Assembly: GCF_019797865.1 (NCBI RefSeq)
Contig: NZ_CP081869.1
Location: forward strand, 3,373,501-3,437,500
From: Chenggangzhangella methanolivorans
GTDB lineage: Bacteria > Pseudomonadota > Alphaproteobacteria > Rhizobiales > Methylopilaceae
Direction: 5' to 3'
DNA length: 64,000 nt
Part shown: positions 1 through 64,000 of the stretch, in pieces
Position numbering within the stretch: the stretch's first letter is position 1
Layout of the letters: every line of letters begins with the position of its first letter
Translations under genes and position numbers: made by a program
The notes under the pieces: generated by a model
What the model saw: only the letters and a program-made list of their open reading frames with translations
What the model was told of the DNA's origin: nothing
The model's database searches: none

Positions 1-63
1 GTCGCGGCGCTGCTCGCCCAGACGGCGGGCCGGCTCGTCGAGACCGCTGGGGCGCTCGCATGA
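1..63 (+). CDS. C-terminal end of an unidentified protein (partial)
   Basis: The first 60 bases read without a stop in frame 1 (last residues [10 protein letters not shown]) and end at the TGA at 61-63. This stop overlaps the pyrF start as ATGA, so the gene is probably translationally coupled to pyrF. Only 20 residues are visible, Ala/Leu-rich and probably helical, which is too little to name a family. Confidence 0.5.
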
Positions 64-767
64 CCGACGCGCGCGACCGTCTCATCGTCGGCCTCGACGT
101 CGCGAGCCTTGAGGAAGCCGACGCCATGGTGGCGCGGCTTGGCGAGGCCGTGACGTTCTACAAGATCGGTTTCGAGCTCGCGGTGGCGGGGGGGCTGACG
201 CTCGCCGAACGGCTGGCGCGGTCCGGCAAGAAGGTGTTCGTCGACCTCAAGCTCCACGACATCGGCCAGACGGTCGAGAAGGCGACGCGGCAGGTCGCGC
301 GCCTCGGCGCGACCTTCCTCACCGTCCACGCCTATCCGCAGACGATGCGGGCCGCCGCCGAAGGGCGCGGCGACAGCGGGCTTCAGATCCTCGCCGTCAC
401 CGTGCTCACCTCGTGGGACGCCGACGACGTTCGCGCCGCGGGCTTTTCCGACAGCCCGGCCGAGCTCGTGGAGCGCCGCGTCGGTCACGCGCGCGACGCC
501 GGCGTCGACGGCGTGATCTGCGCGCCGACCGACCTCGCCTCCGTGCGCCGCATCGCGCCGCGGCCGTTCCTGGCGGTGACGCCGGGGGTCCGCCCCGCGG
601 GCGCGGCGCTCGGCGACCAGAAGCGCGTCGCCACGCCCGGCGACGCCATTCGCGCCGGCGCCGACCGCCTGGTCGTCGCGCGCCCGATTCTCTCCGCCGA
701 CGACCCGCGGGCGGCCGCAGAGGCGATCGTCGCCGAAATAGACGAGGCTTCGCGCGGCCTCACGTGA
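60..767 (+). CDS. pyrF: Orotidine 5'-phosphate decarboxylase
   Basis: Cytosolic enzyme converting OMP to UMP, the last step of de novo pyrimidine synthesis. The 235-residue protein has normal length for the bacterial TIM-barrel family. The catalytic Asp/Lys array is visible as DLKLHDIG near residues 60-67 (family pattern DxKxxDI). The phosphate-binding end is seen in VTPGVRP (near residue 176) and the late segment [13 protein letters not shown]. The ATG at 60 overlaps the upstream stop as ATGA. No frameshift is present. The next gene starts about 195 bp downstream, so this is probably the end of its transcription unit. Confidence 0.96.
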
Positions 768-961
768 CTGTCATGATATGGTTCATATCAACTACACGCC
801 CCAAATTTCGATGATCTGGCGCAGTCCGTTAGGCCACATCGTCACCTGAAAATATGCAATCGACCAAGTAAGGCCTTGCGTTGTTTTGCGCCTTCGCGCA
901 GTGGTGGCTGCACCATGCGGATTTACCGCGTGCAGAGGGTATGGCGCGTGGGGGCGCGTAG

Positions 962-1621
962 ATGGCGGCGGACCAGCGCCAGGGCGAAATCGTTTGCGTC
1001 GTCGATGACGACGAAGTCATTCGCGACGTGCTGTCCGCCGTGTTCGACGCCAACGGCTTTTCGGTCGAGACCTTCGACAGCGGCGACCGCTTCCTCGCCA
1101 GCAGCCCAAGCTTCACGCCGGCCTGCGTGCTGCTCGACGTGCTGATGCCGGGTCGGTCCGGCCTCGACGTTCTGAAGGAGCTCAACGGCCGCGGCGGCGG
1201 CGCGCCCGTCATCATGATCTCGGGCTCCGCCGACATTCCGATGGCGGTCGACGCCATCAAGCACGGCGCGCTCGACTTCATCGAAAAGCCCTTCGACCCC
1301 GAGACCATCGTGCGCCGCGTCGAGGCCGCGCTCGACGCCACCGGCGCGCGCGCCGCGGCGCGGGCCCAGATCGACCGCACCGGCGAGATCCCGGGCTCCG
1401 AGAACCTGACGCCGCGCGAGCGCGAGGTGCTAAGCCTCATCTCCGGCGGTCAGTCCAACAAGGAGGCGGGCCGCCAACTCGGCATCAGCCCGCGCACCAT
1501 CGAGGTTCATCGCGCGCGCATCATGGAGAAGCTCGGGGCCCGCAACGCCGCCGATCTCGTGCGCATCGTCCTGTCCGCGACCGAGGGCAAGAACGGCGGG
1601 GCCGCCTCCGCCCAGGGCTGA
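962..1621 (+). CDS. FixJ-family response regulator (receiver + LuxR-type HTH)
   Basis: Two-component transcription regulator of 219 residues. The N-terminal receiver (about residues 5-120) has the acidic pair VVDDDE, the phospho-acceptor Asp in LLDVLMPG and the switch Lys in EKPF. The C-terminal HTH (about 145-205) has the LuxR/FixJ signature LTPREREVL followed by SNKEAGRQLGISPRTIEVH. No sensor kinase lies beside it, so it is an orphan here, and whether it controls nitrogen, oxygen or other genes cannot be told. The 768-961 gap holds no recognisable gene. The start follows a GC-rich stretch without a strong ribosome site. Confidence 0.88.
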   Translation: MAADQRQGEIVCVVDDDEVIRDVLSAVFDANGFSVETFDSGDRFLASSPSFTPACVLLDVLMPGRSGLDVLKELNGRGGGAPVIMISGSADIPMAVDAIKHGALDFIEKPFDPETIVRRVEAALDATGARAAARAQIDRTGEIPGSENLTPREREVLSLISGGQSNKEAGRQLGISPRTIEVHRARIMEKLGARNAADLVRIVLSATEGKNGGAASAQG

Positions 1622-1653
1622 GCGCGGCCAGACGCCGTGCTAGACATGCCGTC

Positions 1654-2265
1654 ATGACCATCGTCACGTCGATCGAAGCGCTCGAGGCGCTCTACGGCCG
1701 TCCGGCTGCGCCGTCGCTCGTCAAGGAGACCGACCGCGTCACTCCCGAGTACCGGGCGATCATCGAGGCCTCTCCGTTCTGCGCGCTCGCGACCGCCGGC
1801 CCGGAAGGGCTGGACTGCTCGCCGCGCGGCGATCTGGCGGGCTTCGTTCGCGTGGCCGACGAGCGGACGCTGGCGATGCCTGACCGCAAGGGCAACGACC
1901 GCATCGACTCGCTGCGCAACATCGTGCGCGACCCGCGCGCCGCGCTTCTCTTCCTCATCCCGGGCCTTGGCACGACGCTGCGCGTCAACGGCCGCGCCTC
2001 GATCTCGGTCGAGCCGGAGCTGCTCGCCTCCTTCGAAGTCGAGGGCAAGCAGCCGCGCAGCGCGATCGTGCTGACGGTCGAGGCGGTCTATTTCCAGTGC
2101 GCCCGCGCGATCGTCCGGTCCGGGCTCTGGGATCCGGCGCGCCGTGTCGATCCGGCGAGCCTGCCGACGCCCGGCCGCATCCTGGCCGCGCTGTCAGAGG
2201 GAGATGTCGGCGGCGAAGCCTATGACGCCGCTTGGCCCGTCCGCGCGGCCAAGACGCTGTGGTGA
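1654..2265 (+). CDS. Pyridoxamine 5'-phosphate oxidase-like FMN-binding protein
   Basis: A 203-residue protein of the PPOX split-barrel fold, probably binding FMN or a related flavin. It resembles the subgroup carrying an SPRGD motif (here CSPRGDLAGFVRV, about residues 50-62) and a conserved PDRKGNDRIDSLRNI stretch, typical of the MSMEG_1061/DR_2335-like flavoproteins. The C-terminal part contains the family's paired Cys/Arg region (YFQCARAIVRSGLW). The substrate is unknown. It starts 32 bp after the FixJ-like regulator, so the two may be co-transcribed, though nothing links them functionally. Confidence 0.82.
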   Translation: MTIVTSIEALEALYGRPAAPSLVKETDRVTPEYRAIIEASPFCALATAGPEGLDCSPRGDLAGFVRVADERTLAMPDRKGNDRIDSLRNIVRDPRAALLFLIPGLGTTLRVNGRASISVEPELLASFEVEGKQPRSAIVLTVEAVYFQCARAIVRSGLWDPARRVDPASLPTPGRILAALSEGDVGGEAYDAAWPVRAAKTLW

Positions 2266-2427
2266 GAAAAGTCGCGGCCAGACGAGATGAGCGGCGCCGC
2301 TCAGAAACGTCCCGTCGTCCCAAGCGCTGTGCTGCCGCAATTGTGATCAGCGAGTAAAAAGTGCGTTAACCCAGCCGCACTACCCTTGCGGGCGTCACAA
2401 ACAGATCGCGTCGCGCCCAGGGCCCAG

Positions 2428-2964
2428 ATGTCTCTTCTTTCGCAACTCGTCGAAATCGCCCTCGACGACCCCAAGCTCGCCGGCGGCTCGCATCCGGCCT
2501 TCGTCTCCGCGGCGCTCGCCGGCCTCGAGCTCCAGAGCTCGCCGATCGAGCCGAGCTGGATCCTGGCTGGCGATCCGCGCGCCGAAGGCGCGCTGCATTC
2601 GCAGAGCGCCGACGCCTGCTCATCGACCACGGTGTGGGCCTGCAGCGCCGGAAAGTTTCGCTGGAACTTCGTGTGGGACGAGACGGTCTACATCGTGTCC
2701 GGCTCGGTGGTCGTCACCGACGAGACCGGCGCGACCTCGACGATCTCGGCCGGCGACGTCGCCTATTTCGCGGCCGGAAGCTGGGCCACCTGGGAGATCG
2801 CGGACCACGTCAAGAAGGTCGCGTTCTGCCGCAAGCCTTTCCCGACGCCCGTGGTCGCGGCCATGAGCGCCAAGCGACGCCTGTGGAAGCTCCTGCGGCG
2901 CGGGCCGGGGATCGCCGCGCCCGTGGCCGGCCCCGGCCTCGCGCTTACGGCGAAAAAACCATGA
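2428..2964 (+). CDS. Cupin-domain protein
   Basis: A 178-residue protein whose centre (about residues 60-135) looks like a small cupin of the DUF861 / (S)-ureidoglycine aminohydrolase type: FVWDETVYIVSGSVVV, then a turn, then ISAGDVAYFAAGSWATWEI. The C-terminal tail is basic and Ala/Pro-rich. A longer reading frame begins at a TTG at 2386, but the ATG at 2428 (MSLLSQLVEIALDD) is preferred because the extension lacks protein-like composition. The metal-binding His residues of classical cupins are not obvious, so catalysis is uncertain. Its 3' end overlaps the convergent chaA gene by about 20 bp. Confidence 0.7.
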   Translation: MSLLSQLVEIALDDPKLAGGSHPAFVSAALAGLELQSSPIEPSWILAGDPRAEGALHSQSADACSSTTVWACSAGKFRWNFVWDETVYIVSGSVVVTDETGATSTISAGDVAYFAAGSWATWEIADHVKKVAFCRKPFPTPVVAAMSAKRRLWKLLRRGPGIAAPVAGPGLALTAKKP

Positions 2965-4111
2965 AGATGTAGGTCGCGAACAGCACCAGGTGGATCATCC
3001 CGTAGAGGATGTTGGTCCGCCCGGTGCCGAAGGTGAGCAACGCCACCGCGAAGGTGATGAACAGGAGCACCGTGTCCTTGGGCGTGAGCCCAAGCTCGAG
3101 CGGCGCGCCGTAGACCAGCGACACGATTGCGATCGCCGGGATCGTCAGTCCGATGGTCGCGCAGGCCGAGCCGAGCGCGAGGTTCACGCTCTTCTGCAGC
3201 TTGTTGGCGCGCGCCGCCCGCACCGCCGCGCTGAACTCCGGCAGCAGGATCAGGAACGCCACGATGACGCCCGCGACAGTGGCGGGCGCGCCCGCCGCGT
3301 CGAGCCCGACCGCGACCGTGGCCGTGAAGGTCTTCGAAAGCAGGATCACGACGCCGAGCGAGGCGACCAGGAAGCCGAACGAGATCGCGGTCGCGCGATT
3401 GCTCGGCACATGGGCCTTGTCGGCGACGTCGTCGCCCTCGATCACCACCGCGAAATACTCGCGGTTGCGCACCGTCTGCGTGTAGAGAAAGGCGAGGTAG
3501 ATCGCGAGCGTGGCGAAGCCCGCGAAGGCGAGCTGGCTCGGCGAATAGGCGCCGCCAGGCGCGGCGACCGTGAAGTTCGGCAGCACGAGCGAGAGCGTCG
3601 CAAGCGGCATCAGCACCGCGAGATAGGCGTTCGCGCCGGTGATGCGGAAGCTCTGCTCGCGGTGCCGCAGGCCGCCGAGCAGGATGCAGAGCCCGACGAG
3701 CCCGTTGCCCACGATCATGACCACCGCAAAAATGGTGTCGCGGGCGAGCGCCGGGTTGGCGTCGGCGCCGAGCATGGCCGAGGCGAGCAGCGCCACCTCC
3801 ATCACCGTGACCGCCATCGCGAGCACAAGCGTGCCGTAGGGCTCGCCCGTGCGGTGGGCGATGAGCTCGGCGTGATAGACGGCCGCGAACACCGCGCCGA
3901 ACAGAACGGGCAGAAGCGCGATCGATACGACGAGGCTCGCCATGGAGCCGTCATAGCCGCCGTCGAGCCCGAAGGCTTTGAGCGCGCCGACGAAGGCGAG
4001 GCCCGCCAGGGGCGGCGCCCACGCCATGAACGGCGTCTTGGGATCGCAAATCTTCGGTTCTGGCGTTTTGGTGTCGGCCTTGGCGGGGGCGTCGACGGCC
4101 GCGGCGGTCAT
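2945..4111 (-). CDS. chaA: Calcium:proton antiporter ChaA-like
   Basis: Integral inner-membrane cation/proton exchanger of the CaCA superfamily, expected to extrude Ca2+ (and possibly Na+/K+). About 388 residues with some eleven hydrophobic segments arranged as two related halves. The acidic alpha-repeat motifs of the family are visible as GEPYGTLVLAMAVTVMEVAL in the first half and LILLPEFSAAVRAA in the second. The reading frame is open further upstream to 4162, but the ATG at 4111 is chosen because AAGGAA lies just before it. A 17-bp perfect hairpin lies 28 bp upstream. It is convergent with the cupin gene and divergent from metW. Confidence 0.88.
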   Translation of the reverse strand: MTAAAVDAPAKADTKTPEPKICDPKTPFMAWAPPLAGLAFVGALKAFGLDGGYDGSMASLVVSIALLPVLFGAVFAAVYHAELIAHRTGEPYGTLVLAMAVTVMEVALLASAMLGADANPALARDTIFAVVMIVGNGLVGLCILLGGLRHREQSFRITGANAYLAVLMPLATLSLVLPNFTVAAPGGAYSPSQLAFAGFATLAIYLAFLYTQTVRNREYFAVVIEGDDVADKAHVPSNRATAISFGFLVASLGVVILLSKTFTATVAVGLDAAGAPATVAGVIVAFLILLPEFSAAVRAARANKLQKSVNLALGSACATIGLTIPAIAIVSLVYGAPLELGLTPKDTVLLFITFAVALLTFGTGRTNILYGMIHLVLFATYIFMVFSP

Positions 4112-4138
4112 TTGCTGCAGGTTCCTTACAGTCGCGCG

Positions 4139-4180
4139 CCGCAAAGGCCGCGGCGAACACAAGCGCCGCGGCCTTTGCGG
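4139..4180. promoter_or_regulatory. 17-bp perfect inverted repeat between chaA and metW
   Basis: The arms CCGCAAAGGCCGCGGCG (4139-4155) and CGCCGCGGCCTTTGCGG (4164-4180) are exact reverse complements around an 8-base loop. It lies between two divergent genes and has no T-run on either side, so it is not an ordinary intrinsic terminator. It could be a leader hairpin, a DNA operator, or the relic of a terminator from a lost gene. Confidence 0.6.
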
Positions 4181-4271
4181 CCGGTTCGGGATGGATTATC
4201 GAAAGGTGGGTTTAGGACAGAGGCGCGCGCCGTCCAGCCGTTTCCTGTCCGCCTTGCGTGATTGTGAGCCG

Positions 4272-4925
4272 ATGACCCTCGCTTTGACTGATCCTATCGC
4301 AGAGCCCGAGGCGCTCGCAGCCGCTCCGCGGCCCGACCATCTGCTGGTCGCCGAAATGGTCCGGCCGTCCTCGCGGGTGCTCGACGTCGGCTGCGGCGAC
4401 GGCGCGCTGCTGCGGCTGTTGGCCGAGCGTCGCGGCGTCGACGGACGCGGCATCGAACTGTCGCAGTCGGGCGTCAACGCCTCGGTGGCGCACGGCCTTT
4501 CCGTCGTCCAGGGCGACGCCGACACCGACCTCATGCATTATCCGGACGACGCCTTCGACTATGTCATCCTGTCCCAGACGCTCCAGGCGACGCGGCGGCC
4601 CAAGCAGGTGGTCGAGGACCTGCTGAGGATCGGCCATCGGGCCATCGTCTCGTTCCCGAATTTCGGCCACTGGCGCACGCGCCTGCAGTTCTTCGCGGAA
4701 GGCCGCATGCCGACCAACGCGAACCTGCCCGACCCCTGGTACGAAACCCCCAACATCCATCTCTGCACGATCCGCGACTTCGTCGATCTCGTAGAGCTTC
4801 TTGGGGCGCGGATGGAGCGGGCGGTCGCGCTCGACGCGCTCGGCCGGCCGGTGCGGGTCAACGCGCCGTGGTGGTTCTGGAACCTGTTCGGCGTCCAGGC
4901 CGTGTTCCTGCTCTCGCGGGACTGA
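4272..4925 (+). CDS. metW: Methionine biosynthesis protein MetW
   Basis: A class-I SAM-dependent methyltransferase fold protein of 217 residues that in alphaproteobacteria works with the homoserine acetyltransferase MetX. The SAM-binding glycine motif is seen as VLDVGCGDGALLRLL (about residues 37-51), followed by the MetW-typical GIELSQSGVNA and the FPNFGHWRTRLQ segment. The ATG at 4272 is chosen from the family's usual N-terminus; the open frame extends upstream into composition unlike a gene. metX, which normally precedes metW, is not adjacent: the upstream neighbour is chaA on the other strand. Confidence 0.9.
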   Translation: MTLALTDPIAEPEALAAAPRPDHLLVAEMVRPSSRVLDVGCGDGALLRLLAERRGVDGRGIELSQSGVNASVAHGLSVVQGDADTDLMHYPDDAFDYVILSQTLQATRRPKQVVEDLLRIGHRAIVSFPNFGHWRTRLQFFAEGRMPTNANLPDPWYETPNIHLCTIRDFVDLVELLGARMERAVALDALGRPVRVNAPWWFWNLFGVQAVFLLSRD

Positions 4926-5023
4926 GGGCGCGCTTCCCCTGCTGCGCAATTGCACGATCGGCTCCACGGCCTTGTCGATTGACAGCGGCCGCGCTTGGGC
5001 GTCGATAGGCTTCGATGTCTAAA

Positions 5024-5039
5024 CCAATGTTTTCATTGG
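5024..5039 (+). promoter_or_regulatory. Small hairpin at the hmuT ribosome-binding site
   Basis: CCAATG-TTTT-CATTGG forms a perfect 6-bp stem with a 4-base loop ending 8 bp before the hmuT ATG. Its right arm contains the GG of the only Shine-Dalgarno-like sequence (TTGGAA). In a very GC-rich region this AT-rich patch stands out. It could be an iron or heme-responsive operator overlapping the start, or an RNA hairpin that masks the ribosome site. Confidence 0.45.
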
Positions 5040-5046
5040 AATAATT

Positions 5047-5978
5047 ATGAAGTCGCCGAGCCTCGACCGCCGCCTGTTCGTCACCGCCTCGCTCGCCGCA
5101 GCAGGGCGATGGGTGTATTTGGATACCCTGTCGCTGCTTGGGCGGAGGCCCGGCGGATCGTGTCGCTCGGAGGGGCTGCGACCGAGATCCTCTACGCGCT
5201 CGGCGCCGGCGACCGGATCGCGGCGGTCGACGTCTCGTCGCGGTTTCCGTCCGCGGCGCGCGCCAAGCCCAATGTCGGCTACTACCGCTCGCTGTCGGCC
5301 GAAGGCGTTCTGGCTCTTGGGCCGGACCTCGTGGTCGCGACCGACGGCGCCGGCCCGAAAGAGGCGATCGACGTGCTGAAAGGCGCCTCCGTCGGCCTGC
5401 TCCAGCTCGACGAGGCCACGTCCGGCGCGGACGTCGCGGCGCGGATGCGGCGGGTCGCCGGGGCGGTGGGCGAGGCGGCGCGCGGCGAGGCGGCGGCGCG
5501 GCGGATCGAGGAGGACGCCGCCGCGCTGGAGGCCTCGCTCTCTAAGGTCGCCAGGCGGCGGAGGGCGATCGTGCTGCTCGGCCCGCCGCGCGGGGGCGCG
5601 CTGATGGCGGCCGGCGCCGGCTCGAGCGGCGCCCATGCGCTCGCGCTCTCAGGCGCCGACAACGCCGCGGCGGCGCTGTCGGGCTGGAAGCCGCTCACCG
5701 ACGAAGCGGCCTACGCCATGGAGCCCGACGCCATCGTGGTGCTGGCGACGAGCGCCCCGGTCTCGCCGGACGAGATCGCGCGTCATCCGGCCTTCGCGGG
5801 ATCGCCCGCCGTGAAGGAGAACCGGGTCGTGTCGGCCGACGCGCTCGGCTTCATCGGCTTTGGCCCGCGGGTCGCCCATGCGGCGCGGGCGGTCGCGGCG
5901 GGGATCTATCCCGAAGCCGCCATTCCCGACCTGCCCGAACGGGACTGGACCGTCGACCGCGACGTCGCGGCGCGATGA
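5047..5978 (+). CDS. hmuT: Heme ABC transporter periplasmic binding protein HmuT (frameshifted)
   Basis: Periplasmic heme-binding component of the HmuTUV importer. The N-terminal signal (DRRLFVTASLAAAG, a twin-Arg-like or Sec signal) is in one frame. The rest, beginning GVFGYPVAAWA then RRIVSLGGAATEILYALG, is in another; adding one G to the GGG at 5104-5106 joins them exactly at the signal peptide. The mature part has the family stretch VGYYRSLSAEGVLALGPDLV, with one of the Tyr residues expected near the heme site. The stop overlaps the hmuU start as ATGA. A sequencing indel is likelier than a true null because downstream genes are intact. No TonB-dependent receptor is adjacent. Confidence 0.85.
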
Positions 5979-7021
5979 CCAAAACCGCCGGCGTCGCCCT
6001 CGCGGCGGCGTTCTTCGTCCTTGCGGCGGCGGCCTCGCTCGGCGTCGGCCCGGTGGCGATTTCGCCTGCCCGCGCCCTGGAGGTGCTCGGCGCGGTCGCG
6101 CGCCTCGGCCGCGCGGGGCTGCCGCCCGACATGGCGCGCGACGCCGCGATCCTGATCGACGTCCGCGGGCCGCGGACCGCGCTCGGCGCGCTCGCGGGCG
6201 CCGCGCTCGCGCTCGGCGGCGCGGTGATGCAGGGCGTGTTCCGCAACCCGCTGGCCGATCCCGGCCTCGTGGGCGTCTCGGGCGGGGCGGCGCTCGCGGC
6301 GGTCGCCTGGATCGTGCTGGGGGAGGGGCTCTCCGCCACGCTCCCGCCGGCGCTCAACGCGCTCGCGCTGCCGGTCGCGGCGTTCTTCGGAGGTCTCGCG
6401 GCGACCGCGCTGCTCGCCCGCATCGCGACCCGGGACGGGCGCACCGAGATCGCGGTGACGCTGCTCGCGGGCGTCGCGCTCGGGGCGTTCGTCGCGGCGG
6501 TCACCGGGCTCCTGGTGTTTCTCGCGCGCGATGACCAGCTGCGCACCTTCCTGTTCTGGACGCTTGGAAGCCTCGGCGGCGCGACATGGGTCAAGGCCGC
6601 GCTCGCCACGCCCTTCGTGCTGGCGCTTGTGGTCGCGATCCCCGCGCTCGCCCGCGGGCTCGACGCGGTCGCGCTCGGCGAGCGGGCGGCGTTTCATTCC
6701 GGCGTCGACGTCGAGCGGCTGAAGCGGCTCGCGCTGCTGGGCGTCGCGGCGTCGAGCGCGGCGGCGGTCGCGGGCGCGGGCGCGATCGGCTTCATCGGCC
6801 TCGCCGCGCCCCATCTGGTGCGGCTCGCCATCGGCCCGTCGCATCACGCGCTGCTGCCGGCGGCGGCGCTTGCGGGCGCCGGGCTGCTGCTCGCCTCGGA
6901 CGTCGCGGCGCGCATCGTCGCGCAGCCCGCCGAGATGCCGATCGGCGTCGTCACCGCGGCCTTCGGCGCGCCCTTCTTTCTCTGGCTGCTGATGCGACGG
7001 CGCGGAAAGCTGTTCGGATGA
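5975..7021 (+). CDS. hmuU: Heme ABC transporter permease HmuU
   Basis: Inner-membrane permease of the FecCD/BtuC family, 348 residues with about nine to ten hydrophobic segments. Family signatures are the RGPRTALGALAGAALALGG region near residue 65, then QGVFRNPLADPGLVGVSGGA, and the C-terminal coupling region IGFIGLAAPHLVRL. It starts with ATGA overlapping hmuT and ends with ATGA overlapping hmuV, so the three genes form a tight operon. The intact reading frame supports a functional importer for heme or possibly another iron chelate. Confidence 0.93.
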   Translation: MTKTAGVALAAAFFVLAAAASLGVGPVAISPARALEVLGAVARLGRAGLPPDMARDAAILIDVRGPRTALGALAGAALALGGAVMQGVFRNPLADPGLVGVSGGAALAAVAWIVLGEGLSATLPPALNALALPVAAFFGGLAATALLARIATRDGRTEIAVTLLAGVALGAFVAAVTGLLVFLARDDQLRTFLFWTLGSLGGATWVKAALATPFVLALVVAIPALARGLDAVALGERAAFHSGVDVERLKRLALLGVAASSAAAVAGAGAIGFIGLAAPHLVRLAIGPSHHALLPAAALAGAGLLLASDVAARIVAQPAEMPIGVVTAAFGAPFFLWLLMRRRGKLFG

Positions 7022-7803
7022 GCGGGCTCGTCGCCGAGGACGTGACGGTGAGGCTCGGCGGCCGCGAGGTCGTCTCCGGCGCGAGCCTCGAGGTCCGGCC
7101 GGGCCGCGTCGTGGTGCTGATCGGCCCGAACGGAGCCGGCAAATCCTCGCTGCTCGGCGCGCTGTCGGGCGAGCTTGCGCCAGCTTCGGGGCGCGTCAGC
7201 CTCGACGGCGAGGCGCTGTCGGCGTTTCGCCCGGCCGAGCTCGCCCGGCGCCGCGCGGTGCTGGCGCAGGCCACCGAACTCGCCTTCGCCTTCACGGTCG
7301 ACGAGGTGGCGCGGCTCGGCCTGCCCGCCGGCCTGTCGCGAGCCGAAGCCGACGCGGTCGTCTCTCAGGCGCTTTTGGCCGTCGACATGGCGGGCAAAAG
7401 CCGGCGGATCTGCTCGGAGCTCTCCGGCGGCGAGCGCCAGCGCGTCCATCTCGCCCGCGTGCTCGCTCAGCTCGCCTCGGCGCCCGACGGTCGTCCGCGC
7501 CATCTGATGCTGGACGAGCCGACCGCCGGGCTCGACCTGTCGCATCAGCTCGCGACTCTGTCGCTCGCGCGGCGGCATGCGGAGGCGGGCGGCGGCGTTC
7601 TGGCGGTGCTGCACGACGTCAATCTCGCGGCGATGGCCGCGGACGAGATCGTGGCGCTGAAGGCCGGACGGATCATCGCGCGGGGCGCGCCCGCCGAGGT
7701 GCTGACCGACGCGGTGATGCGCGAGGTCTATGACGTCGAGGCCCGCATCGGCGTCGCGCCGCCCGGCCCGTTCCTGCTGCCGCAGAGCGTGCGGCTGGTT
7801 TGA
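7018..7803 (+). CDS. hmuV: Heme ABC transporter ATP-binding protein HmuV
   Basis: Cytosolic ATPase of the heme importer, 261 residues. Walker A is GPNGAGKSSLL, the signature is LSGGERQRVHLAR, Walker B is LMLDEPTAGLD and the switch His is in VLHDVNLAA. The sequence after Walker A (GALSGELAPASGRVSLDGE) and AFAFTVDEVARLG are typical of HmuV rather than general siderophore ATPases. It overlaps hmuU by ATGA. After it the operon ends in a region of palindromic repeats. Confidence 0.93.
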   Translation: MSGLVAEDVTVRLGGREVVSGASLEVRPGRVVVLIGPNGAGKSSLLGALSGELAPASGRVSLDGEALSAFRPAELARRRAVLAQATELAFAFTVDEVARLGLPAGLSRAEADAVVSQALLAVDMAGKSRRICSELSGGERQRVHLARVLAQLASAPDGRPRHLMLDEPTAGLDLSHQLATLSLARRHAEAGGGVLAVLHDVNLAAMAADEIVALKAGRIIARGAPAEVLTDAVMREVYDVEARIGVAPPGPFLLPQSVRLV

Positions 7804-7814
7804 CCGCAGTTCTT

Positions 7815-7845
7815 GTCCGGGCTCTTCGGCCGGGATGACGGGCGG
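7815..7845. repeat. Half copy of the CCGGG-type palindromic repeat
   Basis: The sequence around CCGGGCTCTTCGGCCGGGA repeats the right arm of the fuller element at 7907-8007 (GCTCTTCGGCCGG followed by GATGACGGGC). It lies 12 bp after hmuV and can itself fold into a hairpin that may aid transcription termination. Confidence 0.55.
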
Positions 7846-7906
7846 AGGGGCGGGCGCCTCTGAAGAGCGGACAGTGACTGCCGAAGGCTCGCGCAGGAAC
7901 CGCAAC

Positions 7907-8007
7907 GGTCATCCCGGGCCTGACCCGGGATCCAGAACCGACGCCGCGGCGAGGTCTGGAACGGCCGGATCGACTCTGGATCCCGGCTCTTCGGCCGGAT
8001 GACGGGC
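7907..8007. repeat. Intergenic palindromic repeat, family C copy 1
   Basis: An approximately 100-bp element with inverted ends: the left contains GTCATCCCGGGCCTGACCCG then GGATCCAGAACCGAC; the right contains CTCTGGATCCCGG and CCGGATGAC. The left half is similar to the element at 63162-63272 (CCCGGACTTGATCCGGGACC then CAGAACCGAC). It is non-coding, between hmuV and the peptide-gene terminator. Confidence 0.65.
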
Positions 8008-8059
8008 GGGTTTTCAAGCGCATGCCCTGACCGGGGCCGCCGGCGCCGAGCGTCGGACG

Positions 8060-8096
8060 AAAAAGGGACCGCCGCGCCCGTCGGCGCGGCGGTCCC
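8060..8096 (-). terminator. Intrinsic terminator of the GG-leader peptide gene
   Basis: GGGACCGCCGCGCC (8065-8078) and GGCGCGGCGGTCCC (8083-8096) are perfect 14-base complements with a 4-base loop. Read on the minus strand the hairpin is followed by TTTTT (8064-8060). It lies about 50 bp after the stop codon of the peptide gene and gives that gene a strong independent end. Confidence 0.85.
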
Positions 8097-8148
8097 CAAA
8101 ACCGCTTGAGCGGCCGACCCGTCGGGCGGACCGGCCTTGTGCGGGGCC

Positions 8149-8346
8149 TTAAGAGACCGTCGCGTGCGGCAGGGCGCCGAGAACGGTGCCGAGCGTGTCG
8201 CCCACGAGCCCGCCGACCTGGTCGATCGTGCCGGACACCGCAGCGAGCTCGCTGCTCAGGTCGAGGCCGAGACCGAGCGTCAGACCGCCGGCGACGTCGT
8301 CGAGCTCGGCGGCGTTGAGCTCACGGATAATTTCGAACTTGGTCAT
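8149..8346 (-). CDS. Double-glycine-leader peptide, microcin/bacteriocin-like precursor
   Basis: A 65-residue peptide. The first 21 residues form a classic double-glycine leader: IREL, then ELNAAELDDVAGG, matching the family pattern of Leu, Glu, hydrophobic and Val at fixed distances before Gly-Gly. Cleavage after G21 would release a 44-residue core that is Gly/Leu-rich, has no Cys and carries four glycines spaced by four (G45, G49, G53, G57), i.e. consecutive GxxxG motifs as in two-peptide class IIb bacteriocins. The ATG at 8346 is preferred over an upstream in-frame start because GGAGAAGGA precedes it. It diverges from the HlyD and C39-ABC genes that would export it. No immunity gene is recognised. 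The function is inferred. Confidence 0.75.
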   Translation of the reverse strand: MTKFEIIRELNAAELDDVAGGLTLGLGLDLSSELAAVSGTIDQVGGLVGDTLGTVLGALPHATVS

Positions 8347-8856
8347 GCAATCCTTCTCCCCTGGAAGGGACGCGCATAAACGCCCCGCCAATGTTTGAAG
8401 AAACGCCGGAGCGGCGCTTCGCCCACGACCTGAGCATCGGTCGCCCGGAGCATCAAGTCCGGCCCCGTGACAGCCGACCGACGGGAAAAACCTTTCGAAT
8501 CAGAAGGGTTTGGCAATTATGTTGATCGTATGATCACAAAATCCGGCGGTCGCTCAGGGAGTTGGTCCCGATCTGGGACACGGCGTCACGGCCCCGCCGC
8601 CCGAAAGATCGCCGGGAGCCGGCGAAAGCCGCCGTTCGAGTCCGCGTCCGCGCAGGCCTCTGAGCCTCAACCGATTTTCAGGACTTGTGCGGCCGGGCGT
8701 CGCATCAGCGGAAATTTCCAGCGAAATGATCGAATGATGAATTTATGCGGCCGCGGGGTGGACGCGGCGGGCGCAGCTGCTCATTCTCGCCGCCTTTTCC
8801 GGCATTGAAGGGGGTTTGACGGTCGCCGCGACGGCCGCAGGGAGCATGCGAGACTC
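8347..8856. other. Divergent intergenic region of the peptide export locus
   Basis: 510 bp between the peptide gene (minus) and the HlyD gene (plus). It must hold promoters for both. An AT-rich patch near 8495-8545, unusual in this DNA, contains GATC-N4-GATC and is the best place to look for a promoter or operator. A plus-strand open frame at 8467-8808 has Ser/Arg-rich composition and no family resemblance, so I do not call it a gene. Confidence 0.5.
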
Positions 8857-10326
8857 TTGTCAAAGATGATGGGCGCCGAGGCGCTGTCCGAGCCGGGCTC
8901 CAGGCCCGAGCCCCAGCCGAGCCCCAAACCGAAGCCGAAGTCGGCGGCTCCGGAGGCCGCGCCTGAAGCCCGCGCGCTCGTCGCGAACGCTTCGGCGGCC
9001 GCGCCGCCTGCGTCCGTCGAGCCGAAGCGCGCGCTGCCGCTGTTCCGCGCCGCCGCGATCTCGGCGCGCGCCGATCAGTGGCTCGGGACGACGCGCGCGG
9101 TGCAGCCCTGGCCGATCCGGGTGGTCGCCTCGGTCGGCGCGGGGCTCGCGGTCGCGGTCGTCGCCTTCCTGATCTTCGGCCAGTACACCCAGCGCGCCCG
9201 CGTGCAGGGCGTGCTCGCGCCGAGCCAGGGCCTCATCAAGCTCGCGGCTCCGCAGCAGGCCAGAATCCTGTCGCTGAAGGTGACGGACGGCGACCGGGTG
9301 GAGAAGGGCCAGGCGCTCTACGCGCTCGACCTCGACCGTCAGACCGAGCTCGGCGCCGCGAGCGAGACGGTGCTGGCCGCGCTGAAAGTCCAGCGCGAGG
9401 AGCTTCGCAAGGAGGTGTTCCGGCGCACCGTCTCGGACACGGAGCGCAAGGACGCTCTCAACGTGAAGATCGGCGATCTCGACCGCGAGACCGCGCAGGT
9501 CGACCGCCAGATCACGACCGGCGAAGAGTACATGAAGCTGCTCGACGAGCAGCTCGGCTCCTATCAGGACTATCTCAAGCGCGGCATCACCGTGCAGCGC
9601 GACGTCGACGACCGCCGCTCGCGGTTGATGACGGAGAAGACCAAGCTCGAGCAGCTGCGCCGCGACCGCGTGCGGCTCGAAAGCGACGCCAACGCCACTC
9701 GCGCCGAGATCGCCCAGATCGACCATGAGGGCGGCTCGAAGCTCTCGGAGATCCGCCGGCAGGTCGCCGAGGCCGACCGCGCCATCGCCGAGGCCGAGGC
9801 GCAGCGGCGGATCGAGATCGTGGCGCCGGAGGCCGGGCGCGTCACCGGCGTCGTGGCCCATGCCGGCCAGGCGGTGCCGAACGGCGCGCCGCTGCTCACC
9901 ATCGTGCCCGACAGCGGCACGCTGCAGGCCAATCTCTACGCCGAATCGAGCGCCATCGGCTTCGTGCGCGAGGGCGACCCTGTGATGCTGCGCTACGCGA
10001 CGTTCCCCTACCAGAAGTTCGGGCAGCATCCCGGGGTGGTCACCGCGATCTCGCGCGCGGCGCTGCGTTCCGACGAGATCGACACCGGCGTGCCGATGCC
10101 GGCCGAATTGCAGGGGCGCGGCGCGCTCTATCGGCTGACCGTCAAGCCCGGATCGTCGGACATCGAGGCCTATGGCAAGCGCGAGCAGCTGCAGGCCGGC
10201 ATGCAGGTGGAGGCCGACATCTTCCTCGACACGCGGCCGATCTGGCAATGGATCCTCAATCCGCTCTTCAGCCTGCGCCCGCTCCATGGCGGGCCGGGGC
10301 AGACGGGCGCGGGAGGCGGCTGGTGA
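8857..10326 (+). CDS. HlyD-family membrane fusion protein for peptide export
   Basis: Periplasmic adaptor of a type I secretion or microcin exporter, 489 residues. There is a long Pro/Ala-rich cytoplasmic N-terminus, one transmembrane helix (VVASVGAGLAVAVVAFLIFG, about residues 88-107), then a lipoyl half-motif (LSLKVTDGDRVEKGQALYAL), a long coiled-coil hairpin (about 170-310), the second lipoyl half (VAPEAGRVTGVVAHAGQAV) and a beta-barrel domain. The start is uncertain: TTG at 8857 has AGGGAG about 12 bases before it, while ATG codons follow at 8866 and 8869. The stop overlaps the ABC gene as GTGA. The most similar known proteins are the MchE/CvaA-type adaptors. Confidence 0.85.
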   Translation: MSKMMGAEALSEPGSRPEPQPSPKPKPKSAAPEAAPEARALVANASAAAPPASVEPKRALPLFRAAAISARADQWLGTTRAVQPWPIRVVASVGAGLAVAVVAFLIFGQYTQRARVQGVLAPSQGLIKLAAPQQARILSLKVTDGDRVEKGQALYALDLDRQTELGAASETVLAALKVQREELRKEVFRRTVSDTERKDALNVKIGDLDRETAQVDRQITTGEEYMKLLDEQLGSYQDYLKRGITVQRDVDDRRSRLMTEKTKLEQLRRDRVRLESDANATRAEIAQIDHEGGSKLSEIRRQVAEADRAIAEAEAQRRIEIVAPEAGRVTGVVAHAGQAVPNGAPLLTIVPDSGTLQANLYAESSAIGFVREGDPVMLRYATFPYQKFGQHPGVVTAISRAALRSDEIDTGVPMPAELQGRGALYRLTVKPGSSDIEAYGKREQLQAGMQVEADIFLDTRPIWQWILNPLFSLRPLHGGPGQTGAGGGW

Positions 10327-12479
10327 GCGCGACCGACGCCGCAGGGCCTGCGCCGGAGACGCGCTCGCTGGTCGAGCGGCTTTCGCTCGGCTGGTCGCGG
10401 CCCAAGACGCCGACGGTGCTCCAGACCGAGGCCGCCGAATGCGGGCTCGCCTGCCTCGCGATGGTCTCGGGCTTCCACGGGCGCCTGGTCGATCTCGCCA
10501 CGCTGCGCCGACGCTTTTCGACCTCGCTCGGCGGGCTGACGCTCAAGCAGCTCGTCTGCATCGCGGGGCGGTTGGAGCTCGCCGCGCGTGCGCTGCGCGT
10601 CGAGATGGAGGCGCTGCCCGAGCTCGCCGTCCCTTGCGTGCTGCATTGGGGCTTCAACCATTTCGTGGTGCTCGAAAGCGTCGGCCCGCGGACCGCCACG
10701 ATCCTCGATCCCGCGATCGGCCGGCGGACGATGAGCCATGAGGAGCTCTCGAAGTCCTTCACCGGCGTCGCGCTGGAGCTGACGCCGACGCAGGACTTCT
10801 CGCCCGCCGACGAGCGGCAGACGATCCGGCTCACCGCGCTGTTCCGCAACGTCGTCGGCCTGCCGGCCGCGATCCTCCAGCTTCTCGCGCTCTCGGTCGC
10901 CTTCGAGGTGTTCACGCTGGCGGTGCCGTTCGGCACGCAGATCATCATCGACCAGGCGATCGTGGCCGCCGACGCCGATCTCGTGACGCTGGTGGCGCTC
11001 GGCCTCGCGCTGCTGGTGGTGCTGCAGACCGCGATGTTCGCCGCCCGCTCCTGGGCCATCATGGCGCTGTCGAACGGGCTGAACGTGCAGTGGGCGAGCG
11101 GCCTGTTCTCGCACCTCATCCGCCTGCCGCTCGACTACTTTGAAAAGCGCCACGTCGGCGACGTCACCTCGCGGTTCCGCTCGCTCGAGACGGTGCAGGA
11201 CACGCTCTCGACGACCTCGGTTCTCTCCGTGGTCGACGGCGTGATGGCGGTCGGGCTCATCGCCATGATGGCGCTGTTCGGCGGCTGGCTCGCGCTCGTC
11301 GCGGTCGGCACGACGCTGATCTACGTCGCGATCCGGGTCGGGGCCTATGCGCCCTACCGCGCGGCGTCGGAGGAGAGCATCGTCCAGTCGGCGCGCGAGA
11401 ACACGCATTTCCTCGAGACCCTGCGCGGCGCCACCACCGTAAAGCTGTTCGGGCTGGAGGAGCGGCGCACGGCCACGTGGCTCAACCTGCTGGTCGACCG
11501 CTTCAACGCCCGGCTCCACACCCAGAAGCTCGACGTGCTGTTCAACTCGGCCACCAAGCTGCTGTTCGGGCTCGACCGGGTGCTGATCCTCTATCTCGGG
11601 GCGAACGCCGTCATCGACCAGAGCGTCACGCTCGGGGCGCTGGTCGCGTTCCTGGCCTACAAGGACCAGTTCGCGACCCGCATCGAGAGCCTCGTGCAGG
11701 CGGCCTTCAAGATGCGGATGCTGAACCTGCAGGCCGAGCGCCTCGCCGACATCGCGCTTACGCCCCGCGAGGTCTCGGGCGAAGGTTTTGCGCCCGCCGC
11801 CCCGGGCCAGTTGCGGCCCGCCACCGCGATCTCGATGAAGAACGTGGGCTTCGCCTATGGCGGCGGCGAGCAGCCGATCGTGCGCGGCTTCGACCTCGAC
11901 ATCCGACCCGGCGAATGCGTCGCGCTGCTCGGGCCCTCGGGCTGCGGCAAGACCACTCTGCTCAAGATGCTCGCCGGCCTGCTGCCCCCGACCTCCGGCG
12001 CGATCGAGATCGACGGGACGCCGCTGAACGAGCGCTCCATGGCCTCCTATCGCGAGCGCATCGGCTGCGTGCTGCAGGACGACCGGCTGTTCGCGGGCTC
12101 GATCGCGGAGAACATCGCGTGTTTCGATCCCGCGCTCGACATGCAGTGGGCGCGCGCCTGCGCGGCCGCGGCCGGCATCGACCACGACGTGATGCGGATG
12201 GCGATGGGCTACGAGACGCTCGTCGGCGACATGGGCTCGACGCTCTCGGGCGGGCAGAAGCAGCGCATCTTCATCGCCCGCGCGCTCTACCGGAAGCCGA
12301 GCCTCTTCCTGCTGGACGAGCCGACCAACCATCTCGACGAGCGGGCGATCGACGTCGTGCTCGACGCGCTGAAACGGCTGCCGATGACGCGCATCGTGGT
12401 CACGCACAACAGCCGGGTCGCGAGCATCGCCGACCGGCAGATCCTGATGTCGCTGCCGCAGGGAGCCGCGAAGGGGTGA
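10323..12479 (+). CDS. Peptidase-containing (C39) ABC exporter
   Basis: A 718-residue bacteriocin-processing transporter of the CvaB/MchF/LagD type. An N-terminal C39 cysteine peptidase (about residues 35-160) has the catalytic Cys in QTEAAECGLACLAM, the His in NHFVVLES and the Asp in ILDPAIG, so the triad looks complete. A six-helix membrane domain follows (about 170-440), then the ATPase with Walker A GPSGCGKTTLL, LSGGQKQR and LFLLDEPTNHLD. The GTG start at 10323 overlaps the HlyD stop. The peptidase is expected to cut after Gly-Gly in a leader such as that of the 8149-8346 peptide while exporting it. No outer-membrane TolC is encoded here. Confidence 0.92.
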   Translation: MSATDAAGPAPETRSLVERLSLGWSRPKTPTVLQTEAAECGLACLAMVSGFHGRLVDLATLRRRFSTSLGGLTLKQLVCIAGRLELAARALRVEMEALPELAVPCVLHWGFNHFVVLESVGPRTATILDPAIGRRTMSHEELSKSFTGVALELTPTQDFSPADERQTIRLTALFRNVVGLPAAILQLLALSVAFEVFTLAVPFGTQIIIDQAIVAADADLVTLVALGLALLVVLQTAMFAARSWAIMALSNGLNVQWASGLFSHLIRLPLDYFEKRHVGDVTSRFRSLETVQDTLSTTSVLSVVDGVMAVGLIAMMALFGGWLALVAVGTTLIYVAIRVGAYAPYRAASEESIVQSARENTHFLETLRGATTVKLFGLEERRTATWLNLLVDRFNARLHTQKLDVLFNSATKLLFGLDRVLILYLGANAVIDQSVTLGALVAFLAYKDQFATRIESLVQAAFKMRMLNLQAERLADIALTPREVSGEGFAPAAPGQLRPATAISMKNVGFAYGGGEQPIVRGFDLDIRPGECVALLGPSGCGKTTLLKMLAGLLPPTSGAIEIDGTPLNERSMASYRERIGCVLQDDRLFAGSIAENIACFDPALDMQWARACAAAAGIDHDVMRMAMGYETLVGDMGSTLSGGQKQRIFIARALYRKPSLFLLDEPTNHLDERAIDVVLDALKRLPMTRIVVTHNSRVASIADRQILMSLPQGAAKG

Positions 12480-12510
12480 GTTGGGTTCGCATCAGCGCGT
12501 CCGAACCACC

Positions 12511-12612
12511 GCCGTCATGCCCGGCCGTCAGGCCGGGTATCCACGACTGTGTTTGACGAGGGCGCCGCTTCCCAAGTCGTGGATACCCGCGCTTCGCGCG
12601 GGCATGACGGCC
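12511..12612. repeat. Intergenic palindromic repeat, family B
   Basis: A 102-bp near-perfect inverted repeat. The left arm starts GCCGTCATGCCCGGCC and ends GTATCCACGAC; the right arm starts GTCGTGGATAC and ends GGGCATGACGGC. Each arm contains its own hairpin (CCCGGCC/GGCCGGG and CCCGCGC/GCGCGGG). It lies between the converging ABC exporter and DUF1501 genes and probably also acts as a transcription barrier. Confidence 0.8.
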
Positions 12613-12658
12613 GAGGTTTTGGCGATCGTCTGTCAGATGAGCCGAAAGCGCGCGGCCC

Positions 12659-14014
12659 TCAAACCCCGTAGGCCGCGCGATACTTGGCGATGCCGGTCGT
12701 CGGCCGCAGCGCAGCCTTCGACGGGCCGCGCACGCCCGCGACCTTCGCGCTCGACGGCGCCGAGCCGCGGATCAGCCCCTGCATCGGCGCGACGTCGGCG
12801 GAGTCCGGGAACACCGTGGTGTCGAGCACGTTGCGCGGCACGCCGACATGATCGGCGAGCACGCCTTTGAACACGGCGCGAAGGTCGGTGGTGGCCTTGA
12901 GGTCGCTGTCGTCGACGAGCTGGGAGGCGGCGAGGCCCGGCCAGTCGCCATAGACTTTGCCGCCCTGCACCGCGCCGCCGGCGAGCAGCGCCACCGTGCC
13001 GACGCCGTGGTCGGTGCCGTTCCCGCTGTTGACCCGCACCGTGCGGCCGAACTCGGTCGCCATCACCACCACGGTCTTGGACCAGACCGGCGCGGCGTAG
13101 TCGGCGAACTCCTTCAGGCCGACGTCGAGCTCGTTCAGCGAGCCCCACAGGAAGCCGTCCGTCGCGCCCTGGTTGGCGTGGGTGTCGAAATTGCCGACCG
13201 AGAGCACCGCGATGCGCGGCCCGTTGCTCGAGGCGAGCAGCCGCCCGGCGCCGCGGAACGCGCGGCGGAACTGCGAGACGTTCTGGTCTTCGTCCGACGA
13301 TGTCTTCTCGGCGAGCGCGTCGGCCTTCATCCCGGCCCTCAGCGCGTCGTAGAGCTCGGTGTCGCGCTTGCGCAGCAGCGTCACGACGGCGTCCGAGGTG
13401 GGCGCGGGCGGGTGCGAGAACCAGGTGGGCGACCAGCCGAGAACGGGCGCCGGGCCGCGCAGCAGCAGCGGCGCCTCGCCGACCTGGATCGCGCCGTAGG
13501 CGTCGATCGGAGAGCCGCTCGGCATCGACGAGAGCAGGCGGTTCAGCCAGCCGGTCGGGTTGGATGAGAGGCCCGGCAGGCCGCTCTCGAGATTGTCCTG
13601 GCAGTCGAAATGCGAGCGGTTCTGCAACGGCGTGCAGACCGCGTGCACCGCCGCCGCCTGGCCGGAGAGATACATCTGGCCGAAGGAGGGCAACGCGGAG
13701 TTGAGGCCGAAATAGCTGGTGTTGAGCGACAGCGTCGCGTCGCGCGGGATGGCGATGCGGCCGCGCATGCCCGCATAGGCGGCGTCGCCATGCGGCACGA
13801 CGACGTTGATCCCGTCCATGCCGCCGCGCAGCACCACGATGAGGAGCCGCGGATCATCGGAGGCGGCGCTTGCGGTCTGCGGCAGATAGGCGGCGGAGAA
13901 CAGGCCCGCGGTGATGCCGAACACCGCGCGGCGCGACAGCAGCAGGCGGGATTCCGCGCAGCCTTCGGCGGCGGCCGCGGCGAGGCGCTGGGAGACGGGA
14001 TCGGTCACGCTCAT
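12659..14014 (-). CDS. DUF1501 family secreted protein
   Basis: A 451-residue protein of the DUF1501 family (sulfatase/alkaline-phosphatase-like fold). A twin-arginine-type signal is visible near residues 25-50 (LLSRRAVFGITAGLFSAAYL), so export is expected. Family features include VVLRGGMDGINVVVPHGD, HAVCTPLQNRSHFDCQDNLE, and the C-terminal VVVMATEFGRTVRVNSGNGTDHG. The ATG at 14014 overlaps the upstream DUF1800 stop as ATGA. DUF1501 and DUF1800 proteins are often encoded as a pair, but their joint function is not established. Confidence 0.9.
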   Translation of the reverse strand: MSVTDPVSQRLAAAAAEGCAESRLLLSRRAVFGITAGLFSAAYLPQTASAASDDPRLLIVVLRGGMDGINVVVPHGDAAYAGMRGRIAIPRDATLSLNTSYFGLNSALPSFGQMYLSGQAAAVHAVCTPLQNRSHFDCQDNLESGLPGLSSNPTGWLNRLLSSMPSGSPIDAYGAIQVGEAPLLLRGPAPVLGWSPTWFSHPPAPTSDAVVTLLRKRDTELYDALRAGMKADALAEKTSSDEDQNVSQFRRAFRGAGRLLASSNGPRIAVLSVGNFDTHANQGATDGFLWGSLNELDVGLKEFADYAAPVWSKTVVVMATEFGRTVRVNSGNGTDHGVGTVALLAGGAVQGGKVYGDWPGLAASQLVDDSDLKATTDLRAVFKGVLADHVGVPRNVLDTTVFPDSADVAPMQGLIRGSAPSSAKVAGVRGPSKAALRPTTGIAKYRAAYGV

Positions 14015-15360
14015 CTCCTCTGGAACTCGGGCGACATGAAGAACACCGTGTAGCCGGGCGTCTTTTCGGTGATCCAGGTCAGCGCGCTCTTGGTCTGGCC
14101 CGACAGCGACTCGCCGTAGAGCGAACGGGCGAGCGCGAGCGGCGCGGCCGTCGAGGCGGCGCCGTATTCCCAGACGGCGAGCTGCGCGGTGTCGAGGCGG
14201 ATGGTCATGCCGTCCGGGTCGAGCCAGGAATAGTTCTCGTCCGAATAGCCGTCCGGCGCCGGGCGCTCCCAGGGCAGGTGGTTCATCGCGCGCAGCGGCT
14301 CGGTGAACACCCAGCGGCGGTCGGGCGCGTAGCGCGTGCCGAGCGCCCGGTACTGGGCGATGGTGAGTTCGTAGGGCGTGCGGATCTTCTTGTGCTCGAG
14401 GCTCCAGGCGGCCGGCAGCGAGATCAGCGCGAGCGCCGTCTGCTTGAGGTCGCCGCGGCTTTGGCGGAAGGCCTTGGCCACCGGGTTCACCATTTCGGGC
14501 GTCGGCTCGTCGGTGATGAAGTGGCGCACGAGCTTGAAGGCGATGTGCTGGGCGGTCTCGGGCGCGCGGGCGAGATCGGTCAGCACCGCCTCGCCCTGCT
14601 CGATCCCGCCGGCCGGATAGGACTTGCCGCGCAGCTGGATCGCGCCGGGCTCGTGCCACTTCTCGCGGAAATAGAACTCGCCGGCCTTGCCGCCGGGCGC
14701 GTCCGCCCATTCCTGCCCGACCTCCCAGGACCGGATGTAGGACCAGCCGGTGAGGACCAGCGCCATGTTGGTGACGTCGCGCTCGCTATAGGCGCCGCTG
14801 CCGAGCGTGTGCAGCTCCATGAGCTCGCGCGCGAGGTTCTCGTTGAAGCCGCCGCTCCACTGGCCGCGATAGGAGTTCGGGCCCTTGGAGTCCTGGTTGT
14901 CGAGATAGCGCAGCATCGCCGGGTGCCGCATGACGCCGCGATGCATGGCGGCGAACTTGCCGAGCACGTTCTTGCGGATGACGTCGCGCTCGAGCTGCCC
15001 GATGGTGGCGCGGATCACCTGATCCTTGTTGACTGACATCGAGAAGTGGTTCGACCAGAACAGGACGAGCCGCTCCACGAAGCCGATGCGGGCCGACAGG
15101 TGCTTGTCGATGCGCGCGTCGAGCTCGAGCTGGCGGATCTGCTCGCTGGTCGAGAAATCGGTCTGCGACAGGCGCGCGGCCTTGGCGCGGCTCGGCAGAG
15201 CCTTGTTGGAGATCAGCGCGACGTCGGGCTCGTCGAGCTCGGCTTTCAGGGCGGCGAGCGGGTCGTCGCCGATCTTTTCCATGAGGCCGGGGGTCGGGCC
15301 GAGGCCGAATCGCTGCAGCGCGATCCGGGCCCGGTTCGCTTGGCCGGCGCTGAGAGACAT
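14011..15360 (-). CDS. DUF1800 family protein
   Basis: A 449-residue protein of the DUF1800 family. Recognisable stretches are ALQRFGLGPTPGLMEKIG near the N-terminus, VLFWSNHFSMSVNKDQV, MLRYLDNQDSKGPN and the conserved NENLARELMELHTLGSGAYS. No clear signal peptide is present in the first 30 residues. It is the first gene of a two-gene unit with DUF1501 (ATGA overlap). The molecular activity is unknown. Confidence 0.9.
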   Translation of the reverse strand: MSLSAGQANRARIALQRFGLGPTPGLMEKIGDDPLAALKAELDEPDVALISNKALPSRAKAARLSQTDFSTSEQIRQLELDARIDKHLSARIGFVERLVLFWSNHFSMSVNKDQVIRATIGQLERDVIRKNVLGKFAAMHRGVMRHPAMLRYLDNQDSKGPNSYRGQWSGGFNENLARELMELHTLGSGAYSERDVTNMALVLTGWSYIRSWEVGQEWADAPGGKAGEFYFREKWHEPGAIQLRGKSYPAGGIEQGEAVLTDLARAPETAQHIAFKLVRHFITDEPTPEMVNPVAKAFRQSRGDLKQTALALISLPAAWSLEHKKIRTPYELTIAQYRALGTRYAPDRRWVFTEPLRAMNHLPWERPAPDGYSDENYSWLDPDGMTIRLDTAQLAVWEYGAASTAAPLALARSLYGESLSGQTKSALTWITEKTPGYTVFFMSPEFQRR

Positions 15361-15477
15361 GGACGCGGGGCTCCCTGGCCCGGCCGCGAATCAGCCGGCG
15401 CCTTAGGCCGCAACCTTGCCCTCAACTTCTTCGCGATTCATCAACGGACCGTGATAAGGGCGAACGAAGCGTGAAGG

Positions 15478-15501
15478 AGGTCCGCACAGTTTAGCGGACC
15501 T
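15478..15501 (-). terminator. Probable terminator hairpin after the coiled-coil gene
   Basis: AGGTCCGC (15478-15485) pairs with GCGGACCT (15494-15501) across an 8-base loop. It lies about 50 bp after the stop of the 15548-16555 gene on the minus strand. The T-run is weak (CCTTC), so termination strength is uncertain. Confidence 0.5.
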
Positions 15502-15547
15502 CTCCCCGTGTCTCTGGCTTCGCCCGTGGTTCCGGCCCGGGCCTGGC

Positions 15548-16555
15548 TCAGGAGAGCCAGAGCTCGATCGTGCCGCGCCGCGGCGGCGAGCCGTAGGAGC
15601 GGAAGTCGCGCACCTCCGGGGCGAAATCGCTCGGCGAGGCGCGGCGGACCGCGTCCTGCAGCGCGCGGATCGCGGCGCGGTCCTGATCATAGAAGAAGCG
15701 CACGGCGTCGCGCCGCACGGGCAGCCTCACGCCGCGGATCTCAGCGACCGAGACGCCGCGCCGGCGGAGTTCGGCGGCCACCGCCGCGGCCCGCTCGCGC
15801 GCCGCCGGGTCGGCCGAGCGCACATGGATGAAGACGCGCACCGGCCCTGCCGCCATGCGCTCGTCCGGCGCGGCGTCGTCGACCGCGGCGGTCTCGTCGG
15901 CTGGGGCGAACTCATCCGCCGTGGCGCGGGACGAGGCCCGCAGGCGCTCGCTTCGCCGCGGGGGCAAAGGCGGGTCGACGCGCGCGGTCGAGGGTTCGAC
16001 GGTCTCGTCCGGCGGCATGTCGGCCGCGTCGGCGAACGCGGCCTTGATCTCCGCCGGCTCCGCGTTGGACACGCGTTCCGTCGCGCCGGGCGCGACTGGT
16101 CCGACGAGCTCGGCGACCTGCCGCTCGAGCCCGGCGCGGCGCGTCTCTAGCGCGGCGACGCGCTCCTCGCCCGCCGCGATCTCGCTTTCCTTGGCGTTGA
16201 GCTTGCGCTGCAACTCGGCGAGCCGGTCCTCGTGACGCTTGCGCTCGGCGTCGAGCGCTTCGACGCGCTTCTCACGCTCGGCCACGGACTTTTCGAGCGC
16301 GTCGGCGCGATCCGAGGCCGCGCCGCCGACATTGGCGACGACGCCCGCGCCCGACAGCGCCACGATCACGACGGCGGCCACGACCGGCCAACGGCGCTCG
16401 CGCACGACGTCGCGCAAGCTTCCGAGGCGCGCGTCGAACGAGCGCCGCGCATCGTCGCGCCAGGAGGATGAGGAGGCGGTTTTTCCCGAGATGGAGCTCA
16501 TTTCCGACGTGGACTTGAACGCGTCACGCGACTGCGAAGCCGACCGGACGGTCAT
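15548..16555 (-). CDS. Membrane-anchored coiled-coil protein with a LytR_C/SPOR-like C-terminus
   Basis: A 335-residue protein of unknown function. A polar, Ser-rich N-terminus is followed by one transmembrane helix (WPVVAAVVIVALSGAGVVAN, about residues 55-74). A highly charged coiled coil (about 80-150, Glu/Arg/Lys heptads) follows, then an acidic Pro-rich linker and a compact C-terminal domain (about 240-335) starting VRVFIHVRSADPAARERA. That domain resembles the LytR C-terminal fold in its alternating beta strand, A/R helix and VRFFYDQDRAAI strand. A periplasmic role anchored in the inner membrane is likely. The neighbours on either side are unrelated. Confidence 0.65.
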   Translation of the reverse strand: MTVRSASQSRDAFKSTSEMSSISGKTASSSSWRDDARRSFDARLGSLRDVVRERRWPVVAAVVIVALSGAGVVANVGGAASDRADALEKSVAEREKRVEALDAERKRHEDRLAELQRKLNAKESEIAAGEERVAALETRRAGLERQVAELVGPVAPGATERVSNAEPAEIKAAFADAADMPPDETVEPSTARVDPPLPPRRSERLRASSRATADEFAPADETAAVDDAAPDERMAAGPVRVFIHVRSADPAARERAAAVAAELRRRGVSVAEIRGVRLPVRRDAVRFFYDQDRAAIRALQDAVRRASPSDFAPEVRDFRSYGSPPRRGTIELWLS

Positions 16556-16693
16556 GGCTCGATCCTTTCACACGGCGCCCCTACGCCTGCCGGGCGGGGC
16601 CTCGATCGCATCCACGCGCGACGTCGGCCGACCCGGCGTCGGGCAAACGCGCGAGGGCGGGAAATGGTTGCCTCGCCGGATCGAGGCGGCGCC

Positions 16694-18136
16694 TCACGCG
16701 GCCTGCAGGAACGGGAGGGCGAGACGAAGATCGGCGACGAAGCGGTCGAACTCCTCCTGTTTGCGCGCTTCGTCCGGCAGGCGCAGCAGGTAGGACGGGT
16801 GGACCGTCACCAGCACGTCGGGCGCGCCCTCGCGCTCCATGATCGCGCCCCGGGCGTCGCCGACCTTCACGGCGCGCCCGATGACCGCGCGCGCCGCGCT
16901 CGCGCCCATCGCCACCACGAGGCGCGGGCGGATGGCGCCGAGCTCGCGCTCGAGCCAGCCGCGGCAGGCGGCGATCTCGCCGGGCGCGGGCGACTTGTGC
17001 AGCCGAAACTTTCCGCGCGGCTCGAACTTGAAGTGCTTCACCGCATTGGTGACGTAGAGCTTCTCGCGCTCCACGCCCGCGGCCTCCGCGGCCCGGTCGA
17101 ACAGCGCGCCCGCGGGCCCGACGAAGGGGCGGCCGGCGATGTCCTCCTTGTCGCCGGGCTGCTCGCCGACGACCACCACCTGCGCGCCCTCCGGCCCCTC
17201 TCCGAACACGGATTGCGTCGCCGGCCCCCATAGCGGGCAGGCGCGGCAGCCCTCGACCATCTCGCGCAGCGCCGAAAGCGGCGTCGGATCGCGCTCCGGG
17301 GCGGCGGGCGGGGGCGACATCAATCTCTGGCCCTTCTTCGGCTCGGCCGCGGGCGCCGCGACCATCTCGTCGGAGCGCCGCTGGGCCTGCGCGATCAGAG
17401 GACCGATGAGCGGGGCCTCGGGAAGGTTGCGCCAGTACTTCTTCGGCATCTCGGCCCGCATCGCCGAGACCTTGAGGCGCGCCGGGTTGAAGATCGAGGC
17501 GTAATAGGTCCGCCACAGCGCCTCGAGCGCGTCGCCTTCGGGCGCGTCGGCGCGGTTCGCGCCCTCGGCGATCTCGAGCCGCGTCCCGTTCCAATGCGCC
17601 GAGCGCCGCGGTGTGAGGATCGACCAGCGCATCGCCGAAAAGCGCCGCATGAAGAAGGGCGCGGTCGCCGCCACGATGTGATGCTCGGGCTCGAACCAGG
17701 CGACGAACTGCGGCGCGCCGTCCTCGCCCGATATCTCGCGGAAGCGCACGAAGGCGGTCATCTTGTGCTTGTCGCGCCGCACCGCCTTCACGAGCGCGCG
17801 GGCGCGCGTCAGGTCCGGGTCGGCGGCGTCCTCCATCAGCCGGCGGTCGGCCGCGACCCGCGTCAGCAGGCGGTAGAACAGGTCGAAACGGCCGGGATCG
17901 GAATGAAGCAGACCGGTTTCGGCGAGCTCGAGGAAGCTGCGCGGCACGCTCGGCGCCGGCGCGCCCGCGACCTGCGGGGAGGGCGCGTCGTCGGTCCCGA
18001 ACAGGTCGCGGTCGTCCTCGCCGACGCGCCAGTCGACCGTGAACGGCGGCGCGCCCTCGGCGAGCAGCCCGCGCGCCGCGCGCCGCCAGCCGGCGACGTC
18101 GTCGGGCTCGGCGAGCACGATCCGCCGCCCGCTCAC
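16694..18136 (-). CDS. DUF4130 / UdgX-type uracil-DNA glycosylase fusion
   Basis: A 480-residue two-domain DNA repair protein. The N-terminal half (about residues 30-250) is the DUF4130 'probable DNA metabolism' domain, with TAFVRFREI and FNPARLKVSAMRAEMPKKYW. The C-terminal half (about 280-475) is a UdgX-like glycosylase: motif GEQPGDKEDIAGRPFVGPAG, YVTNAVKHFKFE, and the histidine loop KFRLHKSP (KRRIH in the studied UdgX, where the His bonds covalently to DNA), then VHPSYLL. The Arg-Arg of the loop is Phe-Arg here. The GTG start at 18136 overlaps the radical SAM gene's TGA, so the pair is coupled. Its partner and an SOS box upstream point to damage-induced repair. Confidence 0.88.
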   Translation of the reverse strand: MSGRRIVLAEPDDVAGWRRAARGLLAEGAPPFTVDWRVGEDDRDLFGTDDAPSPQVAGAPAPSVPRSFLELAETGLLHSDPGRFDLFYRLLTRVAADRRLMEDAADPDLTRARALVKAVRRDKHKMTAFVRFREISGEDGAPQFVAWFEPEHHIVAATAPFFMRRFSAMRWSILTPRRSAHWNGTRLEIAEGANRADAPEGDALEALWRTYYASIFNPARLKVSAMRAEMPKKYWRNLPEAPLIGPLIAQAQRRSDEMVAAPAAEPKKGQRLMSPPPAAPERDPTPLSALREMVEGCRACPLWGPATQSVFGEGPEGAQVVVVGEQPGDKEDIAGRPFVGPAGALFDRAAEAAGVEREKLYVTNAVKHFKFEPRGKFRLHKSPAPGEIAACRGWLERELGAIRPRLVVAMGASAARAVIGRAVKVGDARGAIMEREGAPDVLVTVHPSYLLRLPDEARKQEEFDRFVADLRLALPFLQAA

Positions 18137-19366
18137 AGCGCGAGCGCCATCTGGCGGGGCTTCGGCCGGAACCGCTCGATCAGGCGCTCGCTCTCCAGCG
18201 CCGCGATCGAGGGGCGGTGGTCGGCGAGCTTGAGGAAGGGCGAGACCTTGGCGAGCGACACCTTCAGCCGCGCGAGGTCCTCGCTGCGGATGGCGCGGAA
18301 GCGGCGCGCCGAAAGGATCCGGTCCACCGTGGTCTTGCCGAGGCCCGGCACCCGCAGCAGCTCCTCGCGCGAGGCCGTCTGGCAGTCGAGCGGGAAGCGG
18401 CCGCGATGGCGCAGCGCCCAGGCGAGCTTGGGGTCGAGCTCGAGGTCGAGCATGCCGCCGGCCTCGGTGATCTCGGAGACCGAAAAGCCGTAGAAACCGC
18501 ATCAGCCAGTCGGCCTGGTAGAGCCGATGCTCGCGCATCAGCGGCGCGGGCTTGAGCGGCAGGCGCGCGCTTGCGTCTGGAATCGGGCTGAAGGCGGAAT
18601 AATAGACCCGCTTCAGCCGGTAGCCGGCGTAAAGATTGGCGGAGGCGTCGAGGATCAGCCGGTCGTCGGCGGCGTCCGCGCCCACGATCATCTGCGTGCT
18701 CTGGCCCGCGGGCGCGAAGCGCGGCGGTTTCGCGCGCGTCTTGCCGTCGGCCTTGGAGGCCTCGATGCGGGTGCGAAGGCCCGCCATCGCGCGCCGCACC
18801 GCCCGCACGTCCTTCTCGGGCGCGAGCGTCTTGAGACTCGCCTCGCTCGGCAGCTCGACATTGATCGACAGGCGATCGGCGAAGAGTCCGGCTTCCGCGA
18901 TGAGCTCGGGCGAGGCGTCCGGAATGGTCTTGAGGTGGATGTAGCCCTTGAAGCCGTGGTCGATCCGCAGCGAACGCGCGACCCGCACCACCTGCTCCAT
19001 CGTGTAGTCCGGACTGCGGATGACGCCCGAAGACAGGAACAGGCCCTCGATGTAGTTCCGCCGGTAGAAGTCGAGCGTCAGGTTGACGATCTCGGCGATC
19101 GAGAACCGGGCCCGCGGCGTGTTGCTCGACGCGCGATTGACGCAATAGAGGCAGTCGAACGCGCAGGCGTTCGTCATCAGTACCTTCAGGAGCGAGATGC
19201 AGCGGCCGTCCGGCGCGTAGGAGTGGCAGATGCCGGCTCCCTCGGTCGAGCCGAGGCCGCCGCCGGCCCCGCCGAGCGAGTTCCGTTTCGTCGTGCCGCT
19301 CGACGCGCAGGAGGCGTCGTATTTCGCGGCGTCGGCCAGAATTGCGAGCTTACGGGTGACATCCAA
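18133..19366 (-). CDS. Putative DNA modification/repair radical SAM protein (frameshifted)
   Basis: A member of the radical SAM family that accompanies UdgX-DUF4130 (rSAM_link_UDG type). The 4Fe-4S motif CxxxCxxC is seen as ACAFDCLYC about residues 68-76. The C-terminal part has a helix-hairpin-helix DNA-binding motif (LRVPGLGKTTVDRILSARRF). One extra base in the AAA at 18494-18496 splits the gene: removing it turns DWLMRFLRLF into DWLMRFYGFSVSEI and joins the two parts. The start is the TTG at 19366, since a TAA lies in frame just upstream and AAGGA precedes it. It is the first gene of the operon with UdgX. Confidence 0.85.
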
Positions 19367-19399
19367 GAGATCACGTCCTTAGTGAGGGCATGACCATAT

Positions 19400-19414
19400 G
19401 TTCGATATTTGTTC
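19400..19414. promoter_or_regulatory. LexA-binding (SOS) box
   Basis: GTTC-GATATTT-GTTC is an exact match to the alphaproteobacterial LexA operator GTTC-N7-GTTC. It lies 34 bp before the start of the radical SAM gene, where a promoter would be, in a locally AT-rich stretch. It predicts induction of the radical SAM/UdgX pair by DNA damage. Confidence 0.8.
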
Positions 19415-19623
19415 TTATCAAGCGGCGGCGATCATGTGGTTTCAAACGCGGCCGCGACCGCCGTCGTGACGGGCTCGGCGCCATGAGCCCGCGGCAGTTT
19501 CCGGCCTGCCATCCGCGACAGGATCGCGATCGCGGCGGGCGAGGGGCTGGCGCAGGCCGCCGTCGGACTGCGGCGTGCGCGGCTTTAAGTCCGCCGCCGG
19601 CGAAGCCGTTTCGGCCCGCGCTC

Positions 19624-19824
19624 TCAGGTCTCGGCCGGCGCCTGCGTCCGGCAGGCCGTTTCGGCCTCGAGCCGCGCCATGTCGAGGAGATAGGCGAGCG
19701 TCGCCAGCTGATGCTTGCGCGCGAGTCGCTTCAGATCTTCGCTTTGGCTCGCGATATGCGCGGCGACCGCCACGCGCGAGCCGCCGGCGCCGTCAGGTCC
19801 CGATCCGTCGTGAGCCCGTTCCAT
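19624..19824 (-). CDS. Small hypothetical protein, helical
   Basis: A 66-residue reading frame. The second half (SEDLKRLARKHQLATLAYLL then DMARLEAETA) has the regular hydrophobic spacing of an amphipathic helix, unlike frames that arise by chance here. GGAAGGG lies about 10 bases before the ATG. No family is recognised. The gene stands alone between the radical SAM gene and the diguanylate cyclase. Chance cannot be excluded. Confidence 0.45.
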   Translation of the reverse strand: MERAHDGSGPDGAGGSRVAVAAHIASQSEDLKRLARKHQLATLAYLLDMARLEAETACRTQAPAET

Positions 19825-20227
19825 GTTCTGTCACCCTTCCTCTTGCGACGAGAGTTCGGGAGACGTTTTGCCAAGTCAAGCAAAGCGATGAAGATTATTT
19901 TCCGATATCTTGTTCGGAACCATCCCGCGTCGTGATCTGTTCATGCGTGACTTTAGAATCCACAAGATGATTGCGCCCCAACGATTTAAGGCAGGCGCCG
20001 GCGTCGGCGCCGCGAACTGTAGGCGTTGCGCCGACATCGCGAGCCCTACGGCCGGACGTCGCGGGCCCCTGCGCCTCGAGGCGCGCCGTCGGCGGACGAC
20101 TGCGACGCGGCCTGGCTGCGGCGGGAAGGCGCAAGTCGAACAAACGTCGCGCAGACGCGCTAATCACCCGTTCAGCTGTCGCAGGCCATGATACCGGTTC
20201 TCGACGCGATTCGAATCAGCAGACGAC
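19825..20227. other. Intergenic region without a recognised gene
   Basis: About 400 bp with a moderately AT-rich left part (19860-19990) and a GC-rich right part containing a GGCGCCGGCGTCGGCGCC near-palindrome around 19997-20014. I see no protein-coding frame with convincing composition and no tRNA. Promoters of the small gene (minus) and the diguanylate cyclase (plus) must lie here. Confidence 0.4.
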
Positions 20228-21403
20228 ATGCCGCATCGTGGTCTTAGCTTCAGCCTGCCGCGGTGGCGCCTCACAAGGTGGCTCGCCGATCCCGGCGTCG
20301 ACGCGCCCGAGGACATCCGCCGCGCGCTGGTGGGGAGCCTCTACGGCACCCTGCCGATCTACATCGGCGGCGTGCTGAACACGATCGCGATCGCAGCCCT
20401 CATCGCCTGGCGCATGCCGACGACGCCGATCCTGCTGTGGCTCGCCATCGAGATCGTGGTCTGCGTCTGGCGGCTCGCGGTGCTGCTGATCTCGTTCCGC
20501 CGCGCCCGCCAGGGGCGCGAGACGCCGACGGATCTCTATCTCGTGCTCGGCGTCGGCTGGGCCGCAAGCGTGGGCTACGGCGCCTTCGTCTCGATCGTGA
20601 GCGGCGACTTCGTCGCGGCGACGCTCGCCTGCATGTCGGCCGCCGCCATGGTGGGCGGCACCTGCTTCCGCAATTTCGGCGCGCCGCGGCTGTCCGCCGT
20701 CATGACGGCTCTGAGCCTGGGGCCCGCCTGCCTCGCCGCGCCGTTTTCGGGCGAGCCCGTGATGCTCGTCGTGTTCGCCCAGATCCCGATGTATCTCTAC
20801 AGCATGCGGCTCGCCGCCTACCGGCTGAACGCGCTGCTGATCAAGACCATGATGGCCGAGCGTGAGAGTGACCGGCGCGCCACCGAGGACCCGCTCACGG
20901 GGCTTTCGAACCGCTCGGGCCTTTCGCGCGCGATGGACGGCGGGCGGGACGGCGACCTCGCGCTGCTCTATCTCGACCTCGACGGCTTCAAGGCGGTCAA
21001 CGACATCCACGGCCACGCCACCGGCGACCGCCTGCTGCAACAGGCCGCGGGGCGGCTGCGGCGGCTGCTGCGCTCCGGCGACGTCGCGGCGCGCATCGGC
21101 GGCGACGAGTTCGTCGTGGTGGCGCGGGGCGTCGCGCGCGGACAGGCCCAGGCCTTCGGCGAGCGGCTGATCCGTGAGCTCGCGCAGCCCTACGAGCTCG
21201 CGCCCGACCTCGAGCTCGCGGTCGGCGTCAGCGTCGGCGTCGCGCTGACGCCCGACCACGGCGACGCGCTCGCCGACCTGCTCGACGTGGCCGACGGCGC
21301 GCTCTACGCCGCCAAGGGGCTCGGCAAGTCGCGCTGCGTCGTCGCCGCGGCGCGCCCGGGTCGGCTCGAGGTCGTGCGGAGCGGAAACCTCGCCTCGGCC
21401 TGA
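20228..21403 (+). CDS. Membrane diguanylate cyclase (GGDEF)
   Basis: A 391-residue inner-membrane enzyme expected to make cyclic di-GMP from two GTP. The N-terminal half has five to six hydrophobic segments (about residues 35-200) as in MASE-type sensors. The GGDEF domain (about 220-385) starts [12 protein letters not shown], and the active-site loop GGDEF is intact at residues 291-295. An inhibitory I-site RSGD sits exactly five residues before it (282-285), so product feedback is predicted. No EAL domain is present. It stands alone; the next gene, comM, follows after 91 bp. Confidence 0.92.
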
Positions 21404-21494
21404 AGGCCGAGCGTCGATCTCACGTCGATGTTCTCAGAATGTTCTTGACGGCCGCCGGCCCGCCGCTATCGTTTCCCGTCAAGGGGGCGGCGCG

Positions 21495-23036
21495 ATGGTC
21501 GTTTGGGTGTCCACGGTTGCGTTCGAAGGCGTCGAGGCCCGCGCGGTCGACGTCCAGGTGCAGGTCGCGGCCGGCCTGCCGGCCTTTTCGATCGTGGGCC
21601 TGCCCGACAAGGCGGTGTCGGAAGCGCGCGAGCGGGTGCGCGCGGCGCTGATCGCCTCGGGCCTCGCGCTGCCGCCGCGGCGCATCACCGTCAATCTCGC
21701 GCCCGCGGACCTGCCCAAGGAAGGCAGCCATTTCGACCTGCCGATCGCGCTCGGGCTGATGGCGGCGATCGGCGCGGTGCCGCCCGAGGCGCTCGCCGGC
21801 GTCACGGTGCTGGGCGAGCTCGGGCTCGACGGCTCGATCGCCCCTGTGGCGGGCGCGCTGCCGGCCGCGGTCGCGGCGCATGCGCGCGGCCACGGGCTGA
21901 TCTGCCCGGAGGCCTGCGGCGCGGAGGCCGCCTGGGCGAGCCACGACCTCGACCTCGTCGCCCCGCGCTCGCTCATCCAGATCGCCAATCATCTCAAAGG
22001 CGCGCAGGTTCTCGCCCGCCCGCGGCCGGGCCTGCCCGACGCCGCCGCGCCGGCCGCGGATCTGAAGGACGTGCGCGGCCAGGAGACCGCCAAGCGCGCG
22101 CTCGAGATCGCGGCGGCGGGCGGGCACAATCTGCTGTTCCGCGGGCCGCCGGGGGCCGGCAAGTCGATGCTCGCGAGCCGTCTGTCCTCGCTCCTGCCGC
22201 CGCTCGAGCCGCCGAGCTGCTCGAGGTCGCGATGATCCGCTCGGTCGCGGGCGAGCTCGCGGGCGGGCGCCTCACCAACCCGGCCGTTCCGCAGCCCGCA
22301 TCACTCGGCCTCGATGGCGGCGCTCGTCGGCGGCGGGGCGCGGCCGCGGCCGGGCGAGATCGCGCTCGCGCACAACGGCGTGCTGTTCCTCGACGAGCTT
22401 CCGGAGTTCAACCCGCAGGCGCTCGACGCGCTGCGCCAGCCGCTCGAGACCGGCGTGGCGGCGATCGCGCGCGCCAACCACCGCATCGCCTATCCGGCGC
22501 GCTTCCAGCTCGTCGCCGCCATGAACCCCTGCCGCTGCGGCGGCGGCGAGGGCGGCCACGCCTGCCGGCGCGGGCCCCGCTGCGCGGTCGACTACCAGTC
22601 GCGCGTCTCCGGCCCGCTGCTCGACCGGATCGACATCCGCCTCGACGTGCCCGCGGTCTCGGCCGCCGACCTGATGGCGCCGCCGCCCAAGGAAGACTCC
22701 GCCGCGGTCGCCGCCCGGGTCGCGGCCGCGCGCCGGCTCCAGAGCGAACGCGCCGCGGCGCTCGGCGTCGCCGCGTCGGAGTCCGGCGCCTGGCTCAACG
22801 CCCGCCTGCCGGTGAGCGCGCTCGAGGAGGTCGCGCGGCCCGACGCGGGCGGCCGGCGGCTGCTGTCCGACGCCGCCGACGCGCTGAAGCTCTCCGCGCG
22901 CGGCTATCACCGGGTGCTCCGGGTCGCCCGCACTCTCGCCGATCTCGACGGCGCGGCCGCGGTCGGCCGCATCCATCTCGCCGAGGCGCTCGCCTATCGC
23001 GCGGAGAGCCCGCCCGACGCGGCGCGCGCGGCGTGA
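21495..23036 (+). CDS. comM: ComM/YifB family Mg-chelatase-like AAA ATPase (frameshifted twice)
   Basis: Cytosolic AAA+ helicase of the ComM family, which promotes branch migration during natural transformation. The N-terminal Lon-like domain ([20 protein letters not shown]) and Walker [11 protein letters not shown] are in one frame up to about 22208. The stretch [19 protein letters not shown] is in a second frame, and [19 protein letters not shown] through Walker [11 protein letters not shown] to the end is in a third. One missing base at about 22209-22211 and one extra C in the CCC at 22279-22281 restore a normal ~510-residue protein. Both indels lie in short repeats, so sequencing error is likely. 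The GTG or ATG near 21495 is the start. Confidence 0.88.
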
Positions 23037-23055
23037 GGCGGTCCGGGACGTCGGC

Positions 23056-24383
23056 TCAGCGCATCAGTCCGGCGGTGCGGAGCGCCTTCGTAATGATCGC
23101 GGCGACGTCGATCCGCCCGGGGGCGGCGTGCGAGGCGGCCGGATCGGCCTGCTCGGAGCGCGCGGCGGTCGTTGGCTCGCGCAGCGCGCGCGGCTTGAGA
23201 TCTCGCGGCGGCGGCGTCCCGTCGTCGGCTGGCGCGCCGGCCCCGGCGGCCGCAGGCGCGACGTCGGACCGGGTCTTCGCGTCGGAAAGCGCCTCGGCGC
23301 CCGAGCGCGTCTTCGCGCCCGCAGATGTCTGGGCGGGCGTCGCGTGGGCGTCGTCTCCGGCGTCCGGCTCCGCGCTCCGATGAGCGGCGTCGGCCACCGG
23401 AGGCGCGCGCCGCACCAGACCGAAGAACCGCGCGATCGCGCGCGTCGAGGACACGCCGACGTCGATCATGAACGGACCCGGGCGTTCGCCGCGGCGGCCG
23501 TCCAGCGGCGCGCCGTGGCCGAGATCCTCGATGGTGTTGACCTCGACCACCTCGCGCCCGTCGAGCTTCCAGGCGCGGCGCAGCCGCCCGCCGCGGCGGG
23601 CCTCCGTGGTCGGCGCGGCGGGCGCCCCGTGCACGTCGAGCCACTGGCGGGCGAGCTGGTCGGCGTTGCCGGGCGCGACGGTGCGGTCGGCGAGCCCCTG
23701 CCAGATCGACACGCGCGGCCACGGCCCCTCATAGGGCGCGCCGGCCGCACCGCGTCGCCGAGCTCGGCGTCGGTGCGCGCGGCCGGCTGCGACATGGCGC
23801 CGAACGCCTCCGTGACGTTGGCGGCGGCGCCGCAGGGCAGGCCCGCGATCAGGGCGCCGGCGGAGAACACGTCCGGATAGCCGGCGAGCAGGTTGGCGGC
23901 CATCGCGCCGCCGGCCGACAGGCCCGTGACGTAGATCCGTCCCCGGTCGAGCCCGCGCAGCGCGATCATGGTCTCGACCATCTCGCGGATCGAGCGCGCT
24001 TCGCCGAGCCCGCGGGCGCTGTCGGCCGCCAGGAACCAGTTGAAGCAGCCGGCCGGATTGTTGGCGCGGCGCTGCTCGGGATAGAGCAGCGCGAAGCCGA
24101 GCTCGTCGGCGAGCGCGCTCCAGCCGGATTGCGCGTCGTAGTCTTCCGCCGACTGGGTGCAGCCGTGCAGCACCACAACCAGCGCTGCGCCCGGCGCGAG
24201 GTTGGCGGGCGCATAGGCCAGCATGCGCAGCGCGCCGGGGTCGGCGCCGAAGCTCTCGATCTCGGTCAAGCGCTTGCGCCGCTTGGCGTCTCCGCCCGGC
24301 GCGACGCGCGCCGACGGTCCGTTGGCCTGACGTCTGGCGCGCTGCGGTCCGGTTCCCCAGACGGTGTCGAAGATCGACGCCAT
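23056..24383 (-). CDS. PHB-depolymerase-like extracellular esterase (frameshifted)
   Basis: Alpha/beta hydrolase of the short-chain-length PHA depolymerase / feruloyl-esterase-like family. The oxyanion region is ALVVVLHGCTQSAEDYD and the nucleophile elbow is GLSAGGAMAANLL. Substrate-fold features include ANNPAGCFNWF, and the catalytic His is in EDLGHGAPL. A single-base indel near 23745 separates GDAVRP from APYEGPWPRVSIWQGLADRT; the two frames together give one normal domain. A roughly 140-residue Ala/Pro/Arg-rich tail follows, with repeated KTRS(G/D) units, ending in a short helical piece (IDVAAIITKALRTAGLMR). The ATG at 24383 is chosen for the GGAG before it. No clear signal peptide is seen. 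Confidence 0.8.
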
Positions 24384-24613
24384 GAGGCTTCTCCGTGAAA
24401 ATGTCACTCACCGGGACGGACCCTGAGGCTCGTCCATGTTGCAACGCATATAAGCCTATTGCGGCGCCACAATGAGCGGGCTGCGGCGCGCGGTCGCGCA
24501 TCGGCGTTTGGCGCCGGCGCAAACAGCGGTCTATGACCCGCGCTCGCGCGTGGGGGCCAAGGGCTCCGGCGCCGCCCTTGTTCATGGCCCCCGGGGCCCA
24601 ATGGAGAGCCGCC

Positions 24614-24868
24614 ATGGCCGACGCGCCGCCCGATCGCCTGTCCGTCAATCCCGACAGCCCGCATTATGACGAGGCGGCGCTCTCGCGCGGCGTCGGCATC
24701 CGCTTCAAGGGGCAGGAAAAGACCAATGTCGAGGAGTATTCGGTCTCGGAGGGCTGGATCCGGGTCGCGGCGGGCGCCGCGCGGGACCGCGCCGGCAATC
24801 CGCTGACGATCCTCCTGAAGGGCCCGGTCGAGCCCTACTATCGCGACGGCGAGGCCGGCGAGAACTGA
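24614..24868 (+). CDS. DUF3297 family protein
   Basis: An 84-residue protein matching the DUF3297 family closely: PPDRLSVNPDSPHYDEAALS, GVGIRFKGQEKTNVEEYSVS, then EGWIRVAAG and GNPLTILLKGPVEPYY. The family is small, acidic and widespread in proteobacteria, with unknown function. The ATG at 24614 is the family's usual start; the longer upstream frame has no resemblance. It converges on the GreA/GreB-like gene with only 6 bp between stops. Confidence 0.88.
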   Translation: MADAPPDRLSVNPDSPHYDEAALSRGVGIRFKGQEKTNVEEYSVSEGWIRVAAGAARDRAGNPLTILLKGPVEPYYRDGEAGEN

Positions 24869-24874
24869 CGCGGG

Positions 24875-25350
24875 TCAGTCGATCGACAGGATCTCGACAG
24901 CGCCGCCCGCGACCGTGGCCTCGCCCCCGACGCCCTTGCCCATGAGCGCGCGGGCGAGCGGCGAGACGTAGGACACGGTGCCCCGCGAGGGCTCGGCCTC
25001 GTCCTCGCCGACAATGCGGTAGGTCTGGCGCCGTCCGTCCTCGCGCTCGAAGGTCACGCGCGCGCCGAAGGTCACGGCGCCGGTCGGCTTCGGCTCGGTG
25101 AGCTCGGCGCTCGCGCGCCGCGCCGCGTAATAGCGCACGTCGCGGGCCGCGCGCGCCATCGCCGAACGGTCGACGTCGATGCCCCGGCGGCCTGGGCGGC
25201 GGCGAACGCCTTGCGCGCCTCGGCGAGCGCGGCGTCGAGCGCCGCGAGGCCCTCGCGGGTGACAAGGTTCGGGTGCGACGAGACCGGCCGGTCCGGCAGA
25301 TCGGCGGCCGCGGCCTCGTAGTCCTGTTCTTTGGTGAAGGCGACGCTCAT
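24875..25350 (-). CDS. GreA/GreB family transcription elongation factor (frameshifted)
   Basis: Binds RNA polymerase and stimulates transcript cleavage in backtracked complexes, or is a related secondary-channel factor. The N-terminal coiled coil (MSVAFTKEQDYEAAAADLPD, then HPNLVTREGLAALDAALAEA) is in one frame. The C-terminal FKBP-like domain (FGARVTFEREDGRRQTYRIV, then SYVSPLARALMGKGVGGEA) is in another. Adding one base to the CCCC at 25182-25185 joins them as AAGGIDVDRSAMARAARDVR. The restored length of about 158 residues is normal. An indel in a homopolymer is the simplest explanation. Confidence 0.85.
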
Positions 25351-25427
25351 CCACACGTATCTGGGGCGCCACGGTCGCGGACGCAATCGCGGGCGTCCGC
25401 GATCGCGTCAAACCTTCGTAAACCCTA

Positions 25428-27215
25428 ATGCCGCAGGCTCGGCCGAGTTCAGCTGCGCGACGCGTGACGCGCGCGCAGCCTCCTTGGAGCGAAGCCGTGG
25501 CGTTCTTTGCGGCCTTGAGCGGCGTTCTGGCGCTCGCCTGCATCTGGATCCTGCGCGCCGCGCTGATGGCGCTCGGGCGCGCCGAACGCGTCGAGGACGA
25601 GCTCGAGGCCGTGCGCGACCGGCTGTGGGAGTCCGAGGACCGCGCCGAGAGCATCCGCCTAGAGGGGGAGCGCGCGCTGGAGCAGGCCCAGGCCCGCGCC
25701 GAGGCCGGATCGCAGGCGAAGTCGCGCTTTCTCGCGACCGTCACCCATGAGATGCGGACGCCGCTCACCGGCGTGATCGGCACCGCCGGCCTCCTGCTCG
25801 ACGCCCGGCTTGCGCCCGACCAGCGCACCTACGCCCGCGCGATCAAGAGCTCGGCCGAGGCGATGCTCGGGCTCGTGGACGAGATCCTCGACCTGTCGCG
25901 CGTCGAGGCGGATCGGCAGGCGCCTTCCGAAGAGCCGTTCTCGCCGGCCGCCCTCATCGAGGAGGTGGCCGAGCTTCTCGCCCCCCGCGCGCGGGACAAG
26001 GCGCTCGATTTCGCCGTGAAGGTCGGTCCCGGGGTTCCCGAGGAGGTCGGCGGCGACGCCGCCCGGGTGCGGCAAGTGCTGCTCAACCTCGCGGGCAACG
26101 CCGTGAAATTCACCGAGCAGGGCGGCGTCGGCCTCAAGGTCGAGGCGGCCGGGGGGAAGTTGCGCTTCGCCGTGGAGGACACCGGGCCGGGCTTTGATCC
26201 GGCCGACACCGAGCGCCTGTTCGAGGAGTTCGAGCGCGGCGAGGGCGCGGGCCAGTCGTCCGGCGCGGGGCTTGGCCTCGCCATCAGCCGCCGGCTCGCC
26301 GCCGCGATGGGCGGGTCGCTCTCCGGCTTCGCGGCCCCGGGGCAGGGCGCGACGTTCACGTTCGAGCTTCCCATGTCGCAGACCGTCGAGGCCTCGGGCG
26401 ATCGTCCGCTCGCGGGGCTGCGGATCGCGATCGTCTCAAGCGCGCCCTTCACCGGACCCTGGCTCGCCGAAAGCCTCGAAGCCATGGGCGCGGCCGCGCG
26501 CGTCGTCGATCCGGCCGAGCTCGACGCGGCCGCGTCGCCGCAGGCGCGGCTCGACGGAACCTTCGCGGCGCTCGTCGACCGCGAGGCCGGCCCGTCGCCT
26601 TCGGCGCTCGCCGCGGCGGCGCGCTTCGCCGGCGCCGAGCGCGCGCTGCTGCTGCTGTCGCCGGCCGATCGCGGCGAGCTCGACCGCCTCCACGCCCAGG
26701 GGTTCGACGGCTATCTGGTCAAGCCGGTGCGCGCCTCCTCGCTCGCGAGCCGGCTTCTCGATCCGCTCGGCGTCGAGGACCGCCCGGCCGAGCCCGCCGC
26801 GCCCGCCGTGCCGTTCCCGGCCGGGGACGGGCTGAAGGTGCTCGTCGCCGAGGACGACCCGGTGAGCGCGCTGATCGCGCTCGCCCATCTCGCGCGGCTC
26901 GGCCACGCCTCGGTGCACGTCGCCGACGGCGAGGCGGCCTGCGAGGCCTTCGAGCGCGAGGCTTTCGACGCGGCGCTGATCGATATCCGCATGCCGCGGC
27001 TCAACGGCTGCGCGGCCGCGCGTCGCATGCGCGCCGTCGAGCTCGCGGCGGGCCGCGCGCCCGCGCTCATCTTCGCGCTCACCGCCAATGTCGGCGACGA
27101 CGCGGCGGCGCGGGCGGCCGGCATGGACGGGCTGATGCAGAAGCCGCTCGACCGCCGCGCGCTCGAGGAGGCGCTGGCGCCGCTCGCGGGATCTCGACGG
27201 ACCGCGGTCGCCTAA
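25428..27215 (+). CDS. Hybrid sensor histidine kinase with a degenerate and an intact receiver
   Basis: A 595-residue signalling protein. One transmembrane helix (about residues 24-45) is followed by a coiled coil, then HisKA with the phospho-His in ATVTHEMRTPLTGVIG (about 108), and an ATPase domain (N-box LLNLAGNAVKFTEQGG, DTGPGFD, GAGLGLAISRRL). After it comes a pseudo-receiver (about 330-445) that keeps the Lys switch (LVKPV) but lacks a clear acceptor Asp. A true receiver follows (about 465-585, VLVAEDD, LIDIRMPRLNG, MQKPLD). No periplasmic sensor domain is seen. The cognate output is unknown. Confidence 0.88.
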   Translation: MPQARPSSAARRVTRAQPPWSEAVAFFAALSGVLALACIWILRAALMALGRAERVEDELEAVRDRLWESEDRAESIRLEGERALEQAQARAEAGSQAKSRFLATVTHEMRTPLTGVIGTAGLLLDARLAPDQRTYARAIKSSAEAMLGLVDEILDLSRVEADRQAPSEEPFSPAALIEEVAELLAPRARDKALDFAVKVGPGVPEEVGGDAARVRQVLLNLAGNAVKFTEQGGVGLKVEAAGGKLRFAVEDTGPGFDPADTERLFEEFERGEGAGQSSGAGLGLAISRRLAAAMGGSLSGFAAPGQGATFTFELPMSQTVEASGDRPLAGLRIAIVSSAPFTGPWLAESLEAMGAAARVVDPAELDAAASPQARLDGTFAALVDREAGPSPSALAAAARFAGAERALLLLSPADRGELDRLHAQGFDGYLVKPVRASSLASRLLDPLGVEDRPAEPAAPAVPFPAGDGLKVLVAEDDPVSALIALAHLARLGHASVHVADGEAACEAFEREAFDAALIDIRMPRLNGCAAARRMRAVELAAGRAPALIFALTANVGDDAAARAAGMDGLMQKPLDRRALEEALAPLAGSRRTAVA

Positions 27216-27222
27216 AAGTGAG

Positions 27223-27241
27223 AGCCGCTGCTTAGGCGGCT
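27223..27241 (+). terminator. Weak hairpin after the hybrid kinase gene
   Basis: AGCCGC and GCGGCT pair across a 7-base loop, 8 bp after the kinase stop, followed by AAAGTCTCTTT. The stem is short and the T-run broken, so this is a tentative terminator. Confidence 0.35.
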
Positions 27242-27382
27242 GAAAGTCTCTTTGCCTCAGGCCCTTACGTTGTCATGAGGGCGTCGGGCGAGTGTGGTGT
27301 CGTCTTCCGAGAAACCGGCGGCTATCGAAACTTTCGCCTGCCGGTATGGAACGCCAGCGTTCTCTCGCTAGAAGGCTCGATC

Positions 27383-28425
27383 ATGGCGATCGTCCGTCTC
27401 CCGCAGGCCGGTCCCGGCGCGATCGTGAGCCGTTTCCGCTCCCATCGCCCCGCCAAGGCCCTCGCTGCGCCGAAGTGGTTCGACGGCTTCATGACGCAGC
27501 CCGGGACCAAGCCGAGCCGCGAGCGGCTGGAGGCCTCGGCCGCGCTGCTGCCCAAGCCGCTCGGGCGGATCGGCGGCCTCGAGCTTCGCCTCGCCGAGCG
27601 CCCCAAGGACGTCAAGCGCGCCCAGCAGCTGCGCTACCGCGTGTTCTTCGAGGAGATGTCGGCGGTCGCCGATCCGATCGCCAAGCTCGCCCGGCGCGAC
27701 ATGGACCTCTACGATCCCGTCTGCGACCACCTCATCGTCTCCGACTACGCCGCCAAGCCCGTCCGTTCGCTCGCCGCCACGCTGATCCCGGGGCTGCAGG
27801 GCTTTCGAGGTGGGCGCGTCGGCCGACGAGGCGAAAAAGCGCCCGCCGGTCGTCGGCACCTACCGGCTGCTCCGCCAGGAGGTCGCCGACCAGACGCTCG
27901 GCTTCTACACGGCCGGAGAATTCGACATCGAGCCGCTGATCCGCGCGCCATCGCGGCCTCAACTTCCTCGAGCTCGGCCGCTCCTGCGTGCTCAAGCCCT
28001 ATCGCGACAAGCGCACGGTGGAGCTGCTCTGGCACGGCATCTGGGCCTATGTGCTGGCGCACAAGAGCGACGTGATGATCGGCTGCGCGAGCCTTGAGGG
28101 CGTGGACCCGGAGAAGCTGCGGCTGCCGCTTTCCTACCTGCACCATTTCCACGCCGCGCCCGCCGAATGGCGCGCCGAGGCGCTGCCGGGCAAGCGCGCG
28201 CGCTTCGACCTTCTCCCGAAGGAGGCGATCGACATGCGCTCGGCGCTCCGCACGCTGCCGCCGCTGATCAAGGCCTACTTGAGGCTCGGCGCCTATGTGG
28301 GCGACGGCGCGGTGGTGGACGAGGCCTTCGGCACCACCGACGTGCTGATCGTGCTGCCGAAGGCCGCGATCAACCCGCGCTACATCGACTATTACGGCGC
28401 CGACGCCGACCGCTACGCGGCCTGA
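27383..28425 (+). CDS. olsB: OlsB-like ornithine-acyl-ACP N-acyltransferase (frameshifted twice)
   Basis: Acyltransferase of the GNAT/hemolysin-like family, which makes lyso-ornithine lipid from ornithine and 3-hydroxyacyl-ACP. Family stretches are LRYRVFFEEMSAVADP and YDPVCDHLIVSD in the first frame, PPVVGTYRLLRQEVADQTLG and FYTAGEFDIEPLI in the second, and LNFLELGRSCVLKPYRDKRT, VELLWHGIWAYV and VVDEAFGTTDVLIVLP in the third. Removing one T from the TTT near 27803-27805 restores QGFEVGASADEA. The other indel is near 27950. The restored protein of about 347 residues carries a longer N-terminus than the usual OlsB of about 300. Whether olsA is present elsewhere cannot be seen. Confidence 0.82.
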
Positions 28426-28446
28426 ACGACGGCCCGGACCGGGACG

Positions 28447-30096
28447 TCAGTTCGCGACCTTGGACGTGACGGTGAGCGAGTTGTCGGCCTTCTCCGGATC
28501 GACTGGCCCCGCCTGAACCCGCGCGGACTGGCGCAGCGGCTGGTCCTCGGCGACCACCTCCGCCTTGATCAGCACGCTCTTGCGCGGCGCGAGCTTGCCG
28601 AGGTCGCAGCTGACGAAGCCGCCCAGGGTCCGGCAGTCGCCGAGCTTGCTCGAGGCCGATTTCAGGCGCCCGTTCTCCACCCGAAGCGAGAACGAGGCCG
28701 CGGTCGCAGCGTCCGGGCCGAAATTGGTCGCGACGAAGGAGAACGTCGTGCGTTCGCCGCGCCTGACCTTGCGCGGCGCGCTCCGCGCCTCGACCCGCAT
28801 GTCGGCCTTCTTTCCCGGCTCGGCGTCGAGGTCGCGCATGAAGACGTCGAAGGCGCCGTTGGTGTCGCCGTCGACCAGTTGCGGGGCCTGCGAGGAGAAG
28901 GTGACGATGCGCCCGTCCGCCGTGATCGAGGCGAGGTCGCTGTAGAGCGAGGCCTGCCGCGATTTCCCGCCGACGTTGACGCGCGTCACCGCGCCGGACA
29001 GGCGGTCGGTGACGAAGACGTCCCATTTCTTGTTGGTGTCGCCCGGAACGAGGTTCGAGGCCCCGGAGGTGAAGGCGACGTAGCGCCCGTCCGCGCTGAT
29101 CGTCGGCCGGTAGCTGTCGTAGTTCGCGAGATCGCCGGAGGCCGGGCGGCTGACGATCCTTTCCTCGCCCGTCTTCATGTCGACGGCGACGACGCCGCTC
29201 ACATAGGTTTCGTCCGTGCCGGTGTCGCCGTCGATGAACCGCTGGACGGCCACGAAGCGCCCGTCGGCGCTGACCGCCGTGGGGGAGAATTGCGGCAGGC
29301 TCTCCATGCAACGCCGGGGCCCCATGACCTCCACGCACTCCGTCCGGCCGGTGACGGTGTCGTGCCGAAGGACCGCGTAGACCCTGAAGTCGCCCTGAGA
29401 ATCGCCCCAGAACACGACATATCGGCCGTCGGCGCTGATGGCCGGCGTCATGTTCTGGCCTTCGTTCGGCACGCCGTTCGAGCTCTTGCTGATGAGCGTC
29501 GTGGTTCCGGCGGCGCGGTCGCGCATCAGGATGTCGGAGAGCTTGTTCTCGTCCTCCGGGAAGAGATTGGTCGCGTCGGTCTGGAACGCGACGCGCCGGC
29601 CGTCGGCCGAGATCGCGGCGAAGTCGCTCGGCCCGTCCCCCTCGCCGCCGCCGTCGGCGACGCTGACGCGCTCGGTCGTCTCGGTCCGGCGGTCGAACAC
29701 GAAGACGTCGGCCTTGCCGTTCGTGTCGCCCTCGACGAGGTTGCTGGCGGTCGACGTGAAGGCCACGAACCGCCCGTCGCCGCTGATCGCGGGCCGGTAG
29801 CTCGCGCCGTTGGCCTCCGCCCCGCCGCGGCCCCGGCTCACCCGCGCCGTCTCGTCCGTGTCGTTGTCGTGGACGAAGACGTCGAAGGCGCCGTTGCCGT
29901 CGCCGGAAACGAGATTGGTCGCGCGCGACGAGAACGCGACATAGCGGCCGTCGAAGCTGATCGAGGATTTCTGGCTGTCGCCGTCGGCCTGCCCGCCGCC
30001 CGACGAGACGCTGATCCGCGTCGTCTCGGCGGCGAGCGCCGGTCCGCAGGCGAGGGCCGCCAGCGCGACGGCTGCGAGGCTCCGTCCGATCGTCAT
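28447..30096 (-). CDS. Secreted TolB-like beta-propeller protein with DUF11-like C-terminus
   Basis: A roughly 549-residue exported protein. A Sec signal peptide (SLAAVALAALACGPALA) is followed by repeated blades built around (S/T)ADGR(Y/F)VAF and DVFV(H/F/T)D, at least seven in about residues 25-420, as in PD40/TolB propellers. Several loops contain EGDTNGK or PGDTNKK, which look like Ca2+-binding turns. The C-terminal part (about 430-549) is an Ig-like DUF11/CARDB domain (SFVATNFGPDAATAASFSLR). Function is unknown; surface or periplasmic binding is likely. An in-frame GTG at 30108 is an alternative start. Confidence 0.75.
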   Translation of the reverse strand: MTIGRSLAAVALAALACGPALAAETTRISVSSGGGQADGDSQKSSISFDGRYVAFSSRATNLVSGDGNGAFDVFVHDNDTDETARVSRGRGGAEANGASYRPAISGDGRFVAFTSTASNLVEGDTNGKADVFVFDRRTETTERVSVADGGGEGDGPSDFAAISADGRRVAFQTDATNLFPEDENKLSDILMRDRAAGTTTLISKSSNGVPNEGQNMTPAISADGRYVVFWGDSQGDFRVYAVLRHDTVTGRTECVEVMGPRRCMESLPQFSPTAVSADGRFVAVQRFIDGDTGTDETYVSGVVAVDMKTGEERIVSRPASGDLANYDSYRPTISADGRYVAFTSGASNLVPGDTNKKWDVFVTDRLSGAVTRVNVGGKSRQASLYSDLASITADGRIVTFSSQAPQLVDGDTNGAFDVFMRDLDAEPGKKADMRVEARSAPRKVRRGERTTFSFVATNFGPDAATAASFSLRVENGRLKSASSKLGDCRTLGGFVSCDLGKLAPRKSVLIKAEVVAEDQPLRQSARVQAGPVDPEKADNSLTVTSKVAN

Positions 30097-30188
30097 GCCT
30101 GCCGTCACCGTTCGAGGGCGGGGCCTGAATTCTGGAGAGAGCCGCGGCGGCGTCCATTAGGGAGAACCCTTACGCCGCCGCATGTCGC

Positions 30189-30593
30189 TCAGCCCGGATT
30201 GGCCACGGCCCAGCGGCCGTTCTGGCTCCGCCCGCCATAGCCGTAGGCGTCGCCGTCGACGGCATGGACCAGCACGTAGCTTTCGTCGTGCACGGGCCCG
30301 AGCAGCCCCGACATCCCGTCGAAGACGGCGCGCACGAAGGCGGTGGTCTCGGCCTTCACATTGGTTCCGGCCGTGACCTTGATGTCGAGCCAGAAGGCCG
30401 ACAGCCCGGCTTCGGCCGGACGCTCGCCGGCGATGAACCACCGGCCCGGATCGGCGGGCTCCACCAGAACGGCGGTGACGCCGGGATCCTTTCCGAGCTT
30501 TTCGGCCGAGAGCCGCGACGCGAGCGCGGCGATCTCGGCGTCGAGTCCGGGGCGGGGCGAGGGCGTGACGTAGCGGACGACGATCATGGGCAT
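30189..30593 (-). CDS. Tautomerase (4-oxalocrotonate tautomerase-like) protein
   Basis: A 134-residue protein of the tautomerase superfamily with two beta-alpha-beta units. The catalytic Pro would be the residue exposed after Met removal (MPMIVVRY). The second unit is SAFWLDIKVTAGTNVKAETT. The ATG at 30593 is chosen because AAGGAGG lies 6 bases before it and it puts Pro at position 2. It diverges from a LysR regulator, so it is probably that regulator's target. The substrate is unknown. Confidence 0.72.
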   Translation of the reverse strand: MPMIVVRYVTPSPRPGLDAEIAALASRLSAEKLGKDPGVTAVLVEPADPGRWFIAGERPAEAGLSAFWLDIKVTAGTNVKAETTAFVRAVFDGMSGLLGPVHDESYVLVHAVDGDAYGYGGRSQNGRWAVANPG

Positions 30594-30686
30594 GGGAGCC
30601 TCCTTGGTTTGGGGTGGCCCGAACATGCGCTTGCGCCATCATTATCTGAAGCGCATAAAGAATGAGTTTCATCATAGCAAAATTGA

Positions 30687-31532
30687 ATGATGCTCGATCT
30701 CGACTCCGTCCGCCTGTTCGTGCTCGCCGCCGATTTCGGCAGCCTCACGCGCGCCGCCGAAGCGGCCAACACCGCGCAGCCCGTGGTGAGCCAGCGCATC
30801 AAGGCGCTGGAGACCCGGCTCGGCCGCAGGCTGCTGGACCGCAGTCCGCGCTTCGTGCGCACGACCGCCGACGGCGCCGTGTTTCTCGCCCGCGCCCGCG
30901 ATCTCCTCGCCGCGCATGACGCGGCGCTCGGGCTTGGAAGCCAGCCCGCGGTCCATTTCGCGCTCGGGGCGAGCGATCATGCGCTCGGGGCCGCGATCGC
31001 GCGGCTGCTCGCGCCTGTTAAGGCGGCGCTCCCGCCGGACGCCACGATCGAGGCGCGGGTCGGCCTGTCGCAACCGATCCGGGCGATGTTCGACGACGGC
31101 GCGCTCGACGCCGCGGTTGTGCGCCGCGAGGCGGGCGGCGGGGAGGGGGAGCTGCTCGGCGAGGACCCGCTCGGCTGGCGCGCGGCGCCGGGCTTCCGGC
31201 TCGATCCCGGCCGGCCCGTGCCGCTCGCGAGCCTCGGGAGCCCTTGCGGCGTGCGCGCCGCCGCGATCCGCGCGCTGGAGGCGGCGGGTCTTTCCTGGCG
31301 CGAGTCCTATGTGGCCGGAAGCTGTTCGGCGCTGCTTGCGGGCGCGGCGGCGGGTTTCGGGGTCGCGCCCATGGGGCTTGCGGGCAGCGACGGCGCGCCC
31401 GACCGCGGGCCGGCGCTCGGCCTGCCGGCGCTCGGCTCTTCGCCCGTCGTGCTGCTGGCGCGCGCGCGGTCTCCGGAGGCCGCTGCGGCGATCCGCGCGC
31501 TCGCGGCCGGCGTTCGTTCGCTCCTACGGTGA
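30687..31532 (+). CDS. LysR-family transcriptional regulator
   Basis: A 281-residue regulator. The N-terminal winged HTH (about residues 4-62) reads LDSVRLFVLAADFGSLTRAA then AQPVVSQRIKALETRLGRRL, typical of LysR proteins. The effector-binding domain (about 90-275) is Ala/Gly-rich and lacks clues to the ligand. It is divergent from the tautomerase gene across 93 bp that is noticeably AT-rich (30640-30686), where its operator is expected. No frameshift is present. Confidence 0.9.
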   Translation: MMLDLDSVRLFVLAADFGSLTRAAEAANTAQPVVSQRIKALETRLGRRLLDRSPRFVRTTADGAVFLARARDLLAAHDAALGLGSQPAVHFALGASDHALGAAIARLLAPVKAALPPDATIEARVGLSQPIRAMFDDGALDAAVVRREAGGGEGELLGEDPLGWRAAPGFRLDPGRPVPLASLGSPCGVRAAAIRALEAAGLSWRESYVAGSCSALLAGAAAGFGVAPMGLAGSDGAPDRGPALGLPALGSSPVVLLARARSPEAAAAIRALAAGVRSLLR

Positions 31533-31568
31533 CTTGAGCCCACTTTTGAGAAAGGTCCGCCCCGCGGA

Positions 31569-32156
31569 ATGCCCGATCGCCCGCTCAAGATCGTCGTGAT
31601 CGAGGAGAGTCCCGTCCGGGCCGCGATCCTCGAGGACGGGCTGCGCGAGGCGGGGCATTCGCTGGTGATGCGCATCCCCGACCGCGCCAACCTGCTCGAG
31701 CGCATCTACGCGATCGACCCGGACGTCATCCTGATCGACCTCGAGAACCCGAGCCGCGACGTGCTCGAGCAGATGTTCCAGGTGAGCCGCGCCGTGAAGC
31801 GGCCAGTCGGGATGTTCGTCGACCAGACCGACCATTCCTCGATCGAGGCCGCGATCGACGCCGGCGTTTCGGCCTATGTGGTGGACGGGCTGAAGAAGGA
31901 GCGGGTGAAGCCGATCCTCGACACGATGGTGAGCCGCCACCAGGCCTTCGCCAAGCTCAGGGCCGAACTCGACCAGGCCAAGAGCCAGCTCGAGGAGCGC
32001 AAGGTCGTCGACCGCGCCAAGGGCGTCCTGATGCGCCAGAAGAACATCGGCGAGGAACAGGCCTACGCGTTGCTTCGCACCGTCGCCATGAACGAAAAGA
32101 AGAAGATCTCCGAGATCGCGCAGGCGGTCGTCACCGCCGCGGAGCTGCTGAAATGA
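31569..32156 (+). CDS. nasT: NasT, ANTAR-domain antiterminator of nitrate assimilation
   Basis: A 195-residue RNA-binding regulator. The N-terminal receiver-like domain (about residues 6-120) keeps the core strand VILIDLENPS. The C-terminal ANTAR domain (about 135-190) is clear in ERKVVDRAKGVLMRQKNIGE and EEQAYALLRTVAMNEKKKIS. In studied systems NasT is held by NasS and, when nitrate or nitrite is bound, released to bind a two-hairpin leader RNA and prevent termination. Such a leader is visible at 33480-33578. The gene overlaps nasS by ATGA. Confidence 0.93.
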   Translation: MPDRPLKIVVIEESPVRAAILEDGLREAGHSLVMRIPDRANLLERIYAIDPDVILIDLENPSRDVLEQMFQVSRAVKRPVGMFVDQTDHSSIEAAIDAGVSAYVVDGLKKERVKPILDTMVSRHQAFAKLRAELDQAKSQLEERKVVDRAKGVLMRQKNIGEEQAYALLRTVAMNEKKKISEIAQAVVTAAELLK

Positions 32157-33256
32157 GCCTAGACACGGTCAAGGTCGGCTTCATCCCGCTGGTCGACGCC
32201 GCGATCCCGATCATGGCCGCGGACGTCGGCTTCGCGGCGGCCGAGGGCGTGCGCATCGAACTGACGCGCGAGGTCTCCTGGTCCAACATCCGCGACCGGC
32301 TGGTGCTCGGCCATTTCGACGCCGCCCATCTCCTCGCCCCGCTCGCGATCGCGACCTCTCTCGGTCTCGGGCCGATCCGCGAGCGGCTCTCCGCGCCGAT
32401 GGCGCTCAACCTCAACGGCAACGCGATCACGCTGTCGCTTCCGCTCTATGACGAGCTCGTGCGCCATCTCGACGCCGACCTCGCCGACCCGCGCGCGACG
32501 GCCCGCGCCTTCGCGGCGCTCGTGCGGACGCGGCGCGCGAACGGCGAGTTCGCGCCGACCCTGGGCATGACGTTCCCGTTCTCGACGCACAATTACCTGC
32601 TTCGGCTGTGGCTCGCCTCGGCGGGTCTCGAGCCCGACGTCGACGTCCGGCTCGCAGTGGTGCCGCCGCCCTTCATGGTCGACGCGATCGAGCAGGGGCA
32701 TGTCGAGGGGTTCTGCGTCGGCGCGCCCTGGAACGCGGTGGCGGTGCAGCTCGGCATCGGGCGCATCGTCCATCTCGGCGTCGACCTCGTCCGCTCCTGC
32801 CCGGAAAAGGTGCTGGCGGTGCGCGAGCGCTGGCTCGGCGAGCGCCCCGACGTCGCGGCGCGGCTGCTGCGCGCCTGCCATGCGGCGGCCCGCTGGCTGT
32901 CCGATCCTACGAACCGGTGGGAGGCCGCCGAGCGTCTCGCCGCGCGCGACCGCCTCGACGTGCGCGCCGAGGCCATCAGCCGGAGCCTCGAAGGCCGGAT
33001 GCCGACGGGCCGCGGCGCCGAAACCCGCTTCGACGCCGACTATCTGCTGTTCGACCGGGACGGCGAGACCCGGCCCGATCCCGAACATGCGCTCTGGCTG
33101 CACGCCCAGATGGCGCGCTGGGGACAGGCGAGCGCCGCGACCGCCGAGGAGGCGGCGGCGGTCTACCGCCCCGACGTCTACGACGCCGCTCTGGGGCTCA
33201 TCGCCGCGCCTGCGCGGCCGCGTCCGGTCGACTGTTTCGTCGACCGCGCCGGCTGA
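32153..33256 (+). CDS. nasS: NasS, cytosolic nitrate/nitrite sensor
   Basis: A 367-residue protein of the NrtA/CmpA substrate-binding fold but without a signal peptide: it begins directly with VKVGFIPLVDAAIPIMAADV. Features shared with NrtA include VSWSNIRDRLVLGHFDAAHL, LGMTFPFSTHNYLLRLWLAS and the PPPFMVDAIEQGHVEGFCVG stretch. It is expected to bind nitrate or nitrite and to release NasT. It overlaps nasT by ATGA and is followed by about 400 bp of regulatory DNA before nrtA. Confidence 0.92.
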   Translation: MSLDTVKVGFIPLVDAAIPIMAADVGFAAAEGVRIELTREVSWSNIRDRLVLGHFDAAHLLAPLAIATSLGLGPIRERLSAPMALNLNGNAITLSLPLYDELVRHLDADLADPRATARAFAALVRTRRANGEFAPTLGMTFPFSTHNYLLRLWLASAGLEPDVDVRLAVVPPPFMVDAIEQGHVEGFCVGAPWNAVAVQLGIGRIVHLGVDLVRSCPEKVLAVRERWLGERPDVAARLLRACHAAARWLSDPTNRWEAAERLAARDRLDVRAEAISRSLEGRMPTGRGAETRFDADYLLFDRDGETRPDPEHALWLHAQMARWGQASAATAEEAAAVYRPDVYDAALGLIAAPARPRPVDCFVDRAG

Positions 33257-33440
33257 CGGGCCTGTTGCGCGCCATCATATTGCGCGCGCCTCCGATGCCT
33301 TTGTTTTGTGCAGTGCAACCTGACGCGGCGCCTATCGGGCGCGCCGTGGCCCGCGCTTCATCGCCCGCAGCCGGGCGATCACAGCCCTGTGATATTTAGA
33401 ATTCCTTGAAAATCGAGCGATCGCTTCGCCCGCGCCAGAA

Positions 33441-33457
33441 CTGGCACGCGCCTTGAA
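33441..33457 (+). promoter_or_regulatory. Candidate sigma-54 promoter of the nitrate operon
   Basis: CTGGCACGCGCCTTGAA resembles the -24/-12 consensus YTGGCACG-N4-TTGCW. The GG at 33443-33444 is spaced correctly, but the -12 dinucleotide is GA instead of GC. It lies about 24 bp before the first leader hairpin, so a transcript would begin near 33467 and include the whole attenuator. NtrC-dependent nitrogen control is inferred. Confidence 0.5.
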
Positions 33458-33479
33458 TAGCTCTTGGCGAAAGGTTCCG

Positions 33480-33520
33480 CGTCGGCGCTGACGTTCGAAC
33501 CCCGAAGCCCAATGAAGGGC
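33480..33520 (+). ncRNA. ANTAR-type two-hairpin leader RNA motif
   Basis: Two short stem-loops with six-base loops. Hairpin 1 is CGTC-GGCGCT-GACG (33480-33493) and hairpin 2 is GCCC-AATGAA-GGGC (33507-33520). Known ANTAR target RNAs have tandem hexaloop hairpins with A at loop position 1 and G at position 4; hairpin 2 matches both, hairpin 1 matches G4 only. It lies directly before an intrinsic terminator and downstream of nasTS. Confidence 0.72.
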
Positions 33521-33530
33521 CGCCAGCACC

Positions 33531-33578
33531 GCCGCTGAACCGACACGCCGATGAGGCGCGCCGTGTCAGCGGCTTTTT
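33531..33578 (+). terminator. Attenuator terminator in the nitrate-operon leader
   Basis: GCCGCT (33531-33536) pairs with AGCGGC (33568-33573), and GACAC (33542-33546) with GTGTC (33563-33567), around an inner GCC/GGC hairpin. TTTTT follows at 33574-33578. It ends 84 bp before the nrtA ATG, so default transcription would stop here unless NasT binds the preceding hairpins. Confidence 0.78.
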
Positions 33579-33662
33579 CATGTCCGGACCCCAGCGAAGG
33601 GTCGGATTTTACCGCGTAACCGATGTCCGCCCCGAGGGGCCAACGGAGCTTTGACGGACCCG

Positions 33663-34973
33663 ATGAGCAAGAAAGACCTGTCGACCTTGCTGACCACCGG
33701 CCTCGGCCGCCGTGACGTGCTCCGCGCCGGCGCCTATACGGCCGCGACGCTCGCCGCCGCGCGCGTGCTGTCGCCTTCAGGCGTGTTTGCGCAAGGGAGC
33801 GGTCCCGAGACCACGAAGGCCAAGCTCGGCTACATCGCGTTGACCGACGCAGGCCCGCTTTTCGTCGCCAAGGAGAAGGGCTTCTTCGACAAGTACGGGA
33901 TGACCGAGGTCGAGGTCGCCAAGCAGTCGTCCTGGGGGACGACGCGCGACAACATCGTGCTGGGCTCGGGCGGCGGCGGCATCGACGGCGCGCACATCCT
34001 CACCCCCATGCCGTACCTCATCACGTCAGGCGCCGTGACCCAGAACAAGGCCGGCACCCCGATGACGATCCTGGCGCGCCTCAACGTGGCGGGCCAGTGC
34101 ATCTCGGTCGGCCAGGAATACGCCGATCTCAAGCTCGGGACCGACGCAGCGCCCTTCAAGACAGCGCTGGAGAAGAAGAAGGCCTCGGGCAAGGACGTGA
34201 AGGCCGCCATGACGTTCCCGGGCGGCACCCACGACCTCTGGATCCGCTACTGGCTCGCCGCCGGCGGGATCGACCCGAACAAGGACATCCAGACCATCGT
34301 GGTTCCGCCCCCGCAGATGGTGGCGAACATGAAGGTCGGCACGATGGACACCTTTTGCGTCTGCGAGCCGTGGAACGAGCAACTAAAGAACCAGAAGATC
34401 GGACGGCGCTGACCCACGGGCGAACTCTGGGACAAGCACCCCGAGAAGTCCTTCGCCCTGCGCACCGACTATGTCGAGCAGAACCCGAAGGCCGCGATGG
34501 CCTTGCTGCTGGCCGTGATGGAGGCCCAGCAGTGGTGCGAGAAGATGGAGAACAAGGAAGAGCTCGCGACCATCTGCGCCAAGCGCAACTGGATCGGCGC
34601 GCCGGTCGCCGACATCGCCGACCGCATGAAGGGCAAGTTCGACTACGGCGCGGGCAAACCTGTGGTCGAGAACTCGCCTTACATCATGCACTTCTGGAAG
34701 GACCACGCTTCCTATCCCTTCAAAAGCCATGACCTCTGGTTCCTGACTGAGGACATCCGCTGGGGCTATCTGCCGGGCACGACCGACACCAAGGCGCTGA
34801 TCGACAAGGTCAACCGCGAGGATCTGTGGCGCGAGGCCGCCAAGACGCTCGGCGTTTCGGACGTGCCCGCCTCCACGTCGCGCGGCGTCGAGAAGTTCTT
34901 CGACGGCAAGGTGTTCGACCCCGAAAAGCCCGCCGAATACCTCGAGAGCCTCAGCATCAAGCGCATGGTCTGA
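33663..34973 (+). CDS. nrtA: Nitrate ABC transporter substrate-binding protein NrtA (local double indel)
   Basis: Periplasmic nitrate/nitrite-binding protein with a twin-Arg signal (GRRDVLRAGAYTAATLAAA). Mature features include AKLGYIALTDAGPLFVAKEK, TFPGGTHDLWIRYWLAAGGI and PPPQMVANMKVGTMDTFCVC. An in-frame TGA at 34410-34412 interrupts the gene, yet the frame before and after is the same. Between them, the +2 frame reads TALTHG, giving IG-TALTHG-ELWDKHPEKS. So one base is missing near 34401 and one extra G sits near 34419, two compensating indels. The start is the ATG at 33663 (a TTG at 33651 is an alternative). Confidence 0.88.
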
Positions 34974-35043
34974 GCGTCCCGGGCGGGGCGGTCCCTCGCG
35001 GCTGCCCGCCTGACGCCGGCCTCCCCGTTCTCCGGAGACATCC

Positions 35044-35958
35044 ATGACCCCGACAGCAGCCGCGACGTCCAACGTGACGCAACTGAAGCCACAGGCGGCC
35101 GCGCCGACCGCGACGGTCGTGCCGCTGCCGGCGCCTGCGGCCAAGAAGCCGTTCTTCAGCCCGCGGGCCAAGACCCGCATGATGGAGTGGGGCGCGACCG
35201 TGATCCCGCCGCTGCTCACCACCGCGGTGCTGCTGATCCTGTGGGAGGTGCTCTGCTCGTCGCCGACCTCGTCGCTGCCGGCGCCCTCCAAGGTCGTCTC
35301 CGACACCTGGGAGCTGATCGCCAACCCGTTCTACGACAACGGCGGCAACGACAAGGGCCTCGGCTGGCAGCTCTACGCCTCGCTGAAGCGCGTGGCGCTC
35401 GGCTATGCGCTCGCGGCGATCGTCGGCATCGGCCTCGGCGCGCTGGTCGGCGCCTCCACCTGGGCGATGCGCGGGCTCGATCCCGTGTTCCAGGTGCTGC
35501 GCACCATCCCGCCGCTCGCCTGGCTTCCGCTCTCGCTCGCGGCGTTCCGCGACGGCGAGCCCTCGGCGATCTTCGTGATCTTCATCACCGCGATCTGGCC
35601 CGTGATCATCAACACGGCGGTCGGCATCCGAAACATCCCGCAGGACTACAAGAACGTCGCGCAGGTTCTTCGGCTCAACCCGATCGAATATTTCCATAAG
35701 ATCATGCTTCCGGCGGCGGCTCCGTACATCTTCACCGGTCTTCGTATCGGTATCGGCCTGTCGTGGCTGGCCATCGTCGCGGCCGAGATGCTGATCGGCG
35801 GCGTCGGAATCGGCTTCTTCATCTGGGACGCGTGGAACTCGTCGCGCATCAGCGACATCATTCTTGCGCTCATCTATGTCGGCGCGGTCGGCTTCGTGCT
35901 CGACCGGATCGTCGCTCTCATCGCCGTCGCGGTCACCCGCGGCACGGCCAACGCCTGA
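35044..35958 (+). CDS. nrtB: Nitrate ABC transporter permease NrtB
   Basis: Inner-membrane permease, 304 residues. A Pro/Ala-rich N-terminus precedes about six transmembrane segments. The ABC-coupling EAA-like loop is visible around VAQVLRLNPIEYFHKIMLPA, and IPPLAWLPLSLAAFRDGEPS is characteristic of the NrtB/SsuC group. It follows nrtA by 70 bp and precedes nrtD by 11 bp. No frameshift. Confidence 0.92.
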   Translation: MTPTAAATSNVTQLKPQAAAPTATVVPLPAPAAKKPFFSPRAKTRMMEWGATVIPPLLTTAVLLILWEVLCSSPTSSLPAPSKVVSDTWELIANPFYDNGGNDKGLGWQLYASLKRVALGYALAAIVGIGLGALVGASTWAMRGLDPVFQVLRTIPPLAWLPLSLAAFRDGEPSAIFVIFITAIWPVIINTAVGIRNIPQDYKNVAQVLRLNPIEYFHKIMLPAAAPYIFTGLRIGIGLSWLAIVAAEMLIGGVGIGFFIWDAWNSSRISDIILALIYVGAVGFVLDRIVALIAVAVTRGTANA

Positions 35959-35969
35959 GGACCAGATCC

Positions 35970-36767
35970 ATGAGCAAGGCCTTTCTCACCATCGAGCACG
36001 TCGACAAGTCCTTCACCCGCGGGGCGATGACCAACGAGGTGCTGACGGACATCTCGCTCAGCGTGAACCAGGGCGAGTTCATCTCGATCATCGGCCATTC
36101 GGGCTGCGGGAAGTCGACCCTCCTCAACATCGTCGCCGGCCTCACCCAGGCGACCAAGGGCGTCGTCTTCCTCGAGGGCAAGGTGGTGGACGAGCCGGGG
36201 CCGGAGCGCGCCGTCGTGTTCCAGAACCACAGCCTGCTGCCCTGGCTCACCTGCTACGAGAACGTGTCGCTCGCCGTCGACAAGGTGTTCGGCCGCACGA
36301 AGTCGAAGGCCGAGCGCCACGACTGGGTGATGCACAAGCTCAAGCTCGTGAACATGGAGCACGCCAAGGACCGGCGTCCCTCCGAGATCTCGGGCGGCAT
36401 GAAGCAGCGCATCGGCATCGCCCGCGCGCTCGCCATGCAGCCGAAGGTGCTGCTGCTCGACGAGCCCTTCGGCGCGCTCGACGCGCTGACCCGCACCCAT
36501 CTGCAGGACCAGGTCATGCAGATCCAGGCCGAGCTCAACAACACGGTCTTGATGATCACGCATGACGTCGACGAGGCCGTGCTGCTGTCGGATCGCATCG
36601 TGATGATGACCAACGGCCCCTCGGCGCGGATCGGCGAGATTCTCGACGTCGACCTGCCCCGGCCGAGGAAGCGCCTCGAGCTCGTCTCGGACCGCACCTA
36701 CATCGCGGCCCGCGCGGCTGTGCTCAAGTTCCTCTACGAGCGCCACAAATTCGTCGAGGCGGCCTGA
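35970..36767 (+). CDS. nrtD: Nitrate ABC transporter ATP-binding protein NrtD
   Basis: Cytosolic ATPase, 265 residues, lacking the extra substrate-binding domain of cyanobacterial NrtC. Walker A is GHSGCGKSTLL, the Q-loop is in VFQNHSLLPWLTCYENV, the signature is ISGGMKQRIGIARALAM, Walker B is LLLDEPFGALDALTR and the switch His is in MITHDVDEA. The C-terminal part (NGPSARIGEILDVDLPRPRK) is typical of nitrate and taurine type importers. The start ATG is at 35970, 12 bp after nrtB. Confidence 0.92.
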   Translation: MSKAFLTIEHVDKSFTRGAMTNEVLTDISLSVNQGEFISIIGHSGCGKSTLLNIVAGLTQATKGVVFLEGKVVDEPGPERAVVFQNHSLLPWLTCYENVSLAVDKVFGRTKSKAERHDWVMHKLKLVNMEHAKDRRPSEISGGMKQRIGIARALAMQPKVLLLDEPFGALDALTRTHLQDQVMQIQAELNNTVLMITHDVDEAVLLSDRIVMMTNGPSARIGEILDVDLPRPRKRLELVSDRTYIAARAAVLKFLYERHKFVEAA

Positions 36768-36816
36768 GCGATGGGCGGGGCGGCACGCTTCACAGGCGAT
36801 GAGGCGGATCGGTTCC

Positions 36817-36845
36817 GCCCCCTCTCCCGCGTGCGGGAGAAGGGG
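36817..36845. repeat. Hairpin of the CCCTCTCCCGC type
   Basis: CTCCCGC-GT-GCGGGAG flanked by CCCC and GGGG forms a strong stem between nrtD and the FAD oxidoreductase. It resembles short intergenic CCCTCTCCC palindromes common in this group. It could weaken transcription between the transporter and enzyme genes. Confidence 0.5.
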
Positions 36846-36884
36846 TCCCCCGCGTCGCGCCTCACCTTGCGAGGAGCCTGACCC

Positions 36885-38096
36885 ATGGAGCGCGAACGCC
36901 TCGTCGTGGTGGGGGCCGGAATGGCGGGCCTGAAGCTCCTCGAGGAGCTGAAGAGCCGCTGCCCCGGCCGCTACAACGTCACCGTCGTCGGCGCCGAGCC
37001 GGAGCCGGCCTACAACCGCGTGCTGCTCTCCTCGCTGCTCGCCGGCGAAGCGAGCGACGAGGATCTCGCGCTGAAAGAGCGCGCCTGGTACGGCGCGAAC
37101 GGCTATCGCCTCTTCACCGGGGCCGAGGCGCGGGCGATCGACCGGGCGGGCAAACGCGTGACGCTGCGCGACGGCCGGGTGCTGGCCTATGACAAGCTCG
37201 TGCTCGCGACCGGCTCGGAGCCGATCCGGCTGCCGCTGCCGGGCGGCCACCTGCCGCAGGTGCTGACCTTCCGCGACCGCTGCGACGCCATGAAGATGAC
37301 GGCGCTCGCGACGCCCGGCGCCCGCGCGGTGGTGATCGGCGGCGGCCTTCTGGGCCTCGAGGCGGCCTATGGCCTCGTGAAGCTCGGCTGCGCGGTGACC
37401 GTCGTGCATCTCGCCGACAAGTTGATGGAGCGCCAGCTCGACGCCGCCGGCGCCGCGACGCTCAAGCGCGCGCTCGAAGCCAAGGGGATCGCCTTCGCGC
37501 TCGGCGCGCAGAGCGAGACCATTCTGGGCGAAACCCGCGTCGAGGGCCTGAGGCTCGCGACCGGCGAGGTGCTGCCCGCCGACATGATCATCATGGCGTG
37601 CGGCGTGCGCCCGAATGCGGTTCTCGGCCGCGCCGCGGAGCTCGAGGCCAAGCGCGGGATCCTGGTCGACGACGCGATGCGCGCCTCCGATCCGGACGTC
37701 TTCGCGATCGGCGAATGCGCCGAGCACCGCGGCGTCGTCTACGGCCTCGTGGCGCCGGCCTACGAGCACGCCAGGACGCTCGCCGCCCATCTCGCGGGCG
37801 AGGCCGAGATCTATGAGGGGAGCCTGCTCTCCACCAATCTCAAGGTCTCGGGCGTCTCGGTGTTTTCGGCCGGGCTCGTCGAGGCCGAGGAGGGGTGCGA
37901 GACCGTGCTGCTCGCCGATCCCGGCCACGGCCACTACCGCAAGTTCCTTGTGCGCGAGGACCGGCTCGTCGGCGCGATCCTCGTCGGCGAGGCCTCGGAC
38001 GCGCTCTGGTACCTCGACCTGATCGCCAAGGGGGAGGCGCTCGGCGCCATGCGCGACGACCTCGCCTTCGGGCGCAGCTTCGCGATGGCGGCGTGA
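36885..38096 (+). CDS. FAD-dependent NAD(P)H oxidoreductase of the nitrate operon
   Basis: A 403-residue flavoprotein similar to the N-terminal domain of NirB nitrite reductase and to rubredoxin reductases. The FAD dinucleotide motif is VVVGAGMAGLKLLEEL (residues 6-21), followed by the family's YNRVLLSSLLAGE. A second GxGxxG for NAD(P)H is VVIGGGLLGLEAAYGLVKLG (about 145-164), and DVFAIGECAEHRG closes the FAD site. It lacks the Fe-S and siroheme domains of NirB, so it probably passes electrons from NAD(P)H to NirA or NasA. AGGAG precedes the ATG. Confidence 0.88.
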   Translation: MERERLVVVGAGMAGLKLLEELKSRCPGRYNVTVVGAEPEPAYNRVLLSSLLAGEASDEDLALKERAWYGANGYRLFTGAEARAIDRAGKRVTLRDGRVLAYDKLVLATGSEPIRLPLPGGHLPQVLTFRDRCDAMKMTALATPGARAVVIGGGLLGLEAAYGLVKLGCAVTVVHLADKLMERQLDAAGAATLKRALEAKGIAFALGAQSETILGETRVEGLRLATGEVLPADMIIMACGVRPNAVLGRAAELEAKRGILVDDAMRASDPDVFAIGECAEHRGVVYGLVAPAYEHARTLAAHLAGEAEIYEGSLLSTNLKVSGVSVFSAGLVEAEEGCETVLLADPGHGHYRKFLVREDRLVGAILVGEASDALWYLDLIAKGEALGAMRDDLAFGRSFAMAA

Positions 38097-38115
38097 GGAG
38101 GCGGGGGATGGGACC

Positions 38116-38235
38116 GCGTGCTTCGAGACGCGGCCTGCCGGCCGATCCTCAGCATGAGGGAGGTTTGAGGCTCCCAACGGTCCTCATGGCTCGAGGAGCC
38201 TCGGCGACAGCCGGGGCGTCCCGAAGCGCGCAGTT
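38116..38235. repeat. Intergenic palindromic repeat, family A copy 1
   Basis: Approximately 120 bp between the FAD oxidoreductase and nirA. Left end GCGTGCTTCGAGACGCGGCC, inner GATCCTCAGCATGAGG; the right half is the partial complement with TCCTCATGGCTCGAGGAGCC and GTCCCGAAGCGCGCAG. It is the most diverged of the four copies in this window. Confidence 0.8.
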
Positions 38236-38264
38236 CCGTTCGAGTTCGAACTCTTGGGTGTGAG

Positions 38265-40070
38265 ATGAGCGGCGATTTTTCGGCGGACCAGAAGCGCTAT
38301 CTCGAAGGCTTCGTCTCGGGCGTGCAGGCCGTGCGCGGCTCGCGCGGCGCGCCGGGCTTCGGCGGGGCCGTGCCGTTCCAGGGCGCCGGCGACAAGGGCC
38401 TGCCCGCGCCGCAGCAGCAGGCGCCTTCAGGCCCCGACGCGGTCCATCTCGAGGCCATGGCCAGGCAGGAGGCGGCGGGCAAGAAGCTCGTGCCGCAGGA
38501 GAAGGCCAAGCGCGAGGAGCACCCGTTCGACGCCTATGCGCGGCTGAAAGGTCTCGCGGCGGAGAACAAGTTCGCGAAGTCGCTCGACGACTTCCGCATC
38601 CGCTTCCACGGCCTATTCTATGTCGGCCCGACGCAGGACGCGTATATGTGCCGGCTCAGGATCCATAACGGCATCCTGAAGGCCTGGCAGTTCCGCGGCG
38701 TGGCCGATCTCGCCGAGCGCCATGGCGGGCCGTATTCCCACGTCACCACCCGCGCGAACCTGCAGGTGCGGGAGATCGACGCCGCGAACGGCATTCCGTT
38801 CATCGAGGGGCTGGTGGACCTCGGCCTCACCTCGAAGGGCTCGGGCGCCGACAACATCCGCAACGTCACCGGCACGCCGACGGCGGGGATCGACCCGCAG
38901 GAGCTTGTCGACACGCGGCCCTACGCCAAGGAGTGGCACCACCACATCCTGAACGACCGCTCGCTCTACGGCCTGCCGCGCAAGTTCAACGTGGCGTTCG
39001 ACGGCGCCGGCCTCATCGCGGCGCTCGAGGACACCAACGACATTGGCTTCCAGGCGGTCGAGGCGCTCGACGGCCACGGGATCGAGCCCGGCGTCTGGTG
39101 GCGTCTCGCGCTCGGCGGCATCACCGGCCACAAGGACTTCGCGCGCGACACCGGCGTGATCGTGCCGCTTGGGCAGGCCATCAAGGTCGCGGACGCGATC
39201 GTGCGCGTCTTCATCGCGAGCGGCGACCGTTCGGACCGCGCCAAGGCGCGGCTCAAATACGTGCTCGACGCGTGGGGCTTCGAGAAATTCCTCGAGGAGG
39301 TCGAGAAGCTTCTGGGCTCCAAGCTCGTGCGGGCTCCGGCGGGCGCGCTTGCGCCGCGGCCCGAAAGCGACCGGCTCGCCCATATCGGCGTCCATCCCCA
39401 GAAGCAGTCCGGCCACAACTGGATCGGCGTCGGCCTCACGCTCGGCAAGATGACCTGCGAGCAGATGCGGGCGATCGCCGACATCTCCGAGCAGTATGGC
39501 GATCGCGATATTCGCCTCACCGTCTGGCAGAACCTGCTGATCTCCGGCGTCCGCGACGAGTTCGTCGACGAGGCGCGCGCGAAGATCGCCGAGATCGGGC
39601 TCGCGACCGAGGTTTCGAACGTCCGTGCGGGGCTGGTCGCCTGCACCGGCAACCGCGGCTGCAAGTTCTCGGCCGCCGACACCAAGGGGTTCGCGGACCA
39701 GATCGCGACCCATGTCGACGCGATCGGGCTCACCGTCGACACCCCGATCAACATCCACGCCACCGGCTGCCACCACTCCTGCGCCCAGCACTACATCGGC
39801 GACATCGGGCTGATCGGCGCGCGGGTGCCGGTCGGCGAGGAGGACACGGTCGACGGCTTCGACGTGCTGGTCGGCGGCGGTTTCGGGACCGACGCCACCA
39901 TCGCGCGCGAGCTCGTCGCCAAGGTGAAGGGCGAGGACTGCCCGGCGCTCGTCGAGAAGATGCTGCGCGGCTACCTCGCCAAGCGCGACGGCGAGGAGAC
40001 CTTCGCGGCCTTCACGCGGCGCCACGAGATCGTCGAGCTGAAGTCGATCTTCGAGCTGGAGGACGCGTGA
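38265..40070 (+). CDS. nirA: Ferredoxin-type nitrite reductase NirA
   Basis: A 601-residue siroheme/4Fe-4S enzyme reducing nitrite to ammonium with six electrons. Two ferredoxin-like repeats are visible. The cluster and siroheme Cys residues are ACTGNRGCKF (C-x5-C) and TGCHHSCAQHY (C-x3-C), at about residues 460 and 505. Other family stretches are SHVTTRANLQVREIDAANGI, NVTGTPTAGIDPQELVDTRP and TVWQNLLISGV. A roughly 85-residue N-terminal region is Pro/Gln-rich. It is intact and sits mid-operon, flanked by family A repeats. Confidence 0.93.
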   Translation: MSGDFSADQKRYLEGFVSGVQAVRGSRGAPGFGGAVPFQGAGDKGLPAPQQQAPSGPDAVHLEAMARQEAAGKKLVPQEKAKREEHPFDAYARLKGLAAENKFAKSLDDFRIRFHGLFYVGPTQDAYMCRLRIHNGILKAWQFRGVADLAERHGGPYSHVTTRANLQVREIDAANGIPFIEGLVDLGLTSKGSGADNIRNVTGTPTAGIDPQELVDTRPYAKEWHHHILNDRSLYGLPRKFNVAFDGAGLIAALEDTNDIGFQAVEALDGHGIEPGVWWRLALGGITGHKDFARDTGVIVPLGQAIKVADAIVRVFIASGDRSDRAKARLKYVLDAWGFEKFLEEVEKLLGSKLVRAPAGALAPRPESDRLAHIGVHPQKQSGHNWIGVGLTLGKMTCEQMRAIADISEQYGDRDIRLTVWQNLLISGVRDEFVDEARAKIAEIGLATEVSNVRAGLVACTGNRGCKFSAADTKGFADQIATHVDAIGLTVDTPINIHATGCHHSCAQHYIGDIGLIGARVPVGEEDTVDGFDVLVGGGFGTDATIARELVAKVKGEDCPALVEKMLRGYLAKRDGEETFAAFTRRHEIVELKSIFELEDA

Positions 40071-40089
40071 TGGCGGGCGCGGAAACCGA

Positions 40090-40203
40090 CTGCTTGCTTC
40101 GAGACGCCGGCCTCCGGCCGGCTCCTCAGCATGAGGAGGATCTCAGCCGCACAAACGGTTCTCATGCTGAGGAGCGTCGCAGGCGCGTCTCGAAGCCAGC
40201 AGT
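40090..40203. repeat. Intergenic palindromic repeat, family A copy 2
   Basis: Approximately 114 bp between nirA and the CysJ-like gene. Left: TGCTTCGAGACGCCGG then GCTCCTCAGCATGAGGA. Right: TTCTCATGCTGAGGAGC then GCGTCTCGAAGC. The two halves are long inverted complements and would form one large hairpin in the operon mRNA. Confidence 0.85.
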
Positions 40204-40230
40204 GTCCTCTCCGATCGTCGGAGCACGTCC

Positions 40231-41859
40231 ATGACCGCCCAGACCCCGATCCTGCCTCCGCTCATTCCCGAGAACGCGCCGTTCAGCCCCGAGCAGCGCG
40301 CCTGGCTCAACGGCTTCTTCGCCGGCATCCTGTCGATGGACGGCGGCCCGCAGGCGCTCTCGCGCGACGCCGCGACGGCGCTGCTCGGAAGCCCGCTCCC
40401 CGGCGAAGCGCAAAGCGCGCCGGCCGAGGAGGACGACGGCGCCCCCTGGCATGACGCCTCGATGCCGATCGACGAGCGGATGGAGCTCGCCAAAGACCGG
40501 CCGGTCTCGCGAAAGATGTTCGCGGCGATGGCGCAGCAGGACTGCGGCCAGTGCGGCTACCAGTGCGAGACCTATTCGGCCGCGATCGCCGCGGGCGAGG
40601 AGAAGAAGCTCAACCTCTGCGTTCCGGGCGGCAAGGAAACGCAGCGCATGCTGAAGAAGCTCGCGGCGGATCTCGAGGGCGGCGCAGCGGCTCCCGCTGC
40701 CGTGGCGCCTACGCCCGCGGTTCCGGCGATCGAGCTCGGCCGGTCGCGCGAGCATCCGGTCGAGGCGACGTTCCTGTCGCGCCTGCGCCTCAACGGCGAC
40801 GGCTCGGACAAGGAGACCAACCACGTCGAGATCGACCTTTCGGCCTGCGGCCTGACCTATGAGCCGGGCGACAGCTTCGGGCTTTTCGCCACCAACTGCT
40901 CGGAGCTCGCAGGCCTCGTCGCCAAGCGCCTCGAAGTGTCGACCGATGAGCCCGTGACCCATGACGGCGAGACCATGCCTTTCGGCGTGTGGCTCTCCGA
41001 CAAGGTGAGCCTCGGGGCCGCGCCCGACGCGCTGTTCGAGCTGATGGGGGCGCTCGCGAGCGATCCGGACGACAAGACGAGGCTCGCGCGGCTCGCCGAG
41101 GGCGAAGATCCGGACGGCGATCTGATGAGCCTCGACGTTCTGGCGGCGCTCGAAAAATTTCCGGCCGTGACGCCGGCGGCGGCTGAGTTCCTCGGCGCGC
41201 TCGATCCCGCTGCAGCCGCGGCTATATTCGATCTCGTCCGCGCTTTCCGCCGATCCCGGCAAGGTGAGCCTGACGGTCGACAGCGTGCGCTACCGCATCG
41301 CCGAGCGCATGCGCAAAGGCCTCGCCTCCACCTATCTCGCCGACCGCGTCGAGCCGGGCTCGAAGCTCAAGGTCTATGTCCAGAAGGCCCATGGCTTCGG
41401 CCTGCCGGCCTCGGGCGAGGTCCCGATCATCATGGTGGGGCCGGGCACCGGCGTCGCGCCGTTCCGCTCGTTCCTGCGGGCGCGCCGCGCGACTGAAGCG
41501 ACGGCGGCGCGTGGCTGTTCTTCGGCCACCAGCGCGAGGCGACCGACTTCTTCTATCGCGAGGAGCTCGCCGAGCTGGAGGCCGCAGGCGCGTTGACCAA
41601 GCTCTCGCTCGCCTGGTCGCGCGACGGGGACAGGAAGGTCTACGTCCAGGACCGCATGCGCGAGTCCGGCGCCGAGCTCTGGAGCTGGCTGGAGCGGGGC
41701 GCGCATTTCTACGTCTGCGGCGACGCCAAGCGCATGGCGGCCGACGTCGAGAAGGCGCTGATCGACATCGCGGCCGAGCACGGCGCGAAGGGCGAGGGCG
41801 CGAAGGCCTATATCGGCGAACTCAAAAAGGCCGGCCGCTACCAGGCGGACGTCTACTGA
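40231..41859 (+). CDS. CysJ-like NADPH reductase with 4Fe-4S domain, nitrate operon (frameshifted twice)
   Basis: Electron-transfer flavoprotein related to sulfite reductase alpha subunit. A short N-terminal part (FSPEQRAWLNGFFAGIL) is followed by a 4Fe-4S 'FeS' motif DCGQCGYQCETYSAA plus LNLCVPGG (about residues 104-140) where CysJ normally has flavodoxin. Then come the FAD-binding domain (YEPGDSFGLFATN, LQPRLYSISS) and NADPH-binding domain (MVGPGTGVAPFRSFL, FYVCGDAKRMAADV, ending in DVY). One extra C in the CCC at 41206-41208 hides LQPRLYSISS, and one missing base near 41499 breaks before AWLFFGHQREATDFFYREE. The restored length is about 543. It probably feeds NasA or NirA. Confidence 0.85.
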
Positions 41860-41872
41860 TGGCGCCGCGGAG

Positions 41873-41993
41873 ACCGTCTGCGCGCGTCGAGACGGGCCTA
41901 CGGCCCTCCTCGGCATGAGGGAGGGCGGAGCAGCGACAACGGTCCTCATGCTGAGGAGCCGGACGAAGGCCGGCTTCTCGAAGCACGCAGTTC
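41873..41993. repeat. Intergenic palindromic repeat, family A copy 3
   Basis: Approximately 120 bp between the CysJ-like gene and nasA. Left: GCGCGTCGAGACGGGCC then CCTCCTCGGCATGAGGG. Right: GTCCTCATGCTGAGGAGCC then TTCTCGAAGCACGCAG. Orientation and size match copies 1, 2 and 4. Confidence 0.85.
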
Positions 41994-42024
41994 GTCTCCG
42001 CTTCTCTTCGCCGACGAGCCCCAG

Positions 42025-44703
42025 ATGAACGTCCACGCGCCGAACCAGACGCCCGCGCCGACCGCCACCACCTGCCCCTATTGCGGGGTCGGCTGCGGGG
42101 TGCTGGCGACGCCGGACCGGCTGGGCGGCGCGACGGTCGCGGGCGATCCCGACCACCCGTCGAACTTCGGGCGGCTCTGCTCCAAGGGCTCGGCGCTCGG
42201 CGAAACGCTGGCGCTCGAGGGGCGCCTGCTCCATCCGGAAGTGGCCGGCCGGCGCGTCGCCTGGGAAGCGGCGCTCGACGCCGCGGCCAAGGGCTTCCGC
42301 AAAGCGCTCGAGACCCACGGGCCCCGCTCGATCGCGATCTATCTCTCCGGCCAGCTCCTGACGGAAGACTATTACGCGGCCAACAAGCTGTTCAAGGGCT
42401 TCCTCGGCTCGGCCAACGTCGACACCAACAGCCGCCTCTGCATGTCGTCCTCGGTCGCGGGCCACAAGCGCGCCTTCGGGGCCGACACCGTTCCGGGAAC
42501 CTATCGCGACCTGGAGACCGCGGACCTTCTGGTGCTGGTCGGCTCCAACGCAGCCTGGTGCCACCCGGTGCTCTACCAGCGCATGCTGGCCGCGAAAGCC
42601 GGCCGCGGAACGAAGATCGTCGTGATCGATCCGCGCCGCACCGCGACCGCGGAGGAGGCCGACCTTCACCTGCCGCTCGCGGGCGGAACCGACGCCGCCC
42701 TGTTCGCCGGGCTCCTCGCTTATCTCGCCGCCGCGGGGCGGATCGACGAGGCTTATGTCGCCGCTCACACCAACGGCTTCGACGCGGCTCTCGGCAAGGC
42801 GCGGGAGGCCGCGCCCGACGCCGGCGCCACCGCGGAGGCCTGCGGGCTGGCGAAGGCCGACGTCGCCGCCTTCTTCGACCTGTTCGCGAAGACAGAGCGC
42901 GTCGTCACGCTCTACAGCCAGGGGGTCAACCAGTCCTTGGCCGGCGTCGACAAGGTCAACGCCATCCTCAACTGCCACCTCGCCACGGGACGCATCGGGC
43001 GCGAAGGCATGGGGCCGTTCTCGCTCACCGGCCAGCCCAACGCCATGGGCGGGCGCGAGGTCGGCGGGCTCGCCAACCAGCTCGCGGCCCATATGGGCTT
43101 CGACGCGGAGTCGGTCGATCGGGTCCGCCGGTTCTGGTCCGCGCCGCGCATGGCGAAAGCCGAGGGGCTCAAGGCCGTCGACATGTTCGAGGCGATCGGG
43201 CGCGGCGAGATCAAGGCGCTCTGGGTCATGGGCACCAACCCCGCGGCCTCGCTGCCGCGCGCCGACGAGGCGAGGGCCGCGCTCGCCAAGCTCGACTGCT
43301 TCGTGGTGTCGGAGAACATGGCCTCGACCGACACGGTGACGGCCGGCGCCCACATCCGCTTGCCGGCGGCCGCATGGGGCGAGAAGGACGGCACCGTCAC
43401 CAATTCCGAGCGCCGGATCTCCCGCCAGCGTCCGTTCCTGGCCCCGCCCGGGCAGGCGCGCCCCGACTGGTGGGCGATCGCGCAGGTGGCGAGGCGCCTC
43501 GGCCATGGAGAAGCCTTCGCCTGGCGCACGGTCGGCGAAGTGTTCCGCGAGCACGCCGCGCTCTCGGCCTTCGAGAACGATGGCGCGCGCGACTTCGACA
43601 TCGGCGCGCTCGCTGATCTCGACACCCGCGACTACGATCGCCTGCAGCCCGTGCAATGGCCGGCGCCGCGCGGCGGGGTGCGGCGCGAGACGCGGTTCTT
43701 CGCCAAGGGCGGCTTCTTCACGGCCGACGGCCGCGCGCGGCTCGTCGCGGTGGAGCCGCAGCCTGCGCCGCCGGCCGAGACGGCCTATCCCTACCGCCTC
43801 AACACCGGGCGCATCCGCGACCAGTGGCACACGATGACGCGCACCGGAAAGAGCCCGCGGCTCGCGAGCCATCTGCCCGAGCCGTTCCTCGAAATCTCGG
43901 TCGGGGACGCAGCCCGCGAGGGACTGCTCGACGGCGGCTTCGCGCGGGTGACGAGCGCGCATGGCGCGGCGACCTTGCGCGTGCGCGTCGCCGAAGGCGC
44001 GCCGTCCGGCGCGCTGTTCGCGCCGATCCACTGGACCGGCGAGACAGCGTCCGACGCCCGCGTCGGCGCGCTGGTCCACGCGCTCTACGACCCGATTTCC
44101 GGCCAGCCGGACGCCAAGGCCACGCCCGCCGCCGTCGCGCCGGTCGCCTTCGCGGTCCAGGGCTTCGCCTTGTCGCGCAGCGGATTCGGTCCGCTCCAGG
44201 GCGACGCGTGGTGGGCGAAGGCCGCCGTTCCGAACGGCGCCGGGCTGCTGTTCGCCTGCGACGCCGCGCCGGACCTCGAGACGCTGCTGCCCGCTCTCGA
44301 GCCCGAGGACGAGATCGTCTCCTTCGCCGACCCCTCCCGCGGAGCGTTCCGCGCGGCGGTGTTTCGCGACGGCGTGCTGGAGGCCTGCCTCTTCGTCGGC
44401 GCGCGCCGGTCGGAGAGCCCCTGGACCTATCTCCGCGGCAAGCTTGGCGAGCCGATCTCGGAAGGGCGGATCCGTAGCCTGCTGCTCGCGGGCCGGGCGA
44501 GCGAGGGCGCGGCGCAGGGACCGCTCGTCTGCGCCTGCCACGGCGTGCCGAAGGGCGAGATCGAGACGGCGATCTCGGGCGGCTGCGCCGACGCCGCGGC
44601 GGTCGGCGCGGCCACCAAGGCGGGCACCAATTGCGGCTCCTGCCTGCCGGAGATCCGCCGGATGCTCGCCGGCGCCCGGGCGGCCGAGCTCGCGCCGGCC
44701 TGA
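42025..44703 (+). CDS. nasA: Assimilatory nitrate reductase catalytic subunit NasA
   Basis: A cytosolic 892-residue molybdenum enzyme reducing nitrate to nitrite. The N-terminal 4Fe-4S motif is TTCPYCGVGCGVLATPD plus FGRLCSKGSAL. The bis-MGD molybdopterin domains follow (YLSGQLLTEDYYAANKLFKG, NSRLCMSSSVAGHKRAFGAD, GMGPFSLTGQPNAMGGREVG). The molybdopterin dinucleotide-binding domain has RTGKSPRLASHLPEPFLEIS. A C-terminal BFD-like 2Fe-2S domain is seen in VCACHGVPKGEI and GTNCGSCLPEIRRML, as in NasA proteins that take electrons from a separate flavoprotein. No frameshift. Last gene of the operon. Confidence 0.95.
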   Translation: MNVHAPNQTPAPTATTCPYCGVGCGVLATPDRLGGATVAGDPDHPSNFGRLCSKGSALGETLALEGRLLHPEVAGRRVAWEAALDAAAKGFRKALETHGPRSIAIYLSGQLLTEDYYAANKLFKGFLGSANVDTNSRLCMSSSVAGHKRAFGADTVPGTYRDLETADLLVLVGSNAAWCHPVLYQRMLAAKAGRGTKIVVIDPRRTATAEEADLHLPLAGGTDAALFAGLLAYLAAAGRIDEAYVAAHTNGFDAALGKAREAAPDAGATAEACGLAKADVAAFFDLFAKTERVVTLYSQGVNQSLAGVDKVNAILNCHLATGRIGREGMGPFSLTGQPNAMGGREVGGLANQLAAHMGFDAESVDRVRRFWSAPRMAKAEGLKAVDMFEAIGRGEIKALWVMGTNPAASLPRADEARAALAKLDCFVVSENMASTDTVTAGAHIRLPAAAWGEKDGTVTNSERRISRQRPFLAPPGQARPDWWAIAQVARRLGHGEAFAWRTVGEVFREHAALSAFENDGARDFDIGALADLDTRDYDRLQPVQWPAPRGGVRRETRFFAKGGFFTADGRARLVAVEPQPAPPAETAYPYRLNTGRIRDQWHTMTRTGKSPRLASHLPEPFLEISVGDAAREGLLDGGFARVTSAHGAATLRVRVAEGAPSGALFAPIHWTGETASDARVGALVHALYDPISGQPDAKATPAAVAPVAFAVQGFALSRSGFGPLQGDAWWAKAAVPNGAGLLFACDAAPDLETLLPALEPEDEIVSFADPSRGAFRAAVFRDGVLEACLFVGARRSESPWTYLRGKLGEPISEGRIRSLLLAGRASEGAAQGPLVCACHGVPKGEIETAISGGCADAAAVGAATKAGTNCGSCLPEIRRMLAGARAAELAPA

Positions 44704-44942
44704 CGGCGCGGATCGATCGTCAGTAGAACCCGTCGTCACATCCCTCCGCAGGGTTGCGGCCCGGGCGCCGTTTCAAGACATGCGGGCGACGCCAAGCCCG
44801 CGGTCGAACGGCGGCGCATTTGGCCGCAATCTCGCCCCGTTGTGGGCGGGAAGCGGTAGCACGCTCCCGTTCGCCAGGGGCTCACCGGCCAGCCGATGCG
44901 GGCATGCGCGGCGGGCGACAAGCGACGGGACGGAACAACGCC

Positions 44943-46111
44943 ATGACGGACACACGGATCACGGATCGCGCGGTCAACAATCTGCGCATCGTCGAATTCT
45001 TCGATCCGAACGCCGCGTTCAACTACGGCACGAAGACCGAAGTCTCGCTCGTCAGCCGCGACGGCTACGAGCTCGTGTTCAAGGGAGACGACTTCGCCTT
45101 CGACGGCCGCGACCGGCCGACCGACGGCACGATCGACACGATCCTGCTCTACGACCCGAACGGAAACCTCGTCGGCGAGATCAAGGACGCGAACTACTCG
45201 CTCGAGGACTATTACGACAAGGTCGCGGTCGACGGTAAGTCCGGCGCCTTCACCGCCGAGCTGATGTCCGGCGACGACGTGATCACGGGCGGAAACGCCA
45301 ATGACCATCTCGAGGGCTACGCCGGAAACGACACGATCTCTGGCGGCGGCGGCGACGACCTAATCAAGGGCGGCGACGGCGCCGACTCGATCCTCGGCGG
45401 CTCGGGCTTCGACGACATCGACGGCGGCGCCGGCGACGACGTGATCTCGGGCGGCGACGGCGACGACCTCATCTACGGGTTCGACGGGAACGACACGCTG
45501 TCGGGCGACGCCGGGAACGACTCGCTCGCGGGCGAGGCCGGAAACGACGTGATCTCGGGCGGCGCCGGGCATGACGACCTCGAGGGCGCGCCGGCAAGGA
45601 CAAGCTCTCGGGCGACGCCGGCGACGACGTGCTGGGCGGCGGCTCCAAGGCCGACAAGCTCAACGGAGGCTCTGGCGACGACGAGCTCTACGGCGACTCC
45701 GGAAACGACGTGCTGAAGGGCGGAAGCGGCCGAGACTCGCTCGACGGCGGCGCGGGCGACGACAAGCTCTATGGCGGCTCCGGCCAGGATTCGCTGTTCG
45801 GCGGGCTCGGGCGCGACCAGTTCCACTTCGAAAAGTCGACGGATGGCCCGGACCAGGTGCTCGACTTCCACCGCGGCGAGGATTCGCTCGTGTTCGACGC
45901 CGACGGCTATGCGAACATGACAGACGACTTCGCGCTGGTGGTGGGCGCCGACCCCGTGGCGGGGAAGGCCGGCGAGGGCACGTTCCTGTTCGACACCGAC
46001 ACCCACCGTCTCTATTGGGACGCCGACGGCAAGGGCGGGCAGGACGCGGTCTACGTCGCCCTGCTCGACGACGTGAACAACCTCTCGAAGGACGACTTCG
46101 TCATCGCCTGA
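44943..46111 (+). CDS. Small RTX-type calcium-binding secreted protein (frameshifted)
   Basis: A roughly 389-residue protein with an N-terminal beta-rich domain of about 115 residues (including [20 protein letters not shown]). About fifteen glycine-rich nonapeptide repeats GGxGxDxLx follow, which bind Ca2+ as a beta-roll after export. The C-terminal cap ([18 protein letters not shown] then [10 protein letters not shown], ending DDFVIA) resembles the uncleaved type I secretion signal of serralysin-like proteins. A missing base near 45590 moves [16 protein letters not shown] into another frame; both parts are clearly one gene. No enzyme domain is seen. No RTX-type exporter is adjacent. Confidence 0.82.
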
Positions 46112-46167
46112 GCGCTCGTGATACAGTCCGCCGGCGAGGATCGCGCCCCGCCGGCGGGCGAACGACG

Positions 46168-46986
46168 ATGCGGAGAGCGACGTTTTGGGGCTGTCGGGCG
46201 GCGTCACGCCGAAGATCGCGCTGGCGGCGCTCGCGACGGCGATGACGATCGCGTTCCTCGAGGCGCCTGCGCGCGCCGAGGCCCCGCCGCCAGCCCAGAC
46301 CCTCCCGAGCGCTCCTGACCCGCAGGCCGCGCCCGCGGCGGCGCTGTCGCCCGAGGCCCCGGCTCCGACCGCGCCGATCACCGCCCCCGAGGGCGGTGCC
46401 CCGGCGGCTGCGACGCCGCCCGCCGGCGAGGCCGAGCTTCGCGCGCTGTGCGTCGGGAGGCGGAGGCGCAGGGACTGCCGCCCGAACTCGCCGAGGCGGT
46501 TGCGACCGTCGAGAGCGGCTTCGATCCGCGCGCTGTCGGCGGCGTCGGCGAGATCGGGCTGATGCAGGTCCTGCCCTCGACCGCCCGCATGCTGGGCTTC
46601 TCCGAGCCGCTGCCGAAGCGTTCGAGCCGGCCACCAACGTCCGCTACGGCGTGCGCTATCTCGCCGGCGCGTGGCGCATGACGAACGAGAAACATCTGCG
46701 CCTCGGTGATGAAGTATCGCGCCGGCCATGGCGAGACGCGCTATTCGCACAAATCCGTCGCCTATTGCGTGCGGGTCCGCGAGCTGCTCGCGGCCTCGGG
46801 CTTCAAGGTGACGGGCGAAGTGCCGGTCGCGACCTTCGGGGGCCCGGCCGGACGGCTCGGGCCGGCGCGCGCGGCGCGCGCAGGCTCGCGAACGGGCGGG
46901 TGCGCATGCGCTTCAACTGGGCGAACGTCGATCTCAAGCGCAAGTCGCTCGACCGGGCCGGCGCGGTCGCTGCGGATCGCGAGTGA
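46168..46986 (+). CDS. Soluble lytic transglycosylase-like protein (several frameshifts)
   Basis: Exported murein-cleaving enzyme of the SLT family. A signal peptide (ALAALATAMTIAFLEAPARA), an Ala/Pro linker, then the catalytic core: the Glu in VATVESGFDPRAVGGVGEIG, LMQVLPSTARMLGF, NVRYGVRYLAGAW and KYRAGHGETRYSHKSVAYCV follow in order but in three different frames. Breaks are near 46446, 46611, 46690 and 46875, and probably one in the TTTT at 46183-46186, which would make the ATG at 46168 the start. The C-terminal NGRVRMRFNWANVDLKRKSL closes the gene. So many breaks in 800 bp make a true pseudogene possible here. Confidence 0.7.
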
Positions 46987-47149
46987 GGCTCCGCGTCTTT
47001 TCACTTGGCGAGACGGCGAAAACCGTGGCTTTGTGGTTCGAGACCGCGCCATGCGAGCGCGGGACGGACGGCGGCGCCTGGGGGCGGACGCGGCCGACCT
47101 CGGGGATGGGTACGACCGACGTGGCCAAGGCCTTGCGTCTCACGACATC

Positions 47150-48645
47150 ATGAGCGCCGAACCGCGCGCCCGCAGGGCAGGGCGCAAGGAGACGCTGGCT
47201 CTGCTGCTCGGCTTTGCGGCGCTCGTCGCGGTCGGCGGGGCCTCGGTCTGGCTCGTCGCGCGCAACGCCGCCTTCAACGAGCAGGTGTCCGGCGTGCTCG
47301 AGGCCAAGGCCGAGATCGTGCGCGTGCTGAGCCTGGTGCAGGACGCCGAGACCGGCCAGCGCGGCTATCTGCTCACCAATGACGAGCGATATCTAAGGCC
47401 CTACGAGACGGCCGCCGCGCAGATCGGCGAGCGGCTCGAGCATCTCGGCAAGCTGCTCGCCGACGAAGGCGACCAGATGTCGGATCTGGCGAAGCTCAGG
47501 AGCGCGGTCGGCGACAAGCTGGCGGAGCTCGCCCAGACCGTCGCGCTGCAGCGCTCCGGACAGCGCGAGGAGGCGCTCGCCGTCGTCGACACCGAGCGCG
47601 GCCGCAACGCGATGCTCTCGGTCCGCCGCGTGGTGGCGCTGATGACGGCGCGCGAGGACAAGGCGTTCGCCGAGCTGTCCGGCGAAACGTCGCGCTCGGG
47701 CTCGCAGCTCGTCGCCTTCATGACCGCCGGCCTGTTTCTCGCGGCGGGCCTCGCGGTTCTCGCCCAGATCATGGTGCGCCGGGCGCGCGACAGGCGGAGG
47801 AGGCCCGGGCCGCGATCGCCGAGGCCAATGAGGGCCTCGAGGCGGCGGTCGCCGAGCGCACCTCCGACCTGATCCAGGCCAATGAGGAGATCCAGCGCTT
47901 CGCCTACATCGTGAGCCACGACCTGCGCGCGCCGCTCGTCAACGTCATGGGCTTCACGAGCGAGCTCGACGCGGCGCGGAAGGTGCTGAAAGAGCAGATC
48001 GACGGCCTCGACGAGGTCGGGGCCGCGAAAGTCAGTCCCGACGCGCGGCTCGCCATCGAGGAGGATCTTCCCGAGGCGATCGGCTTCATCCGCACCTCGA
48101 CGGCCAAGATGGACCGGCTGATCAACGCGATCCTGAAGCTCTCGCGCGAGGGCAGCAGGCTCATCCGGCCCGAGAGCGTCCAGATCGAGACGCTGGTCGT
48201 GGGCATCGCCGACACCATGTATCAACAGCTGCAGGCGGCCGACGCCGAGATCGAGGTGCAGGCCGGCCTTCCTGCGATCGTCACAGACCGGCTTTCGATC
48301 GAGCAGATCTTCCAGAACCTGATCGAGAACGCCGTGAAGTATCTCGACCGCTCGCGCGCCGGCCGCGTGAAGGTCACCGGCCGGCGCGTCGGTTCCCAGG
48401 TCGAATACGCCATCGAGGACAACGGCCGCGGCATCGACGCCAAGGACCACGAGCGCGTGTTCGAGCTGTTCCGCCGCGCCGGCGCGCAGGACCAGCCGGG
48501 CGAGGGGCTGGGCCTCGCCTTCGTGCGCGCGAGCGTGCGCCGCCTCGGCGGCGCCATCCGCCTGACCTCCGAGCCCGGCCGCGGCTCGACCTTCCACCTG
48601 ACCTTTCCGGCCGTCTATCAGCCGCCATCCGAGGCCCGAGCATGA
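47150..48645 (+). CDS. CHASE3-type sensor histidine kinase (frameshifted)
   Basis: A roughly 498-residue membrane sensor kinase. Transmembrane helix 1 (about 15-38), a CHASE3-like periplasmic helical domain (VQDAETGQRGYLLTNDERYL) and helix 2 (about 185-207) are in one frame. After an indel near 47795 the frame continues with a coiled coil (AEANEGLEAAVAERTSDLIQ), HisKA with FAYIVSHDLRAPLVNVMGF and an ATPase domain (IFQNLIENAVKYLD, EDNGRGID, GEGLGLAFVRASVRRLGG). This kinase type often donates phosphate to a small Rcp1-like receiver, which is the next gene (ATGA overlap). Confidence 0.85.
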
Positions 48646-49076
48646 GCCAGACCAACCAGCGTTCCGTCGTGATCGTCATGATCGAGGACGATCAGGGCCA
48701 CGCCCGGCTCATCGAGAAGAACGTGCGCCGCGCGGGCGTCAACAATGAGATCCGCCACTTCGCGGACGGCACCTCGGCGCTCGCCTTCTTGCAGTCCGAC
48801 GAGGTCCAGGCCAACGGCCCGATGCTGATCCTGCTCGACCTCAACCTGCCGGACATGACCGGCATCGACATTCTCGGCGTGCTGAAGAGCCATGAACGGC
48901 TGAAGCGCGCGCCCGTGATCGTGCTGACCACCACCGACGACAAGGTCGAGATCCAGCGCTGCTACGACCTCGGCTGCAACGTCTACATCACCAAGCCCGT
49001 CGACTACGAAACCTTCGCGACCGCGATCCGCCAGCTCGGCCTGTTCCTGTCGGTCATGCAGGTTCCCGACGCATGA
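48642..49076 (+). CDS. Single-domain response regulator (Rcp1-like)
   Basis: A 144-residue receiver-only protein. The acidic pocket is MIEDDQGHARLIEKNVRRAG, the acceptor Asp is in LILLDLNLPDMTG (about residue 66) and the switch Lys is in YITKPVDYE. The long loop after the first helix (EIRHFADGTSALAFLQ) is typical of the Rcp1/phytochrome-linked group. ATGA overlaps join it to the kinase before and the REC-kinase after, so the three probably form a phosphorelay. Confidence 0.9.
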   Translation: MSQTNQRSVVIVMIEDDQGHARLIEKNVRRAGVNNEIRHFADGTSALAFLQSDEVQANGPMLILLDLNLPDMTGIDILGVLKSHERLKRAPVIVLTTTDDKVEIQRCYDLGCNVYITKPVDYETFATAIRQLGLFLSVMQVPDA

Positions 49077-50130
49077 GCGAAGGCGAGCCCGACCAGTCGC
49101 CGCCGAAGAAGCGCGTCCTCGTCATCGAGGACGACGCGGGCCTGCGCCGGCTCGTGACCCGCGACCTCGAGCGCGCGGGCTACGAGGCGGCGGGCGCGGA
49201 AAGCTGCGCCGAGGGGCTGGAGAAGCTCGCCTCCCAGCGCTTCGACGTGGTCGCGCTCGACCATTTCCTCGGCGGCGAGACCGGGCTCGACATTCTGCCG
49301 GCGATCCGCTCGCTGCCCGAGGCCCCGCCCGTGATCTACGTGACCGGCACCGAGGACGGGCGCGTCGCGATCGCGGCGCTCAAAGCCGGCGCCTCCGACT
49401 ACGTCATCAAGGACGTGGCCGGCGAGTTCCATGCTGCTGCTGCGGGCCTCGGTCGCGCATGCGCTCGAGCAGGTCGAGATGCGCCGCCTCAAGGAGGCGG
49501 CCGAGCGCGCGGTCGTGGAGGCGCGAGACCGCGCCGAGACGCTGCTGCGCGAGGTGAACCACCGCGTCGGCAACTCGCTGCAGCTCGTCTCAGCCTTCAT
49601 GCATCTGCAGTCCTCGACGCTGCCCGACGGCCCGGCGCGCGACATGATGCGCGAGACCGAGGCGCGCATCCTCGCGATCGCCCCAGATCCACCGCCGGCT
49701 CTACACCTCGGCGGACGTGCGCGCGGTCGACATGGACGAGTATCTCTCCGGCCTCGCCGAGGAGCTCGAGAGCTCGCTCCGGACGCCCGACCGACCGCAC
49801 CGCATCGCGGTCAAGGTCGAGCCCGTGAAGATGGCGACGGATCGCGCGGTCTCGCTCGGCGTGATCGTGACCGAGCTCGTCACCAACGCGTTCAAATACG
49901 CCTACCCGTCCGGCGCCGAGGGCGAGGTCCGGGTGCGGCTCGCCCGCGACGGGGCGCTGCTGGCGCTCTCGGTCGAGGACGACGGCGTCGGCATGTCGGA
50001 AGCCGCCAAGCCCGTCGGCACAGGGCTTGGCCAGAAGATCGTCGGCGCCATGGCGGCCTCGATCCAGTCGCGCGTCGAACGCGACGCCTCGACGCGCGGC
50101 ACGCGGATCGTGCTGGCGTTCCCGGCCTGA
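49073..50130 (+). CDS. Receiver-HisKA_2 (HWE-like) histidine kinase (frameshifted twice)
   Basis: A cytosolic protein of about 351 residues. The N-terminal receiver (about 13-125) has VLVIEDDAGLRRL, the acceptor in VALDHFLGGETG and Lys in YVIKD. A HisKA_2 dimerisation helix carries the phospho-His in LLREVNHRVGNSLQLVSAFM. The ATPase part has VIVTELVTNAFKYAYP, VEDDGVGM and GTGLGQKIVGAMA. Extra bases near 49429 (CC) and 49683 (CCCC) split it into three frames; removing them gives continuous sequence (EF-MLLLRASV, and ILAIA-QIHRRLYTSADVRA). Such REC-kinases often work in general stress signalling of alphaproteobacteria. Confidence 0.85.
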
Positions 50131-50178
50131 GGCCAGCTCCGGCCTTTGGGGGCGGCTGCGGCCTGAGGCCGCCCGGCC

Positions 50179-50985
50179 TCAGATGACGTCGAAGTCCTTG
50201 AAGGTGAGCTTCAGGTCGTCGTCGAGACGGGCGAAGACCTGCGCCTTCTCGCCGCCCTTGCCGTCCGGATCGTAGAGCAGCAGGCCGGCGTCCTTGTCGT
50301 AGATGATGCGGTCGTTCGCGTCGGCGGCCTTCGAGCCGACATGGAACTGCGACTTGTCGAGGGCGCCGATCCCGCCGAGCTCGTCGAAGATATCTCCGTC
50401 GAGCGCGATCGAGTCCTTGCCGTTTCCGAAGTCGGAGATGCGGTCGATGTTGGATTTTCCGAGCGCCGCGTCGAAGACGAACACGTCCGCGCCCTTGCCG
50501 CCGACCAGCAGGTCCGCGCCGATCCCGCCGGAAAGCGTGTCGTTGCCGAGCCCGCCCTCGAGCGTGTCCTTGCCGCCGCCGCCCGCGACCGAGTCGTTGC
50601 CGGCGAAGCTCTCGATGTGGTCGCTGAGCGCGCCGCCCGTGAAGCGGTCGTCGCCGCGAAGCGCGGTGATGAAGACTTGCCGGTCGTCGGCCTGGGAGAC
50701 CGTCTTGGCCGCGTCGCCCACGAGCTTGGCGTCGAGCGACAGGCCGGTGATCTGGAGCTGATAGCCGTTGTCGATCTTGGTGTAGGAGGTGATCGTGCCG
50801 TCGATCGGGAAGCCGTCGCGGCCGTATTCGAAGCCGGAGCCGCGGAATTCGTCGCCCGCGCCGCCGCCATAGGCCACGCGGAAGACGCTCGAATCCGCGA
50901 GATAGCTCTCGCCCTTCGTCAGCTCGTTGAGGTCGAGCGCGTCGAGCGAGAACTTGAAGCTGCTGTCGATGATGATCGTCGCCAT
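50179..50985 (-). CDS. Small RTX-type secreted protein, paralog-like to 44943-46111
   Basis: A 268-residue protein, intact. The N-terminal beta domain (about residues 1-115) contains YGRDGFPIDGTITSYTKI, echoing the DGTI segment of the other RTX protein. Only about four to five RTX nonapeptides follow (GNDSVAGGGGKDTLEGGLGN, DTLSGGIGADLLVGGKGADV). The cap (FVFDAALGKSNIDRISDFGN then LLLYDPDGKGG, ending DFDVI) fits a type I secretion signal. The ATG at 50985 is chosen because the sequence upstream is not protein-like. No enzyme motif is seen. Confidence 0.82.
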   Translation of the reverse strand: MATIIIDSSFKFSLDALDLNELTKGESYLADSSVFRVAYGGGAGDEFRGSGFEYGRDGFPIDGTITSYTKIDNGYQLQITGLSLDAKLVGDAAKTVSQADDRQVFITALRGDDRFTGGALSDHIESFAGNDSVAGGGGKDTLEGGLGNDTLSGGIGADLLVGGKGADVFVFDAALGKSNIDRISDFGNGKDSIALDGDIFDELGGIGALDKSQFHVGSKAADANDRIIYDKDAGLLLYDPDGKGGEKAQVFARLDDDLKLTFKDFDVI

Positions 50986-51102
50986 GGCGCACCTATCAAG
51001 TGATTGAAGACACGAGACAAACGCGAACGAGCACTGAATGCGCCGCACGGTAGCGACGCCCCTCGTCATGATCAACCGATAAGAGCGTGTCCCCGGCGCG
51101 AA

Positions 51103-51555
51103 TTACGCGCCTTTGAACGTCAGCAGCCGGTGGCCGAGATAGCTGGTCGCGGCCCCGATCGCGATCGCGACCGCATGCGAGATCGGCTCGACGTAGAGCG
51201 TCCAGCCGACCGCGGGCGCGAGCCAGCGCGCGAGGCCGACGGCGATGAGCCAGACCTCGGCGGCGCCGACGAGGTTGACCACGACGTAGCGCCAGAGCTG
51301 GCCGCGGGCGGAGCCGTCTTTCGCCTCGAACACGAAGGCGCGGTAGAGGAAGAAGCCGACCGCCATGGCGATGGCGTAGGCGACGATGACCGAGGCGCCG
51401 AAGGGCATGAACTCGGCCAGAGGAAAGCGCGAGCCCCAGTTGACCAGCGCCCCGAAGCCGCCGGCGAGCAGGAAGCGGCCGATGCGGCGCAGCTCGGTTT
51501 CGGTCATTCTGGCCCGGACCATCGGCGGCATCAGCGCGATCGCGGCGGAGAGCAT
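51103..51555 (-). CDS. GtrA-like membrane protein
   Basis: A 150-residue inner-membrane protein with four transmembrane helices, of the GtrA family linked to polyprenyl-linked sugar transfer. Family features are RFLLAGGFGALVNWGSRFPL, VAYAIAMAVGFFLYRAFVF and the C-terminal TSYLGHRLLTF. The start is uncertain: ATG at 51555 or the later MTETELRRIG at about 51507. No glycosyltransferase lies beside it. Confidence 0.85.
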   Translation of the reverse strand: MLSAAIALMPPMVRARMTETELRRIGRFLLAGGFGALVNWGSRFPLAEFMPFGASVIVAYAIAMAVGFFLYRAFVFEAKDGSARGQLWRYVVVNLVGAAEVWLIAVGLARWLAPAVGWTLYVEPISHAVAIAIGAATSYLGHRLLTFKGA

Positions 51556-51765
51556 CGGCGGTTCGCGTCCCTGTTCGGCCCGTCATCGGCGGCGTTTCGC
51601 CGCTGCCAAGGGCAGGGGCCTTTGCCCGATGTAATGGCATCGGGTTAAGAACCGCCCTAAGTCCGCCCGGTTCGCGGGGCTTGGTCCCGCCCGCGCGCAG
51701 CCGTTCTCATCCTCTCGAACTCGCAGGGCGCGGGTTCTTCCACGCAGTGTCTCGTCACGACCGGC

Positions 51766-54485
51766 ATGTCCGAAACGTCGAAACCCGCCGCTGATCCGGC
51801 GGCGCAACCGAGCGAAACGGAGCCGCGCGAAGGCTCCGCGGGCGAAACCGCGCCGCCGCTCGGCTTTCCCAAGCTGAGGGCCTGGGCCGCCACGGTGCCG
51901 TGGCGCGCCGTCGGGGCCATCGGCTCGCTGCTGCTGTTCGCGATCGTCCTCGTCGTGCTCCACAACCTCGTCGAGGAGGTGAAGCTCGAGGACGTCAAGA
52001 CCGCGATCTCGGCGACGCCCTGGCGCACGCTCGCGATCGCGCTTCTGGCGACGGCGGCGAGCTATGTGGCGCTCACCGGCTACGACTGGTTCGGCATCAT
52101 CCACATCAAGCGGCGCGAGGTCGGCTATCCGGTCGCGGCGCTCGCCTCCTTCACCGGCTACGCGCTCTCCTACACGATCGGCTTCCAGCTCGTGGTGGCG
52201 GGCGCCGTGCGCTACCGGATCTACGCCGGGGCGGGCTCGGAGCGGCCGAGGTCGCGGCCATCACGGCGATCTCGGCGCTGACGCTCTGGCTCGGCATCTT
52301 CTTCACGCTCGCGCTCGGCCTCGTCACCGAAGCGCCGGACGTCTCGAAGCTCGACGGGCTCTCGCCGGCCGTCAACATGGCGCTCGGGATCGCGATCCTC
52401 GCGGCGATCGCCGCCTATGTGTTCTGGATCTCGCGCAAGGAGCGGTCCGTCACGGTCGAGGGCTACACGTTGGCGCTGCCCGGCGTGAAGTCGACCGGCG
52501 CGCAGATCCTGATCGGTCTCGTCGACCTGCTGGGCGCCGCCTTCGCGCTCTGGATCCTGCTGCCGCCGGACGCCGTCATCGCCTTCCCGACCTTCGCGGC
52601 GCTCTTCGTCGTCGCCATGACGCTCGGCATGCTGAGCCATGCGCCGGGCGGCGCCGGCGTCATCGAGGCGACGGTGCTGCTGGCGCTGCCGGGCCTGCCG
52701 CCCGACAAGGTGCTGGCGAGCCTGCTGCTCTGGCGCGTCGTCTACTATCTCATCCCCTTCACGCTCGCGCTCGGCCTGCTCGGCGGCTCGGAGCTCGCGC
52801 GCCGCAAGGGCTATTTCGCGCGCGCCGGTTCGCTGCTCGCCGCCGTGATGCGGCCGGTCGCGCCGATCGTGCTGGGCGCCGCGGTGTTCCTCGGCGGCAT
52901 CGTGCTGCTGATCTCCGGCGCGCTGCCGGCCGAGACCGACCGCCTGCGGGTGCTGCGCCACGTCGTGCCGCTGCCCTTCGTCGAGGCGAGCCATCTGCTC
53001 GCAAGCGTCGTCGGCGTGGTGCTGCTGGTGGTGGCGCGCGGCCTGCTGCGGCGCCTCGACGGCGCCTATCGGGTCGCCCAGATCCTGCTGCTCGCCGGCC
53101 TCGTCTTCTCGATCACCAAGGGCGGCGACTTCGAGGAGGCGATCGTGCTCGGCGTCGTGCTGGCGCTGCTCACGGTCAACCGCCGCGCCTTCTACCGGCG
53201 CGCTTCGCTCTGGGACCAGGACCTTGCGCCCGCCTGGCTCGCGGCGGTCGTCATCGTGCTCGCGGGCTCGGTCTGGCTCGGCTTCTTCGCCTATCGCAAC
53301 GTCGACTATTCCAACGAGCTCTGGTGGGACTTCGCCTATCGCGGCGACGCGCCGCGCTTCCTGCGCGCAAGCCTCGCGGCGGGCGTCGCGGCGCTCGCGA
53401 TCGGGCTCCACGCGCTGCTCCACCGGCACGCGCGGCCGGCCGCGACGCCGCCGGAATCGGCTTCCCGGCTCGCCTCGATCGTCGCGACCTCGCCGCGCGC
53501 AGACTCGAACCTCGCCTTTCTCGGCGACAAGCGCTTCCTGTTCTGCGAGGCCGGCGACGCCTTCATCATGTACCAGGTGCAGGGCCGCAGCTGGGTAGCG
53601 ATGGGCGATCCCGTGGGCCCGCCGCAGCGCGCCTCCGAGCTGCTCTGGTCGTTTCGCGAGCTCGCCGACAAGCATGGCGGCTGGCCGGTGTTCTACCAGG
53701 CGAGCGTCGGTCGTCTGCCGATGTATCTCGATCTCGGCCTATCGCTGCTCAAGCTCGGCGAGGAGGCGCGCGTCGACCTGCGCACCTTCACGCTGGAGGG
53801 CAAGGCCGGCTACGAGTGGCGCTACGTCGACCGCAAGGCCCAGAAGGACGGGCTCGACATCTCGGTCGTCTCCGCGGCCGACGCCGTCGCGCTCTATCCG
53901 GAGCTGAAGCGCGTCTCCGACGCCTGGATGGGGTCGCGCAAGGCGGGCGAGAAGGGCTTCTCGCTCGGCTTCTGGAACGAGGAGTATCTGCGCCATTTCG
54001 ACATGGCGGTGGTGCGCTACCAGGGCCGGGTCGTGGGCTTCGCCAACGTCTGGAGCGGGGCCGACCGCGAGGAGGCGACCGTCGACCTCATGCGCTACGC
54101 GCCCGACGCGCCCAAGGGCGTCATGGACGCGCTGTTCGTGCGCCTGATGCTGCGCGCCAAGGCCGAGGGCTACCGCTGGTTCAACCTCGGCATGGCGCCG
54201 CTCTCGGGCCTCACCGAGCATCCGCTCGGTCCGACCTGGAACCGGGTCGGGGCCTTCGTGTTCCGCTACGGCGACAACTTCTACAATTTCGAGGGGCTTC
54301 GGACCTACAAGTCCAAGTTCAATCCGACCTGGGAGCCGCGCTATCTCGCCTGTCCGGGCGGTTGGGTGCTGCCCCAGATCCTGCTCGACATCACGGCGCT
54401 GATCGGCGAGGCGCCGAAGCGCGCGCTGTCAGCCCCGACGGGATCGGCGCTGCCGCCCCCGAGCGCGGAGGAGTCCGTCGCGTGA
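51766..54485 (+). CDS. mprF: Lysyl-phosphatidylglycerol synthase/flippase MprF (LpiA) (frameshifted)
   Basis: A roughly 906-residue membrane protein that transfers Lys from Lys-tRNA to phosphatidylglycerol and flips the product, lowering surface negative charge. The N-terminal two thirds has about 12-14 hydrophobic segments; the C-terminal DUF2156 domain (about residues 560-890) contains LAFLGDKRFLFCEAGDAFIM, YEWRYVDRKAQKDG and YRWFNLGMAPLSGL. One missing G near 52229-52231 separates VRYRIYAGAG from LGAAEVAAITAISALTLW. It overlaps acvB as TGATG. Rhizobial LpiA is acid-induced; whether that holds here is inference. Confidence 0.9.
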
Positions 54486-55852
54486 TGAAGTCTTTGATCG
54501 CGGGCGCGAGCGCCTGCCTGCTGTCCGCCGCGCTCTTCGCGGCCCCCGCGGCCGCCCAGGAGCTGCGGCGCGGAACCGTCGACAACGACACCATGAAGGG
54601 CGCGCCCATCGTCGCGCCGGCCGGGGAGCCGACCGCGATCGTCGCGCTCGTCTCCGATCTCGACGGCTGGACGCCGGCGCGGGCCGCGGAGGCCGACGAA
54701 TACGCCAAGGGCGGCGCCCTCGTCATCGGCGTCGACCTGCCGCGCTATCTCCAGGGCGTCGCCAAGAACACCGAGGACTGCATCTTCCTCTCCGGCGACA
54801 TCGAGGAATACGGACGACTCGCCGGCAAGGAGATGGGGCTGAAGAGCTACCGGCTCCCGGTGCTCGTCGGCGTCGGCAAGGGCGCCGACATCGTCTACGC
54901 GATGCTCGCCCAGGCGCCCGCCAACATGTTCTCGGGCGCGGTGTCCCTCGGCTTCACCGGCCGCGTGCCGCTCGCCAAGCCGCTCTGCGACGGCCCAAAG
55001 ACCGAGACCCGCGAGGGCCCCGACCTCGTGCTCGGCCACGATACGCCCGAGCCCATCCAGGGCGAGTGGCGGGTGCTGACCCGAGGGCCGGCCCCGGACT
55101 TTGTGAAGGACTTCGTCAAGGACCTGCCGACCGGCGACTTCGTCGAGGAGGACGCCTCCGCCGACATGGCCGCGGAAGCGCGCGACGCGGCCTTCGACAT
55201 CGGGGGCGGATCGCCCGACGCGGTCAAGAACCTGCCGCTGGTGATCTATCCGCCGACGAACCCGAACCCCAAGGGGCTCGCGGTGATCTACGCCGGCGAC
55301 GGCGGCTGGCGCGACCTCGACAAGCGCGTGGCCGACTTCCTCAACAAGGAAGGCTACGGCGTCGTCGGCGTCGACACGCTCCGCTACTTCTGGAACGAGA
55401 AATCCCCGCGCGAAATGGGCGACGATCTCGAGGCGATCGTCCAGCGCTACGGGACCGACTGGAAGATCAAGAAGGTGCTGCTCGGCGGCTATTCGTTCGG
55501 CGCCGACGTTCGCCTGGCCGCGGCTCTCCCGGCAGGTGCGCGACCAGGTCAAGCTGATGGCGCTGCTCGGGCTTTCCAAGACGGCCGACTTCGAGGTGTC
55601 GGTCTCCGGCTGGCTCGGCGTCGGCTCCGGCGACCATGACGTGCTCAAGCCCGCCGCGCAGTTGCCGATGGACAAGGTGATGTGCGTCTACGGCAAGGAC
55701 GAGCTCGACGAGAAGGACAACGACGTCGCCTGCGCGACGCCATCGCCCCGCAGGCCCGTTTCGAGCTGCCGGGCGGCCATCACTATGACGAGAACTACGA
55801 GGCGCTCGCCGGGCGGATCGACGCCGAGTTCGTCAAGCGCGCGGGCCCGTGA
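54485..55852 (+). CDS. acvB: AcvB/VirJ family lysyl-phosphatidylglycerol hydrolase (two compensating frameshifts)
   Basis: A periplasmic alpha/beta hydrolase of about 455 residues. A signal peptide (LIAGASACLLSAALFAAPAAA) is followed by an AcvB-specific N-terminal half and a C-terminal VirJ domain (about 245-455): LAVIYAGDGGWRDLDKRVAD, the Ser nucleophile in LLGGYSFGADV and a catalytic His in ELPGGHHYDEN. The frame shifts near 55515 and returns near 55740, leaving VRDQVKLMALLGLSKTADFE in the middle frame. In Agrobacterium AcvB hydrolyses lysyl-PG made by LpiA, which fits its overlap with mprF. Confidence 0.88.
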
Positions 55853-55998
55853 GGGCGAGGGGGCGGCGCGGCCTTTCGGCCGGAAACCCTGTTTCGAGCG
55901 CACGCTGGCGTTTCGCCCCGCCAGCAGTCTAAAAAAGCGGCGTGCTCGCGACGGCGGCTCTGGGGGCTTGGACGCCGGTCCGCGCTTGGGGAGTTCAG

Positions 55999-57474
55999 AT
56001 GACGGTCTATCCGGTGATTTTGTGCGGGCGGCTCGGGCACGCGGCTGTGGCCGCTGTCGCGAGGCGAGGCTCCGAAGCAGTTCATCGAGCTGTTTCGGCG
56101 AGGGCGGGGGAACGCTGTTCGAGCGGACGCTGACGCGGCTCTCCGCGGCGGACGGGTTCGGACGCCCGGTGGTGGTGTCGAACGAGGCCTACCGCTTCCA
56201 GATCGCCGAGGGTCTCGAAAAGGCCGGCGTGACGCCCGAGGCGGTGCTGCTGGAGCCGGTCGCGCGCAACACCGCGCCGGCGGTGGCGGCCGCCGCGGCG
56301 GCGCTCGCGGCGACCGATCCGGAAGCCATCATGGCGGTGATGCCGTCGGACCATGTGGTGACCCGCGTCGAGGAGTTCGTGGCGGCGGTCCGGACCGCCG
56401 CCGAGGCCGCGGCGGAAGGCCGGATCGTGCTGCTCGGCGTCAAGCCCGACGCGCCGAACGTCGGCTACGGCTACATCCGCGTCGGAGAGCCGATCACGCC
56501 CGGCGGGGCGGTGCGGAACGTCGTCTCGTTCCATGAGAAGCCGCAGCGTGAGATCGCCGAGGGCTTCCTGGCTTCGGGCGACTATCTGTGGAACGGCGGC
56601 TTCTTCATCATGAAGGCCTCGACGCTGCTCGACGAGGTGCGGCGGCTCGAGCCCGAGATCGCCTCGGCGGTCGACGCCGCGCTCGCCTCGGCGAAGTCCG
56701 GCGGCGGCGCGACCGCGCTCGGCGCCGAGGGCGCTTTCGACCTGCCCGTCGATCTCGATCGACTATGCGGTGATGGAGCGCACCGACGCGGCGGCCGTGG
56801 TGGCGATCGACGTCGGCTGGTCGGACATCGGCTCGTGGTCGGCGCTCGCCGACATCGGCGAGGCGGACGCCGACGGCAACGTCGCGACCGGCGACGCGCT
56901 GATGGAGCGCACCACCAACACGCTCGTCCACGCGCCCGACCGGTTGGTCGCGACGCTCGGCCTCGACAACGTCATGGTGGTGTCGACCGGCGACGCGGTG
57001 CTGGTGGCCGACCGCGCGCAGGCGCAAGGGGTGGCGGCGCTCGTCTCGGCGCTCAAATCCGCGGGCCGGCCCGAGGCCCATGTCCATTTGAAGCAGCACC
57101 GGCCCTGGGGCTCGTTCGAGCGCCTCGCGATCGGCGACCGCTTCCAGGTGAAGCGCCTCACCGTGAAGCCGGGCGGCAAGCTGTCGCTCCAGATGCACTA
57201 CCACCGGTCGGAGCACTGGGTGGTGGTGCGCGGCACCGCGCGCGTGACGGTCGACCAGACCGAGCAGTTCCTGCGGGAAAACGAGTCCGTCTACATCTCC
57301 GCGACCCAGTGGCACCGCCTCGAGAACCCGAAGCAGACGCTGGAGCTGATCGAGGTGCAGATCGGATCTTACGTGGGCGAGGACGACATCGTCCGCTCCG
57401 ACGACATCTACGCCCGCGACTCCCGCGACAAGCCGAAGGACTACGTCAACGTCCCGAAGTCGATGCAGAAGTAA
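55999..57474 (+). CDS. manC: Mannose-1-phosphate guanylyltransferase / mannose-6-phosphate isomerase (frameshifted three times)
   Basis: Bifunctional enzyme of the ManC/AlgA type making GDP-mannose. The nucleotide motif (MTVYPVILCG then GSGTRLWPLSR) is split by a missing base near 56028. An extra C near 56091 precedes GEGGGTLFERTLTRLSAADG. An extra C in the CCC near 56749-56751 precedes PSISIDYAVMERT. Other features are PSDHVV, FHEKP, DYLWNGGFF and GWSDIGSW. The C-terminal cupin isomerase has RPWGSFE and LQMHYHRSEHWVVVRGTARV. The ATG at 55999 follows GGGGAG. Restored length is about 491. It supplies exopolysaccharide or LPS precursors. Confidence 0.88.
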
Positions 57475-57493
57475 GTTGGCTTAGAAAGATCAG

Positions 57494-57526
57494 GCGCGGC
57501 CGCTTTCCTTGGGGAGGCGGCCGCGC
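57494..57526. terminator. Bidirectional terminator between manC and mmsA
   Basis: GCGCGGCCGC (57494-57503) and GCGGCCGCGC (57517-57526) form a perfect 10-bp stem with a 13-base loop between converging genes. The plus strand continues TTCGTTTGG, a weak T-rich tail. Confidence 0.65.
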
Positions 57527-57539
57527 TTCGTTTGGGCGG

Positions 57540-59039
<1,500 letters not shown>

Positions 59040-59183
59040 CTCGGCCTCTTCTCCTTGCCTCGCCGCCCCAAGCCGGGCGGCCCTTTCGTCCAGAAGCGCG
59101 CGAAACCGGCTCTGGCGTCTCCATGGGGCTTTCATGGACCCGGCGGCTCCCCGCCGGGCGACGCCGATCAGGAGCCGAACGCC

Positions 59184-59435
59184 ATGAAAACCCTCGTCCT
59201 CGCCGCCGGACTCGCAGCCTGCGCCATCGGTCTTGCGTCTCCCGCCTCGGCCGAGACGGGCCGCGCCGACGCCCAGTTCATCGGCATCGATCTCGACAAC
59301 GGCTCGATCTATTACAACGGCCGCAACTCAGGTCGATACTGCCTCTACCAGACCGTCCGCGTGTTCAACCGCGTCACCGGCTATTACGAGCGCCGCCGCG
59401 CCCGCCGCTGCGGCCGCGGCCTCTACTTCCGGTGA
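59184..59435 (+). CDS. Small exported protein with two cysteines
   Basis: An 83-residue protein. A Sec signal ([20 protein letters not shown] then A-ETG) is expected to be cut near residue 24, leaving about 60 residues. The mature part is Tyr/Arg-rich with two Cys (RYCLYQTV and RRCGRGLYF) that could form a disulfide. GGAGCC lies before the ATG. No family is recognised; similar short secreted Tyr/Arg proteins occur in Hyphomicrobiales. It precedes the caspase-like gene by 109 bp. Confidence 0.7.
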
Positions 59436-59544
59436 CCGCGCGGCGCGTCGTCGCCTCGATGACGCTTGATCACGACAAATGATCGGTGGATGACTTCGCC
59501 CGGGGCCGCCGCAGAGCCGCCTCGGGCCTTGGGGAAGACGCGAC

Positions 59545-61633
59545 ATGACGGCGAGCCGCCTGTTCCGATCCATCCTGCTCGTCTGGGCGGCGCTGATCCC
59601 GGCATGGGCCCATGCGGCGCCCCAGGGCCTCACCGACAACACGGACTCGATCGCGGTCGTGGTCGGCAACCGCGACTACAAGCAGACCGTGCCGGTCGAC
59701 TTCGCGGCGAACGACGCCGACGCCATCAAGGCGTTCCTCGTCGGCTCGCTCGGCTTTCGCGAGCAGAACGTCTTCGTCCTGAAGAACGCGACGCTGAACG
59801 AATTCAACCAGGCGTTCGGCACCGAGAAGAACCCGCAGGGCGGCCGGCTCTGGCGCAGCGCCGTGGAAGGCAAGTCCAACGTCTTCGTCTATTATTCCGG
59901 CCACGGCGCGCCCGACTTCAAGACGCGCCAGCCCTTCCTGCTGCCGCAGGACGGCGACCCGAACAGCCCCGAAAGCGGCTATCCGCTCGAGACGCTCTAC
60001 CGCAATCTCGACCTCGTGAAGCAGAAGGTCGGCGCCGACCGCAACGTCGTCGTCATGGTCGACGCGTGCTTCACCGGCGAGACCGGGCGATCGGGCGAAT
60101 CCCTGCTCGCGGTCTCCGCGCCGGGCTTCGCGCCGGCCAAGCCCAAGACCGGAGGCGGGGTCATACGCCTGGCCGCCACGTCCGGCGCGACGCCCGCCAA
60201 CTGGGATTCGCGCGCCAAGCTCGGCCTCTTCACCAGCCGCATGCTGATGGGGGCGGCTGGCCTCGCCGACGGCGCGGACGGCGCCAAGCCCGACGGGCTC
60301 GTGGCGTGGAGCGAGCTCCAGAAATATCTCGACGACACGGTGGAGGCGGACGCGCGGCGGGATTCCGGACGCGAGCAGATCCCGGAGGTCGATCCGTCGA
60401 ACATCATCCTGAAGGTCGCGGCCCCCGTGCCCGCGATCGCGCCGAGCTTCTCTCGGCCGCGCGCGACGAGGCGGCGTGGAAGCGCGCGAGCCAGGCCGGC
60501 ACGCGCGAGGCGCTCGAGGCCTATGTGGGCCAGTGCGGCGAGGTCTGCGCCTACCGGCAGGACGCGATGGCCAAACTGTTCGAGGGCCAGCGCTCGACCC
60601 AGGCGCTGCGCGACGCCGAGAACTGGCGGAGCTTGAGCGCCGCCGGCAAATATGAGGACTACCTCAAGACCTGCTCGCCGATCTGTGCCTATCGCTCGCT
60701 TGCCGAGGGCTATCTCGGCCGTCCCGTGGCGGCGGAGGGCGCGCGGGCGCGACCGAGTGCGACGACCTCGCCGCCGCCCCGAACGATCCCGACAAGCCGG
60801 CGGACGCCAAGGGCGTGCCGCTGTCGCGGATCGAGGCGCGGCCTGCGATCGCGGCTTGCAAGAAGGCCGCGGAGAGCCAACCCGCCGAGCGGCGCTTCGC
60901 CTATCAGCTCGGCCGCGCCTACGACAAGGCGGAGCGCTATCGCGACGCCTTCGCCTCCTACAAGGCCGCGGTCGACGCCGGTTCGGTCGCGGCGATGAAC
61001 AATCTCGCGACGCTCTACGAGAACGGCGAGGGCGTGAAGGTCTCGCTGCCCGAGGCCTATCGGCTCTATTCGAAGGCCGGCGAGGCCGGAAACGTGCTCG
61101 GCATGTCGAACGCCGGCCGCATGACCGAATATGGCCGGGGGACGCAGAAGAGCGTCGAGGGCGCGGTCCGCTGGTACCGGATGGCGGCCGAGGCCGGAGA
61201 CGTGCCGTCGATCGTCAAGCTCGTGCCGCACTACAACGCCGGCACGGCGGGCCTGCCGCGAGACCCGCAGAAGGGCTTCGATCTCTTCCGTCAGGCCGCC
61301 GATAAGGGCGACCCGAGCGCGCTCGCCACCATGGCGGTGCTGATCGACAACGGCTTCGGCTCGTTCTTCCCCGGCGAGAAGCCGGTCGTGCTCCTGAAGC
61401 GCGCGCTGGCCAAGGGGATCGCGGGCTCGGCCTCAATCTCCGCGCTCGACGGCAACGCCCAGAAGCTGAAGCCCGCCACCGTCAAGGCGCTGCAGAAGGA
61501 GCTCGGCAAGGACGAGTTCTACACCGGCCCGCAGGACGGCAAGTTCAATCCGGTGTTCGTGCGGGCGCTCGACACTTACGCGAAATACCAGGAGCAGCAG
61601 GATCCAGGCGCCCAGGCGAAGGCCGCGGAGTGA
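59545..61633 (+). CDS. Exported caspase-like (C14) protein with Sel1 repeats (frameshifted twice)
   Basis: A roughly 695-residue protein. A signal peptide (ILLVWAALIPAWAHA) precedes a caspase-fold peptidase (about residues 35-295). The strand SIAVVVGNRDY is followed by the catalytic His120 in FVYYSGHGAP and Cys175 in VVMVDACFTGET, so the dyad is intact. A linker rich in paired Cys (YVGQCGEVCAYRQDAM, KTCSPICAYRSLAE) leads to four or so Sel1-like repeats (YENGEGVKVSLPEAYRLYSK, YGRGTQKSVEGAVRWYRMAA). Breaks near 60436 and 60755 give three frames. The stop overlaps the next gene's first possible codon (GTGA). Cleavage target unknown. Confidence 0.82.
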
Positions 61634-63152
61634 GGGACAGGGACAACGCGGCGCCATTCTCCCCTCCCCCTTGCGGGGAGGGGTCGGGGGAGGGGGTGGT
61701 TCCGGATGAGGGGCAGAGGGCGACGCTGCTCCACGCGCAACGCCGCCGCTCCATCTTGAACCACCCCCACTCTTACCCTCCCCGCAAGGGGGAGGGAGCG
61801 GAGACGTCGCGCTCGTTCAAGACCGCGTCCCGCCTTGCGGCCGGGGTGGCCACCGCTCTCCTCCTCTCCGCCTCCCCCGCTTCCGCCGATCCGCTCGCCA
61901 AATGGCTCGACGCCGTCGAGACCTGCGCGCCGGCTCGCCCGCTGACGCTCGCGGTGGTCGGGGTCGAGCCGAGCCAGACCGCGCTTTCGCGCGAGCAGGC
62001 CGAGGAGGTGAGGCTCGCCATCGAGTCCCGGCTTCAGGCCACCGGCCGCGCCAAGCTCGCGGCGGCGTCCGATGTCGTCCGGATCAAGGGCCTACGCGAG
62101 GGAACCACGGGCCTGACCGCGGACGAGGCCGAGGCGCAGATCCGCGCGGCGTTTTCGGGCGACGCCACGGTGTTCTTCGCCGATCCCCAGCGCGAGGGCG
62201 CCAAGGCGAGCGTCCGTCTGCTCGCCATCGGCGCGCGCGCCGACTGCAAGGCGACGAGCGAGCCGATCGAGGTGCCCGTCCGCGAGGGGCCGGGCCTCGC
62301 CGACATCGACCAGCTGTTTTTCGGGCGCGGTCCGCGCGCTGGGGCAGGCGGCGGCGGAGGCTGCGAGCGTCACCGTCTGCCCGTTCCGCGCGGCGTCGGG
62401 CCATTCCACCTGCGGGGCGGCGCTCGCCGAGCGGCTCACCATCGCGCTCGACGCCGAGGCGCGCTCGGCCAATCGCGTGCTGAGGGGCGGGACGCTCGAG
62501 GTGAAGCGCGCCGCGGAAGGGGCCTGCGAGGCCGGCGGCGAAAATCTCGTCGCGCTGGGGGGCTTCGACCACGACCGGCAGGGCCAGTCCTGGATGAGCC
62601 TCGAATTCCGCCGCGGCGGCGCGGTGCTGGCGCCGGTCGGCCGGCGGAAGATCTCGATCGAGGCGCTCGGCTGCGACCCGGCGATGCGGCCGTTTCTCGA
62701 CCATGTGGCGGCGACCGCGGCCACCGATCGCGCCAAGCTCGACATCGCGGCGCTCCAGAACCCGTTTTCGAGAGGCCAGCGGCTCGACGTCCGCATCGCG
62801 TCGAGCGCGCGCCAGAAGCTCTACTGCTGGGTGCTGGCCCCCGACGAGACCGGCTTCGTGGCGCTGCCTGTCCGAGGCGGCAAGGCGACGGATGCGCCGG
62901 GCGACCGGCGCTACCCGCGCGGCTTCGGCCTCGCGGAGATCGTGCTTCAGGAGCCGTTTCGAAAACCTGTTCTCGTGCTTCGCCGCCGAGAACGGCCTGC
63001 CGCAGGCGCTGGAGGCGCGCTGGATGGCCGCCTCGCCGGGCGCCGATGGCGACGCCAAGCTGCTGTCTCGGGCCGAAATCCTCGACCTCATGGAGCAGAT
63101 CCGCGCGACGCCGGGAGTTCGGGAAGCGACGACGCGGATCGTGGTGCGGTGA
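61630..63152 (+). CDS. Exported DUF4384-like protein (frameshifted twice; start unclear)
   Basis: A signal peptide (SRLAAGVATALLLSASPASA, coding near 61825-61888) is followed by a region of repeated alpha/beta character (VVGVEPSQTALSREQAEEVR) and a C-terminal DUF4384-like domain (RGQRLDVRIASSARQKLYCW then VLAPDETGFVALPV). Extra T bases in TTTTT (62318-62322) and TTT (62957-62959) split it; repair gives QLFSGAVRALGQAAAEAA and QEPFENLFSCFAAENGL. The frame is open back to a GTG at 61630 through the family D repeat, with no ATG between, so the true start is unclear (possibly a TTG near 61756). It lies next to the caspase-like gene, as is often seen for such pairs. Confidence 0.72.
61659..61798. 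repeat. Palindromic repeat, family D, at the 5' end of the following gene
   Basis: The left arm has CTCCCCTCCCCCTTGCGGGG then AGGGGTCGGGGGAGGGGGTG. The right arm has CCACCCCCACTCTTACCCTC then CCCGCAAGGGGGAGGG, its near complement, across about 65 bp. The element begins 26 bp after the caspase-like stop and ends just before the signal peptide of the next protein. Confidence 0.8.
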
Positions 63153-63161
63153 TCTCTTTCT

Positions 63162-63272
63162 CGTCCCGGACTTGATCCGGGACCCAGAACCGACGGCGGT
63201 TCAGGCAGATCCTCGACGCCTCAGTTCACTTGTCACCCGTCTCGGTTCTGGGTCCCGGATCAAGTCCGGGAC
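63162..63272. repeat. Intergenic palindromic repeat, family C copy 2
   Basis: Arms CGTCCCGGACTTGATCCGGG then ACCCAGAACCGA (63162-63193) and TCGGTTCTGGGT then CCCGGATCAAGTCCGGGAC (63242-63272) are inverted complements. The left arm is similar to the element at 7907-8007. Confidence 0.8.
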
Positions 63273-63335
63273 AAAAGCGCCGCGGAGCCGGAAAGGTGGA
63301 TGCGCCGAATGCGCCGGGCATGACGCGCCAAGACG

Positions 63336-63462
63336 AACTGCGTGCTTCGAGACGGCTCTTCGAGCCTCCTCAGCATGAGAAAGGTCGGAGGATCTGATTC
63401 AGAGCCACAACGATCCTCATGCTGAGGAGCGGCCGTCAGGCCGCGTCTCGAAGCACGCAATG
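63336..63462. repeat. Intergenic palindromic repeat, family A copy 4
   Basis: Left: GCGTGCTTCGAGACGG then CCTCCTCAGCATGAGAAAGG. Right: ATCCTCATGCTGAGGAGCGG then GCGTCTCGAAGCACGCA. It is the most symmetric copy and lies outside the nitrate locus, just before the last gene's stop codon. Confidence 0.85.
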
Positions 63463-63466
63463 CCCC

Positions 63467-64000
63467 TCACCGGATCTCGATCCGCCCGCCGGGCTGCAGC
63501 GCGTCCATCGGGCGGTCGGGCAGCACCCGCGTGTCCCCGCCGACGTTCCGCCGCGCGCGGTCGACGTCGTCGGGCGAGGTTCCGGCGGGAAGCTCCACCA
63601 CCAGCTTGCCGTCGCCGATGTCCTCGACCTTGACCCCTTGCCCGAAGATCGTGCGGAGCGAGACGAGCGTCTCGGGCGGCACCCGGTCGCGGCCGGCGAG
63701 CACGAAGATCACGCGGCGGTTCTCCTTTCCGAGCTCGACGCAGACCGGACCGCAGCCGGCGAGCCGGGGGTCGGGCTGCGACGGCTTCGGATCCTCGGAC
63801 TTTCCGGGGTCGGGCGTCGGCCCCGGCGTCTCGCCGCCGGCCTGCCCGAGCGCCGCGACCGCCGCGGCGGCGTTCGGCATCACGAAGGCGCGGCCGCCGC
63901 GCGGGTCGGTCACCTTGGTCCCGGTTGAGGCCAGGATCTTCACTAGCTGGTCGACGGAGGCCTCCGGGACCTTGGCCTTCATCAGCGCGAACAGCCCTGT
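63467..64000 (-). CDS. Unidentified protein, C-terminal part (cut by the window edge)
   Basis: The frame is open to the window end (TGLFALM precedes an internal Met at 63982), so the gene very probably starts outside. The visible 177 residues have a helical start (KAKVPEASVDQLVKILASTG), a Pro/Asp-rich linker (about 50-70) and a C-terminal domain with LAGCGPVCVELGKENRRVIF and VKVEDIGDGKLVVELPAG. No family is recognised. The stop is 5 bp from the family A repeat. Confidence 0.6.
   Translation of the reverse strand, partial: TGLFALMKAKVPEASVDQLVKILASTGTKVTDPRGGRAFVMPNAAAAVAALGQAGGETPGPTPDPGKSEDPKPSQPDPRLAGCGPVCVELGKENRRVIFVLAGRDRVPPETLVSLRTIFGQGVKVEDIGDGKLVVELPAGTSPDDVDRARRNVGGDTRVLPDRPMDALQPGGRIEIR

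What the first reader, a model, noticed from the sequence alone, without database searches (positions are those of the whole stretch)
8149..12479. Candidate microcin-like system: GG-leader peptide, HlyD adaptor and C39-peptidase ABC exporter
The sequence shows a 65-residue peptide with a textbook double-glycine leader (ELNAAELDDVAGG), its own Shine-Dalgarno and strong terminator, divergent from an HlyD adaptor and an ABC exporter whose C39 peptidase has Cys, His and Asp in place. Known C39 exporters cut after Gly-Gly and export the core. The 44-residue core has no Cys and resembles no named microcin I recall. An antibacterial or signalling peptide in an alphaproteobacterium is inferred.
Basis: partly seen in the sequence, partly recalled or inferred. 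Interest (0 to 1): 0.78.

Follow-up and report, generated by a model that had tools for sequence, protein, structure and literature searches.

The report
Exported glycine-zipper peptide and its exporter
A relative of the methanol-eating bacterium Methylopila carries a compact three-gene unit predicted to make a short sticky peptide, trim it and pump it out; it looks like a weapon of the kind known from Caulobacter, but no antidote gene was recognised beside it and its action is untested.

Summary
Window 8149-8346(-) encodes a 65-aa precursor (21-aa double-glycine leader, 44-aa core) with Shine-Dalgarno and strong terminator, divergent from HlyD (8866-10326) and a C39-ABC exporter (10323-12479). 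It is a real gene: the peptide occurs in 6 of 18 family genomes, the same six that carry the orthologous exporter, and in 5 genomes of another family. In 7 of these 11 genomes the exporter is the only C39 protein found. The core carries a glycine zipper (GxxxGxxxGxxxG). In one genus the cassette lies between pckA and ybaB in 2 of 30 loci, while in 12 of 30 these two genes are neighbours; the extra stretch holds only peptide(s), HlyD and exporter as recognisable genes. Scans found no convincing immunity gene. Conservation is mixed: across the deepest split the core (61-68%) outlasts exporter (49-51%) and adaptor (38%), but in 4 of 8 closer pairs it is less conserved than the exporter. Best reading: a C39-processed, exported glycine-zipper peptide, in function closest to Caulobacter CdzC/D; killing is inferred only. 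A non-toxic surface or signalling role is a serious rival. New member of a known kind.

The parts
8149..8346 (-). Precursor peptide gene, 65 aa: leader residues 1-21 (8284-8346), core residues 22-65 (8152-8283)
   Evidence: Homologues in 6 of 18 family genomes and strongly in 11 of 397 genomes of the order; alignment of 12 homologues
8351..8361 (-). Shine-Dalgarno region GGGGAGAAGGA of the peptide gene
   Evidence: Sequence; GGGAGAAG kept in the four lineage-I genomes aligned
8064..8097 (-). Hairpin of the intrinsic terminator of the peptide gene, followed by T5
   Evidence: Folding, z -6.3
8347..8865 (.). Divergent intergenic region; element CCAATGTTTGAAGAA at 8388-8402 identical in G014 and G015, two changes in G017
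   Evidence: Upstream alignment; function not tested
8866..10326 (+). HlyD-type periplasmic adaptor, 486 aa
   Evidence: Pfam HlyD_3 and HlyD_D23 over cut-off; TIGR01843 under its cut-off (125.1 of 208.65)
10323..12479 (+). C39-peptidase ABC exporter, 718 aa
   Evidence: Pfam C39, ABC_membrane, ABC_tran over cut-off; solved relatives include bacteriocin transporter 4ry2, ComA and HlyB
10407..10793 (+). C39 double-glycine peptidase domain
   Evidence: Pfam PF03412; aligned to 6mpz and ComA

Best explanation
A three-gene secretion cassette makes one small hydrophobic peptide. The precursor is bound through its leader by the C39 domain of the exporter, cut after Gly20-Gly21, and the 44-residue core is pumped through the ABC channel, HlyD and a TolC-type pore encoded elsewhere (supported by homology and conservation; cleavage and export not shown). 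The core forms a long helix with a glycine zipper, so it is expected to self-associate and enter membranes (inferred). The most likely use is as a bacteriocin of the glycine-zipper kind, working like Caulobacter CdzC/D near or on the producer's surface, with self-protection coded elsewhere or given by the exporter or envelope (inferred). The confidence below is for this whole chain; for processing and export alone it is about 0.9.
For: Peptide and orthologous exporter occur in the same 6 of 18 family genomes. Of 397 genomes of the order, 12 hold an exporter at E below 1e-220 (threshold set after seeing the list); 11 have this peptide (in G279 the homologous copy lies at the end of another contig and the second peptide beside HlyD). 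The twelfth, G251, has three GG-leader ORFs with other cores just before its HlyD gene. Exporters with the peptide form one group, support 91/91, among 19 rows (not starred, and the program warned that long branches meet). In 7 of 11 peptide genomes the exporter is the only C39 match. C39 columns intact. OEP (TolC-type) matches in the window's genome. The window core has GxxxGxxxGxxxG, found in 1.6% of 20,000 shuffles of its own letters; 10 of 12 homologues have it. AlphaFold core helix 29-63, block means 74-89 for residues 31-60. Three genomes carry a second, different GG peptide and one has two tandem copies, as in two-peptide bacteriocins. 8 of 12 homologues touch Bacteriocin_IIc, best E 1.8e-5. 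Core dN/dS exceeds that of the exporter in several pairs, up to 0.316/0.370 for G344-G388 against 0.152/0.668. Peptide and exporter genes are divergent in 10 of 11 genomes (co-directional in G131), like the two divergent operons of cdz (passages of PMC5380434).
Against: No immunity gene recognised: a scan of 10 of 11 cassettes for ORFs of 30-160 codons with a hydrophobic stretch and coding-like GC3 gave, besides peptides, ORFs antisense to known genes and one 40-codon ORF in G131 without relatives in 11 other stretches; the scan had no positive control. Across the deepest split the core is better conserved (61-68%) than exporter (49-51%) and HlyD (38%), unlike an arms-race toxin. The window core is weakly hydrophobic (best 19-residue mean 1.06 against 1.58-1.83 in the other 11) and has one Asp inside its zipper. 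The model is only moderately confident (mean pLDDT 69.6) and Foldseek found no PDB match. Related exporters G135 and G102 showed no GG-leader candidate by pattern. No activity data.
Confidence: 0.5

Rival explanations
1. Exported but not a weapon: the core is a surface-associated or matrix peptide that assembles through its glycine zipper, or a signal sensed by the producer. No immunity gene is needed.
For: No immunity gene recognised; core better conserved than its machinery across the deepest split; low core dN/dS in some pairs, e.g. G186-G279 0.040/0.437 and the G131 tandem copies 0.078/1.15; AraC-type regulators near the cassette in 3 of 11 genomes (G007, G012, G131).
Against: In 4 of 8 within-lineage pairs the core is less conserved than the exporter (OWN-G015, OWN-G017, G186-G388, G344-G388); patchy presence at differing sites is more typical of competition genes; paired glycine-zipper peptides recall bacteriocins; no receptor gene common to the cassettes was seen.
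Confidence: 0.3
2. A diffusible, ordinary class II bacteriocin whose immunity gene is unlinked or is a tiny ORF missed by the scans.
For: Unlinked immunity cannot be excluded; PMC5380434 (section 13) reports that immunity genes of Cdz-like systems were hard to identify; weak Bacteriocin_IIc likeness.
Against: In G186 and G344 the extra stretch between pckA and ybaB holds only peptide(s), adaptor and exporter as recognisable genes; the window peptide is under the Bacteriocin_IIc and MccV cut-offs.
Confidence: 0.15
3. Chance ORF beside an exporter for something else.
For: The ORF is short and rich in Gly and Leu.
Against: 12 homologues with 29 invariant residues in two families, always with the same exporter clade.
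Confidence: 0.02

Closest known systems
Cdz system of Caulobacter crescentus (CdzA/B exporter, CdzC/D glycine-zipper bacteriocin, CdzI immunity; PMC5380434)
   Same: Alphaproteobacterial type I exporter in divergent arrangement with small glycine-zipper peptides that have a leader; no modification enzymes seen; outer-membrane channel not in the cluster; some relatives have two peptides
   Different: No CdzI-like gene recognised; window peptide is single and shorter (65 against 86 and 84 aa); one Asp inside the zipper. CdzC/D sequences were not at hand, so no direct alignment was made
Class II microcins (MccV type)
   Same: GG leader, C39-ABC exporter and HlyD adaptor, small peptide
   Different: MccV model under cut-off in the window peptide (14.4 of 27) and matching 1 of 12 homologues at E 0.1; no immunity gene recognised; anionic Gly/Leu core
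Class II bacteriocins with GG leader (Pfam PF10439, Bacteriocin_IIc)
   Same: GG leader and GxxxG core; 8 of 12 homologues match at E 0.1 or better, best 1.8e-5
   Different: Window 16.5 and L070:9705-9905 22.9 bits, under the 27.1 cut-off; bits of the other members were not shown; no second peptide in the window cassette
Nap island peptides of Neisseria (PMC11798529; passages seen)
   Same: Bacteriocin-like GG peptides linked to a C39 peptidase, reported not to kill competitors
   Different: Cationic peptides with a FapF-type channel there; anionic peptide with HlyD and ABC exporter here

Membership tests
C39-exported double-glycine peptides (broad kind) | Leader with conserved acidic/hydrophobic pattern ending in GG | tested here: met
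   M1, R8, L10, E14, L15, D16, V18, G20, G21 invariant in 12 aligned leaders, 9 of this peptide type and 3 of the second type
C39-exported double-glycine peptides (broad kind) | Adjacent ABC exporter with intact C39 domain | tested here: met
   only C39 match in 7 of 11 genomes
C39-exported double-glycine peptides (broad kind) | HlyD adaptor and an outer-membrane TolC-type channel | tested here: met
   HlyD adjacent; OEP matches elsewhere in the genome; which one serves is unknown
C39-exported double-glycine peptides (broad kind) | Cleavage after GG and export of the core | not testable with these tools
   Needs mass spectrometry
Cdz-like (criteria of PMC5380434, section 13) | 60-151 residues, leader ending G[G/A/S], type I exporter within 10 kb | tested here: met
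   65 aa, GG; adaptor gene 0.5 kb and ABC gene 2 kb away
Cdz-like (criteria of PMC5380434, section 13) | Glycine zipper flanked but not interrupted by proline or charged residue | tested here: not met
   Window zipper holds one Asp (GLVGDTLGTVLG); orthologues G014, G015, G017 read GLVGGLLGTVTG
[quoted passage not shown]
   Ends PHATVS
Cdz-like (criteria of PMC5380434, section 13) | Small transmembrane immunity protein beside the toxin (as CdzI; the paper found such genes only sometimes in Cdz-like systems) | tested here: not met
   None in the window cassette; in 10 of 11 cassettes scanned only antisense ORFs and one 40-codon ORF in G131 without relatives
Cdz-like (criteria of PMC5380434, section 13) | Contact-dependent killing by surface aggregates | not testable with these tools
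   Needs competition assays
Class II microcin, MccV type | Match to the MccV model over cut-off | tested here: not met
   14.4 of 27 bits
Class II microcin, MccV type | Adjacent immunity gene | tested here: not met
Bacteriocin_IIc, PF10439 | Match over gathering score | tested here: not met
   Window 16.5 of 27.1 bits; 8 of 12 homologues match weakly, best E 1.8e-5
NHLM bacteriocin export (TIGR03796) | Exporter over equivalog cut-off | tested here: not met
   479.2 of 853.3 bits

The most novel reading that the evidence does not exclude
A relocating, immunity-free cassette that secretes a glycine-zipper peptide whose job is not to kill but to build or mark the producer's surface, or to signal, so that over long times the cargo is kept better than its own exporter and adaptor.
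Probability: 0.22. Interest if true: 0.7.

Novelty: new member of a known kind. Interest (0 to 1): 0.42.

Why it matters
It is a minimal system (the exporter is the only C39 match in 7 of 11 genomes) in which processing, export and action of a glycine-zipper peptide could be tested in cultured methylotroph relatives. If it kills, the question is how a producer survives without a linked immunity gene; if it does not, it is another use of bacteriocin-type export. The window peptide reaches no Pfam or NCBIfam cut-off, and the best family matches of its 12 homologues are weak (E 1.8e-5 in Pfam; 0.0014 in NCBIfam).

Tried and rejected
Rejected: chance ORF. NHLM export (exporter under the TIGR03796 cut-off). 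Anti-phage defence: four PADLOC matches on the exporter lie in its ATPase part; none on peptide or HlyD. Modified RiPP: TigB matches 6 of 12 homologues at E 0.0014 or worse, ATP-grasp-target 3 of 12 at 0.031 or worse; no modification enzyme was noticed by eye in the gene lists, which were not scanned as a whole. Phage or plasmid carriage: no match in plasmids, phages or viral contigs. EcfG-type promoter: none by a simple pattern in 300 bases upstream of 15 peptides. Rfam: nothing at gathering score in 7800-12700. Foldseek of the peptide model against PDB: none.

Literature: 'Methylopila' with 'bacteriocin' gave 3 papers, none on topic by title; any two of Hansschlegelia, Chelatococcus, bacteriocin, microcin, double-glycine gave 1,219 papers, 15 listed, none of which mentions either genus. 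I found no account of this peptide in those searches; the supplementary list of 239 Cdz-like proteins in PMC5380434 could not be read, so it may be in that list. Dropped from the counts: weak peptide hits G375 (leader-like only) and G330 (inside a 293-aa frame, not examined) of the 13, and hits at E 0.01-1.

Limits: genomes are drawn samples (397 order, 385 class, 398 phylum). My gene caller is crude. Substitution rates rest on 38-55 core codons of low-complexity sequence. In the gap-ORF comparison one weak match joins less close genomes (G186 with G131, same genus, 36% over 50 residues, E 7e-4, polar, no start codon examined). Empty-site reading covers 30 of the 57 genomes with ybaB (59 searched). 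On checking I lowered the non-toxic rival from 0.32 to 0.30 and the novel case from 0.25 to 0.22 and raised the best explanation from 0.48 to 0.50, because a recount showed the core less conserved than the exporter in 4 of 8 within-lineage pairs, and one search added weak Bacteriocin_IIc matches.

Full report
What is there. The finding's coordinates are right. On the minus strand at 8149-8346 lies a 65-codon gene with a good Shine-Dalgarno and a strong terminator (hairpin 8064-8097). It faces away from an HlyD adaptor (8866-10326) and a C39-ABC exporter (10323-12479) whose genes overlap by four bases. The C39 domain aligns with the solved double-glycine protease 6mpz, with the Q, C, H and D columns matched (their catalytic role is recalled).

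It is conserved. In the window's family, 6 of 18 genomes carry the peptide at E 1e-14 or better and the same six carry an exporter at E below 1e-100; the other twelve have no exporter match at 1e-100 and at best weak peptide hits (E 0.01 or worse). In 397 genomes of the order, five more, all of one genus (g85) in another family, carry it strongly; two further hits near E 5e-4 were set aside. Samples of the class (2 of 385) and phylum (4 of 398) showed it only in genomes already known. Twelve homologues share 29 invariant residues, in leader and core.

It belongs to this exporter. Twelve of 397 genomes hold an exporter at E below 1e-220, a threshold chosen after seeing the list. Eleven have the peptide: in ten beside the exporter, in G279 at a contig end, with a second peptide type beside HlyD on the other contig. 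G251 has three GG-leader ORFs with other cores before its HlyD gene. Of the weaker exporters examined, G135 and G102 showed no GG-leader candidate, and G205 and G295 showed short GA- or GG-ending ORFs with unrelated cores. The exporters with the peptide form one group (91/91, not starred, with a long-branch warning) of two well-supported lineages. The second lineage occurs in both families: that of G007 and G012 is 75% identical to G344 of the other family but 51% to the window's, which suggests transfer, or old duplication and loss. In 7 of 11 genomes there is no other C39 match.

The cassette and the missing immunity gene. Flanking genes differ among most of the genomes. In genus g85, ybaB was found in 57 of 59 genomes. 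Of the 30 loci read, 12 have pckA 68-754 bases from ybaB, 2 (G186, G344) have the exporter there, and 16 have something else or too little sequence. In G186 and G344 the stretch between pckA and ybaB holds only peptide(s), HlyD and exporter, plus ORFs with poor codon signal. G131 has pckA beside ybaB and its cassette elsewhere. Whether the cassette was inserted or lost was not tested. A scan for ORFs of 30-160 codons with a hydrophobic stretch and coding-like GC3 within 1.5 kb of 10 cassettes (G279 left out) gave, besides peptides, only ORFs antisense to known genes and one 40-codon ORF in G131, which has no relative in 11 other stretches. The scan had no positive control. ORFs in the gaps are shared mainly by close relatives, in several frames and on both strands, as expected of related DNA; exceptions are an AraC-type regulator downstream of the peptide in G007 and G012 and one weak, polar match between G186 and G131.

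The core. It is Cys-free, anionic and rich in Gly and aliphatic residues; the window core has GxxxGxxxGxxxG, found in 1.6% of shuffles of its own composition. AlphaFold gives a leader helix and a core helix with moderate confidence. Three g85 genomes have a second, different GG peptide and one has tandem copies. Pfam Bacteriocin_IIc touches 8 of 12 homologues, best E 1.8e-5.

Conservation is mixed. Across the two lineages (window against G007, G012, G186, G344) the core is 61-68% identical, the exporter 49-51%, HlyD 38%. Within lineages the core is less conserved than the exporter in 4 of 8 pairs (window-G015 75.0 against 83.6; window-G017 73.8 against 83.5; G186-G388 70.6 against 78.7; G344-G388 64.7 against 79.2) and equal or better in the other four. 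Core dN/dS runs from about 0.07 (G012-G007, and the G131 tandem copies) to 0.85 (G344-G388). So the core is held over long times yet changes freely between relatives; this fits neither a strict arms race nor a frozen structural peptide. PMC5380434 reports that in Cdz-like systems the exporters are the more similar part (section 18).

Mechanism. Supported by homology and conservation: GG-leader precursor, C39 processing exporter, adaptor, TolC-type proteins in the genome. Inferred: cleavage after G21, export, zipper-driven association, membrane action. I put about 0.9 on processing and export, 0.5 on a Cdz-like bacteriocin, 0.3 on a surface or signalling role.

Comparison with the known. It works most like Cdz, but the window copy misses two tested Cdz features (uninterrupted zipper; linked immunity gene), so I do not file it as Cdz. 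It meets the testable features of the broad kind, C39-exported double-glycine peptides. Papers: PMC5380434 was seen as outline, passages and sections 13, 18 and 32; PMC11798529, PMC8386478 and PMC12502724 in passages; PMC11896636 in outline; the rest only as search listings.

Noticed in passing
L042:7680-9761(-) (G000:C1:3925679-3927760): The window's genome has a second C39 exporter, 46% identical. A 313-aa protein over no Pfam cut-off lies upstream, with relatives next to the equivalent exporters in G015 and G017. Its cargo is unknown.
   Followed up: partly
L121:9754-9960(+) (G000:C1, about 1840753): An orphan 68-aa GG-leader peptide with a different hydrophobic core, over 1.5 Mb from either C39 exporter, beside a gene that looks like xseA (recalled); it may use one of the two exporters.
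   Followed up: partly
   Followed up: partly
window 16694-19366 and the window's genome: The 890-aa ORF reads sensibly at both ends but as an arginine-rich wrong frame in the middle, as a compensated pair of frameshifts would give; with a stated completeness of 88% in one 5.5-Mb contig this hints at indel errors in the assembly.
   Followed up: no
L040:8000-8989(-), L041:7962-8953(-), L070:10764-11600(+): AraC-family regulators near the cassette in G012, G007 and G131; in G007 the frame is broken into two ORFs.
   Followed up: partly
L122-L151: In genus g85 the interval beside ybaB varies: of 30 loci, 12 have pckA next, 2 the peptide cassette, 16 other genes or too little sequence.
   Followed up: partly
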